This document shows, piece by piece, positions 1-64,000 of a DNA stretch of 64,000 nucleotides. The notes beneath the pieces were generated by a model. That model made no database searches. It had not been told where the DNA came from and saw nothing but the letters and a program-made list of their open reading frames with translations. The DNA is from Coriobacteriales bacterium OH1046. GTDB taxonomy: Bacteria; Actinomycetota; Coriobacteriia; Coriobacteriales; Atopobiaceae. How positions within the stretch are numbered: position 1 is the first letter of the stretch; each line of letters begins with the position of its first letter. The position numbers were made by a program, and so were the translations under genes. The DNA is taken from assembly GCA_004010535.1 (NCBI GenBank), contig RQYE01000003.1:124001-188000 (forward strand), given 5' to 3'.

Positions 1-1
1 G

Positions 2-817
2 CTCGCGGCCACCTACGGTATGGATCAGGGCATCATCCCCGGCTTCATCTCGTGGTGCGGTCGCGCTGTGCGGGGCGAGTTCGGCGACTCCTGGCTCTGG
101 ACCGTCCCCGTCACCGAGAAGTTCGCCGATTCGGTGTGGATCTCCTTCACCATGGGTGCCATCGCGTTCTTCTTCGAGATCATCATCGCCATCCCGCTCG
201 GCATCATCGCGGCGACCAAGCAGTACACCAAGGTCGACTACATCATCACGATCGTCGCCCTGGCGTGCTTCTCATTCCCCACGTTCTTCTTCGCATCGCT
301 CCTGAAGCTGGTCTTCTCGGTCCACCTGCACTGGTTCGACCTCGGCGGCCTCATCGGACGCAACTACGAGCAGCTCTCGGCCATGGGGCAGCTCCTCGAC
401 AAGGCCAACCACCTGGTCATGCCCATCGTGACCCTCGTGGTCATCTCCATCGGCTCGCTCATGCGCTACACCCGCACCAACATGCTCGAGGTGCTGAATG
501 CCGACTATATCCGCACGGCGCGCGCGAAGGGCCTCTCGGAGAACAGGGTCATCTACCACCATGCATTCCGCAATACCCTGATCCCGCTCGTCACCATGCT
601 CGGCGGCTCGCTGCCGGGCCTGTTCGCCGGGGCGCTCATCACCGAGACGCTCTTCTCCATCCAGGGCATCGGCTTCGTCTCCTACCAGTCCATGCGCTCG
701 GGCGATATCCCGTTCGCCATGTTCTACCTGGTGTTCATGGCCATCCTCACCCTGCTCGGCAATCTCATCTCCGACATCCTCTACGCCGTGGTCGACCCGC
801 GTGTGCGTATCGCATAA
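2..817 (+). CDS. oppB: Oligopeptide ABC transporter permease, OppB type (5' end outside window)
   Basis: Inner-membrane permease of a peptide importer. The frame is open from base 2 with no in-frame stop, and the protein lacks the usual first transmembrane helix and long N-terminal part, so the gene begins before the window; an internal ATG at 20 is not a credible start. What remains shows several hydrophobic helices and the EAA-type cytoplasmic loop that contacts the ATPase (TARAKGLSENRVIYHHAFRN, then TLIP) followed by the conserved LITETLFSIQGIG segment of OppB/DppB permeases. It is followed after 14 nt by the OppC partner. The substrate-binding protein of this operon, if there is one, would lie upstream of the window. 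Peptide rather than nickel specificity is inferred from family resemblance and the neighbouring OppD/OppF pair. Confidence 0.9.
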   Translation, partial: LAATYGMDQGIIPGFISWCGRAVRGEFGDSWLWTVPVTEKFADSVWISFTMGAIAFFFEIIIAIPLGIIAATKQYTKVDYIITIVALACFSFPTFFFASLLKLVFSVHLHWFDLGGLIGRNYEQLSAMGQLLDKANHLVMPIVTLVVISIGSLMRYTRTNMLEVLNADYIRTARAKGLSENRVIYHHAFRNTLIPLVTMLGGSLPGLFAGALITETLFSIQGIGFVSYQSMRSGDIPFAMFYLVFMAILTLLGNLISDILYAVVDPRVRIA

Positions 818-831
818 GGGAGGCGAGACTC

Positions 832-2421
832 ATGGCAGAACCCGATGAGAAGGCGCAGGCGGCGATCGACGAGGCGTTGGCCAGGGAGGCCGAGGCGCAG
901 GCCGGAAGCGAGGAGTACTCCCTGAGCGACGACCGCCGCGTCAAAACGCTCTCTCCCACAGCCCTCGTCGTCAAGCGCTTCCTGCGCAACCGCGTGGCCA
1001 TGGCCGGCCTCATCATCCTCGCGTTCATGTTCATCTTCTCCTTCGTGGGCGGGGTGGTGAGCCCCTATCGCGAGGACCAGCTCTTCTACCGCTACGACGA
1101 CCAGAACAAGCAGTACGCGGGCGTCACCAGAAACACCGACTTCCGCTATATCACCGAGAACGACTCCGATTTCCCCAGCGTGGCACGCGCCAAGATCGTG
1201 CTCGCCCTCAAGAGCGGCGAGCCCACCTTCGAGGCCGGGGACATCACCTACCGCTATGAGGAGGTGGGCGAGGATTTCTACGCCATCTACGCGGGCGATG
1301 GGGACTATCCGGTTGCCCTCGCCACCTACAACACGGTGAGCAATTCGCTCTCGAACGACAAGCTCCCCTTCGCCTTCCAGTACGCCATCCTCTTGGCGGC
1401 CACCAATGGGAAGACCTCGTTCGAGTACGAGGGGAAGACCTACACCATCGACGAGGCGGGCTCGGTCATGGACGGCGCGACCGAGGTCGCCTATGCCAGC
1501 CGCTACGTCATCCGTGCCATCATGTCCGATGTCTTCCTCACCCGCATGTTCAAGGAGCAGCTGGTCGAGGCCATCGATGCCGGTGAAAGCGAGTTCCACT
1601 TCACCGACGAGGACGGTGTCACGGCCGGCTACACCATCTCCTTCGATTCCGCGACCCAGGGCTGGTCGGTCATGCGGTCCGCCTCCTCCAAGGTCTTCGA
1701 CACCTACTCACCGCCCAGCTGGGAGCACCCGCTGGGAACCGATCGCAACGGCATGGACATGCTCACGCGCCTCATGTACGGTGGCCGCGTGTCGCTCTAC
1801 ATCGGCTTCATCGTCGTCTTCATCGAGACTGCCATCGGCGTCATCTCAGGCGGCATCTCCGGCTACTTCGGCGGTTGGGTCGACAACCTCATCATGCGCA
1901 TCGTGGATGTGTTCTACTGCATCCCCTCCCTGCCGATCATCATCATCTTAGGCGCCGCCATGGATGCCCTGCGCGTCGATCCCCAGATCCGCATGGTCTA
2001 CCTCATGCTGCTTCTGGGCTTCCTCGGTTGGGCCGGCGTCGCACGCCTCGTGCGCGGCCAGATCCTCAGCCTGCGCGAGCAGGAGTTCATGGTGGCCGCC
2101 GAGGCGACGGGCATCCGCGCATCGAGGCGCATCTTCAGGCACCTCATCCCCAATGTCATCCCGCAGCTCATCGTCGCGATGACCATGAACCTCGGCACCA
2201 CCATCATCACGGAGGCCACGCTCTCGTTTCTGGGCCTCGGCGTCAAGTTCCCGTTCGCCTCGTGGGGCAACATCATCAGCGACGTCAACGAGACCTTCGT
2301 CCTCACGAACTACTGGTTCATCTGGATCCCGGCGGGCGTCTGCCTGCTCTCAACCGTATTGGCATTCAATCTGGTCGGCGACGGTCTGCGCGACGCCTTC
2401 GACCCCAAGATGAAGCGCTAG
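832..2421 (+). CDS. oppC: Oligopeptide ABC transporter permease, OppC type, with large extracytoplasmic insertion
   Basis: Second permease of the first Opp system, 529 residues against about 300 for ordinary OppC. The ATG at 832 follows a purine-rich GGGAGGCGAGA; an in-frame upstream extension to position 52 overlaps oppB and is rejected. The first membrane helix is at about residues 55-76. The next conserved element, HPLGTDRNGMDMLTRLMYGG, starts near residue 293, so about 210 residues lie outside the membrane where ordinary family members have roughly 40-50. The C-terminal half is a normal BPD_transp_1 domain with the EAA loop (VAAEATGIRASRRIFRHLIP). The insertion is acidic and tyrosine-rich with no motif I recognise. 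It may help dock a binding protein or peptide, which is inference. The paralogue at 5964 lacks it. Confidence 0.93.
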   Translation: MAEPDEKAQAAIDEALAREAEAQAGSEEYSLSDDRRVKTLSPTALVVKRFLRNRVAMAGLIILAFMFIFSFVGGVVSPYREDQLFYRYDDQNKQYAGVTRNTDFRYITENDSDFPSVARAKIVLALKSGEPTFEAGDITYRYEEVGEDFYAIYAGDGDYPVALATYNTVSNSLSNDKLPFAFQYAILLAATNGKTSFEYEGKTYTIDEAGSVMDGATEVAYASRYVIRAIMSDVFLTRMFKEQLVEAIDAGESEFHFTDEDGVTAGYTISFDSATQGWSVMRSASSKVFDTYSPPSWEHPLGTDRNGMDMLTRLMYGGRVSLYIGFIVVFIETAIGVISGGISGYFGGWVDNLIMRIVDVFYCIPSLPIIIILGAAMDALRVDPQIRMVYLMLLLGFLGWAGVARLVRGQILSLREQEFMVAAEATGIRASRRIFRHLIPNVIPQLIVAMTMNLGTTIITEATLSFLGLGVKFPFASWGNIISDVNETFVLTNYWFIWIPAGVCLLSTVLAFNLVGDGLRDAFDPKMKR

Positions 2422-2430
2422 GGGGTCGAC

Positions 2431-3639
2431 ATGGCAAACCACAGCGGGAACGGCTACCTTTCCGCCAAAGAATCGCGCGCCATCTCAAAGGCCAATCGCA
2501 AGATCACCGATGAGCTCGAGAAGAAGTGGAAGCGCAAGAACGTTCCCGAGTCCGAGTACCTGTGCCAGATGCACGATCCCGCGAACACGGTGGAATTCGA
2601 CGATCTGCACACCTACTTCTTCACCGATTCGGGTACCGTCCGTTCCGTCGACGGCGTCACCTTCGATGTTCCCATCGGCAAGACCGTGGGCGTGGTGGGG
2701 GAATCGGGCTGCGGCAAGTCCGTCACCTCGCTCTCCCTCATGCAGCTCCTGCAGCGCCCCCAGGGCCAGATCGTCTCCGGTGCGATCCGCCTGAACCTCG
2801 GCGACAAGGCCTACGACATCGCCAAGATCACGCAGGAGGCCATGCAGGGCCTGCGCGGCAACATGGTCTCGATGATCTTCCAGGAGCCTATGACCTCCCT
2901 GAACCCGGTCTTCCGCATCGGAGATCAGGTGGATGAGGTCATCGCCCTGCACGACGGAGAGGGCAAGACCAAGGAGGAGATCCGCAGACGCACCATCGAG
3001 GCCATCAAGATGGTCGGCATCGCCAACGCCGAGGGCGTGGCCGAGATGTTCCCGCACGAGCTCTCCGGCGGGATGCGCCAGCGCATCATGATCGCCATGG
3101 CGCTGGCCTGCAACCCCAAGATCATCATCGCCGACGAGCCCACCACGGCCCTCGACGTCACCATCCAGGCGCAGATCCTCGACCTGCTCCGCAACCTCAA
3201 GGATCGTATCAACTCGTCCATCATGCTCATCACCCACGATCTCGGCGTCATCGCCGAGATGGCCGACTACGTGGTGGTCATGTACGCGGGCCGCATCGTG
3301 GAGAAGGGCACGGCGGACGATATCTTCCATCATCCGGCGCACCCCTACACCATCGGCCTCATGGCCTCCAAACCGGTCGTCGGGCGGGAGGTCGACAAGC
3401 TCTTCTCGATCCCCGGCAAGGTGCCCAATCCCATCAACATGCCCGATTACTGCTACTTCCGCGACCGCTGCGACCGGCGCCTCGCCTGCTGCGACGGCGC
3501 ATATCCCGTCGAGATCAGCCTCTCGGAGACGCATAAGGTCAGCTGCTACCGCTTCTACGAGGAGCATCGGTCCGAGGCTTCCGCCGATGGCAAGGACGAT
3601 ATGAGCGCATTCGGCCTCACGGGAGGTGCAGGCGCATGA
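2431..3639 (+). CDS. oppD: Oligopeptide ABC transporter ATP-binding protein, OppD type
   Basis: ATPase subunit that powers peptide import on the cytoplasmic face. Walker A (GESGCGKS) is near residue 90, the signature LSGGMRQR near 211, Walker B ([12 protein letters not shown]) near 230 and the H-loop LITHDLG near 266. The C-terminal oligopeptide-transporter extension has a cysteine cluster (CYFRDRCDRRLACC), as in many OppD/DppD proteins where it may hold an Fe-S cluster. An N-terminal extension of about 50 charged residues precedes the nucleotide-binding domain and is longer than usual (402 residues against about 330). It starts 9 nt after oppC and ends in an ATGA overlap with oppF. Confidence 0.95.
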   Translation: MANHSGNGYLSAKESRAISKANRKITDELEKKWKRKNVPESEYLCQMHDPANTVEFDDLHTYFFTDSGTVRSVDGVTFDVPIGKTVGVVGESGCGKSVTSLSLMQLLQRPQGQIVSGAIRLNLGDKAYDIAKITQEAMQGLRGNMVSMIFQEPMTSLNPVFRIGDQVDEVIALHDGEGKTKEEIRRRTIEAIKMVGIANAEGVAEMFPHELSGGMRQRIMIAMALACNPKIIIADEPTTALDVTIQAQILDLLRNLKDRINSSIMLITHDLGVIAEMADYVVVMYAGRIVEKGTADDIFHHPAHPYTIGLMASKPVVGREVDKLFSIPGKVPNPINMPDYCYFRDRCDRRLACCDGAYPVEISLSETHKVSCYRFYEEHRSEASADGKDDMSAFGLTGGAGA

Positions 3640-4697
3640 GCATAGAAGCGAACCGTATCGCCGCAGATGCGGGAAAGCTGGTCTACGATCCGCAGTACAT
3701 CCTCATGGTCAAGGATCTCAAGAAGCATTTCCCCATCAAGGGCGGCATGATGAACCGCGCCGTGGGTCAGGTCAAGGCCGTCGACGGCGTCACCTTCAAC
3801 CTCAAGCGCGGCACCACCATGGGCCTCGTGGGCGAGTCGGGCTGCGGCAAGACCACCACGGGCCGCGCGATCCTGCGCCTTTCGGGCGAGAAGACCGCCG
3901 GCGAGGTGCTCTTCAACGGCCGGGAGGTCTACGACCTCTCCCATGAGGAGCTGCGCCATCTGCGCACCAAGATGCAGATCATCTTCCAGGATCCGTTCTC
4001 CAGCCTCTCGCCGCGCCTTCCCATCGGGGAGATCATCGGCGAGGCCGTGCGCGAGCACAAGCTCGTGCCGAAGGCCGAGCTCGACGATTACATCGACGGG
4101 GTCATGGATCAGTGCGGCCTGCAGCCCTTCCAGAAGGAACGCTATCCCCACGAGTTCTCCGGCGGCCAGCGCCAGCGCATCTGCATCGCCCGCGCGCTCG
4201 CCCTGAACCCCGAGTTCGTCGTCTGCGACGAGCCCGTCTCGGCCCTCGACGTCTCCATCCAGGCCCAGATCATCAATCTTCTGAACGATCTTCAGGAGGA
4301 ACATGATCTCACCTACCTCTTCATCAGCCACGATCTCTCGGTCGTGGAGCACATCTCCGATACCGTGGGCGTCATGTATCTCGGGAACCTCGTGGAATAC
4401 GGCGAGAAGAAGGATATCTTCGACAATCCGCTGCATCCCTACACCAAGGCGCTCTTCTCGGCCATCCCCATCCCCGATCCGGATGCCAAGATGGACCGTA
4501 TCGTGCTCGAAGGCTCCATCCCGTCCCCGGCAGATCCTCCCGAGGGCTGCAAGTTCCATACGCGCTGCGCCCACTGCATGGAGCGCTGCACGCACAGCAT
4601 GCCCCAGCAGAAGGAGATCGAGCCGGGGCACTTCGTGGTATGCCATCTCTTCGACGATGAGCCCGAGGTGGAAGATGCCGAGCCAGCCGGAGCATAG
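3636..4697 (+). CDS. oppF: Oligopeptide ABC transporter ATP-binding protein, OppF type
   Basis: Second ATPase of the first Opp importer, 353 residues. It starts inside the stop of oppD (ATGA), a sign of translational coupling. Walker [10 protein letters not shown] lies near residue 66, signature FSGGQRQR near 174 and Walker [13 protein letters not shown] near 194; the last is the variant typical of OppF rather than OppD. The C-terminal oligopeptide motif has cysteines in [15 protein letters not shown]. The N-terminus carries about 20 extra residues before the ABC domain. The end overlaps the predicted small membrane protein that follows by 23 nt. Confidence 0.95.
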
Positions 4698-4917
4698 CGA
4701 TGACGACGGACGCACGATCGCCGACGTGAGTGCGCTCGGCGATCCGGCGCCGGAGCCCCTGCGACCGGATTCACGCGACGTGCGCGGGGAGCTCGGCAGC
4801 CCCGAGAGCCGGCGCATGGTCATCCTCGGCACGCTCGGAGCAGGCCTCTCGCTCGGTGCGGTCTACGTGATCATCTTCGGTATCGCCATCGCGCTCATGG
4901 TGGTGTTCTGGACATGA
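4675..4917 (+). CDS. Small single-pass membrane protein at the end of the first opp operon
   Basis: An 80-residue protein too small for a family call. The ATG at 4675 lies inside the oppF end and is preceded by the purine-rich GAGGTGGAAG. The N-terminal half is acidic and hydrophilic; the C-terminal half is one long hydrophobic stretch (from MVILGTLGAGLSLGAVYVII to the end), which predicts a tail-anchored membrane protein. Codon use matches the neighbouring genes. It is probably co-translated with oppF and may be a small accessory subunit of the transporter, which is only inferred from position. A shorter version starting at a downstream GTG cannot be excluded. Confidence 0.6.
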   Translation: MPSQPEHSDDDGRTIADVSALGDPAPEPLRPDSRDVRGELGSPESRRMVILGTLGAGLSLGAVYVIIFGIAIALMVVFWT

Positions 4918-4962
4918 CGGAAGGCTTGGGCGGGGGATGGCTGCGTGGGTGCCGTTTAGGGA

Positions 4963-4968
4963 TACAAT
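4963..4968 (+). promoter_or_regulatory. Candidate -10 element of the second opp operon
   Basis: TACAAT in the 107-bp gap between the two opp operons, 57 nt before the oppB start. No convincing -35 hexamer is placed 16-18 bp upstream, so this is a weak call. It suggests that the second operon can be transcribed separately from the first. Confidence 0.3.
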
Positions 4969-5024
4969 GAGAACTTGCACTAATGGAGAGGATGCCACGT
5001 CGGCATCAATAAGAGGTGGAGCCT

Positions 5025-5951
5025 ATGGATTCCAAGACCCTGCGCTACATCGCCAAGCGCGTCATCTTGGCGATCGTCACGCTCTGGGCGGTCATCACCA
5101 TCACATTCTTCGTCATGCACGCCGTTCCCGGCGGCCCGTTCACGCGCGAGAAGGCCATCTCGGCCGAGGCGCAGGCGGCCCTCGAGGCGAAGTACGGCCT
5201 CGATAAACCGCTGTTCGAGCAATACATCACCTATCTGAACGACGCGCTGCACGGCAACTTCGGCCCTTCCATCAAACAGCGCGGCCGCATGGTCACCGAC
5301 ATCATCCTCGACGGCATGCGCACCTCTGCCAAGATCGGTCTCATCGCCTTGGTCATCGCCACGGTGCTCGGCATCCTGTTCGGTGCGCTTGCGGCACTCC
5401 GGCGCAACTCCCTCGCGGATAAGACCATCATGGTGATGACCACGGCCTTCGTCTCGATGCCGTCGTTCATCATGGGGTCTCTTCTGATGATCCTCTTCTG
5501 CGTCGTGCTTGCCGTCCTACCCGCCAACGGCGCTTCAAAGGGCGGTCTGATCCTGCCCATCATCACGCTCTCGCTCTATCCGATGGCCTACATAACGCGC
5601 CTCACGCGCTCATCCATGCTCGACGTGCTCGGCCAGGACTACATCCGCACCGCAAAGGCCAAGGGAGTTTCCGAGCGCATGATCATCGTCAAGCACGCTC
5701 TCAAGAACTCCCTCATCCCGGTCATCACCTACTTCGGTCCGCAGCTGGCCTATATCGTCACGGGATCGCTCGTCGTCGAGCAGATCTTCGCGGTGCCGGG
5801 TATCGGCCGCTACTTCGTGAACTCCATCACGGGCCGCGATTACACCCTCATCATGGGCACCACCATCGTGCTCGCAACCCTCATCGTCACCATGAACCTG
5901 GTGAGCGACATCCTCTACAAGGTCGTCGATCCCAGGATCAACCTCGAGTAG
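5025..5951 (+). CDS. oppB: Oligopeptide ABC transporter permease, OppB type (second system)
   Basis: Complete 308-residue OppB/DppB permease. I start at the ATG at 5025 because AAGAGGTGG sits about 5 nt upstream; a GTG at 5016 in the same frame lies inside that ribosome-binding site. The protein opens with the family-typical KTLRYIAKRVILAIVTLWAV helix, then a periplasmic-type segment with PGGPFTREKAIS, and has the EAA loop RTAKAKGVSERMIIVKHALK. It ends with the conserved VVDPRINLE. With the next three genes it forms a complete membrane and ATPase set, but no binding-protein gene is present in this operon. Confidence 0.95.
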   Translation: MDSKTLRYIAKRVILAIVTLWAVITITFFVMHAVPGGPFTREKAISAEAQAALEAKYGLDKPLFEQYITYLNDALHGNFGPSIKQRGRMVTDIILDGMRTSAKIGLIALVIATVLGILFGALAALRRNSLADKTIMVMTTAFVSMPSFIMGSLLMILFCVVLAVLPANGASKGGLILPIITLSLYPMAYITRLTRSSMLDVLGQDYIRTAKAKGVSERMIIVKHALKNSLIPVITYFGPQLAYIVTGSLVVEQIFAVPGIGRYFVNSITGRDYTLIMGTTIVLATLIVTMNLVSDILYKVVDPRINLE

Positions 5952-5963
5952 GAGGCGGGCGCC

Positions 5964-7022
5964 ATGACAAAGAAGCCGCTTTCGCTGCATGTCGATGCCG
6001 AGGACTTCCTCCCCGCAAGCGAGGAGGAGAAGGCCTACATGGTGCAGATGCGCCCGTCCACGACCTTCTTCAAGGATGGCTGCAAGCGCCTCGTCAAGAA
6101 CAAGGTCGCGTTCATAAGCCTCATCGCCATCGTGCTCATCACCATCTTGTCCATCGTCCTGCCCCTGGTATGGCCCTACAGCTATGCGCGGCAACTCGGC
6201 AACCAACCCGGTCGCCCGGTCGATCCGAGCTTCAACAACCTGCGCCCGATGGAGTATTCCATCACCGAGCAAGCCGCCCTCGAGGCGGGGGAGAGCGTCT
6301 TCCCGCATCTCTTCGGCACCGATGCCTCCGGCCGCGATTACTTCATCCGCGTGGTCTACGGTACGCGCATCTCCCTTGCGGTGGGCTTCTTCGCATCGAT
6401 CATCGTCCTCGTCATCGGCATGACACTCGGCTCGATCGCCGGGTTCTCCGGCGGCAGGATCGATATGGTCATCATGCGCATCGTCGATATCATCTACTCC
6501 CTGCCCGACATGCTCATGGTCATCCTGCTCGCGAGCGTCATGCGCGAGACCATGGGGCCGATCATCGAGGGTACGGTGCTGCAGACGATCGGCTCGAACA
6601 TCATCTCGCTCTTCATCATCTTCGCGCTCCTGTACTGGTGCTCGATGGCACGCCTCATCCGAGGTCAGATCCTGTCGCTGCGCGAGCAGGAGTACGTCCT
6701 CGCGGCCCAGGCCACGGGCGCGGGTGCCGGCTGGATCATCAAGAAGCACCTCATCCCCAACTGCATCTCGGTCATCATCATCTCGACCGCCTTGCAGATC
6801 CCCAACGCCATCTTCACCGAGAGTTTCCTCTCGTTTCTGGGTTTGGGCGTCAACGCTCCCATGCCCTCGCTCGGCAGCCTCGCCTCCGAGGCGCTGAACG
6901 GCATCACGTCCTACGGGTACCGTCTGGTCATCCCCGCCATCGTCATCTCGCTCATCGTGCTCTCCCTGAACCTCTTCGGCGATGGCCTGCGCGATGCCTT
7001 CGACCCCAAGCTCAATCAGTAG
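5964..7022 (+). CDS. oppC: Oligopeptide ABC transporter permease, OppC type (second system)
   Basis: A 352-residue permease that partners the preceding OppB, starting 12 nt after it behind GTAGGAGG. One membrane helix near residues 50-72 is followed by a short outer segment (about 40 residues) and then HLFGTDASGRDYFIRVVYG, the usual OppC spacing. This contrasts with the long insertion of the paralogue at 832. The EAA loop is LAAQATGAGAGWIIKKHLIP. The C-terminus FGDGLRDAFDPKLNQ is nearly the same as in the first OppC, so the two systems are paralogous, not copies of each other. Confidence 0.95.
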   Translation: MTKKPLSLHVDAEDFLPASEEEKAYMVQMRPSTTFFKDGCKRLVKNKVAFISLIAIVLITILSIVLPLVWPYSYARQLGNQPGRPVDPSFNNLRPMEYSITEQAALEAGESVFPHLFGTDASGRDYFIRVVYGTRISLAVGFFASIIVLVIGMTLGSIAGFSGGRIDMVIMRIVDIIYSLPDMLMVILLASVMRETMGPIIEGTVLQTIGSNIISLFIIFALLYWCSMARLIRGQILSLREQEYVLAAQATGAGAGWIIKKHLIPNCISVIIISTALQIPNAIFTESFLSFLGLGVNAPMPSLGSLASEALNGITSYGYRLVIPAIVISLIVLSLNLFGDGLRDAFDPKLNQ

Positions 7023-7038
7023 AAAGGAGGAGCCGACC

Positions 7039-8085
7039 ATGTCATCACTTCTTGAGGTCACCGATCTGCATACGTCGTTCTTCACCGACGCCGGCGAGGT
7101 CAAAGCGGTAAACGGCATCTCCTTCTTCCTCGATCGCGGCAAAGTGCTGGGCATCGTGGGGGAATCGGGCTCGGGCAAATCGGTCACCGCCTATTCCATC
7201 CTCCAGATCCTCGCCCCTACCGGCAGGATCGTCTCCGGTTCCGTCAAGCTCGACGGCCAGGAGCTCGTGGGCGCCGGCGAGAAGGCCATGCAGGATGTGC
7301 GCGGCAACAAGATCTCCATCATCTTCCAAGATCCGATGACCTCCCTCAACCCTACCTATACCATCGGCCACCAACTGATGGAGGCCATCATGCTCCACAC
7401 CAAACGCGACAAGCGGGAGGCATGGGACCGTGCCGTCGAGATGCTGCGGCTGGTCAACATCAACGAGCCCGAGAAGCGCATGAGGCAGTACCCCTTCGAG
7501 CAATCGGGCGGTATGCGCCAGCGCATCATGATCGCCATGGCGCTCGCCTGCGAGCCCGATATCCTCATCGCCGACGAGCCCACCACGGCCCTCGATGTCA
7601 CCATCCAGGCCCAGATCCTCGAGCTCATGCAGGACCTGCAGAGAAAGCTGGGCATGGCCATCATCATGATCACCCACGATCTGGGTGTCGTTGCCCAGAT
7701 GTGCGACGAGATCGTGGTCATGTATGCCGGCTCCTATTGCGAGCGCGGCACGGCCGAGGAGATCTTCTACAACCCCAAGCATGAGTACACGAAGGGGCTC
7801 CTGCGCTCCATCCCCACGCTCGATACCATGGGCCGGAAGCTCCAGCCCATCACCGGCACCCCCATCGATCTGCTCAACCTTCCCGAAGGCTGCCCTTTCG
7901 CCCCGCGCTGCGATGCGGCCATGAGGATCTGCATCCGCCAAGCCCCCGCGAGCATGGATATCAACGAGTTCCATAAGGCATCCTGCTGGATGAACGTGAA
8001 GGCGCTTGCCGAAACAGAGGCCGCCCTCGAAGATGACGGCGCTGCAGATGCCGCCGAGACCCCGGAAGGCGGCGATGCAAAGTGA
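7039..8085 (+). CDS. oppD: Oligopeptide ABC transporter ATP-binding protein, OppD type (second system)
   Basis: A 348-residue ATPase. The start at 7039 is fixed by AAAGGAGG nine nt upstream; an in-frame ATG at 6982 lies within oppC and is rejected. Walker A GESGSGKS is near residue 42, the signature is QSGGMRQR (Q instead of the usual L) near 155 and Walker [13 protein letters not shown] near 175. The C-terminal oligopeptide extension contains spaced cysteines ([15 protein letters not shown]). An alanine- and glutamate-rich tail of about 25 residues follows. It is translationally coupled to oppF through a GTGA overlap. Confidence 0.95.
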
Positions 8086-9068
8086 GCACCGAAACGCGCC
8101 CCCTTGTCGAGATCCAGCATCTCAAGGAGTATTTCCCCATCAACACCGGCTTCTTCAAGACCACGCCCCTCAAGGCCGTCGATGATGTGAGCTTCACCAT
8201 CAATCGCGGCGAGACGCTCGGCCTGGTGGGGGAGTCCGGCTGCGGCAAGACCACGGTCGGCCGCACCATCCTGCACCTCTACAAACCCACCGACGGCCTC
8301 GTCATCTACGATGGCAAGCCCATCGAGACCAAGGAGGATCTGGCCGAATACCGAACGAAGACCACGATGGTCTTCCAAGATCCCTACTCCTCCTTGAATC
8401 CCCGCATGACGGTCTCCGATATCATCGCCGAGCCTCTCGACGTGCACAAGCTGTATACCGATCCCAAGCAGCGCGAGGAGCGCGTCCTCGAGCTCATGGA
8501 CCACGTGGGCCTGAACTCGGAGCATGCCTCCCGCTACGCCCACGAGTTCTCCGGCGGCCAGCGCCAGCGCATCGGCATCGCCCGTGCGCTCGCCATCAAC
8601 CCCGAGTTCATCGTCTGCGACGAGCCTGTCTCGGCCCTCGACGTCTCCATCCAGGCGCAGGTCATCAACATGTTCGATGAGCTGCAGGATCGCTTCGGCC
8701 TCACCTACCTCTTCATCGCGCACGACCTGCTCGTCGTCCGCCATATCTCCGACCGCATCGCCGTCATGTACTTGGGCAAGATGGTCGAGCTCGCCTCATC
8801 GGAGGAGATCTACGATCATCCGCTGCATCCCTATACCAAATCGCTCATCTCGGCGGTGCCCATCCCCGATCCCAAGATCGCCCGCGCCAACAGGCGCATC
8901 TCGCTCCAAGGCGATATCCCGAGCCCGCTCAACGCTCCTTCCGGGTGCCCGTTCCGCACGCGCTGCCCGTATGCGACCGATGCCTGCGCCGCATCCATGC
9001 CCGCATTCGAGGAGATCGAGTCCGGGCACTTCGTGGCGTGCCATCGCGTGAACGAGATCAATACGTAA
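8082..9068 (+). CDS. oppF: Oligopeptide ABC transporter ATP-binding protein, OppF type (second system)
   Basis: A 328-residue ATPase starting at GTG inside the stop codon of the second oppD. Walker [10 protein letters not shown] is near residue 50, signature FSGGQRQR near 156, Walker [13 protein letters not shown] near 176, and the H-loop is IAHDLLVV. The C-terminal motif [15 protein letters not shown] is the oligopeptide-transporter cysteine motif. It is the last gene of the second opp operon; the next gene begins 200 bp downstream behind its own promoter-like sequence. CCTCCC and GGGAGG copies just after the stop could form only a weak hairpin. Confidence 0.95.
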
Positions 9069-9171
9069 CCTCCCGCATCCCATCGATCGGGCGCATCGTC
9101 TGGGAGGCCCGCTGCCATGGCGGATCATCGGCTCCGCTCGGCTGCTTCTTCGGCTCGCTGGTGGACGGCCC

Positions 9172-9200
9172 TTGTCCGACGGATTCCCCCTAGGTAGAAT
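9172..9200 (+). promoter_or_regulatory. Promoter of the zinc-ribbon cassette
   Basis: TTGTCC at 9172-9177 and TAGAAT at 9195-9200 are separated by 17 bp, a good vegetative-type promoter. It lies 70 bp before the first gene of the 9270-14657 cassette, which supports separate transcription from the opp operon. Confidence 0.5.
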
Positions 9201-9269
9201 CGATACGGGCCGACCCTGCTCGAGTCCTGTTTTTTCGACACCCTCACCCTACGGCGAGAGGACCATGGA

Positions 9270-10022
9270 ATGAGACTGTGTGCCCGATGCGGAGCCTCCC
9301 TTCCAGACGATGCGGCGTTCTGCGGTACCTGCGGGCAGGCGGCAGGTTCATCCGGGGCTGCGAGGGAGCAGCCCGCGCCCCAACCCCCTGCCGCCGCGCG
9401 GGATCTTTCCGCAGGCTCCCGTCCGACCCTGTGCGCCGATGGGAAGTACCGCTGGGTGTATGAGCTCAGCATGTTCAGAAACCCCATCATCCTCTTCGTC
9501 ATCTGGAGGATATTCGGCGCTGTGTCCGTCGGCATCTGGCTCTTCGTGATGGCCCTCGAGGCCTCGGATGGCGATCTCGACATGAGGAACGGCATCATCC
9601 TGACCGGGACGTTCCTCCTGTTCCTCGTAGGCATGCTCGTCCTCTCCACCGTCGCCTATCTCGTGTACGCCCTCATCATGGGCGGCAGCTACTGCGTCCT
9701 CTTCGAGATGGACGAACACGGCGTCGTCCACCGCCAACTCGCGCGGCAGGCCAAGAAGGCCGAAGCGCTAGCCGCCATCAACGTGCTCGTGGGCATGGCC
9801 ACGGCGAATGCCACGCAGGCCGGCATAGGGATCCTCTCCGCGAAAAGCGAGCTGGCGTCCACCTTCGCCAAGGTGAGGAGTATCCGGGCTCTACGTCGCC
9901 GCAACACCATCAAGGTGAACGAGCCCTTCGCCAAGAACCAGATCTACTGCGAGGACGCGGACTTCGACTTCGTCCTCGACCATATCGCCCAGCGCTGCCC
10001 GCACGCGAAGATCAGGGGCTAG
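9270..10022 (+). CDS. Zinc-ribbon membrane protein
   Basis: A 250-residue protein that opens with a zinc ribbon (CARCGASLPDDAAFCGTCG, two CxxC knuckles), followed by an alanine- and proline-rich linker to about residue 50. Two hydrophobic segments (about residues 72-94 and 110-138) flank an acidic loop. The C-terminal half (about 140-250) is soluble, with a basic patch (IRALRRRNTIKVNEPFAKNQ) and resembles the PH-like tail seen in other zinc-ribbon membrane proteins of gut bacteria; I cannot name the family. It is the first gene of a three-gene cassette with a 1361-residue protein 42 nt downstream. A role as a membrane partner of that protein is inferred from context. Confidence 0.85.
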   Translation: MRLCARCGASLPDDAAFCGTCGQAAGSSGAAREQPAPQPPAAARDLSAGSRPTLCADGKYRWVYELSMFRNPIILFVIWRIFGAVSVGIWLFVMALEASDGDLDMRNGIILTGTFLLFLVGMLVLSTVAYLVYALIMGGSYCVLFEMDEHGVVHRQLARQAKKAEALAAINVLVGMATANATQAGIGILSAKSELASTFAKVRSIRALRRRNTIKVNEPFAKNQIYCEDADFDFVLDHIAQRCPHAKIRG

Positions 10023-10064
10023 ACAGGGCCACGGCTTCCATCGACAACCGAGAGAGGTCACACC

Positions 10065-13000
10065 ATGAGGGCCAAACGCAGCTCGCCTATCACGGAGCAT
10101 ATTTTCAAGCGGATCGTACGCCCCCTGCTCGTCACAACCTTTGCCTTGGCATCGCTTCTACCATGCCTGCCCACCTCGGTGCTTGCCGAGTCCGGTGGCG
10201 CTCCCACTTGGACCTACGTGGGCAAGAGGGCCACGCTCTACGAGATCCCTCGGAACCAGCCGCTGTACAGGGAGGTCCAGGCAACCAGATCGTACGGCGA
10301 TACGGAGCTCCTCGTCGACTACCAGGGTTACGAGACCGACATCATAAGCGAAGAGGAAGATCTCTTGGCTTTCACGTGCGAATATCGGTGGTCGAGCCCG
10401 CCTTCGTCGATTGCCGTGGGGCATGAGGAGGAGCTCCTCCTACACGGGACGCTCGAGCTTTCCCACAGTTCCCACATGCTCTCCCCGTTCCATCATTACA
10501 GCGAAAGTTGCGTCGCCAAGGGTACAATGCTTGCCGAGTTGTTCCTTTTCGGGTACGAACGCGCGCTTCCTGTCACCACAGACGATCGCTATGCATTGAT
10601 CTACGATCTCGCCTATTCCCCATCCGAGGTCGCCGAGGAGGGTCGGACCGACTTTCCCCCGGCGTACTCGATCGGTTGGGGCTACTCCATGGGCGTTTGC
10701 AGCGTGTCCGCTTCGAACACTTTCTCGGAAGCCCCGTTCTCCATAAGCGACCCTGCGCTCTACGATAGGACCGCCGCCATCGCCCAGGGGTTGGATGCGG
10801 TCGATCCTTGGACCCCCCTTTCCGCCATACCCCCTGAGAATCGGGGTTACTTCCTGGTCATCGTGCTGTCGATGGAGAGCGCTGGTTTCCAGATGGAGTA
10901 CTTCTACAGCTATGAGCCCTCCGACGCCACCTCCTCTGGCACCGTCCCGCCCACGCATGTCGTGGTCGACACCGATGCCCCTCAGGATCCGGGCGAGTCC
11001 CTCGGCCCCGTAATCCCCGCGGCCATCGTTGCCGGCACCGTGGCCGTGGCGGGGGGCGCTGCGGCAGCCATCGTCAGGGGGAGGCGCAAGCGCGCCCCCA
11101 AGGGCGGCGACGAGGACACCGGAGACGACGTGCAGAGGTCTCCCAGCAGCTACCGCATGGTGCTTTTCAAGGAGTTCGGGGACACCATCCTCGTCGGCGG
11201 CGAACCCAGGCTCGTGGGCGCGCGCATAGAGGAGGTGGGGCCGGACGGCCGTCCCATCGACCGCCCGGATCTCACCGGGCGCATCCAGATCGCGCTCAGC
11301 GAGAACCTCACGAACGACGGTGCCAAGATGTGCGGTCGCTACATGGCCACCCATGTGGGTGCGGATGGGCGTGACGAGGAGGGGGGCGGCGAGGCGATCA
11401 TATGCTTCAGCTTCACGGGCCCCGGCGGCAGCCTCCGCAACAACGTGCACTTCAAGGTCAGGAACGGGTGCGGGCTCGTCTTCGCTCAGGAGGCGCTCAC
11501 CTTCATCGCCGGCGCGGGGCAGCGCCTCCAGATGCCCTTCGGTATCGAGGGCGTCGACCTCTCATCCGGGATCGAGCCCCGCTTCGAGCTGAGCATCAGC
11601 ACGAGCAACGCGAGCGACTTCACCGATCTACGCGTCACGAGGGACGCGGAGCATCCCGACATCCTCTGGAATGTCGAGATGCGCGAGTGCGGCAAGCCCG
11701 ACACGCTCCCAGCGGGTTACATGGAGTCGTACAGCTGCCAGGTCACGGCGGCGATCCCCGGTGCACGGGGCGACAGGATCATACGCGGAAGCTACGAGTT
11801 CTACCGCTTCCACGAGGGCATACGCTTCAGCTGCCAGCATCTCAAGGCCTACTATGTGAGGAAGGGCGCCCCCGAGTCCCCGCAGCTGGCGAGCGGGACC
11901 GGAGACGGCACGGCGCAGGGCGATTCCCCCGAACCCGCCGTGGTGGAGCTTACGCCGGCCCGTACCAAGGCGACGGTCACGTTCTATTCTTGGGATGCCG
12001 AGAACGGGAAGCTCATCAACCCCATCCCCGACGTCAAGGAGATCAGGCTCTCCTTCGCCGATGTTCCCGGCTCGGAGCGCTTCTGGGGCAAGGACGGCAA
12101 CAGGCTCGACAGGCCTTGCGAGGCGCTCGACTTCAGGTACTTCATCTCGGATATCGAGGGCGTCGACAACACGCTCCACTACGACATCCTACCCGTGAAC
12201 GGTGTGATGCAGCCGCCCAACCGCAGCCAGGCGGACGTCACGGTCTCGCTTACCTGGGAGGGGAAGCCCTATCAGGCCACCGAACGGGTCAACGTCATCT
12301 CCCAGCCGTACCGCACGGACCTCGATGGAAGGCGTGCCGAGTACAGGGAGCAGGACCGCCATCGCGAAGAGCGCCTGACCTACATCAAGCGCAAGATCCT
12401 CGACGACCCGGTGTATGGCGACATGATGCCGGTCTGCTACCTGATCGATGCCATGCTGGACGGCTATGCCCCCGAGTTCGGCTACTTCGAGCCCGACTGG
12501 CTGCGGGTGAGGAGCCTGTTCATCCGTTACACCACGGGAGAGATAGGCAGCATCGAGGCGAACGACCTCGCGTTCTACGGGCGGGCGCTGGAATATTCGG
12601 ATGCTTTCAAGATGACGGTGCAGGGCTTCACCAAATCCATCCCCCTGGCCGTCCTGCGCATAGGCTGCGCCATAAAGACGGGCGGCGCCTCCGAAGCCTT
12701 CTTCCTCCCGCTCGCAGCCATCGCGAAGGGCACCGAATCCTCCTTGGATTACGTCGATAAGGGTGGGGATTCCCTGCTCGAGGCCTATCGGGTGGGAGCC
12801 AGCTCCGCTTCCAAGGCGGCCCTCGCGGATTACCTCACGGGCAAGGCTATCGAGGGGGTGTTCGCGCTTGCAGCGGCGGCTGCGCGGGCAGCCGCGAAGG
12901 GTGCGCTGGTGCTCGCGGGGAAGGCAAAGGTTGCCAAGGACGCCCTCACGATGCGCCTCAAGGGCCTGTCCTCCACGGGGAAGGGTGCAGGCGCGCTCAA

Positions 13001-14150
13001 GTCCGCCGCCACGAACGTGGGCAAACAGCTGGACGACGCGGCCATCGCCGCCCGGAAGGCCATCGACGCCAACCGCGATCTCGTGCTCGGCAGCGCGGAG
13101 CTCACCAAACGCGACATCGCCTACACCTTGGGCCGTATCAACGGACGGCTCAAGTATCTCGATGAGCTCAAGGCCCTCAAGCGTTGGGACAAACTCTCCC
13201 GTTTCGAGCAGCAGAAGATCGTCCTTGCCGTGCAGTCCGACAAGCATGCCATGCGCGCGCTCATGGAGGCGGACGATCCGCTCGCCCATCTCGTGAGGGC
13301 CAACCATTCCAAGGTCATGGCCGCTATGGAGGGCAAGGCGCTCCACATGGCCCGCGTCTCGCTCTCCGACGAGTTGAAGGTTCCCCTGTCCAAGATCCGC
13401 GTCAAGACCACCTCGGGCAATCTCGCTGCCGACATCAGGGCGGGCAAGGGCCTCTCCATGGATATGGACGCCTCCTTCGAGGTGGAGATCGACGGCACGT
13501 GGGTGTATGTGAAGGAGTCTTTGGGGCAGCGGCACTTCGACAAGGCGTTCTTCAAGATCTCCCGCGGCTACGATGCGGTGGACGATATCGCTGCGGCGAT
13601 GCACTCCAAGGCCCATGACCTCTCCATCGTGGATGCCGCCGGCAAGCAATCCTACGGTACCTACGAGGATGCCCTGCGCATCATCAAAGCTGAACGCGCA
13701 GGCGAGGTCTTCGATGACGTGCAGCGCGTGGTGAAGACCGTCGACTACAAGAACGAGGAATGGCTCGAACTCGCGCGCACTGCCCGCGCAGATGCCAAGG
13801 CGGCGCTCGTCCAAGGCAGGGCGAGGGAGGCGCAGTGGCTCTCCGAGGCCGCCGAGAGCTTCGTCGAGGAGGGCTGCCGCTCCTTCACCAAGCAGACGAA
13901 CCGCGCCGTCGTCAACAAGCTCATCGCCCTCGAGAAAAGCGGCGTGAAGGTTGATGCGGGCAACTTCCTCGCCAAGGCCAAGGTCATCGAGCAATCCGGC
14001 ATCGGGAAGAACAGGGGGGCGGGTCTCACCACCGCCGAGGTCGAGATCACGCTCGAGAACGGGTTCAATGCCACACTCGAAGACGTGTTCGGCGAGCTGG
14101 GACCGATGATCAAGAAGCTGAACCGCCTGCTCGAAGGCGGTACGCGCTGA
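10065..14150 (+). CDS. Very large exported membrane protein of unknown function (1361 residues)
   Basis: Residues 1-41 look like a signal peptide (KRIVRPLLVTTFALASLLPC, then AxA-like cleavage near VLAES). Residues 42-315 form a predicted outside domain. A second hydrophobic stretch at about 316-337 is followed by RGRRKRAPK, so about 1000 residues should lie in the cytoplasm. That part has beta-rich, Ig-like stretches (about 360-780), then an alanine- and lysine-rich helical region (about 900-1080). Near 1103-1145 is a compact segment, KTTSGNLAADIRAGKGLSMD then MDASFEVEIDG, with a D-x-D motif. A helical C-terminus follows. I recognise no named family. It sits between two zinc-ribbon genes, which suggests a joint membrane system. 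A surface signalling or effector role is possible but unproven. Confidence 0.88.
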   Translation: MRAKRSSPITEHIFKRIVRPLLVTTFALASLLPCLPTSVLAESGGAPTWTYVGKRATLYEIPRNQPLYREVQATRSYGDTELLVDYQGYETDIISEEEDLLAFTCEYRWSSPPSSIAVGHEEELLLHGTLELSHSSHMLSPFHHYSESCVAKGTMLAELFLFGYERALPVTTDDRYALIYDLAYSPSEVAEEGRTDFPPAYSIGWGYSMGVCSVSASNTFSEAPFSISDPALYDRTAAIAQGLDAVDPWTPLSAIPPENRGYFLVIVLSMESAGFQMEYFYSYEPSDATSSGTVPPTHVVVDTDAPQDPGESLGPVIPAAIVAGTVAVAGGAAAAIVRGRRKRAPKGGDEDTGDDVQRSPSSYRMVLFKEFGDTILVGGEPRLVGARIEEVGPDGRPIDRPDLTGRIQIALSENLTNDGAKMCGRYMATHVGADGRDEEGGGEAIICFSFTGPGGSLRNNVHFKVRNGCGLVFAQEALTFIAGAGQRLQMPFGIEGVDLSSGIEPRFELSISTSNASDFTDLRVTRDAEHPDILWNVEMRECGKPDTLPAGYMESYSCQVTAAIPGARGDRIIRGSYEFYRFHEGIRFSCQHLKAYYVRKGAPESPQLASGTGDGTAQGDSPEPAVVELTPARTKATVTFYSWDAENGKLINPIPDVKEIRLSFADVPGSERFWGKDGNRLDRPCEALDFRYFISDIEGVDNTLHYDILPVNGVMQPPNRSQADVTVSLTWEGKPYQATERVNVISQPYRTDLDGRRAEYREQDRHREERLTYIKRKILDDPVYGDMMPVCYLIDAMLDGYAPEFGYFEPDWLRVRSLFIRYTTGEIGSIEANDLAFYGRALEYSDAFKMTVQGFTKSIPLAVLRIGCAIKTGGASEAFFLPLAAIAKGTESSLDYVDKGGDSLLEAYRVGASSASKAALADYLTGKAIEGVFALAAAAARAAAKGALVLAGKAKVAKDALTMRLKGLSSTGKGAGALKSAATNVGKQLDDAAIAARKAIDANRDLVLGSAELTKRDIAYTLGRINGRLKYLDELKALKRWDKLSRFEQQKIVLAVQSDKHAMRALMEADDPLAHLVRANHSKVMAAMEGKALHMARVSLSDELKVPLSKIRVKTTSGNLAADIRAGKGLSMDMDASFEVEIDGTWVYVKESLGQRHFDKAFFKISRGYDAVDDIAAAMHSKAHDLSIVDAAGKQSYGTYEDALRIIKAERAGEVFDDVQRVVKTVDYKNEEWLELARTARADAKAALVQGRAREAQWLSEAAESFVEEGCRSFTKQTNRAVVNKLIALEKSGVKVDAGNFLAKAKVIEQSGIGKNRGAGLTTAEVEITLENGFNATLEDVFGELGPMIKKLNRLLEGGTR

Positions 14151-14180
14151 GTTTGCGGCGCAGGAGACGAGGAGGATGAC

Positions 14181-14657
14181 ATGGCATTTTGCGAGGGATG
14201 CGGAACACGGCTTGCCGGGGGAGCCCGATTCTGCACCGTATGCGGCAGGAAGGCCCCGGCCTCGCCTGCTGCAACCCACGATGCCGACACATCCGGAAGA
14301 GCCGGGTCGTGCGCGCGTTGCGGAGCCCGGCTGCCGGAGGCGGCCAGATTCTGCAAGGCGTGCGGGAAGCCGGTGGTCGGGCAGGACCGTCGGGCAATGA
14401 TGGCGCCGCCTGCCGCAGGTGCCGGCCTCGGAACCGCTTCGGTGCAGGATGTGGTCGGGTCGGCTCTTCCGGCGCTCTTCGATGGGGAAGAGGAACCCTA
14501 TCTCTTCGAGGGCGAGCTTCCGGCCCCCGAGGCGATCGACGAGGCGATCGGCGTGGCGGAGGATGCCATCCGCGCTTCCATGAAAGAGATCGTCGAACTC
14601 AACGTGGCGGCACCGTCCGAGAGCGGCGAGGCGATCGTGGCGAGCTGGCTGGGATAG
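14181..14657 (+). CDS. Double zinc-ribbon protein
   Basis: A 158-residue soluble protein with two tandem zinc ribbons at about residues 4-25 (CEGCGTRLAGGARFCTVCG) and 43-62 (CARCGARLPEAARFCKACG). An acidic C-terminal half follows, with no membrane segment. Eight cysteines in four CxxC pairs are intact. It lies 30 nt after the 1361-residue gene, behind GGAGACGAGGAGG, and closes the cassette. Such ribbons usually act as protein-interaction modules in membrane-linked complexes. No catalytic motif is visible. Confidence 0.85.
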   Translation: MAFCEGCGTRLAGGARFCTVCGRKAPASPAATHDADTSGRAGSCARCGARLPEAARFCKACGKPVVGQDRRAMMAPPAAGAGLGTASVQDVVGSALPALFDGEEEPYLFEGELPAPEAIDEAIGVAEDAIRASMKEIVELNVAAPSESGEAIVASWLG

Positions 14658-14778
14658 CATCCGCATCGACCGTCGCATAGGCGCTTCAAACTGCGCAGGC
14701 GAGGGGAAACAGACCGTCTGGGAGATAGTCCTTGCCCGGGGTTCCTTTCGGGTGTTTCCCGTACTATACTTTGCCATA

Positions 14779-14834
14779 GTGTGAAAACCTCATGTAGATA
14801 TGAGGCAGAAACCATGGATTTTTTCGATTCACAC
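14779..14834 (+). promoter_or_regulatory. Inverted repeats in the leader of the mannose PTS operon
   Basis: GTGTGAA at 14779-14785 is mirrored by TTCACAC at 14828-14834, with a smaller perfect CCTCAT-N6-ATGAGG repeat inside (14789-14806). They lie just after a TATACT -10-like hexamer (14765-14770) and before the RBS AAGGAGG of the first PTS gene. The arrangement fits an operator or a leader hairpin; the regulator is not known. The -35 partner is poor. Confidence 0.35.
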
Positions 14835-14875
14835 GGTCCCGTAGGTATCAGGAGAACAGGTAAGGAGGAAGTTGA

Positions 14876-15877
14876 ATGGTAAGCATCGTACTGGCAAGCC
14901 ATGGTGCGTTGGCTCAGGGCATCATGGAGTCGGGGAGCATGATCTTCGGCCCGCAGGAGAGCGTTGCGGCCGTCGTTCTCACTCCCGACATGGGCCCTGA
15001 CGACATGCACCGGAAACTGCTCGAAGCCGTCGCCGCCCTCGCCGATCAGGAGCATGTGCTGTTCCTCGTCGACCTGTGGGGTGGCACCCCCTTCAACCAG
15101 GTATCCCGTATCCTCGAAGAGGAGCAGCACGAGGATTGGGTGGCGGTCACGGGTCTCAGTCTCCCCATGCTCGTCGCCGCCTACGGCTCGCGCATGGGGG
15201 CGGATACCGCCGCCGCTGTTGCCGAGGAGATCTATCCCGAGGCCAAGGCGAGCGTGAAGATCAAACCCGAGGTGCTCGAGCCCGTCGAGGCACCGGCCCC
15301 TGCTCCTGCTGTTCCCGCCGCTCCCGCAGGCGCCATCCCCGAAGGCACGGTTCTGGGAGACGGGCATATCAAGATCGCCCACGTGCGCGTTGATACCCGC
15401 CTACTCCACGGCCAGGTAGCCACCGCGTGGACCAAGGCCGTCTCTCCCGACCGCATCATCGTGGTTTCCGACGGGGTCTCCCATGATGAGCTGCGCAAGA
15501 CCATGATCGTCCAAGCGGCTCCTCCCGGCGTCAAGGTGCACGTGGTACCCATGTCCAAGATGATCGAGGTCGCCCACGACCCGCGCTTCGGCGCGACCAA
15601 GGTGTTCCTGCTCTTCGAGACCCCCCAGGAGGTCCTCGAGGCCATCGAGGGCGGCGTCGATATCAAGAAGGTCAACCTCGGTTCCATGGCCCATACCGTG
15701 GGCAAGGTCGTCGTCACCAACGCCATCGCCATGGGCGAGTCCGACATCGAGTGCCTCGAGGCGCTCGAGGCCAAGGGCGTCGAATTCGACGTGCGCAAGG
15801 TCCCTGCGGATACGCCTGAGAACTTCGACGCAATGATGAAGAAGGCCAAGGCCGAGCTGGCCTCGGCCAAGGCATAG
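14876..15877 (+). CDS. manX: PTS mannose-family EIIAB component
   Basis: Cytoplasmic phosphocarrier of a mannose/fructose/sorbose-family phosphotransferase system. Residues 1-135 are the IIA domain with the phospho-accepting His9 in IVLASHG and the conserved FLVDLWGGTPFN. An alanine- and proline-rich linker (about 138-160) joins it to the IIB domain, whose active His178 is in DTRLLHGQVATAW. The IIB domain ends with the usual ALEAKGVEF region. The 333-residue length and domain order match ManX. The start follows AAGGAGG. The next gene, IIC, is 13 nt downstream. The exact sugar cannot be told from sequence alone. Confidence 0.95.
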   Translation: MVSIVLASHGALAQGIMESGSMIFGPQESVAAVVLTPDMGPDDMHRKLLEAVAALADQEHVLFLVDLWGGTPFNQVSRILEEEQHEDWVAVTGLSLPMLVAAYGSRMGADTAAAVAEEIYPEAKASVKIKPEVLEPVEAPAPAPAVPAAPAGAIPEGTVLGDGHIKIAHVRVDTRLLHGQVATAWTKAVSPDRIIVVSDGVSHDELRKTMIVQAAPPGVKVHVVPMSKMIEVAHDPRFGATKVFLLFETPQEVLEAIEGGVDIKKVNLGSMAHTVGKVVVTNAIAMGESDIECLEALEAKGVEFDVRKVPADTPENFDAMMKKAKAELASAKA

Positions 15878-15890
15878 AAGGAGGTAGGAA

Positions 15891-16706
15891 GTGAATCCCA
15901 TCACCATCGCCCTCATCGCCCTCGTCGCCTTCTTCGCGGGCATGGAAGGCATCCTCGACGAATGGCAGTTCCACCAGCCGCTTGTCGCCTGCACCCTCAT
16001 CGGCCTCGTGAGCGGCCATCTTGCCGAGGGCATCATGCTGGGCGGATCCCTGCAGCTCATCGCCCTCGGCTGGGCCAACATCGGTGCCGCCGTGGCTCCC
16101 GATGCCGCGCTCGCCTCGGTTGCATCCGCCATCATCATGGTGCTCGCCTTAAGCGACAGCTCCGTCGATGTGACCAATGCGATCAACACCTCCATCGCCC
16201 TGGCGGTGCCTTTGTCCGTCGCAGGCCTCTTCTTGACGATGATCGTCCGCACGCTGGCCATCCCGGTGGTCCACGCCATGGACGCCGCAGCCGACCGGGC
16301 TGATTTCGCAGGCGTCGAGCGCTGGCAGGTCATGGCCATCGCCATGCAGGGCGTGCGCATCGCCATCCCCGCAGCCGCCCTGTGCTTCGTCCCTGCCGAG
16401 GCTGTCACCAGCGCCCTCAACGCCATGCCTGCGTGGCTCTCCGGCGGCATGGCCGTCGGCGGCGGCATGGTTGCGGCCGTCGGCTACGCCATGGTCATCA
16501 ACATGATGGCGACTCCCGAGGTCTGGCCGTTCTTCGTGCTCGGCTTCGTCCTGGCGGCCCTCTCCCAGCTCACGCTCATCGCGCTCGGCGCGATCGGCGT
16601 CTGCCTCGCCCTCATCTACCTGGGCCTCAAGGAGGTTGCGGCCTCCGGCGGCGGTGCGCGCACCGGCTCCGGCGACCCGCTGGGCGATATCCTCGATAAC
16701 TACTGA
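15891..16706 (+). CDS. manY: PTS mannose-family EIIC component
   Basis: Membrane permease of the mannose-type PTS, 271 residues, starting at GTG behind AAGGAGGTAGG. The N-terminus (ALIALVAFFAGMEGILDEWQ) and the motif QPLVACTLIGLVSGHLAEGI with GGSLQLIALGWANIGAA are diagnostic of EIIC-Man. Several membrane helices span the protein. It operates with the IID subunit encoded 51 nt downstream. Confidence 0.96.
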   Translation: MNPITIALIALVAFFAGMEGILDEWQFHQPLVACTLIGLVSGHLAEGIMLGGSLQLIALGWANIGAAVAPDAALASVASAIIMVLALSDSSVDVTNAINTSIALAVPLSVAGLFLTMIVRTLAIPVVHAMDAAADRADFAGVERWQVMAIAMQGVRIAIPAAALCFVPAEAVTSALNAMPAWLSGGMAVGGGMVAAVGYAMVINMMATPEVWPFFVLGFVLAALSQLTLIALGAIGVCLALIYLGLKEVAASGGGARTGSGDPLGDILDNY

Positions 16707-16757
16707 TCCTCGAAGCAGCTACCGCGATACCACGAGGTCTCGAGAGGAGACGAACAC

Positions 16758-17678
16758 ATGGCAGACAAGAAGATCGAACTCACCAGGCAGGATCGGCTCG
16801 CCGTTGCGTGGCGCCACCAGTTCCTGCAGGGCTCTTGGAACTACGAGCGCATGCAGAACGGCGGCTGGTGCTACGCCATGATCCCTGCGATCAAGAGGCT
16901 CTATTCCTCCAAGGAGGACCAAGCTGCGGCACTCAAGCGCCATATGGAGTTCTATAACACCCAACCCTATGTTTCCGCACCCGTCATCGGCGTGGCGCTC
17001 GCCCTCGAGGAGGAGCGCGCCAACGGCATCGCGATCGACGACGTCACCATCCAGGGCGTCAAGGTCGGCATGATGGGCCCGCTCGCCGGCGTCGGCGACC
17101 CCGTCTTCTGGTTCACCATCCGCCCGATCCTGGGCGCCCTCGGCGCAACCCTCGCCCTCAGCGGCAACATCGTCGGCCCGCTCCTGTTCTTCGTGGCCTG
17201 GAATGCCATCCGCCTCGCCTTCCTGTGGTACACGCAGGAGTTCGGCTATCGCGTGGGCACCGAGATCACCAAGGACCTCTCCGGCGGCCTTCTGGGCAAG
17301 ATCACGTCCGGAGCCTCCATCTTGGGCATGTTCATCATCGGAGCGCTGGTCAATCGCTGGGTATCCATCTCGTTCACCCCGGTCGTCTCGACCGTCGCGC
17401 AGCAGGAGGGTGCCTACATCGATTGGGAGGCGCTTCCCGCCGGCGTCGAGGGGATCAAGTCGGCGCTCGAGCAGTTCGCGGCTCTGGGACCGACCGGCCT
17501 CAACATGGACAAGGTCACCACGCTCCAGTCCAACTTCGACCAGCTCATCCCCGGGCTTGCCGCACTGCTGCTCACGCTGCTGTGCTGCAGGCTCCTCAAG
17601 AAGAACGTCTCGCCGATCGCCATCATCCTGGCCCTCTTCGCGGTGGGCGTCGTGGCGCGCGTCATCGGTCTGATGTAG
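16758..17678 (+). CDS. manZ: PTS mannose-family EIID component
   Basis: Second membrane subunit of the PTS translocator, 306 residues. The opening LTRQDRLAVAWRHQFLQGSW followed by NYERMQNGGW and the stretch MMGPLAGVGDPVFWFTIRPI are hallmark EIID sequences. The C-terminus carries hydrophobic helices (LIPGLAALLLTLLCCRLLKK). The gene has a good RBS (GAGAGGAG). A long hairpin lies beyond the stop. Confidence 0.96.
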   Translation: MADKKIELTRQDRLAVAWRHQFLQGSWNYERMQNGGWCYAMIPAIKRLYSSKEDQAAALKRHMEFYNTQPYVSAPVIGVALALEEERANGIAIDDVTIQGVKVGMMGPLAGVGDPVFWFTIRPILGALGATLALSGNIVGPLLFFVAWNAIRLAFLWYTQEFGYRVGTEITKDLSGGLLGKITSGASILGMFIIGALVNRWVSISFTPVVSTVAQQEGAYIDWEALPAGVEGIKSALEQFAALGPTGLNMDKVTTLQSNFDQLIPGLAALLLTLLCCRLLKKNVSPIAIILALFAVGVVARVIGLM

Positions 17679-17720
17679 GGTTTTCACAGGCACGCCTGCT
17701 GGAGCAAGGCTCGAGATCAA

Positions 17721-17781
17721 GGCTGTGCCCCGTTAGGATCCGCAGACATCAGATCATGGTCTGAGGGTACGGGGCACAGCC
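17721..17781 (+). terminator. Long nested hairpin between manZ and the DUF956 gene
   Basis: A perfect 13-bp inverted repeat, GGCTGTGCCCCGT at 17721-17733 and its complement at 17769-17781. A smaller TCAGA-N6-TCTGA hairpin (17749-17764) is inside its loop. The downstream GTTTCC is a poor U-tract, so it may be a partial terminator or an RNA processing or stability element that sets the level of the last gene against the PTS genes. Confidence 0.5.
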
Positions 17782-17847
17782 GTTTCCTATGCGCGCAGAT
17801 CCCGCCTCGGTACTGCGGCGGGGGGACGCTTCGCGGAGGGGATGCGT

Positions 17848-18225
17848 ATGGCGCAGTCGCAGAACAGCACCGTGGAGCTCACCATCAAGGCGACCCTCCT
17901 CCAAGGACTTGCCACCTATGGCGATGTCATGGTGGGCAACCGCGCCTTCGAGTTCTATAACGAGCGCAATCCCGAGGATTTCATCCAGATCCCCTGGGAT
18001 GAGATCGACCGCATCGAAGCCGAGGTCATCGGACGCAAGATCGCCCGTTTCGCCATCTTCACGAAAGAGGATGGGCACTTCTCCTTCTCGACGCGCGATA
18101 ACGCTGCGACCCTGCGTGCCCTGCGCGCCCATGTGCCCGAAAAGCGCATGCTGCGCAGCTTGGGCTTCTTCGATGTGGTACGGCTCGGGCTGCACAGGCT
18201 CCTCCATAGGGGCCGCCGCGCGTAG
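17848..18225 (+). CDS. manO: DUF956 (ManO-like) PTS-associated protein
   Basis: A 125-residue cytoplasmic protein of the DUF956 family, which is found almost always beside mannose PTS genes and is thought to influence their expression or activity. Typical features are ATLLQGLATYGDVMVGNRAF near the N-terminus and IPWDEIDRIEAEVIG, both part of a PH-like beta fold. I prefer the ATG at 17848 to the one at 17842 because GCGGAGGGG then lies at normal spacing. The stop is embedded in a GC-rich inverted repeat. Confidence 0.85.
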   Translation: MAQSQNSTVELTIKATLLQGLATYGDVMVGNRAFEFYNERNPEDFIQIPWDEIDRIEAEVIGRKIARFAIFTKEDGHFSFSTRDNAATLRALRAHVPEKRMLRSLGFFDVVRLGLHRLLHRGRRA

Positions 18226-18260
18226 CGGCGGCCACCGATCTTCGCCGGCACCCCCGAGGG

Positions 18261-18289
18261 GGAGCCGCCGTTCCTCGCCCGGCGGCTCC
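18261..18289 (+). terminator. GC-rich hairpin after the PTS operon
   Basis: A perfect 10-bp stem (GGAGCCGCCG/CGGCGGCTCC) with a 9-nt loop, 35 bp after the DUF956 stop. There is no U-run, so it is not a classic intrinsic terminator, but its place at the operon end makes a termination or 3'-protection role plausible. Confidence 0.4.
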
Positions 18290-18387
18290 GAGGGGGCAGC
18301 CGTTCATCCGTTGCGGCACCGTTCCCGCCCTCATATCGGCTGCTTGCGGGTATGCTTGACAAAGCGTCCGCAGAGATGGGAGCCGCC

Positions 18388-19236
18388 ATGATCAAGCTCG
18401 TGCTGACCGACATGGACATGACCCTGCTTCCCTATGGGAGGCCGGCAAGCGACCGCGCCCTCGCCGCCATCCACCGGCTCGTCGACAGGGGCGTGTGCTT
18501 CGGCCCCGCCAGCGGGCGCGACTGGGACTCGGTCCTCGAATCGTTCAGGGGTGACGAGTCCTGCATGCAGACGGCCCTGCTCTCCAACGGCAAGAAGATC
18601 TATGCCCACGGCACCCTCGTCAACCAGACCTCGATGGACCGCTCCAACATCGTGACCATGGCCGAGATGGTCCATGACCTCCCGGGCGTCTATGTGAGCG
18701 GCCGGGGCGACAGGGGCGGCTTCATCTCCGGCTCCACCTACGAGAGCCTCATGGGCACCACCTGGGGGTCCCGTCGTGCGGACGAGCTCTGCGAGCCCGC
18801 CGACATCCCCGATTGGCCCATCGTCACCGCCGGGCTCCACTTCGAGGAGGGCTCCGAAGAGATCGACAACAACGAGTGGGCCGACAGGATACGCGCCGCC
18901 TGTCCCAAGCTCGACCTCATCTCGCCGGGGTCGCGCATGTTCGATTGCGTCCCCAAGGGCTGGTCCAAGGAGAGCGGCCTGCGCATCCTGCAGATCATCC
19001 TCGCCGTCGATGCGGACGAGGTCGTCTGCTTCGGCGATTCCGACAACGACTACAAGATCCTCTCGGCCGTGCCCCACTCCGTGGCGGTGGCCAACGCCAA
19101 CGATCGCGTCCGTGCCGTCGCGCGCCATCATATCGGCTCCTGCGAGGACGATGCGGTCGGATACGCCCTCGAGGATATAGCCGATCTCGACGAGGGCGCC
19201 TTCGAGAAATGGGACCGCGCCTATCGGGGTGCCTGA
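18388..19236 (+). CDS. HAD-superfamily phosphatase (Cof type)
   Basis: A 282-residue soluble hydrolase of the Cof/YidA group. The nucleophile motif DMDMT (Asp8, Asp10) is at the N-terminus and motif IV is FGDSDNDY near the C-terminus, with a C2-type cap between. The start at 18388 follows GGGAG at 5 nt; an in-frame ATG at 18352 has no ribosome-binding site. Family members dephosphorylate sugar phosphates or pyridoxal phosphate. Its place after a sugar PTS suggests a sugar-phosphate substrate, which is inference. Confidence 0.88.
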   Translation: MIKLVLTDMDMTLLPYGRPASDRALAAIHRLVDRGVCFGPASGRDWDSVLESFRGDESCMQTALLSNGKKIYAHGTLVNQTSMDRSNIVTMAEMVHDLPGVYVSGRGDRGGFISGSTYESLMGTTWGSRRADELCEPADIPDWPIVTAGLHFEEGSEEIDNNEWADRIRAACPKLDLISPGSRMFDCVPKGWSKESGLRILQIILAVDADEVVCFGDSDNDYKILSAVPHSVAVANANDRVRAVARHHIGSCEDDAVGYALEDIADLDEGAFEKWDRAYRGA

Positions 19237-19479
19237 GCCGGCTGCGGGTTAGGAAAGGTGGATGCCTTCCGCAACCGCTGGGTTCCGCTCTCCGATGGGC
19301 GCATGCGATGAGGTGCATGCCGCAGGGTACACCCATGTGCCCGATTGTGACAAGACAGTTAAAAAGAACTGGTGAAGAGCCTGTTTTAGCGTACCGGGCC
19401 CATCGTTGCCCTACACTTGACTCCATGTACATTTCCAGGTCCCTCTGGAGAAGAAGCTTGAACGAAGGAAGGAATCGCC

Positions 19480-21291
19480 ATGACCAAGCTTTCCCGTAGG
19501 AATTTCCTGAAGACGCTCGGCGGCGTGGTCGTCGTCGGCAGCCTTGCGGCGTGCAACGGCGGCGGATCGGGCGACGGCTCCGATACCACCGATACCACCG
19601 GGACCACCGGCGCATTCGCCACCCCCGAGGAGGCCGAGGCCGCCAAGGCCGAGATCCGCAGGGCAATCGGCCTGCTCTTCGACCGCACCTACATCTGCGA
19701 GCAGATCGCCCAGGCGGATCAGATCCCTGCGAGCACCTTCGTATGCCAGGGTGTGGGCGAGCCCGACGGCTCCGATTTCATGCACAACGCCGGCCGCGGC
19801 AACGGCACCGGCTACTACGACGCCGGCCAGGAGGCCCTCGCCGCCAACTTCGAGGCGGCTGTCGATGTCCTCAAGAAGTACTACACCTACGATGAGGGCA
19901 GCGGGATGTTCACCGACTTCCCCACGATGACCTACCTCTACAACACCAGCGAGTCCCACAAGGCCATCGGCGAGTACCTCCAGAGCGCGCTCGCGGGCGT
20001 CGGCATCACCATGAATATGGAGAACCAGGAGTGGGCCACCTTCCTCAACACCCGTAAGGACGGCAACTACTCCATCGCCCGCAACGGCTGGATCATGGAC
20101 TACACCGACCCGATCTGCATGCTCGATATGTGGACCTCCGGTTCCGGCAACAACGACGTCCAGTACGGCAAGGGCGCCCATGCCGATCTCGCCATGTACA
20201 ACCTCGACCTCACCCCGTGGGGCTACGACACCAAGGTCGAGAACGGCACTTGGGCCGAGACCTTCGACGTCCTCATCGACACCATCAACAAGTGCTCCGA
20301 TCAGCCCAAGCGCTTCGAGATGATGCACCTCGCCGAGGATATCCTCATGGATACCGGCTGCCTCTGCCCACTCTACTACTACACCAACCCCTACCTGCTC
20401 AACAAGGATGTCGAGGGCTTCTACGTCACGCCGCTGGGCTTCGCGCACTTCGAGAAGACCACCGTCGCGGGTGCCGGCGACTCCATCAACGTCACCTACG
20501 GCTCCGAGCCCGACACGCTCGACCCCGCCCTCAACTCCGCCGTCGACGGCGCCACCACGCTCGTCCACACCTTCGCCGGCCTCTCCAAGTGGGATCTCCA
20601 GCCCGACGGCACCTACGCCATCGCCCCCGAGTGCGCTCAGGAGATGGTCGAGGGCGTCGAGAACGAGGATGGGACCGTCACCTACACCTATACCCTCCGC
20701 GACGGCCTCACCTGGTCCGACGGCCAGCCGCTGACCGCCCATGACTTCGAGTTCGCATGGAAGCGCGCCGCCTCCGACGAGCTCGGCGCGGACTACGGCG
20801 AGATGTACTCCGTCATCGTCGGCTATCCCAACGACCTCGCCGTGACCGCCACCGATGACAAGACCCTCGAGGTCACCACGACCAACCTCATCGCATACTG
20901 GGACGAGCTCATGGCCTTCCCCGTGTTCTATCCGGTGCGCGAGGACGTCGTGTCCAACGAGTCTTGGGCAACCGATCCCGCCACCTACGTTTGCAACGGC
21001 CCCTACAGCATCTCCAAGTGGGATCACAACTCCGTCATCACGCTCACCAAGCGCGACGATTACTGGGATGCCGCCAACATCTCCATGTCCGAGATCAACT
21101 GGTACCTCTCCGATGACCATAACACCAACCTCGCCAACTGGGAGAACGGCGATTGGCACTACATCGACGAGATCCCCACGAACGAGATGGCCCGCGTCAA
21201 GGAGCAGTACGCCGACCAGTACGTCGTCGCCCCGTACGCCGGCACCTACTACGTCTGCTGGAACGTCAACACGGAGATCCTCCCCGCATAG
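19480..21291 (+). CDS. Oligopeptide-binding lipoprotein (OppA family) in circularly permuted order
   Basis: Extracytoplasmic peptide-binding protein, 603 residues, with a twin-arginine-like lipoprotein signal (SRRNFLKTLGG, lipobox LAAC, Cys25) and a Gly/Thr linker. Residues 47-330 match the C-terminal half of OppA: RRAIGLLFDRTYI, LYNTSESHK, NQEWATFLNTR, ARNGWIMDYTDP and LYYYTNPYLL. Residues 333-603 match the N-terminal half: SINVTYGSEPDTLDPALN, LRDGLTWSDGQPLTAHDFEF, NGPYSISKWDHNSVITL, and it ends at YYVCWNVNTE, exactly where the C-half would normally continue. So the order is signal, C-half, N-half, with both joints in frame. It probably serves one of the Opp permeases about 10 kb upstream. 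Confidence 0.93.
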   Translation: MTKLSRRNFLKTLGGVVVVGSLAACNGGGSGDGSDTTDTTGTTGAFATPEEAEAAKAEIRRAIGLLFDRTYICEQIAQADQIPASTFVCQGVGEPDGSDFMHNAGRGNGTGYYDAGQEALAANFEAAVDVLKKYYTYDEGSGMFTDFPTMTYLYNTSESHKAIGEYLQSALAGVGITMNMENQEWATFLNTRKDGNYSIARNGWIMDYTDPICMLDMWTSGSGNNDVQYGKGAHADLAMYNLDLTPWGYDTKVENGTWAETFDVLIDTINKCSDQPKRFEMMHLAEDILMDTGCLCPLYYYTNPYLLNKDVEGFYVTPLGFAHFEKTTVAGAGDSINVTYGSEPDTLDPALNSAVDGATTLVHTFAGLSKWDLQPDGTYAIAPECAQEMVEGVENEDGTVTYTYTLRDGLTWSDGQPLTAHDFEFAWKRAASDELGADYGEMYSVIVGYPNDLAVTATDDKTLEVTTTNLIAYWDELMAFPVFYPVREDVVSNESWATDPATYVCNGPYSISKWDHNSVITLTKRDDYWDAANISMSEINWYLSDDHNTNLANWENGDWHYIDEIPTNEMARVKEQYADQYVVAPYAGTYYVCWNVNTEILPA

Positions 21292-21318
21292 TTCCCAGCG
21301 CCCGCATCGTGCTTCGGC

Positions 21319-21357
21319 ATGCGCCCCCGGCATCGTGCCGGGGGCGCATCGTTTTTT
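21319..21357 (+). terminator. Strong intrinsic terminator of the binding-protein gene
   Basis: A perfect 14-bp stem (ATGCGCCCCCGGCA at 21319-21332, complement at 21336-21349) with a 3-nt loop and CGTTTTTT directly after, 28 bp past the stop codon. The gene is therefore very probably monocistronic at its 3' end. Confidence 0.88.
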
Positions 21358-21400
21358 GAATCGCAGGGGAGTCCTCTCTCTATTCAGGTCTCTATTCTTG

Positions 21401-21540
21401 CAGCACGATCCCCGGCGACTGTACAGTCGCGGGGGACTTTGCTGGGAAAACGCGTTGAGAAGGGCCTGCGCGCAAGGCTCGGAGAAACATTTGCCCAGCA
21501 CGACCCTCGGTGACTGTACAGCCGATGGGAGCTTTGCTGG
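21401..21540. repeat. Two-hairpin repeat element, locus 1
   Basis: Two related imperfect palindromes at about 21401-21446 and 21495-21540. Each starts CAGCACGA, has a GACTGTACAG core (GCGACTGTACAGTCGC in the first copy) and ends TTTGCTGG, so that CCAGCA and TGCTGG close the second copy. The TGTACA centres are 95 bp apart. The same pair with the same 95-bp spacing recurs at 47838-47970. The element fills much of the 338-bp gap between the binding-protein gene and the kinase gene; nothing else is seen there apart from the terminator. Confidence 0.8.
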
Positions 21541-21629
21541 CGATAAGGAGCCAGGGTCGCTTGCCACGGTCTTGCAGGGCGTCTGCTTCCTGTATAGTTG
21601 GATGTCGATGGATGGGCGGGGGAGGTTTT

Positions 21630-22412
21630 ATGGATGGGGTTCGCAGCTTCGGCGTGACGGTCAACGGATACGAGTATGAGGCGCGCTACAGTGCCGATAC
21701 GGTCGAGGGGGTGTTCCTGCCCCTGCTGAGGCGTCTGAAGTCCCTCCAAGAACGCTTGGGCAGCCGTTTGGTGGTCTATCTCGCCGCCCCTCCGGGAGCC
21801 GGCAAATCGACCATCGCGACCGTGCTCGAGCTGCTCGCCAAGGAGGAGCTCGGCCGTGCTGTCTTCCAAGCGGTGGGCCTCGATGGGTTCCACTACCGCA
21901 ACGATTATCTCAAGACCCATGCCATCTACCGGGATGGGAGACCCTTGCCGCTCAAGGCCATCAAGGGTGCACCCGAATCCTTCGATCTCGAACGGTTCTA
22001 CAAGCACCTCTCCTCCCTGAAGGCCATGGCCAAGATGCCGTGGCCGGTCTACGATCGCACCATCCACGAGCCACGCGACAAGGGGACGTGGATCTACGCC
22101 GATATCGTGCTCATCGAGGGCAACTACCTGCTCCTCGACGAGGAGTACTGGGACGATTTCGCCAAACTCTGCGACTACAGCATCTTCATCCGCGTGGACG
22201 AGGGGGACGTGCGCGAGCGCCTCATCGCCCGCAAGGCCAAGGGGGGTATCTCCCGCGCGCAGGCCGAGGCCCACTACGAGCGCTGCGACGGCCCCAACGT
22301 GCGCCGCATCCTCGAACACGTCTGCGCGCATGACGAGGGATACCGTCTCGTTGAGCGGGATGGCGTGTCATCGCTCATGCCGGAAGGGAAGGACGGGGTG
22401 CCCAATGCATAG
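21630..22412 (+). CDS. P-loop nucleoside/sugar kinase (uridine kinase-like)
   Basis: A 260-residue soluble kinase of the uridine kinase/pantothenate kinase/phosphoribulokinase fold. It has Walker A GAGKST near residue 58 (YLAAPPGAGKST), the substrate segment GLDGFHYRNDYL, and IVLIEGNYLLLDEEYWDD, which together are typical of YggC/FrcK-like nucleoside or sugar kinases. The ATG at 21630 follows GGGGGAGG. The stop overlaps the start of the GDPD gene. The true substrate is unknown. Confidence 0.85.
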   Translation: MDGVRSFGVTVNGYEYEARYSADTVEGVFLPLLRRLKSLQERLGSRLVVYLAAPPGAGKSTIATVLELLAKEELGRAVFQAVGLDGFHYRNDYLKTHAIYRDGRPLPLKAIKGAPESFDLERFYKHLSSLKAMAKMPWPVYDRTIHEPRDKGTWIYADIVLIEGNYLLLDEEYWDDFAKLCDYSIFIRVDEGDVRERLIARKAKGGISRAQAEAHYERCDGPNVRRILEHVCAHDEGYRLVERDGVSSLMPEGKDGVPNA

Positions 22413-23286
22413 GGGCTTCATCAAGGGTGCGCTTCTCGGTGCCGGACTTTTGGGAGCGAGCTGTGCCGTGGTCGCCCCGCGCCCCCGCTCCTACGAGCGC
22501 GAGCGCATCTGGGCATATCTCAGGCGCTTCCGCTATGCGCACCGGGGCCTCCACGATCCTTCCCTCGGGATTCCCGAGAACTCGATTCCCGCCTTCGAGC
22601 GCGCGGCGGGCCTGGGTTTCGGATCCGAGCTCGACGTGCACCTCACATCCGATAGGCGCCTCGTGGTGGTGCACGACTCCGATCTGGCGCGCCTCACCGG
22701 CGAGCAGGCTATCGTCGAGGAGCTGTCTCTACCTGAGCTCGCGCAGCTCAGATTGGGCGGCACCGGGGAGCGCATCCCGCTCTTCTCCGAGGTGCTCGGA
22801 GTCTACGGGCGACAGGGTATGAAGATCCCGCTTATCGTGGAGGTCAAGACCAGGGACGATAATCATGCCCAGCTCGCGGCCGCCGTCATGGAGGAGCTTG
22901 ATCGGCATGCCCTCATCTTCTGCATGGAGAGCTTCGATCCGCGCGTGGTGCAGTGGCTGCGGCTCAACCGGGGAGACGTGTTCCGCGGCCAGCTTGCGCA
23001 GAACTTCCTGCTCGCGGGCGACGGTACCGGCAGGGGACCGCTTGCGGATTGCGCGGCGACCCTGCTTGCGGCCAACGTCTTCACGCGGCCTGATTTCGTG
23101 GCGTATCGCTGGAGCGATAGGCTGATGCCGCCTGCGATGCTGTCAACCAGGGTCATGGGCGCCGCCTATGCGGGTTGGACGCTCCATTCCCCAGCCGAGC
23201 TGCTCGCCTGCGAGCGTAGGGGAGGGATAGGCATCTTCGAGGGATTCGTGCCCGATCCGCAGTCCTCTGCCTACGCGAACGACTGA
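22405..23286 (+). CDS. Glycerophosphodiester phosphodiesterase family protein
   Basis: A 293-residue protein that hydrolyses glycerophosphodiesters such as those from membrane lipids or teichoic acids. After a short hydrophobic N-terminal anchor (about residues 6-25) comes the GDPD barrel: the general-base His in AHRGLHD, the metal-binding ENSIPAFERA and ELDVHLTSDRRLVVVHD. The catalytic region is intact. The ATG at 22405 overlaps the kinase stop by 8 nt, so the two are probably co-translated. The end overlaps the convergent MarR-type gene by 16 bp. Confidence 0.9.
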   Translation: MHRGFIKGALLGAGLLGASCAVVAPRPRSYERERIWAYLRRFRYAHRGLHDPSLGIPENSIPAFERAAGLGFGSELDVHLTSDRRLVVVHDSDLARLTGEQAIVEELSLPELAQLRLGGTGERIPLFSEVLGVYGRQGMKIPLIVEVKTRDDNHAQLAAAVMEELDRHALIFCMESFDPRVVQWLRLNRGDVFRGQLAQNFLLAGDGTGRGPLADCAATLLAANVFTRPDFVAYRWSDRLMPPAMLSTRVMGAAYAGWTLHSPAELLACERRGGIGIFEGFVPDPQSSAYAND

Positions 23287-23702
23287 AGCACCTTCGTCAG
23301 GAGCCTTTTGAGCTCGAGCGCCTCCTCAGGTGCGAGCTTGAGGCATCCTGCCATGCAGAAGGGCACATCGACGGCCCTCTTGCGCAGGTCGCGCCCTTCA
23401 TCGGTGAGCGTTACGATAACGGCGCGCTCGTCTTCCTTCGATCGCTCGCGCTGTACGTAGCCATGGTTCTCGAGCCGCTTCAGAAGCGGCGTGAGCGTTG
23501 CGGAATCCAGGTAGAGCTTGGCTCCGAGCTCGCCTACGGTGATGCCGTCGTGCTCCCAGAGCGCCATCATGGCGACGTATTGCGTATAGGTGAGCCCGAG
23601 CGGGCCGAGCAGGGGCTTGTACTGGCGCGTGAGCTCCTTGGAGGCGGCGTAGAGGGGGAAGCACAGCTGATTCTCCAAAGCGAGCGGGTCGTAGTCCTCC
23701 AT
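23271..23702 (-). CDS. MarR-family regulator, OhrR-like
   Basis: A 143-residue winged-helix repressor. The N-terminus LENQLCFPLYAASKELTRQY with Cys14 and PLGLTYTQYVAMMALWE are typical of OhrR, in which this Cys senses organic peroxides. The recognition helix region is LYLDSATLTPLLKRLENHGY. I start at the ATG at 23702, spaced from AAAGGA; a GTG at 23711 is nearly on top of that site. No ohrA-type peroxidase gene is adjacent, so the target genes are unclear. It probably controls itself through the palindrome at 23747. Confidence 0.88.
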   Translation of the reverse strand: MEDYDPLALENQLCFPLYAASKELTRQYKPLLGPLGLTYTQYVAMMALWEHDGITVGELGAKLYLDSATLTPLLKRLENHGYVQRERSKEDERAVIVTLTDEGRDLRKRAVDVPFCMAGCLKLAPEEALELKRLLTKVLQSFA

Positions 23703-23746
23703 CGCGTCCACATCCTTTCAGAGCGCTATACAATCGCGCACGATTA

Positions 23747-23764
23747 TATCATGTAGTTATGATA
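23747..23764 (-). promoter_or_regulatory. Operator overlapping the promoter of the MarR-type gene
   Basis: A perfect TATCAT-N6-ATGATA inverted repeat. A consensus TATAAT -10 hexamer on the minus strand (complement of 23743-23748) overlaps one arm. The size and symmetry suit a MarR dimer, and the placement supports autorepression. The -35 partner is weak. Confidence 0.5.
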
Positions 23765-24068
23765 CGCCTTTTCCGCAGGGTGCGGACGGGTGGAGAAGTT
23801 ATACGCAACGTCTCTACGCAGCGTTGGCCGAACCTCATCCGGGATGCATCCCGCCATCTGTGCTTCCGAACTTTTTCCCCGTGTGCGAGATGGGCCTGCG
23901 CGAGGATTTTGCTCCGTTCAACTGGAGCGCTTGCCCCGTCCGCAAGCCTGCCGCCAGATCTTGGAAAGCGCATGGCCAGCACCTTCGGGATAGCCATGGG
24001 TTATCTACAGGGTTCGCGATGACAATCCCTTTAGGAGGAATCCGAGAGGGGAAGAAGGTTTCGCGACG
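23765..24068. other. Intergenic stretch before the tad locus
   Basis: About 300 bp between the MarR operator and cpaB. Short open frames exist on both strands but have no RBS and no family resemblance. A TTATCTACA at 24001-24009 differs by one base from a DnaA box and stands alone. No terminator or clear promoter for the pilus genes was found; the RBS GAAGAAGG of cpaB is at the end. Confidence 0.5.
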
Positions 24069-24872
24069 ATGTCGAGACGGATTCGTTTGGTGTTGGCGGC
24101 GCTCTGCGCTTTGGCATCGTGCGGAGCATGCCTCATCTACGGCGAGAGCATAAAGGCACGGGAGGAGCAAGCGCGGCTCGATGTCCTCGAACGCTACGGC
24201 GGGGAGGTCGTGACCCTGCTCGTCGCCACCCGGAACCTCGAATACGGCGACATCATAGATGCGAGCGCAATCGAAGCGCGCGAATGGCTGGCAGATCTTG
24301 CACCCGAGCAGGCGTTGGTACATCTCGAGGATGCCATCGGCAGGCAGGTCACGGTCCCGCTTGCCAAGGGGCTCCCGCTCACGCAGCTCAATGTCCGCGA
24401 TGGCGCAAGCGGCCTCGATGTTCCCGCCGGGTTCGTTGCGCTCTCGCTCCCCCTGACCGATAAGCTCGGGCTCTCGAGGAATATCTCCGCAGGCACGAAG
24501 GTTGTTGCCTATTCGGTTGGCACGAACAGCACCGTGCTGCTCACCGGCGATGCGCTCATCCTCGCATCGCCGATCGAGACCACGGCCTTCTCCTCGATCC
24601 AGACGATATCGCTTGCCGTGCGACCTGAGGACGTGAGCGCCGTGCTGGGAGCAAGCGCGCGCGGCGACCTGCGGCTCGTGGTCCCCGCAGATGATGTCGA
24701 ATTCGCACATGACGCCTCGGAAGGCGCTCCCGTGGATGTGCCTGCAAAGGACGGAGCCGTCGAGGGAACCTCCGCGCAGGAGGAAGCGCTCGGCGAGGAT
24801 GCGCAAAATGGTTCCAATCCGTCGAGCGAGCCGGTCCCGTCCCGCGAGACGGTAGAGGAGAGCGAGGAATAG
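24069..24872 (+). CDS. cpaB: Flp pilus assembly protein CpaB/RcpC
   Basis: A 267-residue exported protein with an N-terminal membrane anchor (LVLAALCALASCGACLIYG), followed by a SAF domain (about residues 47-112: VVTLLVATRNLEYGDIIDAS and LAKGLPLTQLNV) and the RcpC-type domain (VPAGFVALSLPLTDKLGLSR). In Gram-negative Tad systems CpaB works with the outer-membrane secretin; here it may act in the cell wall space. The acidic Ser/Glu/Pro-rich tail (from about 215) is long. It is the first gene of the tad cluster and abuts tadZ directly. Confidence 0.88.
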   Translation: MSRRIRLVLAALCALASCGACLIYGESIKAREEQARLDVLERYGGEVVTLLVATRNLEYGDIIDASAIEAREWLADLAPEQALVHLEDAIGRQVTVPLAKGLPLTQLNVRDGASGLDVPAGFVALSLPLTDKLGLSRNISAGTKVVAYSVGTNSTVLLTGDALILASPIETTAFSSIQTISLAVRPEDVSAVLGASARGDLRLVVPADDVEFAHDASEGAPVDVPAKDGAVEGTSAQEEALGEDAQNGSNPSSEPVPSRETVEESEE

Positions 24873-26105
24873 ATGCAACCCGTCACCTGTTTCTGCTGCT
24901 GCCCGCCTGTCCGGCGAGGATCGGTCTCCGAAGCCGTGCATACGCTGTATCCCCATGCGGCCTGCATCTTCGCAGACTCCGCAGCGGAGCTCCGGGAGAC
25001 GCTCATCGGGCAGGATGGGGGGATATGCATCGCGCTTGCAGGATACAGCGAGAGCGGCGTCTCGGATATCAACCTCTGCGCGGCCATCGCGCGCGATGGA
25101 TGTGCGCACGAGGTGGTGCTCGCGGTGGATAGCGCCTCGGGATCGCTGCGCTCGCGTGCGAAGCGCGCCGGAATCTCCCGCATACTCGAGCCCGAGAAGA
25201 TCCAATCCCATCCCGTGCGGGAAACAGAGGAACATACCATGCAGGTAGAGATGCGTCGCACGGAGCCTGCACGGGATGGGTCGGATGGGCGGGCCCCGCT
25301 TGTGGTGCTCTGCTCGGGTCGGGGCGGGGTGGGCAAGACCTCGCTTACCGCGACGGCAGCGCTCATCGCGGCGTCATGGGGCCTGCATGTGGGTCTCATC
25401 GACCTCGATCTTGCCAATGGCAACCTCTATACCTGCTTCGGTCTCAAACGCGGTGCGGATCTCGCCTCCCTTGCCGCGCCAGATCCAGAGGCGATTGCCA
25501 GCCTATCCCTTTCCGTCGGCGATTCGATCGAGCTCTGGGGTCCCTGCAGCCTCCCCGAATTGGCGGAGAAGGCCGCGCCCTTCGCGGATGCGCTCATAGA
25601 CTGCGCGCGCTCGAACGCAGACCTCGTCTTGGCCGACACCGCCTCCACGACGACCGATGCGGTGGCCGGGGCCCTGCAACGTGCCGATCGGGTGGTTCTC
25701 GTCTACGATGGCCGCCAAGCCTCGCTTGCCGCCCTCGCCCGCTTGGGAGGGCTTGCCGTGCGTCTCGGGGTGGCACGCACCCGGATCATGCGGCTCGAGA
25801 ACCATGCCGACCCGTATGCGAAACCCGACTACTCGTATGCGCGGGCGGAGATGGGGCTCGAGGTTGCCCGTCCGCTCAGGGTTTTCGAGGGCGGTCCGGA
25901 GGTGGCGCAGCTCATGGGAGAGGGGCTTGCCGGCGAGCTTGCCCGGTACTCCTGCGATTTCACGCGATCGGTCGCCTCGTGCCTCGCCCAGATCCTGGCC
26001 GAGCTCGGCTGCCTTCCCGACTGCGAGGCGGCGCGCAGGGCCTCCCGCGAGCCTTCGGTCAAGCGGAGGTTCTGGCGCTTCTCGCGCGGCAGGGAGGTGG
26101 GCTAG
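24873..26105 (+). CDS. tadZ: TadZ/CpaE pilus-localisation ATPase
   Basis: A 410-residue protein with an N-terminal receiver-like domain (about 1-115) and a MinD/ParA-type ATPase domain. The deviant Walker A SGRGGVGKTS is near residues 148-157 (R replaces the usual K), followed by HVGLIDLDLANGNLY and LVLADTAST. TadZ marks the cell site where the pilus machine is built. It starts 1 nt after the cpaB stop and runs to within 1 nt of tadA, so the operon is tightly coupled. Confidence 0.88.
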   Translation: MQPVTCFCCCPPVRRGSVSEAVHTLYPHAACIFADSAAELRETLIGQDGGICIALAGYSESGVSDINLCAAIARDGCAHEVVLAVDSASGSLRSRAKRAGISRILEPEKIQSHPVRETEEHTMQVEMRRTEPARDGSDGRAPLVVLCSGRGGVGKTSLTATAALIAASWGLHVGLIDLDLANGNLYTCFGLKRGADLASLAAPDPEAIASLSLSVGDSIELWGPCSLPELAEKAAPFADALIDCARSNADLVLADTASTTTDAVAGALQRADRVVLVYDGRQASLAALARLGGLAVRLGVARTRIMRLENHADPYAKPDYSYARAEMGLEVARPLRVFEGGPEVAQLMGEGLAGELARYSCDFTRSVASCLAQILAELGCLPDCEAARRASREPSVKRRFWRFSRGREVG

Positions 26106-27419
26106 ATGAGCGTGCTCGAACGTGTGAGAGCCCAGGGATCGGTATCTGCCCACCCGGCTGCGGAGCATCTCATCGAACAACGCAGGTGGCTCAAACGTGC
26201 GCTCATCGATCGCTTGGGCCTCGAGGCCGTTGCTGCCGAGATCGCCCAAAGCCCCATCGAACGTGCACGTGCCGAATTCGAGGTGGCATGCCGCTCGATC
26301 CTCAATACCCGGGACGATCAGGTGCCTTCCGAGCATCATGATATCTTGGTCGGGCAGGTGCTCGATGAAGTCTGCGGCCTCGGCCCCATCCAACCCCTGA
26401 TGGACGATGAGAGCGTGAGCGAGGTCATGATCAACGGTCCCAAGGCGCTCTTCTTCGAGCGGGATGGCCGTCTCGAGGCCTCTGCGCATACCTTCGACTC
26501 GGAAGAGCAGGTGATGATCGCGCTCGACAGGATCCTCGCCCCGCTCGGCCGCCGTCTCGATACGAGCAGCCCCATCGTGAATGCCCGCCTCGGCAACGGC
26601 GACCGCGTCAATGCGGTCGTCTCCCCCGTGGCACCCCAGGGTCCTGCGGTGAGCATCAGGAAGTTCTCCGGCCGCATCAGCTCGCTCAAGCGCCTTCAGG
26701 ACTTGGGAGCGCTGCCCGATTGGTATGCATGGCTCCTCTCGTGCGCGGTGAAGATGCGGCAGAGCATCGCGGTGGCAGGAGGGACGGGCTCGGGGAAGAC
26801 CACCCTTTTGAACGCCCTCTCCTGCGAGATAGATCACAGCGAGCGCATCGTGACCATAGAGGATTCCTGCGAGCTCAGATTCGACTCCCACCCCCATGTG
26901 GTCCCGCTCGAGGCGCGTGATGCCTCGATCGAGGGAACCGGCGCGATCACCATCCGCGATCTGGTGAAGAACGCCCTGCGCATGCGCCCCGACCGCATCA
27001 TCGTGGGAGAGGTTCGCGGCGAGGAGGCCATCGACATGCTCAACGCCATGAACACGGGTCACCCCGGCTCGCTTACAACGCTCCACGCAGGAGATGCCCG
27101 CGAGGCAGTCTCACGCCTCATCCTGATGGCGCGTTTCGGCATGAATCTTCCGTCGGAGCTGATCGAAGAGCAGATCGCAACGGCCCTCGACCTCCTGGTG
27201 ATGTCGTGCCGTCTTTCCGATGGCAGCAGGAGGATCGGCTCGATGTCGGAGATCGTGCGCTCCGAACAAGGCCGTGTCGAGCTTTCAACCTGCGTTTCCT
27301 TCGATCCCGGAAGGGGGGCGTGGCGGCTTGAGCGCCTGCCCGCCTTCGTCGGGAGGGCAGAGGAAATGGGGGTTGCTTCCGCAGGGGAGGTGCAGGCATG
27401 GCAATCGCGGCTCTCCTAG
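26106..27419 (+). CDS. tadA: TadA/CpaF pilus-assembly ATPase
   Basis: A 437-residue secretion ATPase of the VirB11/PulE superfamily that drives pilin polymerisation. The N-terminal domain carries [20 protein letters not shown], typical of CpaF. Walker A (GGTGSGKTT) is near residue 225, the Asp box DSCELR near 255 and Walker [13 protein letters not shown] near 296, followed by [14 protein letters not shown]. All catalytic elements are intact. The start is preceded by GGGAGGTGG and the end overlaps tadB by 22 nt. Confidence 0.95.
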
Positions 27420-28336
27420 GATCAGCGCTTGCGGCATTCGCAGCGGTTTCGGCGATCCTCCCACACGATGCGGTTCCAGGCAAGATCCTCATGCGCATCC
27501 TGCGCCATCTCGCATGGCTCCTACGCGGTGCCGTGCAGAGGGTCTCGCGTACGCCTTTGGTGGAGCTTCTGCATGGATCCGATGATGCGGCGCTTGCCGC
27601 CCGTGATCTGGGCGGATGGCTCCGTGCCAAGGGAGTCGCATGCTCGTCTCCGGAGTCCGTATCCGTATTGCTGATCATCGCCCTCGCATCGATCCCCTGC
27701 GGAATCGTCCTGGCGGGCTCGTGGCTGGGTGCCGTTATCGGTGCGGGGACCTGCGCCTTGGGTATCAAGGCCTATGCCGTGCGGGTGCGCCGCATGCGGG
27801 CCCGAGCCCTTTCCTCCGAGATGCCCGCCGTGTTCCGCTCGCTTGCCGTATCGCTCGGCTCGGGCCTCACGCTCTCGCAGGCCATCGCCTATGTCGGCTC
27901 GCGCGAGGAGAGCGTGGCCGCGCCCGCTTTCGCCCGCTGCTCTCTCAAGCTCATCTGCGGCGAACCCTACGAGGAAGCGCTCGAGGGTCTGGGCTGCGAA
28001 CTCGATACGCCGGGTATCGGCCTCCTCTCGAGCGCCCTGGCGATCTCCCATCAGACGGGAAGCCCCCTCCAGAATCTCTTCATGCGTTCAGCGCGGCTTG
28101 TCGAGCGCGCCGGGGAGCTGGAACGCCTGCTCGCGGTTAAAACCGCTCAGGTTCGCCTCTCGGTGCGTATCGTGTGCTTGCTCCCGATCGTCCTCGTGGG
28201 GCTTCTCCTGGTCATCTCCCCCGATTTCCAGAAGGGCGTCACCACGCCCGCCGGCCTCATCTCGCTCGGTCTCGCATGCTGCATGGATGCGGCTGCCGTT
28301 CTCATCGTGCGCCATCTCTCGAGGGGGCTTCTCTGA
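27398..28336 (+). CDS. tadB: TadB pilus inner-membrane platform protein
   Basis: A 312-residue type II secretion system F-domain protein. Membrane helices lie near the N-terminus, at about residues 86-120, and in the C-terminal third (IVCLLPIVLVGLLLVISPDF). The soluble T2SSF core between them has FRSLAVSLGSGLTLSQAIAY and GLLSSALAISHQTGSPL, both typical. With TadC it forms the platform that the TadA ATPase turns. The start at 27398 is preceded by GGGGAGG and the stop is joined to tadC by a 1-nt overlap. Confidence 0.9.
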   Translation: MAIAALLGSALAAFAAVSAILPHDAVPGKILMRILRHLAWLLRGAVQRVSRTPLVELLHGSDDAALAARDLGGWLRAKGVACSSPESVSVLLIIALASIPCGIVLAGSWLGAVIGAGTCALGIKAYAVRVRRMRARALSSEMPAVFRSLAVSLGSGLTLSQAIAYVGSREESVAAPAFARCSLKLICGEPYEEALEGLGCELDTPGIGLLSSALAISHQTGSPLQNLFMRSARLVERAGELERLLAVKTAQVRLSVRIVCLLPIVLVGLLLVISPDFQKGVTTPAGLISLGLACCMDAAAVLIVRHLSRGLL

Positions 28337-28956
28337 TGCTGCTCGTAGGTGCAACGGCGATCCTCGCGGGCGCTGCGGCGCTCCTCGCATCCGATGCCGG
28401 ATCCGTGCGTCCCGTGTCCTTGGGCGCTTTCGGCACGCTGATAGATGGTTTGAAGCGGCTTCGACCGGTAGGGGCATACCTCGAGCATGAGCGCGCGGGG
28501 AGGCGCAGGCATGCCTGCCTCGTCCAGCTGCCGACGCTGCTCGATGTGCTGACGCTCGGCCTTTCCGCAGGCCTATCCTTCGACGCCTCCCTCGAGCTCT
28601 ATTGCACGCGTTATAGCGATGATCTTGCCGAGGCGCTTGGGGAGGCCATGGTGTCGTGGCGCATCGGGCTGCTATCGCGCTCGGAGGCGCTCTCAGCGCT
28701 CGCCAAGCGCCTCGACGTTGCCGCGCTCCAGCGGTTCGCCTCGACGGTCTCCGAGGCGCTCGTCTTCGGATCTCCTTTGGCGGAGGTGCTCGAGCATCAA
28801 GCCCAGGCCATCCGTGATGAGCACCGTTCCCATATCGAAGAGGAGATAGAGAAGGTGCCGGTCAAGATGCTCATACCCTTGGGCACCCTCATCGTCCCCG
28901 CCATGCTTCTGGCAATCCTCGGCCCGCTGATGGGACCGGCGTTGCGAACCGTTTGA
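28336..28956 (+). CDS. tadC: TadC pilus inner-membrane platform protein
   Basis: A 206-residue T2SSF-domain protein, shorter than many TadC proteins (about 280-300). It has an N-terminal helix, the motif LPTLLDVLTLGLSAGLSFDA, and ends with KVPVKMLIPLGTLIVPAMLL, the characteristic C-terminal TadC signature. The ATG at 28336 shares a base with the tadB stop; the longer upstream frame lies in tadB. Confidence 0.88.
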   Translation: MLLVGATAILAGAAALLASDAGSVRPVSLGAFGTLIDGLKRLRPVGAYLEHERAGRRRHACLVQLPTLLDVLTLGLSAGLSFDASLELYCTRYSDDLAEALGEAMVSWRIGLLSRSEALSALAKRLDVAALQRFASTVSEALVFGSPLAEVLEHQAQAIRDEHRSHIEEEIEKVPVKMLIPLGTLIVPAMLLAILGPLMGPALRTV

Positions 28957-28982
28957 AACCGTACCGCATGAGAGGAGAAGGA

Positions 28983-29168
28983 ATGGACGGCACCAGATTG
29001 ATCGATTTCTCGAAGGGACTGCTCAAGAACGAGTCGGGTCAGGGCACGACCGAGTACGCCATCCTCGTGGGCGTTCTGGTCGTCATCGCGATCCTTGCCA
29101 TCCTCGCATTCAGGGAGAAGGTCGGCGAGCTGTGGAACGCCATCGCCGAGGGCATCAATTCGCTGTAG
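28983..29168 (+). CDS. flp: Flp-type pilin
   Basis: A 61-residue pilin precursor and the likely main pilus subunit. The leader ends in glycine before QGTTEYAIL: cleavage at SG/QGTTEY puts Glu at +5 and Tyr at +6, the Flp rule. A single hydrophobic helix (ILVGVLVVIAILAILAF) follows. The ATG at 28983 is preceded by AGAGGAGAAGG; the in-frame start at 28953 overlaps tadC and has a worse RBS. A prepilin peptidase must be supplied from elsewhere because none is seen in the window. Confidence 0.88.
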   Translation: MDGTRLIDFSKGLLKNESGQGTTEYAILVGVLVVIAILAILAFREKVGELWNAIAEGINSL

Positions 29169-29536
29169 CCGTTATCGTGGGGGCCTGTTTCTGCGCCACC
29201 CTGATGCTGGCTGCCCGCATGTGCGCCTCGGAACCCCTTGCCGACGCGTCCGCTGTTGCCGCATCTGCGCCGGAAGACACCGTGGAAGCGGCGTCCTTCC
29301 CATCGGCGGATGTGGAGATCTCATCCCAGCCGCTCGAACAGGAGGCCGGGGAACGGCTCGCGGCATATGGCCGGGAAGACGGGTGCTCGTTGGAGTGCGC
29401 AGGCTACCTCGATCTCTACGGCAATGCATGGGGATGTCTCGTCCAAGGCGACGGCTGGGTGGAGATCCTCGTCATCCGCCACGCGTCGGACGATACGTGC
29501 TCCGTCCAGACTATCCGGCTATCCGTCCGGCAATGA
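29132..29536 (+). CDS. Small exported protein of the pilus locus
   Basis: A 134-residue protein starting at GTG inside the flp gene (37-nt overlap). The N-terminus is basic (MERHRRGHQ) and followed by a hydrophobic stretch (FAVAVIVGACFCATLMLAAR), so it should be membrane-anchored or secreted. The remainder is acidic, has no recognised domain, and contains four cysteines in the mature part. The start is the least certain part; a GTG at 29177 would remove the basic N-terminus. Its place between two pilin genes suggests a pilus accessory role. Confidence 0.6.
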   Translation: MERHRRGHQFAVAVIVGACFCATLMLAARMCASEPLADASAVAASAPEDTVEAASFPSADVEISSQPLEQEAGERLAAYGREDGCSLECAGYLDLYGNAWGCLVQGDGWVEILVIRHASDDTCSVQTIRLSVRQ

Positions 29537-29550
29537 GAGGAGAATCGATC

Positions 29551-29760
29551 ATGCTCGCGCTCGCACGCGGTATCGACGGGCAATCCACGCTGGAATACGC
29601 CCTTATCACGTTTGCCCTGCTGGCAAGCATCGCGGTGCTGGGATTGCTCGTGGGCTTCATGCGGGCTCCCGCAACGTTCGGGGAGATCATCGGGAGTTCC
29701 GCGCATGTGCTGGCGGGCTCCGACATGCTCGGCGCGGTTCAGGATCTGGCGGTGTTCTGA
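29551..29760 (+). CDS. Second Flp/TadE-like prepilin
   Basis: A 69-residue protein with a short basic leader and the cleavage pattern DG/QSTLEYALITFALL, placing Glu at +5, followed by a hydrophobic helix. The C-terminus is longer than in the pilin at 28983 and contains glycine-rich FMRAPATFGEIIGSS. The ATG at 29551 follows GAGAGGAG. It may be a minor pilin that caps or starts the fibre. Confidence 0.78.
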   Translation: MLALARGIDGQSTLEYALITFALLASIAVLGLLVGFMRAPATFGEIIGSSAHVLAGSDMLGAVQDLAVF

Positions 29761-29761
29761 G

Positions 29762-30238
29762 ATGGCCCCCGCGCTTCTCACGCGCTCCGACGGGCAGGCG
29801 ACGGTCGAGGCGGCATTCCTCGTGCCGACGCTGCTCCTGACGATGGGGCTTCTGCTGGAACCCGCATGCCTCCTCTATACGCGCATGGTCATGGGTCAAG
29901 CCGCCGCTGAGACGGCCCGGCTGCTCGTCACCTCCTCGGGGTCCCCCGAGGTATCCAAGCTGTTCTGCCTGCGGCGTCTCGCGGCGATTCCCGAAGTGAG
30001 CCTGTTCCACGTTGGCGGATCCGATGATTGGGATATAGAGCTCTCGAAGGATCGGGGAGCGGTGAGCGTGTCGATACGCGGGCACGCGCGCCCGTTGCCG
30101 TTGCTCGGCCTGCTTGCAGGCGGCGTCCTTGGATATGACGGGCAGGGCGTCATCCTCTCGGTGCGCTATGAGGCGACGCTTCGGCCGTCGTGGTTGGGAG
30201 GCGATGCCCATGACTGGGCAACCGTCTGGGATGGGTAG
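29762..30238 (+). CDS. TadE-like pseudopilin
   Basis: A 158-residue minor pseudopilin. The N-terminal TadE motif DGQATVEAAFLVPTLLLTMG has the G/QATVE cleavage context and runs into one hydrophobic helix; the rest is a soluble, beta-type domain. The start directly follows the stop of the preceding prepilin gene (1-nt gap), showing coupling. Its end overlaps the next gene. Confidence 0.82.
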   Translation: MAPALLTRSDGQATVEAAFLVPTLLLTMGLLLEPACLLYTRMVMGQAAAETARLLVTSSGSPEVSKLFCLRRLAAIPEVSLFHVGGSDDWDIELSKDRGAVSVSIRGHARPLPLLGLLAGGVLGYDGQGVILSVRYEATLRPSWLGGDAHDWATVWDG

Positions 30239-32261
30239 GAGGAGCGTGCGGCCCCTGGCGCTGTTCCTCGATGGAGAGGGCGGTTACACGACGGTCGCCA
30301 TGGCGCTGGCACTGCTTTTGAGCATCACGCTGGTGCTTTTCGCAGGACGGGTCCAGTGGGGCCTTTCCCGTGCGGCCGAGGTGCAGGAAGTCGCCGATGC
30401 CTGCTCCATGGCGGGATCGAACGTGGTCGCGAGATACGCGACCTGTGCGCAGGTATGCGATGCGCTCATCCTGTCCATGGGTCTTGCCGGGATGGTGACC
30501 TGCGGGGCGGCGCTGGTTCTCTCGGCGGTGCCCGGAGCAGGCCCCGTGGCGGCAGAGACGCTCGAGAAGGGGATATCGCTCCTCGAAACACGGGCCGATT
30601 TCGCCCAAAGCGCCGTGCGCGGCCTCGCGGCGCTCGAAAGGCTCGTGCCTGCCCTGGTCATGCTCAACTCGACCGCAACGGTCGAGGCGAACGAGGGGGA
30701 GGGCCTGACGTATGCGGGGATCGCCGTGCCCGTTCCGCTCGAAGGGCAGAGCGATTTCTCGAGCCTCGGGACAGAGATCGATACCGGCTCGCTGGAGCGG
30801 AAGGCGCATGAGATGCAGGAGGCGAGCGAACGTATCGAGGAGGCCCGTACACGTGCGGATGGCGCCCTCATGAGGGGCTGGATGGCCGATTGCGGGCACC
30901 GGCCCCGCTGCATGCGCGAGCGGGCGTCCACGCTTGCCGGCTTGACAGGCGGACAGAATCCGGACTATGCGAGCTACGAGTCTTGGACCTTCGGCGCGGC
31001 GCTCGTCCGTGCGCGAACCTATTATCCGATGAGGAGGAATCTCGACGGCCCCGAGAACGGAACCGTGGAGGCGCTGGTCGATTCGTGCGTGCGGAAGGCG
31101 TTCTACGGCTATGCGATCGAGCGGCTCTCGATGGCCTCCTACGTCGAGCGTGCGGACGGGGGCGTGGACATGCAGCTTCCCGAGTTCCCGCATAACACGG
31201 CCGAGACGCGCTCCACCAGCCTCTATACCGAGGCCCTCTGGCCGTGCACGGTCGAGGGTGGGCGTGTGCTGCATGCGACGCTCTCATGTCCCGGCGCGAC
31301 GGGCCCCGCCGACGGCTATGCCTCGCTTGCGCAGCTCGATGCGGGGGACGTGTCGCGCTGCGAGATCTGCCAGATGGATGTGACCGATATGGGCAGGGTG
31401 GCTGCGGCATCGACGAGCATCGATAACGGATTCGAGCATTACTGGAGGGAGGTCGTGAGGGCATCCCGTGATTATGAGCAGGCGCGAAACGAGCGCGTCG
31501 AAGCGGAGGCGCAGCTCGAAGGCATCGCCCAGGAGGGTACCGACTTGTTCGGCGAGGCCTTGGACCGGCTCAGGGTCCCGCGCCCCCATATCGTCCCGCC
31601 TGGAGCATGGGGCTGTGTGGCGCTTGTCGCGCGCACGGAGACGGAGTCGATCCCGGAAAGCCTGGGCGGGACGTTTTTGGATGCGGGCGCACTGCCGCCC
31701 GGTGCCGCCCTCTCGGCGGCCATGCTTGCCCCTGATGAATCCCAGGATGGCAATTCGGTTCTCGCGCATCTATTCGATGGGCTTTCGGCCCGCAGCCCCG
31801 CGCTGTCCGGGGTGTTGGGCGATGCCGGGCGTCTGTGGGGAACGCTGATCGAGTCCTACGGCTCCTCGTATGACGGGCTTGCCCGAGATTCGTCGGATTT
31901 CCTCGATCGGATCGATGGGGTGTTCGGCGGTTCGGTCGGAGCTTGGGTGCGCGATACGGTGGAGGGGCTGGTGAGGGATGCGGGTTTGGAACCCAGCGAT
32001 ATACGCATGCTCAAACCCGTTCTGGTCTCGTCCGCCGAGGTGTTCGAGGGGGCTGGATTGGAGGGTGTCGCCCGCGCCCAGCAGCTTATCCTCGCGCTCG
32101 GGCAATCTCCCGATATCGGGGCCATCGCGCGTGCTCTGGGTGTCGATGTCCCCGGAGGGTGGGGCGGGGGCACCATCACCATCGCCGAGCTGCCCATCCC
32201 GGGGACGGGGCAGGCCATCCCGCTCGACGTGGATCTTTCCGAGCTGGCGGGCGCGCCATGA
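30210..32261 (+). CDS. Large TadG-like pilus-locus protein
   Basis: A 683-residue protein with a pseudopilin-like N-terminal helix (GGYTTVAMALALLLSITLVL) followed by AAEVQEVADACSMAGS, which resembles the DAAALAGA-type segment of TadG/TadE_N proteins. The large extracytoplasmic remainder has a long helical stretch (ERIEEARTRADGALMRGW), a second hydrophobic patch near residue 100, and about six cysteines, but no von Willebrand domain that I can see. The ATG at 30210 sits about 8 nt from GGGAGG; ATGs at 30204 and 30231 are alternatives. The annotation as TadG is by position and N-terminus only. Confidence 0.75.
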   Translation: MTGQPSGMGRRSVRPLALFLDGEGGYTTVAMALALLLSITLVLFAGRVQWGLSRAAEVQEVADACSMAGSNVVARYATCAQVCDALILSMGLAGMVTCGAALVLSAVPGAGPVAAETLEKGISLLETRADFAQSAVRGLAALERLVPALVMLNSTATVEANEGEGLTYAGIAVPVPLEGQSDFSSLGTEIDTGSLERKAHEMQEASERIEEARTRADGALMRGWMADCGHRPRCMRERASTLAGLTGGQNPDYASYESWTFGAALVRARTYYPMRRNLDGPENGTVEALVDSCVRKAFYGYAIERLSMASYVERADGGVDMQLPEFPHNTAETRSTSLYTEALWPCTVEGGRVLHATLSCPGATGPADGYASLAQLDAGDVSRCEICQMDVTDMGRVAAASTSIDNGFEHYWREVVRASRDYEQARNERVEAEAQLEGIAQEGTDLFGEALDRLRVPRPHIVPPGAWGCVALVARTETESIPESLGGTFLDAGALPPGAALSAAMLAPDESQDGNSVLAHLFDGLSARSPALSGVLGDAGRLWGTLIESYGSSYDGLARDSSDFLDRIDGVFGGSVGAWVRDTVEGLVRDAGLEPSDIRMLKPVLVSSAEVFEGAGLEGVARAQQLILALGQSPDIGAIARALGVDVPGGWGGGTITIAELPIPGTGQAIPLDVDLSELAGAP

Positions 32262-32740
32262 GCATGCCGGGAAAAAGCCGATCTCTATCCAGCTCGGAAT
32301 CGGGTCAGATGAGCGTCGAGCTTGCATCGATCATCCCCCTTGCGATCGTGGTCGCGATCACCATGGCGAACATCATGGGGTATCTGATCTGCTGCGCCGT
32401 GTTCGATAGGGCGAGCTTGGATGCCGTGCTCGCGCATGGGGTGTCTCCCGCAGGCCCCCAAACGGAGCTCGCGGCTGTTGCGGAGGTGGAGTCCGCCATC
32501 GAGGAGGCCATGGGAGAGAACCCCGCCATCTCCGTCGAGGTGTCTGCCGCAACGCTGTCCGTCCCATCGGGTTCGCTGGTGAGCTTGAGCCCTCATCTGA
32601 CGCGCTTCACCTGCACCCTGCACTTCAGGCCATGGCCGCAGCGCCTGCGTTTCGCCGGCGCATCCATGGAGGCGCCGTTCGAGATCGTCCATACGAGATC
32701 ATTGGTCGTTGACCGCTATAGACCGGGAGTGGTGATGTAG
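32258..32740 (+). CDS. TadE-like pseudopilin (second)
   Basis: A 160-residue protein with SGQMSVELASIIPLAIVVAI near the N-terminus, matching the G/xxxxE prepilin rule, and one membrane helix. The C-terminal half is a small soluble domain. It begins within the stop of the preceding gene (ATGA). It is the third TadE/G-type subunit in the cluster and probably a minor component of the pilus. Confidence 0.8.
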   Translation: MSMPGKSRSLSSSESGQMSVELASIIPLAIVVAITMANIMGYLICCAVFDRASLDAVLAHGVSPAGPQTELAAVAEVESAIEEAMGENPAISVEVSAATLSVPSGSLVSLSPHLTRFTCTLHFRPWPQRLRFAGASMEAPFEIVHTRSLVVDRYRPGVVM

Positions 32741-33085
32741 ATGTGCCGTGTGAGCTTGTCGGCAGATTCGAGACCGCATGAGGCTATCGCCTTCCAGGTG
32801 CTGGCCACGTGGTTCAAGCGTCTCAAAGGGCTCTTGGGAACGTCCGAAGACGCCGATCCTGTCGCTTTGGTGCGCTGCGGGTCCATCCATACCTTTGCGA
32901 TGTCCTATCCCATCGACATCGCCTTCGTCGATGAACGCGGCTGGATCATCGGTGCCGTCAGGTCCCTTGCCCCCAATAGGGTCGCCTCGAGTCCCGGCGC
33001 GTTCATCACGCTGGAGAGGCCTGCCGGCGAAGGGCCCTGGTTCGAGGAAGGGGAGCGCGTGAGCATGTGCTGTGTCGCGGGTTGA
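32741..33085 (+). CDS. DUF192 family protein
   Basis: A 114-residue protein with the DUF192 pattern: KRLKGLLGT near the start, RCGSIHTFAMSYPIDIAFVD in the middle and a hydrophobic C-terminus. DUF192 genes are commonly seen beside tad clusters in Actinobacteria and Firmicutes; the biochemical role is unknown. It begins directly after the preceding stop with no gap, so it belongs to the operon. Confidence 0.82.
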   Translation: MCRVSLSADSRPHEAIAFQVLATWFKRLKGLLGTSEDADPVALVRCGSIHTFAMSYPIDIAFVDERGWIIGAVRSLAPNRVASSPGAFITLERPAGEGPWFEEGERVSMCCVAG

Positions 33086-33102
33086 CGAGGAAGGGGAAAG
33101 AT

Positions 33103-33573
33103 ATGGGAACATTCGGAACCAAGATCTGCCCGCAGTGCGGACAAGAGCTGTTCAACGACATGGACAGGTGCTACGGCTGTCTCTATTCATTCGAAAACCG
33201 CGTCTCCGATAGCCCGAATCCGCTCCTATCGTTACCGGATATCGATGGGGGAGAAGAGGCCATGCCCGCTGCAACCGAGGGTGCGGCGGGCATGATGCTG
33301 CGCATCTCGACAGATGACGCCCAAACGACCGTCCCGGTTCCCGCAGGCGGCCTCACCATAGGACGCGATGCCCTTTGCGATGTCGTGCTCAAATCGCGTG
33401 CGGTATCCAAGCGCCATGTGCGCGTCGTCCCTTTGAGCTCGGCGGTCATCGTCGAGGATCTCGGCTCAACGAATCCTGCGTGCTACAAGGGCCGCGATAT
33501 CGGCGAGGCGGCCGTCGTCCATGTGGGAGAGGGCTTCGATATCTGCGGGACGACGTTCACGGTCGTGGTGTGA
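33103..33573 (+). CDS. Zinc-ribbon FHA-domain protein
   Basis: A 156-residue protein with an N-terminal zinc ribbon (CPQCGQELFNDMDRCYGCL) and a C-terminal FHA domain (about residues 66-156). The FHA signature residues are present: GLTIGRDALCDVVL, SRAVSKRHVRV and EDLGSTNPACYKG. FHA domains bind phosphothreonine peptides, so a Ser/Thr kinase may act on the pilus machine. No such kinase gene is in the window. The start follows GAGGAAGGGG, 18 nt after the DUF192 stop. Confidence 0.88.
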   Translation: MGTFGTKICPQCGQELFNDMDRCYGCLYSFENRVSDSPNPLLSLPDIDGGEEAMPAATEGAAGMMLRISTDDAQTTVPVPAGGLTIGRDALCDVVLKSRAVSKRHVRVVPLSSAVIVEDLGSTNPACYKGRDIGEAAVVHVGEGFDICGTTFTVVV

Positions 33574-33707
33574 GTTGGTTGTGCGGATTGCCCGGATGAA
33601 GCCTTCCGGGAGCCGCACCCCGCTTCCGAAGACGGTAAGGAGCGCGCCTCCATGGGGTATGCTTGTACAGAACGCGTCTGTCCATGCATCATTTGGGAGG
33701 TGGTGCC

Positions 33708-35624
33708 ATGACGAGTCGTCGGGCACGCATCGCGAGCGCATGTATCATCTGCATGCTCATGCTTATCGTGAATCTGGGGGTCGCCACGCCCGCTCTCGCG
33801 CGCGAATACTCGATCCCGCAGGTGGACATCGATGCCACGATAACGGCCGATGGATCGCTCGAGGTTCGCGAGGAGCGCGTCTTCTCCTTCGACGGCAGTT
33901 TCAATGGCGTGTATTGGAACCTGCCCCAGGGCGAATTCCAAGGTCGCGACGTCACCGTGGACGTCATCTCCGCAGGGGAGATCGAGGGAGGCCGAAAGAC
34001 CGCCTACGAGCTCACCGATTCCGGTGACGATCGGACCTACTCCATCGAGGAGTACGGGTCGAGCTTGCGCCTCAAGATCTACGCGCGCCACAGCGACGAG
34101 GATGCGCATTTCATAATCACCTACCGCATCAACAACGTGGTCCTGCGCCATGCCGATGTCGCAGAGCTCTACTGGCAGTTCGTCACCGAGGGATGGGATG
34201 TGGAATCGCAGAACATCTCCTGCGCGATCCATCTTCCGGTTCCCGAGGGCCAGTCGGTCGTGCCCGAGGACACCGTGCGTGCGTGGGGCCACGGCCCCCT
34301 CGATGCATCGCTCGCCTTCTCGGGCAACGACATCGTCTATACCGTTCCCGGCATAGGCAGCTCCGAGTTCGCCGAGGCGCGCGTGGTCTTCCCCGAGTCG
34401 TGGATTCCCGGTGCCGTGCAGGACTCCTCCTCCGCGCTTGCGGATATCCTCCAAGAGGAGCAGCGCGAGGCGGACAAGGCCAACAGGCAGCGCATGAACG
34501 CCCGCATCGTCTATTTCGGCTCGATGGTCGTCGCCGGCGGTGCGGCCGCAGCCTCGGTCATCTTCGCCCGGATCAAGCGCAAGTCCTATAACGAGGCCAT
34601 CAAGCCCCGATTCGATGACGATTACTTCCGCGATGTTCCCACGGATGACCATCCTGCGGTTCTCGGGGCGCTCTACCATGGCGGAACCGCTGTTCCGGAG
34701 TGCTTCACGGCAACGCTCATGGATCTCACGAATCTGGGCACCATTGCTCTCCAGCATGTGAAGATCAAGCACGACGGTTTGTTCGGCTCGCGTCTCGAGG
34801 GCGATTACCGCCTCGTCCTGAACAAGCCCATCCCCCCGGAGAAGCCCAACGCCACGAGATCCGAACGCGATGCCGGAAGGATCAACCGCAAGGCGATCGA
34901 TCTCATGTTCGAGAAAGTCGCCCTCGGCATGGCCGACAAGGACCACGCGCCGGGGACCTATCCGCCGCTGTATTTCTCGAGCATCGAAGATTACGCAAAA
35001 GAGCATGCATCATCCTATGAGCGGGCCTACGATTCTTGGAAGGGTTCCGTCGAGACCGCATACGAGCAGCGTTTCGCCACGGGCGGCACCGTGGTCGAGC
35101 TCCCCGCATCCGCGCTCGTGGCCGCAGGCGTCGCCGATATCGTGCTCGCCGCCCTCTTCTTCTTCATCTCCATCGTTTTCGGGATGCCCTTCCCGCTCAT
35201 CATCGCCTTCTCCGCCCTGCTTGTTGCAAGCGGCGTCTACGCGATCGTGTGCGGTGCGAACAGGGAGCGTGCCAACGAGGAGGGGCGGGAGACCAAGGCG
35301 AAACTCGAGGCGCTGCGCCGATGGCTCAAGGACTTCACCCGCCTCGACGAGGCCATCCCCACCGATGTGGTCCTCTGGAACCGCCTGCTCGTGATGGCCG
35401 TCGTCCTCGGTGTTTCCGAGGAGGTCATCAAACAGCTCGAGACGGTGCTTCCCGAGGTCATCCACAGCGATTATCTGAGCCCCACCTATGGCTGGTACTA
35501 TGCGTCGTCTGTGAACTCGCTCAGCCCCGCCCGTGCGTTTTCCTCGGCGGTCTCCACCGCGCATTCCGTCTCCACGGCATCTACGGCCAGCTCCAGCTGG
35601 AGTTCGGGCGGCGGAGCCTTCTGA
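33708..35624 (+). CDS. DUF2207 membrane protein
   Basis: A 638-residue exported membrane protein. A signal peptide (about 1-28, IICMLMLIVNLGVATPALA) is followed by an outer DUF2207 domain with ITADGSLEVREERVFSFDG and GVYWNLPQGEF, then membrane helices (about residues 270-290 and 465-510). The protein ends in the Ser-rich SSWSSGGGAF tail that is typical of this family. The start at 33708 follows GGGAGGTGG; an upstream in-frame ATG at 33663 has no RBS. Function is unknown. Confidence 0.88.
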   Translation: MTSRRARIASACIICMLMLIVNLGVATPALAREYSIPQVDIDATITADGSLEVREERVFSFDGSFNGVYWNLPQGEFQGRDVTVDVISAGEIEGGRKTAYELTDSGDDRTYSIEEYGSSLRLKIYARHSDEDAHFIITYRINNVVLRHADVAELYWQFVTEGWDVESQNISCAIHLPVPEGQSVVPEDTVRAWGHGPLDASLAFSGNDIVYTVPGIGSSEFAEARVVFPESWIPGAVQDSSSALADILQEEQREADKANRQRMNARIVYFGSMVVAGGAAAASVIFARIKRKSYNEAIKPRFDDDYFRDVPTDDHPAVLGALYHGGTAVPECFTATLMDLTNLGTIALQHVKIKHDGLFGSRLEGDYRLVLNKPIPPEKPNATRSERDAGRINRKAIDLMFEKVALGMADKDHAPGTYPPLYFSSIEDYAKEHASSYERAYDSWKGSVETAYEQRFATGGTVVELPASALVAAGVADIVLAALFFFISIVFGMPFPLIIAFSALLVASGVYAIVCGANRERANEEGRETKAKLEALRRWLKDFTRLDEAIPTDVVLWNRLLVMAVVLGVSEEVIKQLETVLPEVIHSDYLSPTYGWYYASSVNSLSPARAFSSAVSTAHSVSTASTASSSWSSGGGAF

Positions 35625-35642
35625 CATTGCGGGGCGAGTTGT

Positions 35643-36440
35643 CTAGAGCGATCCCTCGACCTCGGAGATAAGCGCGATATTGGCCTGCTCGGTATCGTTG
35701 AGCAGGCCGCTTTGCGCGTCGAACTCTTCGGGCGTGTAGCGCTGCTCGTACCAGTCCTGGCCGTCGAAATAGGCTTGGAGGGTCGAATCGTTGAAGCCGC
35801 GTCCGTGTCGGGCGTAGATCTCGTTCCGCGCGATCTCGAGATCCCATTCAGAAAGGCCCTCGAGTTCCTCGGCGGTGTAGAGGCGCGCGTCGCTGTCGGG
35901 AAGGATGAAACCGCTCTCATCCTCGGAATCCCTCTCATCTTTCTTCGCGTCATCGTAGGCGTTGTACGCGATGACAGCTTCTTCTTCCCGGGGATTGTCT
36001 TGTGCCGAGAGCTCGCGGATAGGCGGGATGGCGCCGATGGCAGGGAGCTCCTCGTCGGGATCCTTCTCGGCGATTGTCGGGATGGGGGAAGGAGGCGGCT
36101 TGATGATGCGGGGCAGGATCACCAGGAGGAGCATCGCCAGCGCCAAGGTCCCCAGCACAGCGGTGACGAACCTGCTGGATCGCGCGTCCTTGCGGCGCGT
36201 GCTGTAATTGCGCTCCACGGGGGAGATGCCTGCGGGCGGTGCGTCCTGTCCTCCGTCGCGTGCGGCGGGGCGGGCAGCGGTATGCTTGATCTCATCGAGT
36301 GACTTGAGGGCAGCCTCGATCTCGGCTTCCTCGCGCACCTTGTCCTCTTCGCTCATGAACGGCTGGATGACGGCGGAACCGCACTGCGGGCAGAATGCTG
36401 CGCCATCTTCGACTGTCCGACCGCAACTCGAGCATATCAT
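35643..36440 (-). CDS. Zinc-ribbon protein with YARHG domain
   Basis: A 265-residue membrane protein on the minus strand. It has a zinc ribbon near the N-terminus (CSSCGRTVEDGAAFCPQCG), a helical segment, one membrane helix (FVTAVLGTLALAMLLLVILP, about residues 110-130), and a C-terminal extracytoplasmic YARHG domain (EIARNEIYARHGRGFNDSTL). The YARHG domain is a common secreted module of Gram-positive gut bacteria, possibly cell-wall binding. Start codons at 36452 and 36494 are possible alternatives; 36440 is chosen for the AGGATGGG upstream. The 3' end nearly meets the DUF2207 gene. Confidence 0.85.
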   Translation of the reverse strand: MICSSCGRTVEDGAAFCPQCGSAVIQPFMSEEDKVREEAEIEAALKSLDEIKHTAARPAARDGGQDAPPAGISPVERNYSTRRKDARSSRFVTAVLGTLALAMLLLVILPRIIKPPPSPIPTIAEKDPDEELPAIGAIPPIRELSAQDNPREEEAVIAYNAYDDAKKDERDSEDESGFILPDSDARLYTAEELEGLSEWDLEIARNEIYARHGRGFNDSTLQAYFDGQDWYEQRYTPEEFDAQSGLLNDTEQANIALISEVEGSL

Positions 36441-36552
36441 GCCTGAGCCCATCCTAGGAGACGAAAGGCCTCTACCAGAAAACACCTTCACCATACCATG
36501 CCGCAGGCGCTATGCGCAGGGTTTCACAGTTCTTTCGTCAGGAGGCGCGTGC

Positions 36553-37203
36553 CTAATCCACGATCGTGACCGAGGCGATACGCGGCTGGTTCTCGGGCAG
36601 GACCGTGCCGTTGTCGTCTTCGACAGGCGTGTGCGCGCAGATGGCATCCACGATCTCCATGCCACCCGTCACCGTGCCGAATGCCGCATACTGCCCATCG
36701 AGGCTATGGTTGGTCTCCTGCATGATGAAGAACTGCGACGAAGCGCCGTTGAAGTCGTTTCCGGGACGTGCCATCGAGATGACGCCGCGCACATGGGCGA
36801 GGCCGTTCTCATAGCCGTTGGCGGAGAACTCGCCCACGATGGTCTGATCGGAACCGCCGGTGCCGTCGCCGTTCGGATCGCCGCCCTGGATCATGAATCC
36901 GGCGATGATGCGATGGAAGGTGAGGCCGTCGTAGAAGCCGCTCTTAGCGAGGTCCATGAAGTTCGCAACCGTGATGGGCGCCACATCCGCATTCAAGGCG
37001 GCCTCGATGGTGCCATGACCCTCGACCTCGATTCGGGCATGATGCACGCCGGAGACCGCATCTTCCGTCTCGCCGTCCTGCGTGCCGGTTCCGGTGGGAG
37101 CATCCCTTTCCCCATCCGATGCGCAGGAGATGAAGGACAGGGCAGCACCGGCAACGCAGCTTGCGAGGAATGCGCGGCGTGTGAGAATATGGGTAGGAGT
37201 CAT
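36553..37203 (-). CDS. Exported peptidyl-prolyl cis-trans isomerase (cyclophilin type)
   Basis: A 216-residue enzyme that speeds proline isomerisation in exported proteins. The N-terminus (LTRRAFLASCVAGAALSFIS before Cys) looks like a twin-arginine or lipoprotein signal, although the lipobox is imperfect. The cyclophilin core has GLTFHRIIAGFMIQGGDPNG, GVISMARPGND and SQFFIMQ. The catalytic Arg and the FFI segment are in place. The start at 37203 follows GAAAGG; the longer reading to 37257 is rejected. Confidence 0.92.
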   Translation of the reverse strand: MTPTHILTRRAFLASCVAGAALSFISCASDGERDAPTGTGTQDGETEDAVSGVHHARIEVEGHGTIEAALNADVAPITVANFMDLAKSGFYDGLTFHRIIAGFMIQGGDPNGDGTGGSDQTIVGEFSANGYENGLAHVRGVISMARPGNDFNGASSQFFIMQETNHSLDGQYAAFGTVTGGMEIVDAICAHTPVEDDNGTVLPENQPRIASVTIVD

Positions 37204-37320
37204 GACGGCGCCTTTCGATGAATGCGATTCCAAAGGCACACGATACCACACCCGCATGCTCGCATACGGCTACCATAGGGGAGGGCGTGCAAGCTGCGGA
37301 TAACCGGACGGGAGAAGGCC

Positions 37321-37656
37321 ATGAGATTCTTCAAGCGCGAGCGCCGTACGGCCAAACCGCTGTCCGATACGAGCAAACGGCTCGCCGTGCGCTTCACGGG
37401 CACTGTCCAAGGCGTGGGGTTCCGCTGGACCTGCCGCGAGATCGCCAACGGGCGCGGGCTGACCGGCTGGGTCCGCAACGAGTTAGACGGCAGCGTCTCG
37501 CTCGAGATCCAAGGCGAGGCCGAGGACGTGGCGGTGTTCTTCACGGAGCTCGCCAAGAGCTACGAGAGCCGCAGATTCTCCTTCGGCTTCACCATCGACA
37601 GGAAGGACGAGATCCCGCTTATCCCCGGTGAGGCCGATTTTGCCGTGGTGTTCTGA
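37321..37656 (+). CDS. acyP: Acylphosphatase
   Basis: A 111-residue enzyme that hydrolyses the carboxyl-phosphate bond of acyl phosphates. The active-site loop GTVQGVGFRWTCREIA contains the catalytic Arg35, and GWVRNELDGSV contains Asn53. There is an extra basic N-terminal tail of about 18 residues compared with the usual 90-residue form. The gene stands alone before a tRNA gene. Confidence 0.93.
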   Translation: MRFFKRERRTAKPLSDTSKRLAVRFTGTVQGVGFRWTCREIANGRGLTGWVRNELDGSVSLEIQGEAEDVAVFFTELAKSYESRRFSFGFTIDRKDEIPLIPGEADFAVVF

Positions 37657-37686
37657 TACGCACGTGAAACAGCCGGAACTTCCTGC

Positions 37687-37714
37687 TTGTATTGCGTCGG
37701 CAGTTTGGTATAGT
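37687..37714 (+). promoter_or_regulatory. Promoter of tRNA-Phe
   Basis: TTGTAT at 37687-37692 and TATAGT at 37709-37714 with a 16-bp spacer, 28 bp before the mature tRNA 5' end. Position and quality fit a tRNA promoter. Confidence 0.65.
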
Positions 37715-37741
37715 GAATAGGCTGACTTGAGAGGCATCCAC

Positions 37742-37817
37742 GGCTGGGTAGCTCAGTTGGTAGAGCAGGGGACTGAAAATCCCTGTGTCGGGGGTTCGAC
37801 TCCCTCCCCAGCCACCA
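37742..37817 (+). tRNA. tRNA-Phe (GAA)
   Basis: A 76-nt tRNA with the acceptor pair GGCTGGG/CCCAGCC, a D-arm (GCTCAGTTGGTAGAGC), an anticodon loop CTGAAAA giving anticodon GAA, a T-arm (GGGGGTTCGACTCCC) and an encoded CCA at 37815-37817. One G-T wobble closes the anticodon stem. The 3' terminator at 37833 shows that it is a single-tRNA unit. Confidence 0.97.
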
Positions 37818-37832
37818 GTGCATCTTCCGAGG

Positions 37833-37858
37833 TCAACCGCATGATTCGGTTGATTTTT
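37833..37858 (+). terminator. Intrinsic terminator of tRNA-Phe
   Basis: TCAACCG at 37833-37839 pairs with CGGTTGA at 37847-37853 across a 7-nt loop and is followed by TTTTT, 15 bp after the tRNA. A second T-rich run lies a few bases beyond. Confidence 0.85.
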
Positions 37859-37955
37859 CCTTTGATTTTTCCTGTTATCGGGGTCTTCTGCGGCATGCGT
37901 TGCCCCCTGTGGATGCAATTCCCGTGCCCAATCTTCAAAAAAGTGGGCATTTACG

Positions 37956-37964
37956 TGCTATAAT
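37956..37964 (+). promoter_or_regulatory. Extended -10 promoter of the CarD-like gene
   Basis: TGCTATAAT is a perfect extended -10 element, 40 bp before the ATG at 38004. The -35 region is poor, which is common for extended -10 promoters. Confidence 0.6.
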
Positions 37965-38003
37965 ACCAATTGCATCAATCTAATGCAAAGGAAGAGGATC
38001 GCT

Positions 38004-38504
38004 ATGTACGCCGTTGGCGAGTACATTGTCCATCCGGGGCAGGGCGTCTGCCTCGTCGACGAAGTATCGGCTGGGCCCGGTGCCAGCTACCAGCTGTTTC
38101 CCGTGGGCCAGCGCCGTCCCCTGCGCATCAGCTTCCCCGTCGCATCCGAGGATCGCCTCCGCCCCGTGCTCTCGCGCGACGAGGCCTCCGCGCTCATCGA
38201 CTCCTATCCCGCCCTCGAGGTCGACACCTTCTCCGCTAGGAGCAGCTCGCTTGAGGAGGAGCACTTCAAGACCGAGATCCGCGAGGGCAGCTGCCTCGAC
38301 TCGGTCCGCATCGTCAAGACCTTCCGCGAGCGTATCGCCGAGGTCAGGGCGCATAACAAGAAGCCTCCCGTGGCCTATGAGCGCATCCTCAAGCAGGCGC
38401 GCGAGCGCTCCCTCACCGAGCTCGCCGTCGCACTCGAGACAACGACGGAGGATGTCCAGACCCTCTTCATGGACCGCATGGGCGAGGAGCCTGCGGAGAA
38501 CTAG
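38004..38504 (+). CDS. carD: CarD-family transcriptional regulator
   Basis: A 166-residue protein with an N-terminal CarD/TRCF RNA-polymerase-interaction domain (about 1-60: YAVGEYIVHPGQGVCLVDEV) and a C-terminal helical DNA-binding region (from about 85). CarD stabilises the open complex at rRNA and other promoters in Actinobacteria. The N-terminal tudor-like fold is more divergent than in mycobacterial CarD. The start at 38004 follows AAGGAAGAGG; an in-frame ATG at 37983 lies in front of that RBS. Confidence 0.88.
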   Translation: MYAVGEYIVHPGQGVCLVDEVSAGPGASYQLFPVGQRRPLRISFPVASEDRLRPVLSRDEASALIDSYPALEVDTFSARSSSLEEEHFKTEIREGSCLDSVRIVKTFRERIAEVRAHNKKPPVAYERILKQARERSLTELAVALETTTEDVQTLFMDRMGEEPAEN

Positions 38505-38632
38505 GCCTCCTGCGCTCGGTTAACGGCTCTGGAAACAATTGCAGACGTCTTATGGAGAGTTGAGGCGCTCGTATACGATGAGGCGCAGTACGCCTGCGTG
38601 CATGCCCCCGCGTATGAGAGAGAGGTGCTGCC

Positions 38633-40078
38633 ATGACCGAGAACCGCGACGCGAGATCACGCTACATCTACCCATACCCCTCCACCGCCTTCATGAGGGG
38701 CGAGGATAGCTATCCCATGCCCTCCAAGGGTTTGGGGCGCACCCCCGTCTCCGATCAGCTCTACGAGGGTTATGGTGCCCTCGACAAGGTTCCCGCCGAG
38801 CTCTTCGAGCGCTATGATGTCAAGCGGGGCCTGCGCAATGCCGACGGCTCGGGCGTGCTCGTAGGTCTCACCACCATCTCGAACGTCCACGGCTACAACA
38901 AGGCCGATGGCGAGCTGATCCCCGATGAGGGCCAGCTCACCTTGCGCGGCTACCATATCGGCGACCTCGTGAACGCCGCTCAGGCGGAGGGCCGCTTCGG
39001 ATACGAGGAGGTCGCCTACCTCCTGCTCGCGGGCTCGCTCCCCACGTCGGCCGAGCTCGATGACTTCAAGGCGCGTATCGGCTCCATGCGCCCGCTCCCC
39101 GAGGGCTTCTTCGCCTCGTTCCCGTATCGCACCCATGCGCACTCCATCATGAACGTGCTCCAGAGCGTCACCCTGAAGCTCTACGCCTACGATCCCATCC
39201 CCGATGACATCTCGCCCGAGCACGAGATCGACATCGCGCTCTCGCTGCTCGGGCGGTGGCCCCGTGCCGCGGCTGTGGCGCATGCCGCCTACATTGCGGG
39301 TCAGGGAGCCCATGAGCTCGTGGTGCCGCCTGCGTGCGAGGAGTATTCCATGGCCGAATCCATCCTCGACGACCTGCGCGGCGACGAGGGCTTCACGCGG
39401 GACGAGGCGCTGCTTTTGGATGTCATGCTCATGCTCCATGCCGAGCATGGCGGCGGCAACAACTCCACCTTCGCCACACGCGTGCTCTCGAGCACCGACA
39501 CCGATGCCTACTCGGCCTATGCCGCGGCCATCGGCTCGCTCAAGGGTCCCAAGCACGGCGGCGCGAATGCCAAGGTGGGGGAGATGTTCGCAGACATCGC
39601 CGCCCACGTGTCCGATACCTCAAACGACGATGAGCTCGCCGCCTATCTCGCCAAGATCCTCAGGCGCGAGGCCTTCGACGGAAGCGGCCTCATCTACGGG
39701 CTCGGCCATGCGGTGTATACGGTGACCGATCCCCGGGCGGAGCTGGTCAAGAAGTACGCCTGCAAGCTCGCCGCCGAGAAGGGCCAATCCGAGCGCTTCG
39801 AGCTCATCAAGAGCGTCGAGCGTCTCGGTCCCCAGCTCATGCGCGATGTGCGCGGCATCACCAAGCCCATCTCGACCAATGTCGATATGTATACCGGCTT
39901 CGTCTATTCCATGCTCGACATCCCCGAGGATATGTTCACGCCCATATTCGCGATAGCGCGTCTTTCCGGTTGGGCTGCGCACCGCATGGAGGAGCTCTAC
40001 GGTTCGGCACGCATCATCCGTCCCGCATACAACTCCTTCATGAGCGACAAGCCCTACCTGCCGCTTGCCGAACGGTAG
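38633..40078 (+). CDS. gltA: Citrate synthase
   Basis: A 481-residue enzyme that condenses oxaloacetate with acetyl-CoA. The active-site histidines lie in LHAEHGGGNNSTF (about residue 270) and GPKHGGAN (about 307), and the C-terminal region carries NVDMYTGFVYSMLDIP. The protein has an N-terminal extension of about 60 residues compared with the short Gram-positive type (about 375-430). The enzyme probably feeds 2-oxoglutarate for glutamate and so for the arginine genes downstream. A HAD-type gene follows after 7 bp. Confidence 0.93.
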   Translation: MTENRDARSRYIYPYPSTAFMRGEDSYPMPSKGLGRTPVSDQLYEGYGALDKVPAELFERYDVKRGLRNADGSGVLVGLTTISNVHGYNKADGELIPDEGQLTLRGYHIGDLVNAAQAEGRFGYEEVAYLLLAGSLPTSAELDDFKARIGSMRPLPEGFFASFPYRTHAHSIMNVLQSVTLKLYAYDPIPDDISPEHEIDIALSLLGRWPRAAAVAHAAYIAGQGAHELVVPPACEEYSMAESILDDLRGDEGFTRDEALLLDVMLMLHAEHGGGNNSTFATRVLSSTDTDAYSAYAAAIGSLKGPKHGGANAKVGEMFADIAAHVSDTSNDDELAAYLAKILRREAFDGSGLIYGLGHAVYTVTDPRAELVKKYACKLAAEKGQSERFELIKSVERLGPQLMRDVRGITKPISTNVDMYTGFVYSMLDIPEDMFTPIFAIARLSGWAAHRMEELYGSARIIRPAYNSFMSDKPYLPLAER

Positions 40079-40085
40079 GGCCGTC

Positions 40086-40943
40086 ATGGGAACGTGTCCG
40101 ATGGGGATCGTCTTCTGCGACTTGGACGATACCTTCCTGTCGACCGAGAAGGTGCTGATCGGACGCAATATGGCCGCTCTTGACGAGTTGGCCCGCTGCG
40201 GTATCCCCTTCGTTCCCTGCACGGGCCGCAGCCTGAACGGCGTCGAGGTATACGCCGAGCTCGTCGGCCATCCTGCCGTGCGCTACGCCATCACGTCCAC
40301 CGGTTCCGTTGTCTACGATCTGCGTACCCGCCGGGTGATCCATGCGCGTGCCTTGGGCCGCGAGCGGACGCTCGCCCTCCACGAGCGCGTGGAAGATCTC
40401 GACGTGAGCTTCGATATCTTCGCAGACGGGAGCGTGATCTCGGAGCGCTGGCGCTACGAGCGCCTGAAGGGCTATCGTTTGGATGCGCCCATGCAGAGCC
40501 ATGTCCTGCGCTCGCGTACGCCCGTGGACCTCTCGGTGCCCGAGATCGCGGAGCGCTCCCGGATCGTCGAGCGGGTCAGCATCTTCAACCGCATGGATGG
40601 CGCGGGCTTCGAGCAGGGCCGCCGCGTGAGGGAAGCCGTCGAGGCCATGGAGGGCCTGCGGTGGACGAGCGCGCATCCGGCATGCACCGAGGTCATCGAC
40701 GAGGCATGCTCGAAGGGCGAGGCGCTCTCGTGGCTCTGCGACCACGTGGGTATCGAGCAATCGTCGTCCGTCGCGTTCGGTGATTCCGGCAACGATCTCG
40801 AGATGATCGAGGCGGCGGGTATCGGCGTCGCGATGGGGAATGCCGAGGAGGCCGTCAAAGACGCCGCCGATCTGATCGCGCCCGCCAATGACGAGGCGGG
40901 CGTCGCGCGGGTGCTGGAAGATCTCATGCAGGCCGGCGTATAA
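40086..40943 (+). CDS. HAD-superfamily phosphatase (Cof type)
   Basis: A 285-residue soluble hydrolase with the nucleophile motif CDLDDT (Asp12, Asp14) and motif IV AFGDSGNDLEMI. A C2 cap lies between them. A shorter start at 40101 is possible. Together with the one at 18388 there are two Cof-type phosphatases in the window. The 3' end comes within 4 bp of the convergent argR. Confidence 0.87.
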   Translation: MGTCPMGIVFCDLDDTFLSTEKVLIGRNMAALDELARCGIPFVPCTGRSLNGVEVYAELVGHPAVRYAITSTGSVVYDLRTRRVIHARALGRERTLALHERVEDLDVSFDIFADGSVISERWRYERLKGYRLDAPMQSHVLRSRTPVDLSVPEIAERSRIVERVSIFNRMDGAGFEQGRRVREAVEAMEGLRWTSAHPACTEVIDEACSKGEALSWLCDHVGIEQSSSVAFGDSGNDLEMIEAAGIGVAMGNAEEAVKDAADLIAPANDEAGVARVLEDLMQAGV

Positions 40944-40946
40944 ACG

Positions 40947-41378
40947 CTAGGCGCCATTCACGAGCTTCTCGATGAGGGTGTGGAGATGGGCGGCGTGATC
41001 GCCCGACTCGACCACCACGAGCACGGTATCATCGCCGGAAACCGTGCCGAGCGTATGGGCGAGCCCGGCCCCGTCGATAGCGGAGGCAACGCCCGATGCG
41101 GTGCCGGGGTTGCATTTGATGAGCAGGAGGTTGTCGGCGCGCAGGACCTCGTTCACGAATTCGGAGAGCATCCGCTGCAGGTGAAGATCCTCGGAGAGGA
41201 CATAGATACCCTCGGGAAGCTTGCGCAGCCCCATATCGGTGATATCGCGCGAAACGGTTGCCTGCGTGCAGTTGAAGCCCCGGGCTTCGAGCTCATCGAC
41301 AAGCGCGCGCTGGGTCCTGATGGATTTAGACCGGATGATGTCGCGGATGGCATCCTGCCGTTTGTTGCGATGTCTCAC
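40947..41378 (-). CDS. argR: Arginine repressor ArgR
   Basis: A 143-residue hexameric repressor that binds arginine and ARG-box DNA. The N-terminal winged helix (about 1-70) carries ATVSRDITDMGLRKLPEG, and the C-terminal arginine-binding domain carries CNPGTASGVASAIDGAG and GTVSGDDTVLVV. Both are highly conserved. It starts at GTG behind AAAGAGGA. The AT-rich region before the start has a TATAAT on the minus strand (complement of 41408-41413). It probably regulates argCJBD 1.5 kb away. Confidence 0.95.
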   Translation of the reverse strand: MRHRNKRQDAIRDIIRSKSIRTQRALVDELEARGFNCTQATVSRDITDMGLRKLPEGIYVLSEDLHLQRMLSEFVNEVLRADNLLLIKCNPGTASGVASAIDGAGLAHTLGTVSGDDTVLVVVESGDHAAHLHTLIEKLVNGA

Positions 41379-41549
41379 GATATCCTCTTTCTGAATAAGC
41401 CGACGCTATTATACCGCTATTATTGTATATTTTTCGTAAAACCCGCTTAACATCATAGAATGATATGCACGCCCTTCCTTGGTGGCCTGTATGAAGAGTG
41501 CTAGAGTATGTGCAGATGACTATGATGCCGGCTGTCTGAGGGATGAGGC

Positions 41550-42599
41550 ATGGATTATTCACAGCGCACAGGCCAGACGCGTAGTCCGCTCTCGGATAAT
41601 CGCGGATCGGCGCACCGTCGCGGCAGCGGCTCCTATCGCACGGGGCGTCCTTCCGGAGGCGGAGGCAATCGCTATCGGCTGAAGTCCCGCAACATCCGCT
41701 TCCGGGGGAAGGGTTCCGGTCTCCTGGCACGTTTCGCGCGGTTCTCGCCGCGTCAGATCGTGATGATCGTGCTCGGCCTCGTGCTCGCCATCCTGGTGAT
41801 TTTCCTGATATCGAGCTGCGTGCGCAGCTGCAAGGCCAAGACGCCCGCATCCTCCGATGCCGACGTGCGCGTCGCCGCCGGCATCTCCGATGGCCTCATC
41901 GTCGATTTCGGCCCGGCACTCGACCAAGCCGAGGCGCTCCAGTGGATCGCGGCGCATGCCAACGAGTATCCCAATGAGGATCTGCCGCGTCTGGCGCTCT
42001 CCGAGCCTGCTGCCATCGCCTTCGTCCGCGCCTATCCCGAAGCCTCCAAGGTGGGGAGCGCCTTCGACGGATCCGTGTCGCGTGGCGAGGTCCCTCTGCT
42101 CTACAACTGGGATGAGCGCTGGGGCGCCGTCGACTACGATGGGTCCGCGCTCGCGGTGACCGGCTCCGGTCCCACGGTCCTCTCGATGGCGTATATGGGC
42201 CTCACGGGCAAGACCGACAAAACGCCTGCCGATTTGGCTGCGCTTGCAACCGAGAGGGGCCTCTCGGGCGGGGGGACCCACACCGCCGCCGAGTTCTTCG
42301 CAGCTGCCGGCAAGGAGCTGGGATTGGACGTGCATCAGTACGAGCCCGATAGCGACACGCTCGTCGATGTCCTCGACTCGGGCACGGTCGTGCTCGTCGA
42401 GGTGCGCGCGGATACCCTCACACCCGAGGCGCATTGGGTCATCGTCGCGACCGAGAACGAGAACGGGTCGGTCCGCGTCTACGATCCCACATCCGTTTCG
42501 GTGAGCTCGCGTCCTTGGGATCCTGCGACCATCGCCTCATCGTCGACCGGCATGTACGCCGTGAGCCTGTCGGAGGCGGAGAATACGGCGGGGGAATAG
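41550..42599 (+). CDS. Membrane-anchored C39-peptidase-like protein lacking the catalytic Cys
   Basis: A 349-residue protein with a basic, Gly/Ser-rich N-terminus, one membrane helix (about residues 70-90, VMIVLGLVLAILVIFLISSC), and an extracytoplasmic domain similar to Peptidase_C39_2: PLLYNWDERWGAVDY, then TGSGPTVLSMAYMGLTG, then AHWVIVAT and VRVYDPTS. In the active family the Cys precedes GPT; here Ser206 is found (GSGPT). His295 remains in place. It may be inactive or use serine. The gene is divergent from argR and precedes argC in the same direction. Confidence 0.82.
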   Translation: MDYSQRTGQTRSPLSDNRGSAHRRGSGSYRTGRPSGGGGNRYRLKSRNIRFRGKGSGLLARFARFSPRQIVMIVLGLVLAILVIFLISSCVRSCKAKTPASSDADVRVAAGISDGLIVDFGPALDQAEALQWIAAHANEYPNEDLPRLALSEPAAIAFVRAYPEASKVGSAFDGSVSRGEVPLLYNWDERWGAVDYDGSALAVTGSGPTVLSMAYMGLTGKTDKTPADLAALATERGLSGGGTHTAAEFFAAAGKELGLDVHQYEPDSDTLVDVLDSGTVVLVEVRADTLTPEAHWVIVATENENGSVRVYDPTSVSVSSRPWDPATIASSSTGMYAVSLSEAENTAGE

Positions 42600-42850
42600 C
42601 GCTCGGAGGCGGCCTGAGTCCAAGGCGAGGGGGACCGAGCTGGAAGGGGCGCTCTCCATGCCGGAGGGCGGAAGGCGCTTCGGGGATGGCGATACAGAGG
42701 GCAAGCCGATTCTTTGCCGGGCGGGTTGCCTTGGCGCTCGGAAGCTCTTCGAATGCGATCCCGAACGTGCATCTGAGCCGTGTTCTTGCAGGTCGACCGA
42801 TATCTTTGTTTCCGTTCTGTTCACGCTCCCAAGCTTTTTCGCGAAAGAGA
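42600..42850. other. Intergenic stretch without a recognised gene
   Basis: About 250 bp after the C39-like gene and before the argC promoter. Open frames at 42658-42912 and on the minus strand have no RBS or family resemblance. No terminator or repeat was found. Confidence 0.45.
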
Positions 42851-42935
42851 TTGACAGCCCCATCCCCTTTGCTATCGTGGATACACGTATTACACATAAT
42901 AATGAATATTAAATGAGTATTATCCGATAATAGAG
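42851..42935 (+). promoter_or_regulatory. argC promoter and probable ArgR operator
   Basis: TTGACA (42851-42856) and TATCGT (42873-42878) are separated by 16 bp. Downstream, 42882-42935 is very AT-rich in a GC-rich genome and contains ATGAATATTAAATGAGTATT with TGAAT-type half sites and inverted ATAAT/ATTAT arms that resemble ARG boxes. ArgR binding here would block transcription of argCJBD when arginine is plentiful. The exact boxes are not resolved by eye. Confidence 0.55.
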
Positions 42936-42946
42936 CGGATTAATAT

Positions 42947-44023
42947 ATGGAAAACATCAAAGCATGCATCGTAGGTGCGACCGGGTATGCGGGGATCGAG
43001 CTGGTGCGCCTGATCAGCGGCCATCCCGGCATGGAGCTTGCCATGGCGACGGATCGAAAGCATGCGGGCGCGGATATCTCCGAGATCTACCCCGGACTCA
43101 AGGGTGTGTGCGATATCGTCCTCACGCTGCCCGATCCCGATGAGATCGCGGCGACCTCGGATATCGCTTTCCTCGCGGTGCCGCATACCGCCTCGCTCGC
43201 CCTCACGCCCGGGCTCATCGCGCGCGGGGTGACGGTCATCGACCTCTCCGCCGACTACCGCATCGAGGACGCTGCGATCTACGAGGCATGGTACGGCACG
43301 CCCCACACGAGCGCCGATCTGCTGGCGGAGGCTGTCTACGGTCTTCCCGAGCTCAACCGCGCCGCGCTTTTGTCGCTGGCCGCGCGGCATGCGGAGGGAG
43401 ATACCGTGCTCGTCGCCGCTCCGGGCTGTTACCCCACCGCGACGGCGCTTGCCGCCGTCCCCGCTCTCGAAGCCGGCCTCGCCACCTCCGACCTCGTGAT
43501 CTCCGATGCCATCTCGGGCGTATCGGGTGCCGGGCGCACGCCGGGCGCGCGCACGCACTATTGCCATGCCAACGAGAATCTCGAGGCCTATGGCGTCGCC
43601 AAGCACCGTCACACCCCCGAGATCGAGCAGACGCTCTCGCAGGCTGCAGGCCATGCGATGAGCGTCATATTCACACCGCATCTCGCACCGCTCACGCGCG
43701 GCCTGCTCGCCACGGTGTACATCGAGGTGTCCGATGACGTGACCGCCGAGCGCGCCTACGAGGCGTATGCCTCCTTCTATGCCGATGAGCCGCTGGTGGC
43801 CCTGCTCCCGCTCGGCGAGATGCCCCAGACCGCCTCGGTGGCGGGTACCGCACGCGCGCAGGTGGGCATCGCGCTCGACTCCAGGCGCTATCGCATGCTC
43901 ATCGCCTCGGCTGCGATCGACAACCTCGGCAAGGGGGCCGCGAGCCAGGCGCTGCAGTGCGCGAACCTGGTGTTCGGCCTCGATGAGACAACCGGTCTCG
44001 CGTATCCCGCGCCCGTGCTCTGA
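42947..44023 (+). CDS. argC: N-acetyl-gamma-glutamyl-phosphate reductase
   Basis: Third enzyme of arginine biosynthesis: NADPH-dependent reduction of N-acetylglutamyl phosphate to the semialdehyde. The protein has 358 residues. The nucleotide-binding GATGYAG is at the N-terminus and catalytic Cys161 sits in APGCYPTA. The C-terminal dimer domain is complete (NLGKGAASQALQ). It starts 24 nt after the probable ArgR site; the RBS is weak (AGAGCGG). It heads argCJBD. Confidence 0.96.
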   Translation: MENIKACIVGATGYAGIELVRLISGHPGMELAMATDRKHAGADISEIYPGLKGVCDIVLTLPDPDEIAATSDIAFLAVPHTASLALTPGLIARGVTVIDLSADYRIEDAAIYEAWYGTPHTSADLLAEAVYGLPELNRAALLSLAARHAEGDTVLVAAPGCYPTATALAAVPALEAGLATSDLVISDAISGVSGAGRTPGARTHYCHANENLEAYGVAKHRHTPEIEQTLSQAAGHAMSVIFTPHLAPLTRGLLATVYIEVSDDVTAERAYEAYASFYADEPLVALLPLGEMPQTASVAGTARAQVGIALDSRRYRMLIASAAIDNLGKGAASQALQCANLVFGLDETTGLAYPAPVL

Positions 44024-44072
44024 TCCCGCAGGCAAAGGGAGTTTTCCGCTCCCGCACTCCGAGAGGACGACC

Positions 44073-45359
44073 ATGCACGATATCCCACCCATCGCCATCC
44101 CGCCCCAAGCCGGCATGGAGCGCTACGGGTTCGCAGCCTGCGCGGGCGGCGTCTGCGCGGCCCAGGGCATCGAGGCCGCAGGCGTCTATGCGGGATTCCG
44201 CAGGAACCCCAACCGTCTCGATCTCGCCCTCGTCGCTGCCGAGAAACCCTGCGTCTGCGCGGCGACGTTCACGACCAACCGTTTCTGCGCGGCCCCCGTG
44301 CAGGTTTCGCGGCCACGTGCCGCTGCCGGCAGGGCGCGGGCGGTGATCCTGAACTCCGGGAATGCGAATGCCGCCACGGGAGATGCAGGCGTCGAGGTTG
44401 CGCTGGCCTCGTCTGCCCTCGTTGCGGAGGCACTCGGCTGCGCCCCCGATGAGGTCCTCGTGGCATCCACCGGCGTCATCGGCGTTCCATTGCCGCTCGA
44501 GCCCTACAAGACCGGCGTACCCGCTGCCGTGGCTGCTCTCGCGCGCACATCCGAAGCCGCCCGCAACGCCGCGACCGCCGTCATGACCACCGATACCCAT
44601 CCCAAGGAGGCCTCGCTTGTCGGCACGATCGCAACGAGTGCCGATGGCGATCCCATCACCGTGCATGTGGGCGGGTTCGTCAAAGGTTCGGGTATGATCC
44701 AGCCGGATATGGCGACGATGCTCTGCGTGATCGCGACCGATGCGCCGCTCACCCCCTCGGCGGCCCATGCGGCGCTTCTCGCTGCGGTCAAGACCACGTT
44801 CAACCACGTGACCGTCGATTCCGACACCTCAACGAACGATTCCGCCTTCCTGCTCGCCACCGGCGCCGCCGGGGGAGAGGAGATCTGCGAGGATTCGCCT
44901 GCGTACCCTGCTGTCGCCGCCGCCATCCACGGCATATGCGAGACGCTCGCCCGCATGATCGCCGCCGATGGCGAGGGCGCTACCAAGCTCGTCACCGTCG
45001 ATGTCGTGGGAGCCCCGACGGCGTCCGATGCGGACGCCGTGGCATTCTCGATCGCCAATTCCCCGCTCGTCAAGTGCGCGCTCTTCGGCCGCGATGCCAA
45101 CTGGGGCCGCATCGCCGCTGCGGCGGGCAAGAGCGGCGTCGAGTTCGACCAGTATGCCTGCGATATCGACCTCATGGGGGTGCCGGTGCTGAGGGGCGGC
45201 CTGCCGCTTCCCCTGGACGAGGACGAGATGCTGCGCCGTTTCGAGGACCCCGAGATCGCCATCGCCGTCTCGCTCGGTGCGGGCGATGCCTGCTCGCGTG
45301 TCTGGACCTGCGATCTCACCCATGATTACGTGACCATCAACGGCGACTACCGCACCTAG
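44073..45359 (+). CDS. argJ: Glutamate N-acetyltransferase (bifunctional ArgJ)
   Basis: A 428-residue enzyme that moves the acetyl group from N-acetylornithine to glutamate, and may also use acetyl-CoA. The precursor cuts itself at ATML: Thr215 in MATML becomes the nucleophile of the beta chain. The motifs NSGNANAATGDAG, GVIG and KGSGMIQPDMATML are present. The start at 44073 follows GAGAGGACG. Whether it is bifunctional or transferase-only cannot be told from sequence. The 49-nt gap from argC holds only the RBS. Confidence 0.95.
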   Translation: MHDIPPIAIPPQAGMERYGFAACAGGVCAAQGIEAAGVYAGFRRNPNRLDLALVAAEKPCVCAATFTTNRFCAAPVQVSRPRAAAGRARAVILNSGNANAATGDAGVEVALASSALVAEALGCAPDEVLVASTGVIGVPLPLEPYKTGVPAAVAALARTSEAARNAATAVMTTDTHPKEASLVGTIATSADGDPITVHVGGFVKGSGMIQPDMATMLCVIATDAPLTPSAAHAALLAAVKTTFNHVTVDSDTSTNDSAFLLATGAAGGEEICEDSPAYPAVAAAIHGICETLARMIAADGEGATKLVTVDVVGAPTASDADAVAFSIANSPLVKCALFGRDANWGRIAAAAGKSGVEFDQYACDIDLMGVPVLRGGLPLPLDEDEMLRRFEDPEIAIAVSLGAGDACSRVWTCDLTHDYVTINGDYRT

Positions 45360-45371
45360 GAGGCTCCCATC

Positions 45372-46253
45372 ATGATGCGGGAACACGATACCGCGCAGCT
45401 CTCTGCGGATGCGGCCAAAGCCGCGGTCCTCGTGGAGGCGCTTCCGTGGATCAACAAGATGAACGGCAAGACCTTCGTGGTGAAGTACGGCGGGGCGGCC
45501 ATGGAGGATGGCGATCTTTGCCGCGAGGTCGTGAAGGATCTCGTCCTCATGTACCTCATCGGCGTGCGGCTCGTGCTCGTGCACGGCGGCGGCAAGGCGA
45601 TCTCGGCCCTCATGAGGCAGCTCGATGTCCCCGTGCAGTTCAAGGATGGTTACCGCGTCACCGACGAGGCGGCCATGGACGTGGTGCAGATGGCTCTCGT
45701 GGGCAACGTCAACCAGATGCTCGTCTCGCGGATCAACGCCTACGGCGAGCTTGCCGCCGGCATCTCCGGCGCAGATGGCCGCACGTTCGAATGCGTGGCC
45801 CAGAGCCCCGAGCTCGGGCGCGTCGGCGTGATCGAGAAGGTCAACACCAAGCTCGTATCAGAAATCTTGGACGATGGCTACATCCCCGTCATCGCGAGCG
45901 TGGGCTGGGGTACCGACGGCGCCTACAATGTCAACGCCGACCTCGCCGCAGCCTCCATGGCCAAGGCGCTCCACGCCGACAAGCTCGTGTACCTCTCCGA
46001 TGTCGACGGCCTCTACCGCGATTTCTCCGATACGGACAGCCTGATCAGCCGCATGACCTTGGACGAGATGAACACCCTCATCGCCTCCGGCGGGCTCGAG
46101 AGCGGCATGATTCCCAAGATGGCCTCTGCGGCGGATGCGCTCGAGCAGGGCGTGCGCCGCGTGCACTTCCTGAACGGGACCACGCCGCATTCGCTGCTGC
46201 TCGAGTTCCTCACCAATTCCGGTATCGGCACCATGTTCCTCAAGGAGGAGTAG
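45372..46253 (+). CDS. argB: Acetylglutamate kinase
   Basis: Second enzyme of arginine synthesis, ATP-dependent phosphorylation of N-acetylglutamate. The 293 residues contain FVVKYGGAAM, LVLVHGGGKAIS, and ADLAAASMAKALHADKLVYL. The length is typical of the arginine-inhibited hexameric type, which has an N-terminal helix as here (TAQLSADAAKAAVLVEALPW). It starts 12 nt after argJ behind GGAGGC. It is followed by argD after 2 nt. Confidence 0.96.
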   Translation: MMREHDTAQLSADAAKAAVLVEALPWINKMNGKTFVVKYGGAAMEDGDLCREVVKDLVLMYLIGVRLVLVHGGGKAISALMRQLDVPVQFKDGYRVTDEAAMDVVQMALVGNVNQMLVSRINAYGELAAGISGADGRTFECVAQSPELGRVGVIEKVNTKLVSEILDDGYIPVIASVGWGTDGAYNVNADLAAASMAKALHADKLVYLSDVDGLYRDFSDTDSLISRMTLDEMNTLIASGGLESGMIPKMASAADALEQGVRRVHFLNGTTPHSLLLEFLTNSGIGTMFLKEE

Positions 46254-46255
46254 CC

Positions 46256-47515
46256 ATGCAGAATGCAGACGCCTCGCTCGCAACCGCAACCAGCTTGGAC
46301 TCGGCGTACGTCATGCCCACGTTCGCACGCTTCGGCGTGGAGTTCGTGAAGGGCGAGGGAGCTGTGCTCACCGATAGCGCGGGAAAGCAGTACCTTGATT
46401 TTCTCGCGGGGATCGGCGTGGTGTCGCTCGGGCATCGCCATCCCGCCGTCGTCTCTGCGCTCCATGCGCAGATCGACCGCGTGTGGCAGGTGGGCAATTA
46501 CTACCATGAGGAGCATCGCGGCGAGCTCGCCTGTGCCATCGCGCAGCTCCTTGCGACTACGACCGATGAGATCGGCCACGTGACCGGTTCCACGGGAACC
46601 CCATGGAAGCTGTTCTTCTCGAATTCGGGCGCCGAATCCAACGAGGGCGCCTTCAAGCTGGCCCGCCGCTGGGGGGAGAGGAAGCTCGGCGGAGCGTCGG
46701 GCATCATATCCGCCAAGCGGAGCTTCCATGGCCGCACGCTGGCTGCGCTCGCGGCGACGGGCCAGGATGTCTTCCATAGGAGCTTCGGCCCCTTCCCGCC
46801 CGGGTTTTCCTCTGTGGAGCTGAACGATATCGCCGCCCTCGAAGCGGCCGTCTCGAAGCCTGCGGATGGCGCAGATGCCGTATGCGGCGTCGTGCTCGAA
46901 TGCGTGCAGGGGGAGGGCGGCGTCTGGCCGGCTGACCCCGATTATCTGCGCGCAGTCCGCGAGCTCTGCGACGAGCGCGGTATCGCCCTTATCATCGACG
47001 AGGTCCAGACGGGATTCTTCCGCTGCGGCGCTCCCTTCGCCTACCAGCTCGCGGGTATCGAGCCCGATGTGGTGAGCATGGCCAAGGGTATCGCGGACGG
47101 TTTCCCCATGGGTGCCGTCGCCGCGCGCGCCGAGCTGGCCGACCTCATGGCCCCCGGCGACCACGGCTCAACCTTCGGAGGCAATGCGCTTGCCGCTGCA
47201 GCGGGACGCGCCACGGTCGAGACGCTCGTCTCCGAGAAGGTCGGCGCGCATGTCATCGCGGCCGGCCAGCATCTGGCACGGCGCTTAGCAGCGCTCCCGC
47301 ACATCTCCGAGGTGCGCGGCCGCGGGCTTTTGCGCGGGGCCCAGCTCGACGTGCCCATCGCCTGCGAGCTCGTCTCCGCGGGTCTCGGCGCGGGTCTCGT
47401 GCTGAATCGCATCGGCGATTCCATCCTGCGCTTCCTGCCCCCGCTCGTGGTCAGCTATGAGCAGATCGACGAGATGGCCGATCGCTTGGCCGTGCTTATC
47501 GATAAGCTCGCATAG
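46256..47515 (+). CDS. argD: Acetylornithine aminotransferase
   Basis: A PLP-dependent enzyme making N-acetylornithine from the semialdehyde. The 419 residues have the cofactor-binding FFSNSGAESNEGAFKLAR, IIDEVQTGFFRCG, and Lys277 in SMAKGIADGFPMGA forming the Schiff base. STFGGNALAAAAG near the C-terminus is typical. The RBS AAGGAGGAG overlaps the argB end. This is the last gene of the operon; a long hairpin-rich gap follows. Confidence 0.95.
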   Translation: MQNADASLATATSLDSAYVMPTFARFGVEFVKGEGAVLTDSAGKQYLDFLAGIGVVSLGHRHPAVVSALHAQIDRVWQVGNYYHEEHRGELACAIAQLLATTTDEIGHVTGSTGTPWKLFFSNSGAESNEGAFKLARRWGERKLGGASGIISAKRSFHGRTLAALAATGQDVFHRSFGPFPPGFSSVELNDIAALEAAVSKPADGADAVCGVVLECVQGEGGVWPADPDYLRAVRELCDERGIALIIDEVQTGFFRCGAPFAYQLAGIEPDVVSMAKGIADGFPMGAVAARAELADLMAPGDHGSTFGGNALAAAAGRATVETLVSEKVGAHVIAAGQHLARRLAALPHISEVRGRGLLRGAQLDVPIACELVSAGLGAGLVLNRIGDSILRFLPPLVVSYEQIDEMADRLAVLIDKLA

Positions 47516-47581
47516 CCGGATCCCGCCCGAGCAGGAAGGGGTACCCCCTTTTCCATCGTCCGCATGCCCGCCATGAGCCCG

Positions 47582-47667
47582 CACGAACATTCCCGTCGGA
47601 ACGCGATCATCCCCGGGATGTTCGCGAACGCCTGCGGGATGATCGTGCATGGGACGGGATGTTCGTG
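47582..47667. repeat. Nested stem-loop after argD
   Basis: An outer stem, CACGAACATTCCCGTC at 47582-47597 with GACGGGATGTTCGTG at 47653-47667 (one bulged T), encloses a perfect 10-bp stem (CGATCATCCC 47604-47613 / GGGATGATCG 47636-47645). GTTCGCGAAC, a 10-bp palindrome, lies at the centre (47620-47629). The motif GGGATGTTCG occurs twice and inverted once. There is no U-tract. Confidence 0.65.
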
Positions 47668-47737
47668 TCCGGGACCCGGTGAACGGGAGGGAGACGCCCC
47701 TCTCCGCCCATCGATCGCGACCCGTACGGCTTTTTCA

Positions 47738-47804
47738 GCACGGTTCGCGAGACGGACTGTTTTTTGGCGCGCGTTTCGCGAACCGTGCGTACGTTTCATG
47801 AAAC
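47738..47804. repeat. Second stem-loop and palindrome in the same gap
   Basis: A perfect 13-bp stem GCACGGTTCGCGA (47738-47750) / TCGCGAACCGTGC (47776-47788) with a T-rich loop, followed by the 12-bp palindrome GTTTCATGAAAC (47793-47804). No coding potential is evident. Together with the hairpin before it and the repeat after it, this fills the roughly 500-bp gap between argD and the convergent transporter gene. Confidence 0.6.
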
Positions 47805-47837
47805 GGGCTCTTCTGCTCCCGGCATTCTCGCGGGAAG

Positions 47838-47970
47838 CCCTTTGGTGACTGTACAGTCACTGGGGGGCGTGCTGGGGAAACGTCGGATTGGAACCTTCCC
47901 GGCGGTGCGTCCCGGCGCACTTGTCCAGCTAACCCTTCGGTGACTGTACAGTCACTAGGGGCCTTGCTGG
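47838..47970. repeat. Two-hairpin repeat element, locus 2
   Basis: Two copies with the perfect palindrome GTGACTGTACAGTCAC at 47845-47860 and 47940-47955, TGTACA centres 95 bp apart, exactly as at locus 1 (21401-21540). Each copy continues into GGGG and GTGCTGG or TTGCTGG, and the second copy begins CCAGCT, giving complementary ends. The stretch between the palindromes also aligns without gaps with locus 1, though weakly. It lies in a gap between convergent genes. Confidence 0.8.
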
Positions 47971-48020
47971 CCAAACGCGTCGTCGAGAGGGAGATGCGTG
48001 CAGGCGCGCGGGCGGGAACG

Positions 48021-49262
48021 CTACCTGCGGTCGGGCACCTTCATCATCATGAAGAAGCCGATGACGAAGAGGATGGCGATGGAGAGCACGCCGAGGGAGG
48101 GGTTGCCCGTGATGAACGTGAACGCGGATACGAGACCCGTGCCCATGATGGCTGCGTACTTGCCGAAGATATCGAAGAAGCCGAAATATTCGTTGACGTG
48201 CTCCTTGGGGCAGAGCCTGCCGAACTCCGAGCGCGAGAGCGCTTGGATGCCGCCTTGGAAGAGGCCGACGCAGATGGCGAGGATCCAGAACTCGACGGCG
48301 GTCCTCAAGAAGAACGCGGCGAAGAGCGCGATGCAGAAATAGCCGAAGATGCCCACGAGGATCATCTTCTTGGTGCCCACCGTGCGGCCGAGGCGGCCGT
48401 AGATGATGGAGGCGGGCCACGCGACGAACTGCGTCACGAGCAGCGCGAGCACGAGCTGGGTGCCGGCGATGCCGAGATTCGCACCATAGCTCGTGGACAT
48501 CTTGATGACGGTGTGGACGCCGTCGATATAGAAGAAGTACGCGACGATGAACCAGCGCAGCGACTCGTCGGCCCAGATGTTCTTAAGGGTCTTGCCGATA
48601 CCGGTGACGGCGTTCCTGATGGCATGCGGCTCGTAGGGCTTGAAGCTCTTCTGCTCGACGTTTCTGAGCATGGGGATGGTGAAGATGACCCACCAGGCCG
48701 TGGTGATGACGAAGGCGATGAGCATGGCGCTTTGGAACGAAAGGCCCAAGGTCTCGTAGTTGAGGACCACGAGCAGGCACACGATGAAGGGGATGCAGGA
48801 GCCCACGTAGCCCCATGCGAAGCCTTGGGAGGAGACCTCGTCCATGCGCTCGTCGGTGGTGGCGTCCACGAGGAGCGCATCGTAGAAGACGAACGAGGAG
48901 TGGAGCATGACGGCGGAGACGACGTAGATCACGAGGAACGGCAGCCAGGTCTTGGGGAAGCCCAGGGCGATGGTGGCCACGGCGCCGGTGCCCACGGTGC
49001 CGACGATGAACTTCTTGCGCATGCCCTGCATATCGGCGATCGAACCCAAGATGGGCATCAAGAGCGCGATGATGAGCGACGCGATGGTCTCGGCGAGGCC
49101 CCAGGCACCCACGGCGACCTCCTCGACCGCCGGATCCTGCGCGGCGAGGTGATTGAAGTAGATGGGAATGACGCTCGTGGCGAGAAGCACGAGGGCGGAG
49201 TTGCCCACATCGTAGAGGATCCAGCTCTTCTCGGCCTTGGTGAATCTCGTCTTCTCTGCCAT
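48021..49262 (-). CDS. MFS transporter, UMF1/Atg22-like
   Basis: A 413-residue membrane protein with about 12 helices. The opening WILYDVGNSALVLLATSVIP followed by YFNH and the mid-protein RSEFGRLCPKEHVNEYFGFF are typical of the UMF1 family, whose members resemble the yeast vacuolar amino-acid exporter Atg22. The substrate is unknown. The start at 49262 is preceded by AAGAAAGGG; longer in-frame readings to 49373 have no RBS. Confidence 0.9.
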   Translation of the reverse strand: MAEKTRFTKAEKSWILYDVGNSALVLLATSVIPIYFNHLAAQDPAVEEVAVGAWGLAETIASLIIALLMPILGSIADMQGMRKKFIVGTVGTGAVATIALGFPKTWLPFLVIYVVSAVMLHSSFVFYDALLVDATTDERMDEVSSQGFAWGYVGSCIPFIVCLLVVLNYETLGLSFQSAMLIAFVITTAWWVIFTIPMLRNVEQKSFKPYEPHAIRNAVTGIGKTLKNIWADESLRWFIVAYFFYIDGVHTVIKMSTSYGANLGIAGTQLVLALLVTQFVAWPASIIYGRLGRTVGTKKMILVGIFGYFCIALFAAFFLRTAVEFWILAICVGLFQGGIQALSRSEFGRLCPKEHVNEYFGFFDIFGKYAAIMGTGLVSAFTFITGNPSLGVLSIAILFVIGFFMMMKVPDRR

Positions 49263-49423
49263 GGCAGCCCTTTCTTGCCGTGCCGACGCTCCCATTGTAG
49301 ATATGTCCGGCCCCGATTCGGCATGCGCTGCGGTGAGCGGCATGAGGAGGGGCATAGCGGGTCTGATCGGCATGCCCCGTTCTATAATGGAGGGGATATC
49401 CGCATCGCGGCAGAGGAGGGGCC

Positions 49424-50374
49424 ATGCCGTCAGTGCTCACCCATGATTTCTTCGGCAGAGACGCCTATGGATCGGTGGCGCTCGAGCTCGGCTTCACCAC
49501 CACGGGCGAGATGGATGCCTTCCTGCTCGGCAACCAAGGTCCCGACCCCCTCTTCTACCTTGCGGGCAATCCCTTCTTCGATCCTCGATCGCGGGTAGGG
49601 GAGCGCATGCACGATGAGAAGCCGGCAACGCTCTTCTACGCCCTGCGTGCGTCCCTCGATGGGATGGAGGGCCCCGAATACCGTCACGCCCGTGCCTACC
49701 TCGCAGGATTTCTCTGCCACTATCTGCTCGACCGCCGCTCCCATCCGCTCGTCTTCGCCCAGCAGCATGCGCTCTGCGCTTCGGGAACGGCCGGCCTCAC
49801 ATGGGCCCTCGGCTCCACCATCCATGCCAATATCGAGCGCGAGCTCGACGAGATGATGCTCTTCCGCAAACGCTCCTGCACGATCGCCGAATACAACCCC
49901 GCAGACGAGGTCCTGTGCGCCGACGATGCCGTCCTCGCCGCTATCGACGGGCTCTACGGACGGGCGCTCCCCGCTGTTCTCGGCCGCGAGCCCGCAGCAG
50001 GCACCTTCTCCATGGCGGTGCGGCTGTTCCGGCTGGCGAATCGCCTCTTCCGCTCCCCTCGGGGTGCCAAGCGCACGGTTATCGGCACCTTGGAGCGCCT
50101 TGCCACGCGCTCCCCGCTCTCGTTCTACTGCGCGATGAGCCATCGGGCCCGCCCCACGCTCACCACGCGTCTCGACAACCATGAGCACGGCGTATGGCGC
50201 CATCCGTTCCTACCCACGACCAGCACGGACAGCTTCCTCGACCTCTACGGCACCGCCCGTGAGGAGGTTCTCCCCGCCGAGCGGGCCCTCTTCTCCGCAT
50301 CCTTCTCACCAGACGATGCCCGTGCGCTCACCTGCGGGCTCAACTTCTCGGGAAAACCGGTCGGCGAGGATTGA
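49424..50374 (+). CDS. Zinc-dependent phospholipase C family protein
   Basis: A 316-residue soluble protein of the Zn_dep_PLPC family. The N-terminus has MPSVLTHDFFGRDAY and LLGNQGPDPLFYL, and the middle has FLCHYLLDRRSHPLVF; these His/Asp residues would bind zinc. No signal peptide is seen, so it probably acts in the cytoplasm. It may cleave phospholipid head groups, but this has rarely been tested in the bacterial family. Confidence 0.82.
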   Translation: MPSVLTHDFFGRDAYGSVALELGFTTTGEMDAFLLGNQGPDPLFYLAGNPFFDPRSRVGERMHDEKPATLFYALRASLDGMEGPEYRHARAYLAGFLCHYLLDRRSHPLVFAQQHALCASGTAGLTWALGSTIHANIERELDEMMLFRKRSCTIAEYNPADEVLCADDAVLAAIDGLYGRALPAVLGREPAAGTFSMAVRLFRLANRLFRSPRGAKRTVIGTLERLATRSPLSFYCAMSHRARPTLTTRLDNHEHGVWRHPFLPTTSTDSFLDLYGTAREEVLPAERALFSASFSPDDARALTCGLNFSGKPVGED

Positions 50375-50478
50375 CGGCAATTGAGCTTGTTCTTTGGAAA
50401 TGATCCTCCGATAGGCACGGGAGCATCGGAATGTGTCACGCTAGCGTATGGTACGTGTTGGGGGACACGGGGGTTTCT

Positions 50479-52212
50479 ATGGCTTACGACATGCTTGCAC
50501 GCATCACCGGTCCGCGCGATCTGGATGCGCTGTCCCTTTCCGAGCTCGATCAGCTCGCCGCCGAGATGCGCGCCGCTATCGTCAAGCGCGTGGATGCCCT
50601 CGGCGGGCACCTCGGATCCAACCTCGGTGTGGTCGAGCCCACCATCGCGCTCCACAGGGTCTTCGATTCCCCGCACGATCGCATCATCTTCGACACCTCG
50701 CACCAGTGCTACGCCCATAAGATGCTCACCGGTCGCGCCTACGGCTTCTTCGACGAGGACCGCATGGACGAGATCTCGGGCTTCACCAACCCCGAGGAGT
50801 CCGAGCACGATTGGTTCAGATGCGGCCATACCTCCACCTCCATCAGCTTGGCCTGCGGTTTTGCCAAGGCCCGCGATATCTTGGGCCAGAAGCACAACGT
50901 GGTCGCCTTCATCGGCGATGGCTGCCTCTCGGGCGGCGAGGCCTTCGAGGGCCTCGATAACGCGGCCACCTTCAAGACCAACCTCATCATCGTCTTGAAT
51001 GACAACGAGATGTCCATAGCCGAGGACCAAGGGGGCATCTACCGCAATTTCGCCGAGCTCCGCGCTTCGGGCGGACAGGCGCTGGGCAATTTCTTCTCGA
51101 CCTTCGGATTCGATTACCGCTATGTCGAGGACGGCAACTCCATCTCCGATCTCATCGAAGCCTTCGAGCAGGTCAAGGATATCGACCATCCGATCGTGGT
51201 GCATATCCGCACGACTAAGGGCAAGGGCGTCGCGTGGGCCGAACGCAATAAGGAGGAGGCGCATTCCGTCAAGCCGAGGGACGCTTCCCCCTCCGGCGAG
51301 ACGTATACCGCCATCACGCGCGCACGCATGCTCGAGAAGATGGCCGCCGATCCCGCCATCGTGGTCATCAATGCGGGAACGCCGGGCGGGGTCGGCATCA
51401 CCGCCGATTTCCGCGCCGCCATCGGCGACCGCTACGTCGATGTGGGCATCTGCGAGCAGCATGCCGTGACCTTCTCGGCGGGCCTCGCGCGCGGCGGCGC
51501 CAAGCCGGTCTATTTCGTGGCGAGCACCTTCCTCCAGCGTGCCTACGACCAGATCGTCCAAGACCTCGCCCTCAACCAGAGCCCCGCCACGGTCCTCGTC
51601 TTCCAAGCGGGCTTCTCGTCGATCGATGCCACCCATCTGGGCGTGTTCGACCTTGCCTACACGGGCAACGTCCCCGGGCTCACCTGCCTCGCTCCCACCA
51701 CGGCGGAGCAGTTCCTCGCCATGCTCGACTGGGCGATCGACGTCTCCGACAAGCCCGTGGTCATCCGCGTCCCCGATAAGGTGGTGCATGGAGGGGAGGC
51801 GGTCTTCTCCGACGATGCCATCGCCCGTTTCGAAGTGGAGCGCGCGGGCGCCGATGTCGCGCTCGTCGCGCTCGGTCCCACGCTCGCGCTTGCGGGACTC
51901 GTTTCCGATGAGCTTTCCGCGAACTACGGCATCCTGCCCACGATCATCTCGGCCACCACCTACTCCGCGCTCGATCGCCAGCTCCTCTTCTCCCTCGAGA
52001 CGGGGCACCGCTTGGTCGTGACGCTCGAGAACGGCATCCTCTACGGCGGCTTCGGCGAGAAGATCGCCCGTGTGCTGGGCCGCACCTCCCTGCGCGTGCT
52101 CTGCTACGGCGGCACCAAGGAATTCGTCGACCGCGTGAGCATCAAGGAGCTGAATCAGCGCTACCACCTCGAACCGCAGGCGCTCGCGGCCGATATCGCC
52201 GCAGTCCTCTAG
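50479..52212 (+). CDS. dxs: 1-deoxy-D-xylulose-5-phosphate synthase-like protein
   Basis: A TPP-dependent enzyme of the isoprenoid (MEP) pathway that joins pyruvate and glyceraldehyde 3-phosphate. It has 577 residues, 40-50 fewer than usual. Motifs are HLGSNLGVVEPTIALH, the HQCYAHKMLTGR loop, GHTSTSIS and GDGCLSGGEAFEGLDNA (usual form GDGALTGGMAYEAMN), and GICEQHAVTFSAGL. The start at 50479 follows a G-rich stretch; an in-frame ATG at 50431 has no RBS. The atypical TPP motif suggests a separate clade, so catalysis of the DXS reaction is likely but not certain. Confidence 0.82.
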   Translation: MAYDMLARITGPRDLDALSLSELDQLAAEMRAAIVKRVDALGGHLGSNLGVVEPTIALHRVFDSPHDRIIFDTSHQCYAHKMLTGRAYGFFDEDRMDEISGFTNPEESEHDWFRCGHTSTSISLACGFAKARDILGQKHNVVAFIGDGCLSGGEAFEGLDNAATFKTNLIIVLNDNEMSIAEDQGGIYRNFAELRASGGQALGNFFSTFGFDYRYVEDGNSISDLIEAFEQVKDIDHPIVVHIRTTKGKGVAWAERNKEEAHSVKPRDASPSGETYTAITRARMLEKMAADPAIVVINAGTPGGVGITADFRAAIGDRYVDVGICEQHAVTFSAGLARGGAKPVYFVASTFLQRAYDQIVQDLALNQSPATVLVFQAGFSSIDATHLGVFDLAYTGNVPGLTCLAPTTAEQFLAMLDWAIDVSDKPVVIRVPDKVVHGGEAVFSDDAIARFEVERAGADVALVALGPTLALAGLVSDELSANYGILPTIISATTYSALDRQLLFSLETGHRLVVTLENGILYGGFGEKIARVLGRTSLRVLCYGGTKEFVDRVSIKELNQRYHLEPQALAADIAAVL

Positions 52213-52220
52213 GCCATCCC

Positions 52221-53018
52221 ATGGCGACCTACGTCTTCTCCGACATCCACGGCCACGCGGCGCCCCTGCGGCGCCTGCTGGACCGCCTCTCCCCGGAGGA
52301 CGACGACCGTTTCTATTGCCTCGGGGACATGGTCGATAGGGGGCCGGCGCCGCTCGATGTGATCGAGCTCGTGCGCGCGCTTCCCAACGTGCGCGTCCTT
52401 ACAGGCAACCACGAGAACCTCATGCTCGATTGGATCCATCGGCCCTCGAGCTTCGGATGCGTCCTCGATTGGACGATCAATGGCGGGGCGGTTACGATGA
52501 GCGCCTTCGAGCAGCTCGCCCCGTCGACGCGCGCCGAGCTCGTCGCTTGGCTCGAGGGGCTTCCCGCCTACGACGTCTGCGAGGTCTCGGGCAGGATCTA
52601 CGTGCTCGTGCATGCGGGCGTCATGCCGTACCGGGGATGCGCACGCGATTGGGATGGGGAGGCGCTGCGCGCCCTCCTCGCCGAAACCGATCCGCAGACC
52701 CTCATGTGGGTGCGCGAGCAGTTCTGGGAGCACCCCACCGGCTTGGTCGACGAGACGGGCACGGGCCCTATCGTCATCGCGGGCCACACCCCCTCGCGCT
52801 ATCTCATGCGGATGGATGCCGTCACCGATCGGTCGCCGCTCGACGGGGACGGGCTGTGCCAGAGCGTCCGCGTGGGCGATCCCGGGGCGTGCAGCGGCGT
52901 TTGGGACAAATGGGACATCGATTCCGGATGCGCGGGCGGGGAGGGGTTCGGCAAGGTCACCATCATCCGTCTCGATGACGGCGCCGAGTTCACCGAACCC
53001 ATCGCACACGGGGAGTAG
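52221..53018 (+). CDS. PPP-family metallophosphatase
   Basis: A 265-residue serine/threonine-phosphatase-like enzyme with the metal-site motifs FSDIHGH, GDMVDRGP and GNHEN in the correct order, plus AGHTPS near the C-terminus. It resembles bacterial PrpA/ApaH-like phosphatases of about 220-270 residues. It starts 8 nt after the DXS stop. Confidence 0.88.
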   Translation: MATYVFSDIHGHAAPLRRLLDRLSPEDDDRFYCLGDMVDRGPAPLDVIELVRALPNVRVLTGNHENLMLDWIHRPSSFGCVLDWTINGGAVTMSAFEQLAPSTRAELVAWLEGLPAYDVCEVSGRIYVLVHAGVMPYRGCARDWDGEALRALLAETDPQTLMWVREQFWEHPTGLVDETGTGPIVIAGHTPSRYLMRMDAVTDRSPLDGDGLCQSVRVGDPGACSGVWDKWDIDSGCAGGEGFGKVTIIRLDDGAEFTEPIAHGE

Positions 53019-53019
53019 C

Positions 53020-53526
53020 GTGGCTGCACGCGAGCATATCGTCCATCCCTTCGGCCCGCTCTACGATGGCCGGTCGCGCGTGCTCATCCTCGGCAGCTTT
53101 CCCAGCCCCGCGTCGCGCGGCCAGGCGTTCTTCTACGGCCATCCGCGCAACCGCTTCTGGCGCGTCATCGCCGCCGTGCTCGGGCAGGAGGTCCCCGCGA
53201 CGATCGGGGAGAAGCGCGCATTCTGCTCGGCCAACCGCATCGCGCTCTGGGATGTGCTCGCGCAGGTCGATATCATCGGCGCCTCCGATGCTTCCATCAA
53301 AAACCCGATGGCCAACGACCTCGCGCCCATCCTCGCGGCCGCGCCTATCGAGCGGATCTTCTGCACGGGCGCTGCTGCGGGCCGCTACTACAAGCGGCTG
53401 ATCGAGCCCGCGCTGGGCATCCCCGCCGAGGTGCTCCCCTCGACAAGCCCTGCGAACGCGGCGATGACCTTTGAGCGACTTGTTCATGCCTATGCTCCTA
53501 TCGCCGATGCTCTTCTGCGACAATGA
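53020..53526 (+). CDS. DNA-deoxyinosine glycosylase (uracil-DNA glycosylase superfamily)
   Basis: A 168-residue base-excision repair enzyme. VLILGSFPSPASRGQAFFYG then HPRNRFWRVIAAVLG are diagnostic of the hypoxanthine-DNA glycosylase subgroup, and LPSTSPANAA forms the C-terminal motif. It removes deaminated adenine from DNA. It starts at GTG at 53020 just after the preceding stop (GGGGAG upstream). Confidence 0.88.
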   Translation: MAAREHIVHPFGPLYDGRSRVLILGSFPSPASRGQAFFYGHPRNRFWRVIAAVLGQEVPATIGEKRAFCSANRIALWDVLAQVDIIGASDASIKNPMANDLAPILAAAPIERIFCTGAAAGRYYKRLIEPALGIPAEVLPSTSPANAAMTFERLVHAYAPIADALLRQ

Positions 53527-53557
53527 GAAATCGACGCACCCATGAGACGGAGCACCC

Positions 53558-55363
53558 ATGGCAGATTCGACAACTTCCGGTACCGGTAGGCTGCGCGTAT
53601 CCTCCCGCAGCTTCCTCCACGGATCCGTAGGCGTGGAACAACTCCGCAGCGGCATCTTCAGGCCCCTGCGCATCACGCCCGCGCAGCTCCGCGTCCTCGG
53701 CAGCGTGGCCGCGCTGCATCCCGGCCAGTTCCGCGCCATGGCGAGCTGCACCGCCGGCATCTCGCTCGAGTTCGTGACCGATGCCTCGACCATTTCGATC
53801 GGCGTGCGCCACATCCCCGCGCCCCGGGGCACGCGCTTCGTGCGGGACGAGATGGCCAAGGTCGACCCGAAGAGCGTCTCCCTGATCGAGGATTTCTCGG
53901 TTGAGATGGACGGTCATCTCCACCCGTACCTGCAATATTTCGAGAGCGCGCTCTACATCGATATCGCGGACAACACCGGACGCCTCCCCGGCTTCGGCGC
54001 TGCGCACAGCTTCCGCATATGGCTTCCCGTCATGTCGGGCGTCGAGCTCGGCGATATCGCCTGCGACGGCTCGTTCATCGAGCCGATCCCCGAGCGCAGG
54101 ACCCTGCTCGTGCTCGGCGACTCCATCGCCCAGGGCTATGTGGCGACCACGCCCGCGCACGCGTGGCCTGCGCGTCTCGGGAAGCTCCTCGATGCCGATG
54201 CCGTCAACCAAGGCATCGGCGCCCAGGTGTTCCAGCCCTATACCATTCCGCATCTTGGGGAAGCGCCGCTCGCGGTCGTGGTGTCCTACGGCGAGAACTA
54301 CCGCTACGAGACGCTCCCCCTCGGGCGCATCGAGGCCGATGTGCGAGCCTACCTCGCCGAACTCGCCTCCGTATTCGACGATGTGCCCGTCTTCGCGATA
54401 AGCCCCCTCTGGCACGACGAACAGGCCTCTCCCTCTGCGAACCCCGAGGGCCTTGCCTTCGTGCGCCCGCTCCTCGAGGAGCTCTGCCAGGCCCACGGCT
54501 TCACCTTCATCGACGGTGCGCGGCTCCTCGATGCCGATCCGGCGCTTCTCGCCGACGGCTACGAGCATCCCAACGATACGGGCCTCGCGCAGATCGCCCG
54601 CCGCCTCGCCTACATCATGGGGGATGTGCTCGAGGATGAGGGGCGCCGCCGCGCACGGGCGCTCGAGATCCTTGCGCATGAGCCCATGACGGCGTTCCCG
54701 CTTGCCGAGCAGATCCGCCGCGGCATCGGCCGCGTCGTGGTCGCCGACAAGGACGTCATCTTCCTGAAAGATGGGGATGCCAACCAGACGCTCTATGCCA
54801 CCAAGCGCGAGGCAGGCCGCGATGTGCTCGCATCCTGCGTCGCCCCCACCATGCTCTGCATGCTCGGGCGGGTCGCGCTGCGCGATGCGCAGTACATCCT
54901 CGGCATGCATCATCTCTCGCCCTGTTACCTCGTGGTCTACGAGAAGGACGGGCCTCCCGCCTACGAGCGCGCGCTCGATATCCGCCCGCTCGACAGGGGC
55001 TCTATGCAAGCCATCCTCGAGGGCTATGCACATCCCGAGTACCTTCGCGAGGGCGAGCTCGAAGGGCTGCTCGACGCCGGCAAGATCCTCGGCGGCTTCG
55101 AGAAGGGCAGGCTCGCGGGCTTCATCGGCGAGCATCCCGAAGGCAGCATCGGCATGCTCGAGGTCTTCCCGCCCTTCCGCCACAAGGGTTGGGCGTATGC
55201 GCTCGAGGCTGCCAAGATCGAGAGCCACCTGCGCCAGGGCTTCGTGCCGTGGGCCGAGGTCTGGCCGGATAATGCTGCCTCGCTCAAACTGCAAGAACGC
55301 CTCGGCTTCACGTTCTATCCGCCCGAGGGCCAGACCTTCATGAACACCCCCGCGTACGATTAG
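53558..55363 (+). CDS. SGNH/GDSL hydrolase fused to a GNAT acetyltransferase
   Basis: A 601-residue protein. Residues about 180-375 form an SGNH hydrolase: LLVLGDSIAQG carries the catalytic Ser (about 190) and YEHPNDTG the catalytic Asp/His (about 335). A beta-rich N-terminal domain (1-175) precedes it, as in carbohydrate-esterase family proteins. Residues about 470-601 resemble a GNAT domain (EVFPPFRHKGWAYALEAAKI then PDNAASLKLQERLGFTFYPP). No signal peptide is visible, so it is probably cytoplasmic. The fusion could link deacetylation and acetylation on one substrate, which is inference. Confidence 0.82.
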   Translation: MADSTTSGTGRLRVSSRSFLHGSVGVEQLRSGIFRPLRITPAQLRVLGSVAALHPGQFRAMASCTAGISLEFVTDASTISIGVRHIPAPRGTRFVRDEMAKVDPKSVSLIEDFSVEMDGHLHPYLQYFESALYIDIADNTGRLPGFGAAHSFRIWLPVMSGVELGDIACDGSFIEPIPERRTLLVLGDSIAQGYVATTPAHAWPARLGKLLDADAVNQGIGAQVFQPYTIPHLGEAPLAVVVSYGENYRYETLPLGRIEADVRAYLAELASVFDDVPVFAISPLWHDEQASPSANPEGLAFVRPLLEELCQAHGFTFIDGARLLDADPALLADGYEHPNDTGLAQIARRLAYIMGDVLEDEGRRRARALEILAHEPMTAFPLAEQIRRGIGRVVVADKDVIFLKDGDANQTLYATKREAGRDVLASCVAPTMLCMLGRVALRDAQYILGMHHLSPCYLVVYEKDGPPAYERALDIRPLDRGSMQAILEGYAHPEYLREGELEGLLDAGKILGGFEKGRLAGFIGEHPEGSIGMLEVFPPFRHKGWAYALEAAKIESHLRQGFVPWAEVWPDNAASLKLQERLGFTFYPPEGQTFMNTPAYD

Positions 55364-55418
55364 CCGCATTTTTGTCAGGCCGCTGCGCTATCGTGGTCCC
55401 GATAGGAAAGGGGTTGCC

Positions 55419-56645
55419 ATGGCACGCAACAAGGCACTTACCGGCGCCGTCCCGCGCCGCCTTTCGGAGGAGGTCGAACGCGGCGTCGCCGCCCAGCTCG
55501 GCTGCGGTCGGCTCTCCGAGTTCGCCGCCCATGATGCCGACGCCATCCGCCGCAACGCCGAGCGCGATGCCACCACCGTGCTCCGCCCGGCGTTTTTGCG
55601 CGATGCCGAGAAGATCATCCACCTGCCGTTCTACAATCGTCTCGCCGGCAAGACCCAGGTCTTCTCATTCAGGGCCAACGACGATCTCACGCGTCGCGGC
55701 CTGCATGTGCAGCTCGTGGCCCGCGTGGCGCGCGATATCGGCCGGGCGCTGGGTCTCAACCTCGATCTCATCGAGGCCATCGCCCTCGGGCACGATATCG
55801 GCCACACCCCCTTCGGCCATGCAGGCGAGCGCTATCTCAACGACGTCTTCCATGCGCGCACGGAGCGCTGGTTCTTCCACAACGTGCAGAGCGTGCGCGT
55901 GCTCGACGGCCTCTGCAAACGCAACCTCTCGCTCCAGGTGCTCGACGGCGTCATCTGCCATAACGGCGAGTTCGAGCGGCAGCGTTTCTCCGTAAGCGGG
56001 CTCGCCTCGTTCGATGCGTTCGATCGCGATGTGGTCGCGGCCTGCTGGCGCTCGGGCGATGAGGTCATCGGGCATCTGCAGCCCATGACGCTCGAGGGCT
56101 GCGTGGTGCGCATCTCCGATATCATCGCCTATGTGGGCAAGGATCGCCAGGATGCCATCCGCGCCGGCATCTGCGACGAGACGACGTTCGACGACGGTCT
56201 CGGCGGTGCCTACAACGCCTGGGCGCTCGGCGCCTTCTCGGCGGATGTTGTCGAGAATTCGTTCGGCAAGGACCATATCGAGATGAGCGAGCCGGCATTC
56301 CTCGAACTGGCCCGCGCCAAACGCGAGAATTACCTCAAGATCTACAGGGCCGGCGAGGTGAGCGGTGATTTCCCCCACGAGATGGGCGAGCTCTTCGCGG
56401 CGATGTACGACCGCATCATGGCCGACCTTGCGGGCGGCGACACCGCATCCCCCGTCTTCAGGCATCATATCCGCTTCGTTGATGAATGGCTGGGCCATTA
56501 CGGCGAAAGCTACGATTGGGCGGATGATCTTCATCAGACCACGGTCGACTACATCGCCTCCATGACCGACGACTACTTCATGTCCTACGCCCAGCATCTC
56601 TTTCCCGAAAGCTCCCGCCTGTTCCCCAAACGGGAGCACTTCTAG
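55419..56645 (+). CDS. dgt: dGTPase-like HD-domain protein
   Basis: A 408-residue phosphohydrolase of the dGTP triphosphohydrolase family. The HD motif GHDIGHTPFGHAGE is at about residues 123-136, upstream of it FYNRLAGKTQVFSF is the usual Dgt segment, and VCHNGEFE-like VICHNGEFERQR follows. It may degrade dGTP and help balance nucleotide pools. The start at 55419 follows AGGAAAGGGG. Confidence 0.88.
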   Translation: MARNKALTGAVPRRLSEEVERGVAAQLGCGRLSEFAAHDADAIRRNAERDATTVLRPAFLRDAEKIIHLPFYNRLAGKTQVFSFRANDDLTRRGLHVQLVARVARDIGRALGLNLDLIEAIALGHDIGHTPFGHAGERYLNDVFHARTERWFFHNVQSVRVLDGLCKRNLSLQVLDGVICHNGEFERQRFSVSGLASFDAFDRDVVAACWRSGDEVIGHLQPMTLEGCVVRISDIIAYVGKDRQDAIRAGICDETTFDDGLGGAYNAWALGAFSADVVENSFGKDHIEMSEPAFLELARAKRENYLKIYRAGEVSGDFPHEMGELFAAMYDRIMADLAGGDTASPVFRHHIRFVDEWLGHYGESYDWADDLHQTTVDYIASMTDDYFMSYAQHLFPESSRLFPKREHF

Positions 56646-56811
56646 CCAAGGCCGGGATGTGTTCCGGGCCTTGCGCCGGGAAGGCTGCGGCGCCAGCCCG
56701 CCGCTGCCCGCGCAGGGAAGATCGAAATCCGTCGCCGCAGAGCCCGCGTCCACACGTTTTGCGGGCGGCGCCCCTCCTGCGCCGCAACCGGAGAACGGGT
56801 GGGCGGACGGC

Positions 56812-58107
56812 TCAGCGCCCCTCGTGCGTCCGCTGCGGGAGATCGTCTCCATGACGGGCGTTGGCATGCACGTCGATACGGCGCATCTTGTATTTGTCGT
56901 AGAGGATGCGCTGGCTGGAGTAGAGGCCCGAGTAGCCCGAGAACGCGTGGGAAAGCCCGCAGCAGAGCGCATAGAAGATCAGGCCATCGCCTCCGAAGAG
57001 CTCGACCGCGAGGATGATCGATGCGATAGGGCAGTTCACGGCACCGCAGAAGACCGAGATGAGGCCGACCGCCGCCGCGAAGCCTGCGGGGATGCCGATG
57101 AGGGGGCCCACGGTGCAGCCGAAGCAGGCGCCGATGAAGAAGCAGGGGACCACCTCGCCGCCCCTGAAGCCTGAGGCGAGCGTGATGGACGTGAAGACGA
57201 TCTTCCAGATGAACGCCGAAGGCTCCGCCTCGCCCTGCCCGATGGCGCGCGCGATGATGCCCATGCCCGCGCCATTGTAGTCGGTCGTGTCGAGAAGCAC
57301 CGTGAGTCCCAAGATGAGGGCACCGCCCGCGGCGGCTCTGATCCACGGATTGGGTATCTGGGCGCGCATCGCGTATTCGGTGCGGTGCAGTGCTTCGCAG
57401 AAGATGGTCGAGAGCCCGCCGCACAGACATCCGATCGCAGCTGCCGCCGCGATCGAGGATGGCGCCATGGCGGGGATGGCGACGGGGAAACGGGTGGGTG
57501 CGACCCCGCAGAGAAGCGATGTCGCATAGGCTGCAAGCGAGGCTGAGAAGCAGGGGATCAAGGCCGCATGGTGAAGGCTGCCCACGCTGATGACGGCCAT
57601 GACGAAGACGGTGGCCGCGACCGGCGTGCCGAACAGCGCCGAGAAGAATGCGGCCATGCCCGCCATCGTCGCAGTACGCCGATCGATTCCGTCGAAGCGG
57701 AAGAGGCGGCCCACACCGAGGCCGATGGTGCCGCCCATCTGGAGCGCAGCACCCTCACGGCCCGCCGAACCGCCTGAGAAGTGCGTGACGATGGTGGCGA
57801 AAAAGATCGCGGGCAGCAATCCGAGCTTGAGGCCCTCGCCGGTCTGCACGTGGATGATGACGGTATCGGTCGAGAGGCCCTCGACCTTGAAGATGCGGTA
57901 GATCGCCACGGCGAGAAGGCCTGCTGCGGGAAGGGTGAGGACAACCCATGGGTGGGTCTCGCGGAAAGCCGTGACGGCCTCGACGCCGATGTGGAATGCC
58001 GAGCCGAGGAGACCGCAGAGCACGCCGATGGCCGCCGAGACGGCGATCCAACGCCCCAGCGTCTCGGCCTCCTCGACGTAGGTTTTGAAATGGCTTGTGA
58101 ACGACAT
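56812..58107 (-). CDS. CLC-family ion channel/antiporter
   Basis: A 431-residue membrane protein with 10-12 hydrophobic stretches and the CLC motif GGSAGREGAALQ, where Glu is the usual gating residue. The second motif, GFRGGEVVPCFFIGACFG, resembles the GGEVTPLFFIGAT seen in the CLC-F fluoride/proton antiporters more than the chloride type, so fluoride export is a reasonable guess. The start at 58107 has a weak RBS. It has no regulatory CBS domain. The gap to the upstream dgt gene is about 165 bp and contains no recognised feature. Confidence 0.85.
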   Translation of the reverse strand: MSFTSHFKTYVEEAETLGRWIAVSAAIGVLCGLLGSAFHIGVEAVTAFRETHPWVVLTLPAAGLLAVAIYRIFKVEGLSTDTVIIHVQTGEGLKLGLLPAIFFATIVTHFSGGSAGREGAALQMGGTIGLGVGRLFRFDGIDRRTATMAGMAAFFSALFGTPVAATVFVMAVISVGSLHHAALIPCFSASLAAYATSLLCGVAPTRFPVAIPAMAPSSIAAAAAIGCLCGGLSTIFCEALHRTEYAMRAQIPNPWIRAAAGGALILGLTVLLDTTDYNGAGMGIIARAIGQGEAEPSAFIWKIVFTSITLASGFRGGEVVPCFFIGACFGCTVGPLIGIPAGFAAAVGLISVFCGAVNCPIASIILAVELFGGDGLIFYALCCGLSHAFSGYSGLYSSQRILYDKYKMRRIDVHANARHGDDLPQRTHEGR

Positions 58108-58197
58108 GGTCTCAGCCGGCTTTCCAAAGGAAGGGCATGCTCTCTCCTAGAGCATACGCCATTGCGGATTCGATGGGTGCTGCATGCCGATGGGATC

Positions 58198-58692
58198 CTA
58201 GAACCCTTCCGCAGCGCGCTGCTTGCGGTTGGCGATGCGTTTCTTCGCCCCCGCCCATTCGCTGCGCTCCTCGTCGCTCGTCAGCTCGAGCCCCCACTGC
58301 ACCGGCTGGGGATGACCGTCCGAATCGACGTGGACCTCGGTGAGGTAGGCGTCGTTGATGAGGTAGCGCTCGCCGGTCGCCACCTCCTCGACGTACGCCT
58401 CCACGCGCACCTCCATCGAGGTGGTGCCCACGTATGTGATGCGTGCCCGCACGACCACGATATCGTTGAGGCGCGATGCGTGTTTGAACACGAGCGAGTC
58501 GACGCAGGCCGTGGTGATCGATCCTCCGCAGTGCCTGCGCGCCGCGATGCCCGCGGCAGAGTCGATCCACTCCATGAGCCTCCCGCCGAACAGGCGGTTC
58601 TCACCGTTGATGTCCTTGTGATGCACGATGAACGTGGCCTCTATCTCGGAATCGGCGACACGCTTCGTGCCCTTGGGGTAGCTTCGCTCCAT
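58198..58692 (-). CDS. Acyl-CoA thioesterase (hotdog fold)
   Basis: A 164-residue YciA/acyl-CoA hydrolase-type enzyme. The motif HHKDINGENRLFGGRLMEWI followed by DSAAGIAARRH is diagnostic, and RITYVGTTSMEVRVEAYVEE completes the fold. I prefer the ATG at 58692 to that at 58698 because GAGGAGAGG is then 6 nt away. It probably acts on short or medium acyl-CoA. Confidence 0.87.
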   Translation of the reverse strand: MERSYPKGTKRVADSEIEATFIVHHKDINGENRLFGGRLMEWIDSAAGIAARRHCGGSITTACVDSLVFKHASRLNDIVVVRARITYVGTTSMEVRVEAYVEEVATGERYLINDAYLTEVHVDSDGHPQPVQWGLELTSDEERSEWAGAKKRIANRKQRAAEGF

Positions 58693-58719
58693 CTCCATCC
58701 TCTCCTCGGCCCGCCTTCT

Positions 58720-60189
58720 CTAGACGTCCTCGACTGCGAGGCGCACGACCTCGTAGGCACCGTGGTAGATACCCAGCCTGTCGGCCTCTTCGATGCGTTG
58801 GCACATGTCGATGATAATCGATCGGTCGGCCTGCATGGAGTCGATCATGGCGAGCGCCTCGTGGGTCCTGTCGATCTCGTAGGTTCCGTCGCCGATCTCG
58901 GCCGCGCGGATAGCGCCCCAAGCCTCATGTCCGCCCACGCGATGGATCATGAGCTTGGGCACAGGGTAGAAGGACAGCTCGCTCGGTTTGGTCACCAGCA
59001 CATCGGAGCAGCGCATGAGGATGTTGGTGGCGTAGACCGCAGAGAATATGTCGGCGTCGCAGAAGGCGTGGATGCCGCCGACGCTCTCGGCGAGCGCCGC
59101 TCCTGCGAACGATGCCGTCTCGGAGAAGGCGTTGAAGTGCGTCGTGGCGAGCGGCGCGAGGCCTTTGACCGAGGCGCAGAGGCGCTTCCAGACCTTCTCG
59201 TGGTCGCCCACGTTGATGAGAAGCGCCGCCTCGCCGCTGATCACATAGGGGATGAGCTTCTCGATGATGGCCGAGAAGAGCTTTGCCTGGGCACCGGCTC
59301 CGCCCACGGTGATGAGCCAGCGTACAGGATCGCCGTGCTCTGCACGCGTCCGGCGCGCAGCGCAGTCGGCTGCGATGTTTGCCACGAGCTCATGGTCGAT
59401 GTAATGGCCGGTATAGCGGATGGCCTCGTCGGGCATGGGTTTCAAGGCGCGTTTGGGATCCATGCCGCGCAGCTGCCTGTAGCCGAGATAGGCCGATGGT
59501 GTCTGCACGGTGTGGATGGAGCCCTCGGCAAGGTGCAGGGCCATGGGCCAGTTGTCGGGGATGGCATTCACCACGTGGGTGAGCCCGGCATGCACGGCTG
59601 CCTGCGCCGCCCACACGTGCGTGCCGATATAGGGCACATCCTCGGGTAGATCGCGGAGGAGGGGGACCATGAGCTCCGCCTTCTTCTGGTCGCCCGCATT
59701 ATAGGCGAGCTTGCGGAAGCCCTCGGAATTGAGCGGCTCCCAGTAGAGGGCGTTGAAAGGCGGGATCTTCTGGGAAAGGCGCGAGCCCAGGGAGTAGAGG
59801 CCGTTCTGGTAACCGATCAGCTTGGAGCAGGTGGTCTCGGGAAAGGAGCCGAGATCGAACCAATAGGGGGCGTATCCCATGGCATGGGCGGCGCTCGCCA
59901 TGGCCATGGCGATGCGGTAGTGGCCGAATCCCATGCGGATGTTGCCTACGACGACGGGTTTGCCGGCGCTCCCCTCGAAGGAGAGGGGAGCGGTCCCCCG
60001 GGGGGCCATCACGAGGTTTCTCACCCCGAGGCGCTCGCCAATGACGGGCAGGTCCGAGGTTGCAAGATGGTATACCGCCTGGGAGTCATCGCCGAATCTC
60101 TTGATGAACCCCTCCTTGGCCGCGCATGCGGCACGGTAATCCGCGTCCGCGATCTCATTTGCGAAAATGACCTTCGACCTATCGGCCAT
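58720..60189 (-). CDS. GT-B fold glycosyltransferase-like protein
   Basis: A 489-residue protein without membrane helices. GNIRMGFGHYRIAMAMASAA and the downstream ITVGGAGAQAKLFSAIIEKL are reminiscent of the two Rossmann halves of GT-B enzymes such as MGDG synthase and MurG. CSDVLVTKPSELSFY would be the nucleotide-sugar binding segment. I could not name the family. It starts at 60189 and is divergent from the TetR gene, sharing the palindrome at 60224, so it is probably under the same control. Confidence 0.7.
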   Translation of the reverse strand: MADRSKVIFANEIADADYRAACAAKEGFIKRFGDDSQAVYHLATSDLPVIGERLGVRNLVMAPRGTAPLSFEGSAGKPVVVGNIRMGFGHYRIAMAMASAAHAMGYAPYWFDLGSFPETTCSKLIGYQNGLYSLGSRLSQKIPPFNALYWEPLNSEGFRKLAYNAGDQKKAELMVPLLRDLPEDVPYIGTHVWAAQAAVHAGLTHVVNAIPDNWPMALHLAEGSIHTVQTPSAYLGYRQLRGMDPKRALKPMPDEAIRYTGHYIDHELVANIAADCAARRTRAEHGDPVRWLITVGGAGAQAKLFSAIIEKLIPYVISGEAALLINVGDHEKVWKRLCASVKGLAPLATTHFNAFSETASFAGAALAESVGGIHAFCDADIFSAVYATNILMRCSDVLVTKPSELSFYPVPKLMIHRVGGHEAWGAIRAAEIGDGTYEIDRTHEALAMIDSMQADRSIIIDMCQRIEEADRLGIYHGAYEVVRLAVEDV

Positions 60190-60223
60190 GCTCCCACCCG
60201 ATTCTTCCTTGACGTGTTTTCCC

Positions 60224-60270
60224 GAAGATGATAGTTTGACTATCAGATTGATAGTCAAACTATCATCTTC
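60224..60270. promoter_or_regulatory. 47-bp perfect palindrome between divergent genes (TetR operator)
   Basis: Two perfect 22-bp arms (60224-60245 and 60249-60270) around GAT. Each arm contains ATAGTTTGACTATCA or its complement, so the site itself is built from smaller inverted repeats. TTGACT occurs in both directions, so -35 elements for both genes may be embedded here. It lies 34 bp before the GT-B gene start and 39 bp before the TetR start. A TetR dimer or pair of dimers most probably binds here. Confidence 0.75.
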
Positions 60271-60309
60271 CAAACTATGCGTCAAGAGAAAGCCGGAGCG
60301 AAGAGCACC

Positions 60310-60972
60310 ATGCGTCCATTCGTCGAGTTAACGCATCCCTCGGAGATCGTGAGCCGTAACGCATATGCGATCACCTGCGCGGCAGCCCTGTTCCTGCGTG
60401 ACGGCATCGCGTCGGTCCGCATGACCGACATCGCCGATGCCGCAGGTATCGGGGTGGCTACGCTGTACCGCCACTATAAGACGAAGACCAAGATCGCCAT
60501 CTGCGCGGGCACGTTCATGTGGAACCGCTTCAACAGCCGTATCCGCGGCTTCATCGAGGCGGACGAGTTCCTCGCCCTGAGCGGGGCCGAGCGCCTGTCG
60601 ATGCTGTTCGGAACATATATCGATGCCTATACCGCGCACCCCGACTTCGTGCGCTTCCTCGATGAGTTCGACCATCTGATGCTCGCCGAGGGCCTTGCCC
60701 TCGCAGAGCTCGAAGCCTACGGGGGGGCGATCGACTCCTTCTATATCATCTTCGAGGATGCCTACCGGTTGGGTCTTGCCGATGGCACCATCGCGCGCGA
60801 GGTCGACTTCGCCGTCTTCTACCGCACGATCGCGCACGCGATGATGGGGATTGCCCAGAAGCTCGTCCGCGGCGAGATCATCCCCTCGGATGATTTCTCG
60901 CAGGGAAGGCGCGAGCTGGAATGCATCGTCCAAATGGCCCGGCGCACGCTGGGCATCGCCGATGAAGGATGA
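60310..60972 (+). CDS. TetR-family transcriptional regulator
   Basis: A 220-residue regulator with an N-terminal TetR helix-turn-helix (about 15-65: ALFLRDGIASVRMTDIADAA then GIGVATLYRHYKTK). The C-terminal ligand-binding region is specific to this subfamily. I start at the ATG at 60310, since the ATG at 60277 follows the palindrome directly and has no RBS. It ends 23 nt before the transporter gene, so it is in the same operon. Confidence 0.9.
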   Translation: MRPFVELTHPSEIVSRNAYAITCAAALFLRDGIASVRMTDIADAAGIGVATLYRHYKTKTKIAICAGTFMWNRFNSRIRGFIEADEFLALSGAERLSMLFGTYIDAYTAHPDFVRFLDEFDHLMLAEGLALAELEAYGGAIDSFYIIFEDAYRLGLADGTIAREVDFAVFYRTIAHAMMGIAQKLVRGEIIPSDDFSQGRRELECIVQMARRTLGIADEG

Positions 60973-60995
60973 AGGATACCGAGGTGGGGGATTCG

Positions 60996-62366
60996 ATGGA
61001 GAAGAGATTGGCAGACGGCCGCATCCTGCGCAACTTCGCGATCGGCCAGCTGGGCTGGGCGATCCTTTCGGGTGTGGTGAGCAATTGGCTCCTGTTCTTC
61101 TACATGCCCAGCGAGGAGACCATCGCGCAGGGCATGCCGCTGTTCATCACCCAGGGCCTCGTCTTCGCAGGCATGACGGTCATCGGCCTCATCACGGCGT
61201 TCTGCCGCCTTGTCGATGGCTTCATCGACCCCTTCGTCGCCTCGCGATCCGATTCGCTCGACCATAGGCTCGGCCGCCGCATCCCGTTCATGCGCTACGC
61301 CGCCGTGCCCTTCGGCGCCATGGCGGTCGTCGTCTTCACGTTGCCCGGCACGGGCGACGAGATCTTCAACGACCTCGCCCTGCTCGCCTCGCTCGTGCTC
61401 TTCTACGTCACGCTCTCGCTCTACTGCACGCCCTTCAACGCGCTCATCCCCGAGCTCGGCCGCACGCAGGAACTGCGCGTGAATATCTCGACCTATATCT
61501 CGATCACGTATTTCGTCGGTACTGCGGCAGCCTATCTCGTGCCCACCATCGCCAGCCTCATCGCGGGTGCCGTGGGCATCGCGCATGCCTACCGCATCAC
61601 CATCGCCCTGCTCGCCGCCATCGCCATAGCCTGCATGCTGGTGCCTGCCTACACCATCGACGAGAACACCTACGCTGAGACCGAGCCCTCCACCACCCCC
61701 ATGGGCGCCTCGGTCGCGAAGACCTTCTCGAACAAGGACTTCCAGATCTTCGAGATCTCCGATGTCCTCTACTGGGTTGCCATCACGATGTTCCAGACCG
61801 GCATGCCCTTCTATGTCACGAGCCTCATGGGTCTCGATAGCTCCATGAACTTCGTGCTGTTCGCGGGTATGACCGTCATCAGCCTGATCTTCTACGCACC
61901 CGTCAACATCCTCGCCAAGAAGATGGGCAAGAAGAAGCTCGTCGCCTTCGCGTTTTTCTTCTTCTGCATCGCCTTCGCCATCACCACGGTCTGCGGCAGG
62001 TTCGGTATCCCCGCGCTCGTCTGGGGTGGTGCCGTTGCCGTGATCGCCGCCGTTCCCATGGCCGTCCTCGGCATCCTGCCCCAAGCCGTCCTCGCCGACA
62101 TCGCCGAATCCGATGCCGTGAAGACGGGCGAGAATCGCGAGGGGATGTTCTATGCCGCCCGCACCTTCTCGATGACGCTCGGCCAGTCGCTTGCCATGAT
62201 CCTGTTCTCATCGCTTGCGACGATCGGCGGCGGCGGTCTCGGCTACCGCATGACGGCGCTCGTCGCCACCGTGTTCTGCCTGCTCGGCGGCTTGGTCTTC
62301 ACACGCTACGACGAGGGGCGCATCCTCGATGCCATCGCGGCCGGCGCCTCTGCGACCAAGGAGTAG
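60996..62366 (+). CDS. GPH-family (MelB-like) sugar symporter
   Basis: A 456-residue transporter with 12 predicted helices. FCRLVDGFIDPFVASRSD followed by RLGRRIPFM is the GPH signature, near residues 75-105. Cation-coupled import of a glycoside, most likely a galactoside given the alpha-galactosidase next door, is inferred. I start at 60996 because GAGGTGGGGG is at the right distance; an in-frame ATG at 60969 overlaps the TetR stop. Confidence 0.88.
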   Translation: MEKRLADGRILRNFAIGQLGWAILSGVVSNWLLFFYMPSEETIAQGMPLFITQGLVFAGMTVIGLITAFCRLVDGFIDPFVASRSDSLDHRLGRRIPFMRYAAVPFGAMAVVVFTLPGTGDEIFNDLALLASLVLFYVTLSLYCTPFNALIPELGRTQELRVNISTYISITYFVGTAAAYLVPTIASLIAGAVGIAHAYRITIALLAAIAIACMLVPAYTIDENTYAETEPSTTPMGASVAKTFSNKDFQIFEISDVLYWVAITMFQTGMPFYVTSLMGLDSSMNFVLFAGMTVISLIFYAPVNILAKKMGKKKLVAFAFFFFCIAFAITTVCGRFGIPALVWGGAVAVIAAVPMAVLGILPQAVLADIAESDAVKTGENREGMFYAARTFSMTLGQSLAMILFSSLATIGGGGLGYRMTALVATVFCLLGGLVFTRYDEGRILDAIAAGASATKE

Positions 62367-62369
62367 GCG

Positions 62370-63971
62370 ATGGAACCCACCTTCTCGGTCGGCTTCGAGT
62401 GCGCGGGCGAGCAGCGCATGCTCACGCTCGCTCCCGACGGCACCGCCTATCCCGCAGATGCCGTCGCGGAGCTGGGCGTCTCCTTGGTAAAAGGATCGCA
62501 GACGGGCATCTGGCGCCTTCTGGCGGAGCCGACGGTCGAGCTGGCCGTGCGTGCCATCCGCGCCGAGCTCCCCGTCGACCTGCGTGCCATCGACGTCATC
62601 TACCACAACGGCTACCAATCCTGGACCGACAGCTTCGAGCGCCGGGCCAGTTGGGCCATGCCCGGCCTTCTGCACGTGCCGCGCATCGTGGTCGACGACA
62701 ATGTCCTCGATGGCAGCGGGGATTACCGGTTCACATCCTACAAGCTCATGCCGGGGGAGCAGCACGGCTTCACCTACTGCTACCTGCGCACGGGCGAGCG
62801 GGTCACGCTCGTGGGCTCGCTCGATGAGGACGAGGGCTTCACCACGATCTTCTCGTCATGGGGCAACGGCAGCCTCACGCTGGATAAGGAGCCTCCCGCG
62901 CACCCGCTCGCACCGGGAGAGGGGTACGAGCTAGCCTCTTTCATCATCACCTCGGGCGCGCTCGGCGAGTGCTTGGAAAGCTGGCTTTCCCATGCGGGCG
63001 TCAGGCCCCGTCCCGCCCGCCCCCTCATCGGCTTCACCAGCTGGTACCGTCATTATGCGGATATCGACTCATCCGTGCTCGAGCATGATCTGGCCGGGCT
63101 CGCACGGGTGATGGAGGGCTGCGACACGTCCGGTGCCGACGTGACGTTCCAGATCGATGACGGCTATGCCAAAGTGGGAGATTGGCTCGAGGTCGATGCC
63201 GAGAAGTTCCCCGAAGGCATGGCTCCCCTTGCCGTCAAGGTTTCAGAGCGAGGTTTCATCCCCGGCCTGTGGCTTGCGCCGTTTCTCTGCGAGCGCGAGT
63301 CGCGGCTCTTCGCCGAGCACCCTGGATGGCTTCTGCGCGATGAGCATCTCGGTCTGGTCGCCACCGGGGGCAATTGGAGCGGCGCCGTGGCGCTCGACAC
63401 CCAGAATCCCGAGGTGCGCGCTTATATCGCGCGTGTCCTGCAGACGGTCGTGCGCGACTGGGGCTTCAAGCTCCTGAAGCTCGACTTCCTCTTCGCGGCC
63501 TGCATGCTTCCCCATGCGGGCCTCAACCGCGCCCAGCTCATGGTCGATGGCCTCGAGCTCATCCGGGAGGCGGTGGGGGAGGACGCGGCCCTCCTGCTCT
63601 GCGGCGTGCCGCTCGCATCGGCGTTCGGCCGCTGCGAATACTGCCGTATCGGCTGCGATGTGGGTCTCGATTGGGATGACGTCGCCTACATGCGCCTGCT
63701 CCATCGCGAACGCGTGAGCACGCGCCTCTCGCTGGCCGATACGCGTGGGCGCGCCCATCTCGACGGGCTCGTCTTCGGGAACGATCCCGACGTGTTCTTC
63801 CTACGCGACGACGTGCGCCTCTCCGCGAAGCAGAAGGACCTGCTCATGAAGACCGATGCCGCGTCCGGGTCGGTCTTCCTCACCTCGGATGATATGGGAG
63901 CGTGGGATGACTTCCAATGTGCCCGCTATTATGATGTCCTTACCACCTTCTTGAGAAGGGAGCGCCGATGA
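62370..63971 (+). CDS. Alpha-galactosidase-like glycoside hydrolase (GH36 clan)
   Basis: A 533-residue soluble enzyme, shorter than the roughly 700-residue GH36 norm. The barrel has GFTSWYRHYADI, FQIDDGYAKVGDW, and KLLKLDFLFAA with the likely nucleophile Asp372. CRIGCDVGLDWDD contains the likely acid/base Asp430. It lies 3 nt after the transporter gene. The substrate, perhaps raffinose-type or melibiose-type sugars, is inferred. Confidence 0.85.
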   Translation: MEPTFSVGFECAGEQRMLTLAPDGTAYPADAVAELGVSLVKGSQTGIWRLLAEPTVELAVRAIRAELPVDLRAIDVIYHNGYQSWTDSFERRASWAMPGLLHVPRIVVDDNVLDGSGDYRFTSYKLMPGEQHGFTYCYLRTGERVTLVGSLDEDEGFTTIFSSWGNGSLTLDKEPPAHPLAPGEGYELASFIITSGALGECLESWLSHAGVRPRPARPLIGFTSWYRHYADIDSSVLEHDLAGLARVMEGCDTSGADVTFQIDDGYAKVGDWLEVDAEKFPEGMAPLAVKVSERGFIPGLWLAPFLCERESRLFAEHPGWLLRDEHLGLVATGGNWSGAVALDTQNPEVRAYIARVLQTVVRDWGFKLLKLDFLFAACMLPHAGLNRAQLMVDGLELIREAVGEDAALLLCGVPLASAFGRCEYCRIGCDVGLDWDDVAYMRLLHRERVSTRLSLADTRGRAHLDGLVFGNDPDVFFLRDDVRLSAKQKDLLMKTDAASGSVFLTSDDMGAWDDFQCARYYDVLTTFLRRERR

Positions 63972-64000
63972 GCAGTGCTCTGCTTGCAGCGAGTTTCATG
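63968..64000 (+). CDS. Start of a further gene of the operon (cut by window edge)
   Basis: An ATG inside the stop region of the GH36 gene (ATGA overlap) opens a frame for 11 codons to the window edge (MSSALLAASF then M). The coupling pattern of this genome supports a real gene, but no product can be named. Confidence 0.45.
   Translation, partial: MSSALLAASFM

Follow-up and report, generated by a model that had tools for sequence, protein, structure and literature searches.

We find that the gene at positions 19480-21291 of the window (the whole 64,000-nucleotide stretch of Coriobacteriales bacterium OH1046 DNA that was analysed) encodes an OppA-type peptide-binding lipoprotein whose two halves stand in exchanged order. 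This order is conserved, it occurs in the operon setting of an oligopeptide importer, it has recurred independently among relatives, and the protein has a confidently predicted fold. On sequence grounds, the gene is best read as the oppA of an oligopeptide ABC importer (oppBCDF-A), and we consider it very probable that its product is the working peptide-binding subunit of that importer. More tentatively, the oppA gene that ends oppBCDF-A operons in gut Clostridia and Coriobacteria may be a permutation hot spot, the mature region of which would have been re-opened repeatedly (at least four events and three cut points, with one event in an unrelated SBP_5 gene within the same genome and perhaps reversals such as L231) by a DNA mechanism that spares the signal peptide and the operon.

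The open reading frame coincides exactly with 19480-21291 on the forward strand, encodes 603 amino acids and contains no stops. Positions 212-367 of the Pfam SBP_bac_5 profile (PF00496) are matched at 19636-20154 and positions 6-212 at 20644-21279, in a single open frame, so that 212-367 precedes 6-212; the solved SBP_bac_5 members that we compared follow the canonical N-to-C profile order. The whole protein reaches 202 bits (cut-off 32.4) across the two stretches, and on these matches we report it as a permuted SBP_bac_5 variant and not as a canonical member. When PDB sequences were searched with phmmer, Bacillus subtilis DppE and OppA also aligned in exchanged blocks, query residues 397-599 with chain residues 77-286 and query residues 58-323 with chain residues 292-514. 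We then compared the protein with a profile built from 34 normal-order relatives, from which the window gene was excluded. As encoded, it matches this profile as two domains, the best scoring 475 bits, and rotation to canonical order in silico yields one domain of 909 bits, with other rotation points scoring lower. The exchange of OppA halves claimed in the preliminary description is thus confirmed at the sequence level, well beyond chance, by the Pfam order, the DppE and OppA alignments and the gain upon rotation. The doubled or rotated alignment that it had proposed gives one diagonal, and the motifs that it quoted are all found at the places where it put them.

The signal, the tether, both joints and the stop share one frame, in agreement with the earlier claim that both joints are in frame. 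The further claim that nothing was lost holds for the two halves, both of which are present, but approximately 6-8 residues of the cut loop ('xSxLTG') are missing from the permuted gene. In normal-order relatives this loop reads ILPA-x-S-x-LTG-x-EAE..AEIRN, and its middle is what the permuted gene lacks. The lipoprotein signal expected of an OppA is recognizable by inspection (SRRNFLK...LAAC at residues 5-25), and normal-order relatives in the window's bacterial family bear the same kind of signal. The Pfam TAT_signal profile (PF10518) scores 19.8 bits on the window protein, below the cut-off of 22.7.

Table 1. Features of the permuted oppA gene and its neighbours, in window coordinates.
Feature	Positions	Strand	Evidence or remark
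Lipoprotein signal MTKLSRRNFLKTLGGVVVVGSLAAC, twin-arginine-like SRRNFLK and lipobox LAAC (Cys25)	19480..19554	+	Sequence; PF10518 sub-threshold
Low-complexity Gly/Ser/Asp/Thr tether from lipid anchor to new N-terminus	19555..19620	+	Sequence; low pLDDT, mature-model residues 1-20
Original C-terminal half, now first (SBP_bac_5 212-367 to usual C-terminus)	19621..20457	+	Pfam, phmmer; normal-relative profile h285-562
Asp207 codon in GWIMDYTDP, aligned to GWxxDFxDP of B. subtilis OppA	20098..20100	+	Alignment; role from PMC11192437
Joint TTVAGAGDS, old C-terminus into old N-terminus	20458..20484	+	Similar TTVxGxGDS joints in other permuted proteins
Original N-terminal half, now last (profile 6-212), end ...GTYYVCWNVNTEILPA	20485..21288	+	Profiles; superposes on OppA 1ola residues 1-274
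New stop codon, in loop after first lobe-crossing segment	21289..21291	+	Sequence, loop alignment
oppB, permease of likely cognate importer	5016..5951	+	88% to oppB of permuted-gene operon
oppC, permease	5964..7022	+	87%
oppD, ATPase	7045..8085	+	74%
oppF, ATPase; gene directly before permuted oppA in most relatives	8103..9068	+	76%
Genes between oppF and oppA: ORF 9270-10022, 1361-aa protein, mannose/sorbose-family PTS IIAB, IIC and IID, DUF956, HAD hydrolase	9270..19236	+	Pfam search, no match for the 1361-aa protein

Relatives were rotated to normal order by means of the profile, which gave 181 distinct genes, 141 of them in normal order and 40 permuted; sampling was centred on permuted queries, and 40/181 is not a frequency. 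The permuted genes are cut at three sites. T1 (19 genes, the window's among them) has its cut at h280|282 in the lobe-crossing segment, while T2 (8 genes, h375|378) and T3 (13 genes, h469|491) are cut inside lobe 2. In all three types, each gene retains its own signal peptide and its place after oppF. Within the window's family, a full-length match in the same order is found in 14 of 140 genomes (the window's own included) at 44-95% identity, and the carriers include independently named metagenome assemblies (RUG, RGIG and JPNA series) from several projects. Normal-order homologues exist in other genomes of this family at the same operon position. Outside this family, class-wide scans of the Coriobacteriia at E <= 1e-50 turned up no close relative, and close clostridial relatives beyond one group of genomes are in normal order. 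The dN/dS ratio of the window gene against its 95% orthologue is 0.095; for other orthologue pairs the ratio is harder to read, since codon bias lowers dS. On the absence of stops and this ratio against the nearest orthologue, we reject a frameshifted gene or pseudogene.

Permuted oppA lies immediately 3' of oppBCDF or oppDF in L010, L022-L025, L028, L029 and L033, and it holds the same slot in clostridial genomes, as T1 in L128, L129 and L157, as T2 in L032 and L130-L136, and as T3 in L146 and L216-L232. The equivalent slot is occupied by normal-order oppA in L034-L053, and normal-order relatives at 57-68% identity are found there both in Clostridia and elsewhere in the window's family. Given that permuted and normal oppA share one operon slot, the order change happened in place. 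Most relatives encode the permuted gene directly behind oppF, together with oppBCDF. The closest oppBCDF set in the window, at 5016-9068, is 74-88% identical to the sets beside permuted genes and is parted from oppA (19480) by 10.4 kb of other genes, a complete mannose/sorbose-family PTS operon among them; this distance makes co-transcription doubtful in this genome. G001 has PTS and HAD genes upstream of oppA, as in the window genome. The congeneric G002 has oppA immediately after oppF, without these genes, indicating that the separation was a later event in the G000/G001 lineage.

Two neighbouring arrangements were also observed. At L022, L023, L024, L029, L031 and L033, the permuted gene is immediately succeeded by a normal-order SBP_5 paralogue (~30% identical) with its own oppBCDF-type set, so that two different Opp systems are stacked. 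At L037:7885-9903 (Ruminococcus sp. MAG RGIG2355, goat), the second of two tandem oppA copies carries a type I dockerin (PF00404, residues 37-91) between an N-terminal secretion-signal-like region and the binding protein. By its sequence, this copy is apparently a peptide-binding protein attached to a scaffold of the cellulosome type and not to a lipid anchor.

The structure prediction that the preliminary description had recommended for the window protein turned out to be confident, with a pLDDT of 86.8 and a pTM of 0.83 for AlphaFold2 run without templates on 18 permuted sequences. Residues 302-566 of the model superpose on residues 1-274 of OppA 1ola with a Z score of 28.1 and 2.0 Å over 254 residues. 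The predicted fold is OppA-like, the evidence for the first half being model confidence and sequence homology. The AlphaFold2 model for T3 was poor (pLDDT 64). In OppA, domain I comprises approximately residues 1-44, 169-270 and 487-517, domain II residues 45-168 and domain III residues 271-486. These limits put the T1 cut where domain I meets lobe 2, just past the first of the two lobe-crossing segments. By the same limits, the old termini both fall in domain I and are joined by a nine-residue linker. The chain would have been opened just after the first crossing segment, leaving that crossing open at its end, and the new N-terminus would place the lipid anchor on lobe 2 (domain III) instead of lobe 1. 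Judging from the sequence, the window protein probably still closes on peptides as OppA does. In OppA and AliB an Asp binds the peptide alpha-amino group, and in AliB this is a salt bridge to D503 (PMC11192437). The window gene (Asp207) and most T1 proteins retain the GWxxDYxDP motif with the peptide-binding Asp; parts of the motif are lost in L109 and L110.

We considered whether the swapped order could be an artefact of assembly or binning, in which wrong joining of a normal oppA or of a tandem pair would make the halves only look swapped. Most carriers of the permuted gene are metagenome-assembled genomes, and tandem oppA copies do occur (L037), but the order and the joints are identical in 14 family genomes spanning 44-95% identity and independently named assemblies, every element from signal to stop is in frame, and synonymous changes predominate between orthologues. 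Such an artefact is exceedingly improbable. The preliminary description had itself offered a misassembly scenario, with orthologues in normal order and this gene as the odd one, and the search for orthologues found the same order in these 14 genomes instead. At the DNA level, the role that reads across the junction would have is taken by an independent case, L129/L280, which is collinear with L043 in blocks. We think it improbable, too, that the permuted protein has given up transport for a role at the surface as adhesin, sensor or chemoreceptor. The orphaning of permuted oppA 10 kb from oppBCDF in G000 and G001, the extra normal-order paralogues with their own opp sets that follow the permuted gene in several genomes and the loss of parts of the peptide-binding motif in L109 and L110 would fit such a role; against it stand the position directly behind oppF in most genomes and the retention of the Asp motif in the window gene and most T1 proteins. 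A peptide-binding subunit of an Opp importer is the reading that we carry forward.

Topology tests were conducted on an 86-row maximum-likelihood tree. They reject one clade for all T1 genes (p-AU 0.0014) and also one for T1 and T2 together (p 0.0013); L129 is included in both tests. The rejection for all T1, which argues against their single origin, arises because L129 is placed among normal-order genes; without L129, a single T1 clade is compatible with the data (p-AU 0.735). The T1 genes of Coriobacteria and those of Clostridia may go back to one origin, presumably with lateral transfer, and since such an origin is not rejected, we have not counted them separately. A single origin of T3 is not rejected when the normal-order L231 is left out (p 0.125). 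In the trees, L231 (1372-3111) and L233, also of normal order, nest inside the T3 clade, which would mean possible reversals to canonical order or repeated T3 origins. The minimum count is four permutation events in this lineage, with L158 as a fifth. L158 (2836-4545, minus strand; G140:C5:47835-49541) is a distant DppA-like SBP_5 gene of another lineage, cut at the T1 place. It adjoins two dipeptide-type permease genes (dppB- and dppC-like), and its relatives at 38-41% are in normal order. This fifth event is known from one genome, G140, which carries two T1 permuted oppA genes besides L158. The earlier reading of circular permutation in an OppA-type protein is supported, with the refinement that there are several events and three cut sites.

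As judged from its sequence, L129 (G208) is the most recent case of permutation that we have seen. Its halves are each 83-87% identical to normal-order proteins, and the gene sits in a normal-order clade. Compared with L043 at the DNA level, L129/L280 falls into three blocks at 77-80% identity, with oppBCDF and the signal peptide collinear, then the C-half, then the N-half. The L043 blocks 6175-7007 and 5330-6149 are exchanged in L129, with 3 nt between them; approximately 25 nt of loop are missing, and no part is duplicated. After the permuted gene of this genome, directly behind a terminator-like hairpin, L280:7487-8104 holds an open C-terminal fragment of ~205 residues; it belongs to a second, diverged oppA and lacks the N-terminal half. 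The fragment is only ~40% like the nearest intact proteins and does not represent a relic of the direct progenitor. A search for such a relic near the permuted genes found only this diverged fragment and ordinary paralogues.

How the permuted genes arose can be weighed on this evidence. One ancestral permutation, spread by descent and lateral transfer and with the differing cuts as later shifts of the same permuted protein, seems to us a poor prospect. T1 without L129 and T3 without L231 each fit one clade, and the T1 and T2 joints resemble each other; however, the groupings of all T1 and of T1 with T2 are rejected in the tests that include L129, L129 lies inside a normal-order clade and has a different joint (CTVPTGSS), and L158 belongs to another SBP_5 lineage. 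In addition, T2 proteins have the T1 loop intact and T1 proteins the T2 loop, so that neither is derived from the other by a simple shift. In the scheme of repeated events that we favour, the mature coding region of oppA would have been circularly permuted in place, with signal peptide, tether and operon position unchanged. A tandem duplication of oppA at the 3' end of the operon would have been followed by fusion of the copies and by trimming at different points, giving the T1, T2 and T3 openings. That the operon slot holds normal, T1, T2 and T3 proteins suggests that the fold tolerates several openings and that the order changed repeatedly.

A tandem oppA-oppA' pair is present in L037, and a truncated second oppA lies downstream of L129. 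The TTVxGxGDS joint is common to the Coriobacterial T1 proteins, most clostridial T1 proteins and some T2 proteins, and each of T1 and T2 keeps the loop that is cut in the other; a shared joint with the other's cut region intact is expected from one fused duplicate trimmed at different points. Among the relatives, neither a fused untrimmed duplicate (N-C-N-C) nor a partly trimmed intermediate was found, and none of the 40 permuted genes has duplicated residues at the cuts (overlap of at most one profile position). Because the duplication route is expected to leave duplicated residues, at least in the recent L129, their absence counts against it. This absence in 40/40 genes, together with the clean joints of L129, where L043 blocks are exchanged and nothing is duplicated, speaks for a route in which the mature region was excised as a DNA circle, or cut and pasted, and reopened elsewhere, with no duplication or trimming. 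Such a route is somewhat unlikely, as no mobile element, recombinase site or repeat was found at the joints and a fused duplicate explains the shared T1/T2 joint more easily. Duplication and fusion with subsequent trimming would be the most plausible route, favoured weakly over segment excision.

The window protein resembles OppA, DppE and AliB (SBP_bac_5, cluster C) in its whole-length homology, predicted three-domain, two-lobe fold, lipoprotein signal, oppBCDF company and Asp motif. It differs from them in its exchanged halves, its new ends after the first lobe crossing and, presumably, attachment of the anchor to the opposite lobe. Treponema pallidum has a natural lipid-anchored ABC binding protein that is circularly permuted, TpMglB-2 (Tp0684; 'Type Ic / Cluster Bc'); it binds glucose with normal closure (PMC4990184), which indicates that a permuted binding protein can work. 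In TpMglB-2 there is one cut site, approximately three strands of one lobe are moved, an extra lobe crossing is present, the proteins form one clade and the permuted part is 13% similar (PMC4990184). TpMglB-2 has a Type I sugar-binding fold, whereas the window protein is SBP_5 by sequence and predicted fold and is cut elsewhere; it does not have the 'Type Ic' arrangement, in which one lobe has its first three strands relocated to the C-terminus. In the SBP_5 case, moreover, the cut sites number three, the events at least four or five, and identity to normal-order relatives is 60-87%. In the domain-swapped dimer of pneumococcal AliC (8qlh), lobes 1 and 2 are exchanged between chains via the lobe-crossing segment (PMC11192437). 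This swap uses the same crossing segment, ~20 residues before the T1 cut by alignment, but it is an exchange between two normal-order chains, whereas in the window case the gene order is changed. Permutation by duplication, as in swaposin and DNA methyltransferases, proceeds by tandem duplication and then a new start and stop (PMC3320104). Here, in contrast, the signal peptide stays N-terminal, the mature part alone is permuted and no intermediate was found. The open literature yielded no report of a permuted SBP_5 protein, in line with the earlier statement that no such natural permutation was known in the OppA-type family; the precedent from another family is TpMglB-2. A permuted ABC binding protein as such is known; what is new is that the family is SBP_5, that there are three cut sites and repeated origins, and that close relatives of normal order occupy an identical operon position.

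Where natural circular permutation has been inferred, the homologues are usually distant ones and the steps can no longer be traced. Permuted proteins such as these are split or missed by annotation pipelines, which is a warning, and they offer ready-made permutation points for the peptide-binding fold used in biosensors. With permuted and normal versions 60-87% identical in one operon slot and with several cuts and origins, the oppA genes of these bacteria are a natural experiment in rewiring a protein without loss of its fold: they allow direct tests of the route (duplication and trimming or segment swap), of how far the fold tolerates such openings and of what shifting the anchor to the other lobe does.
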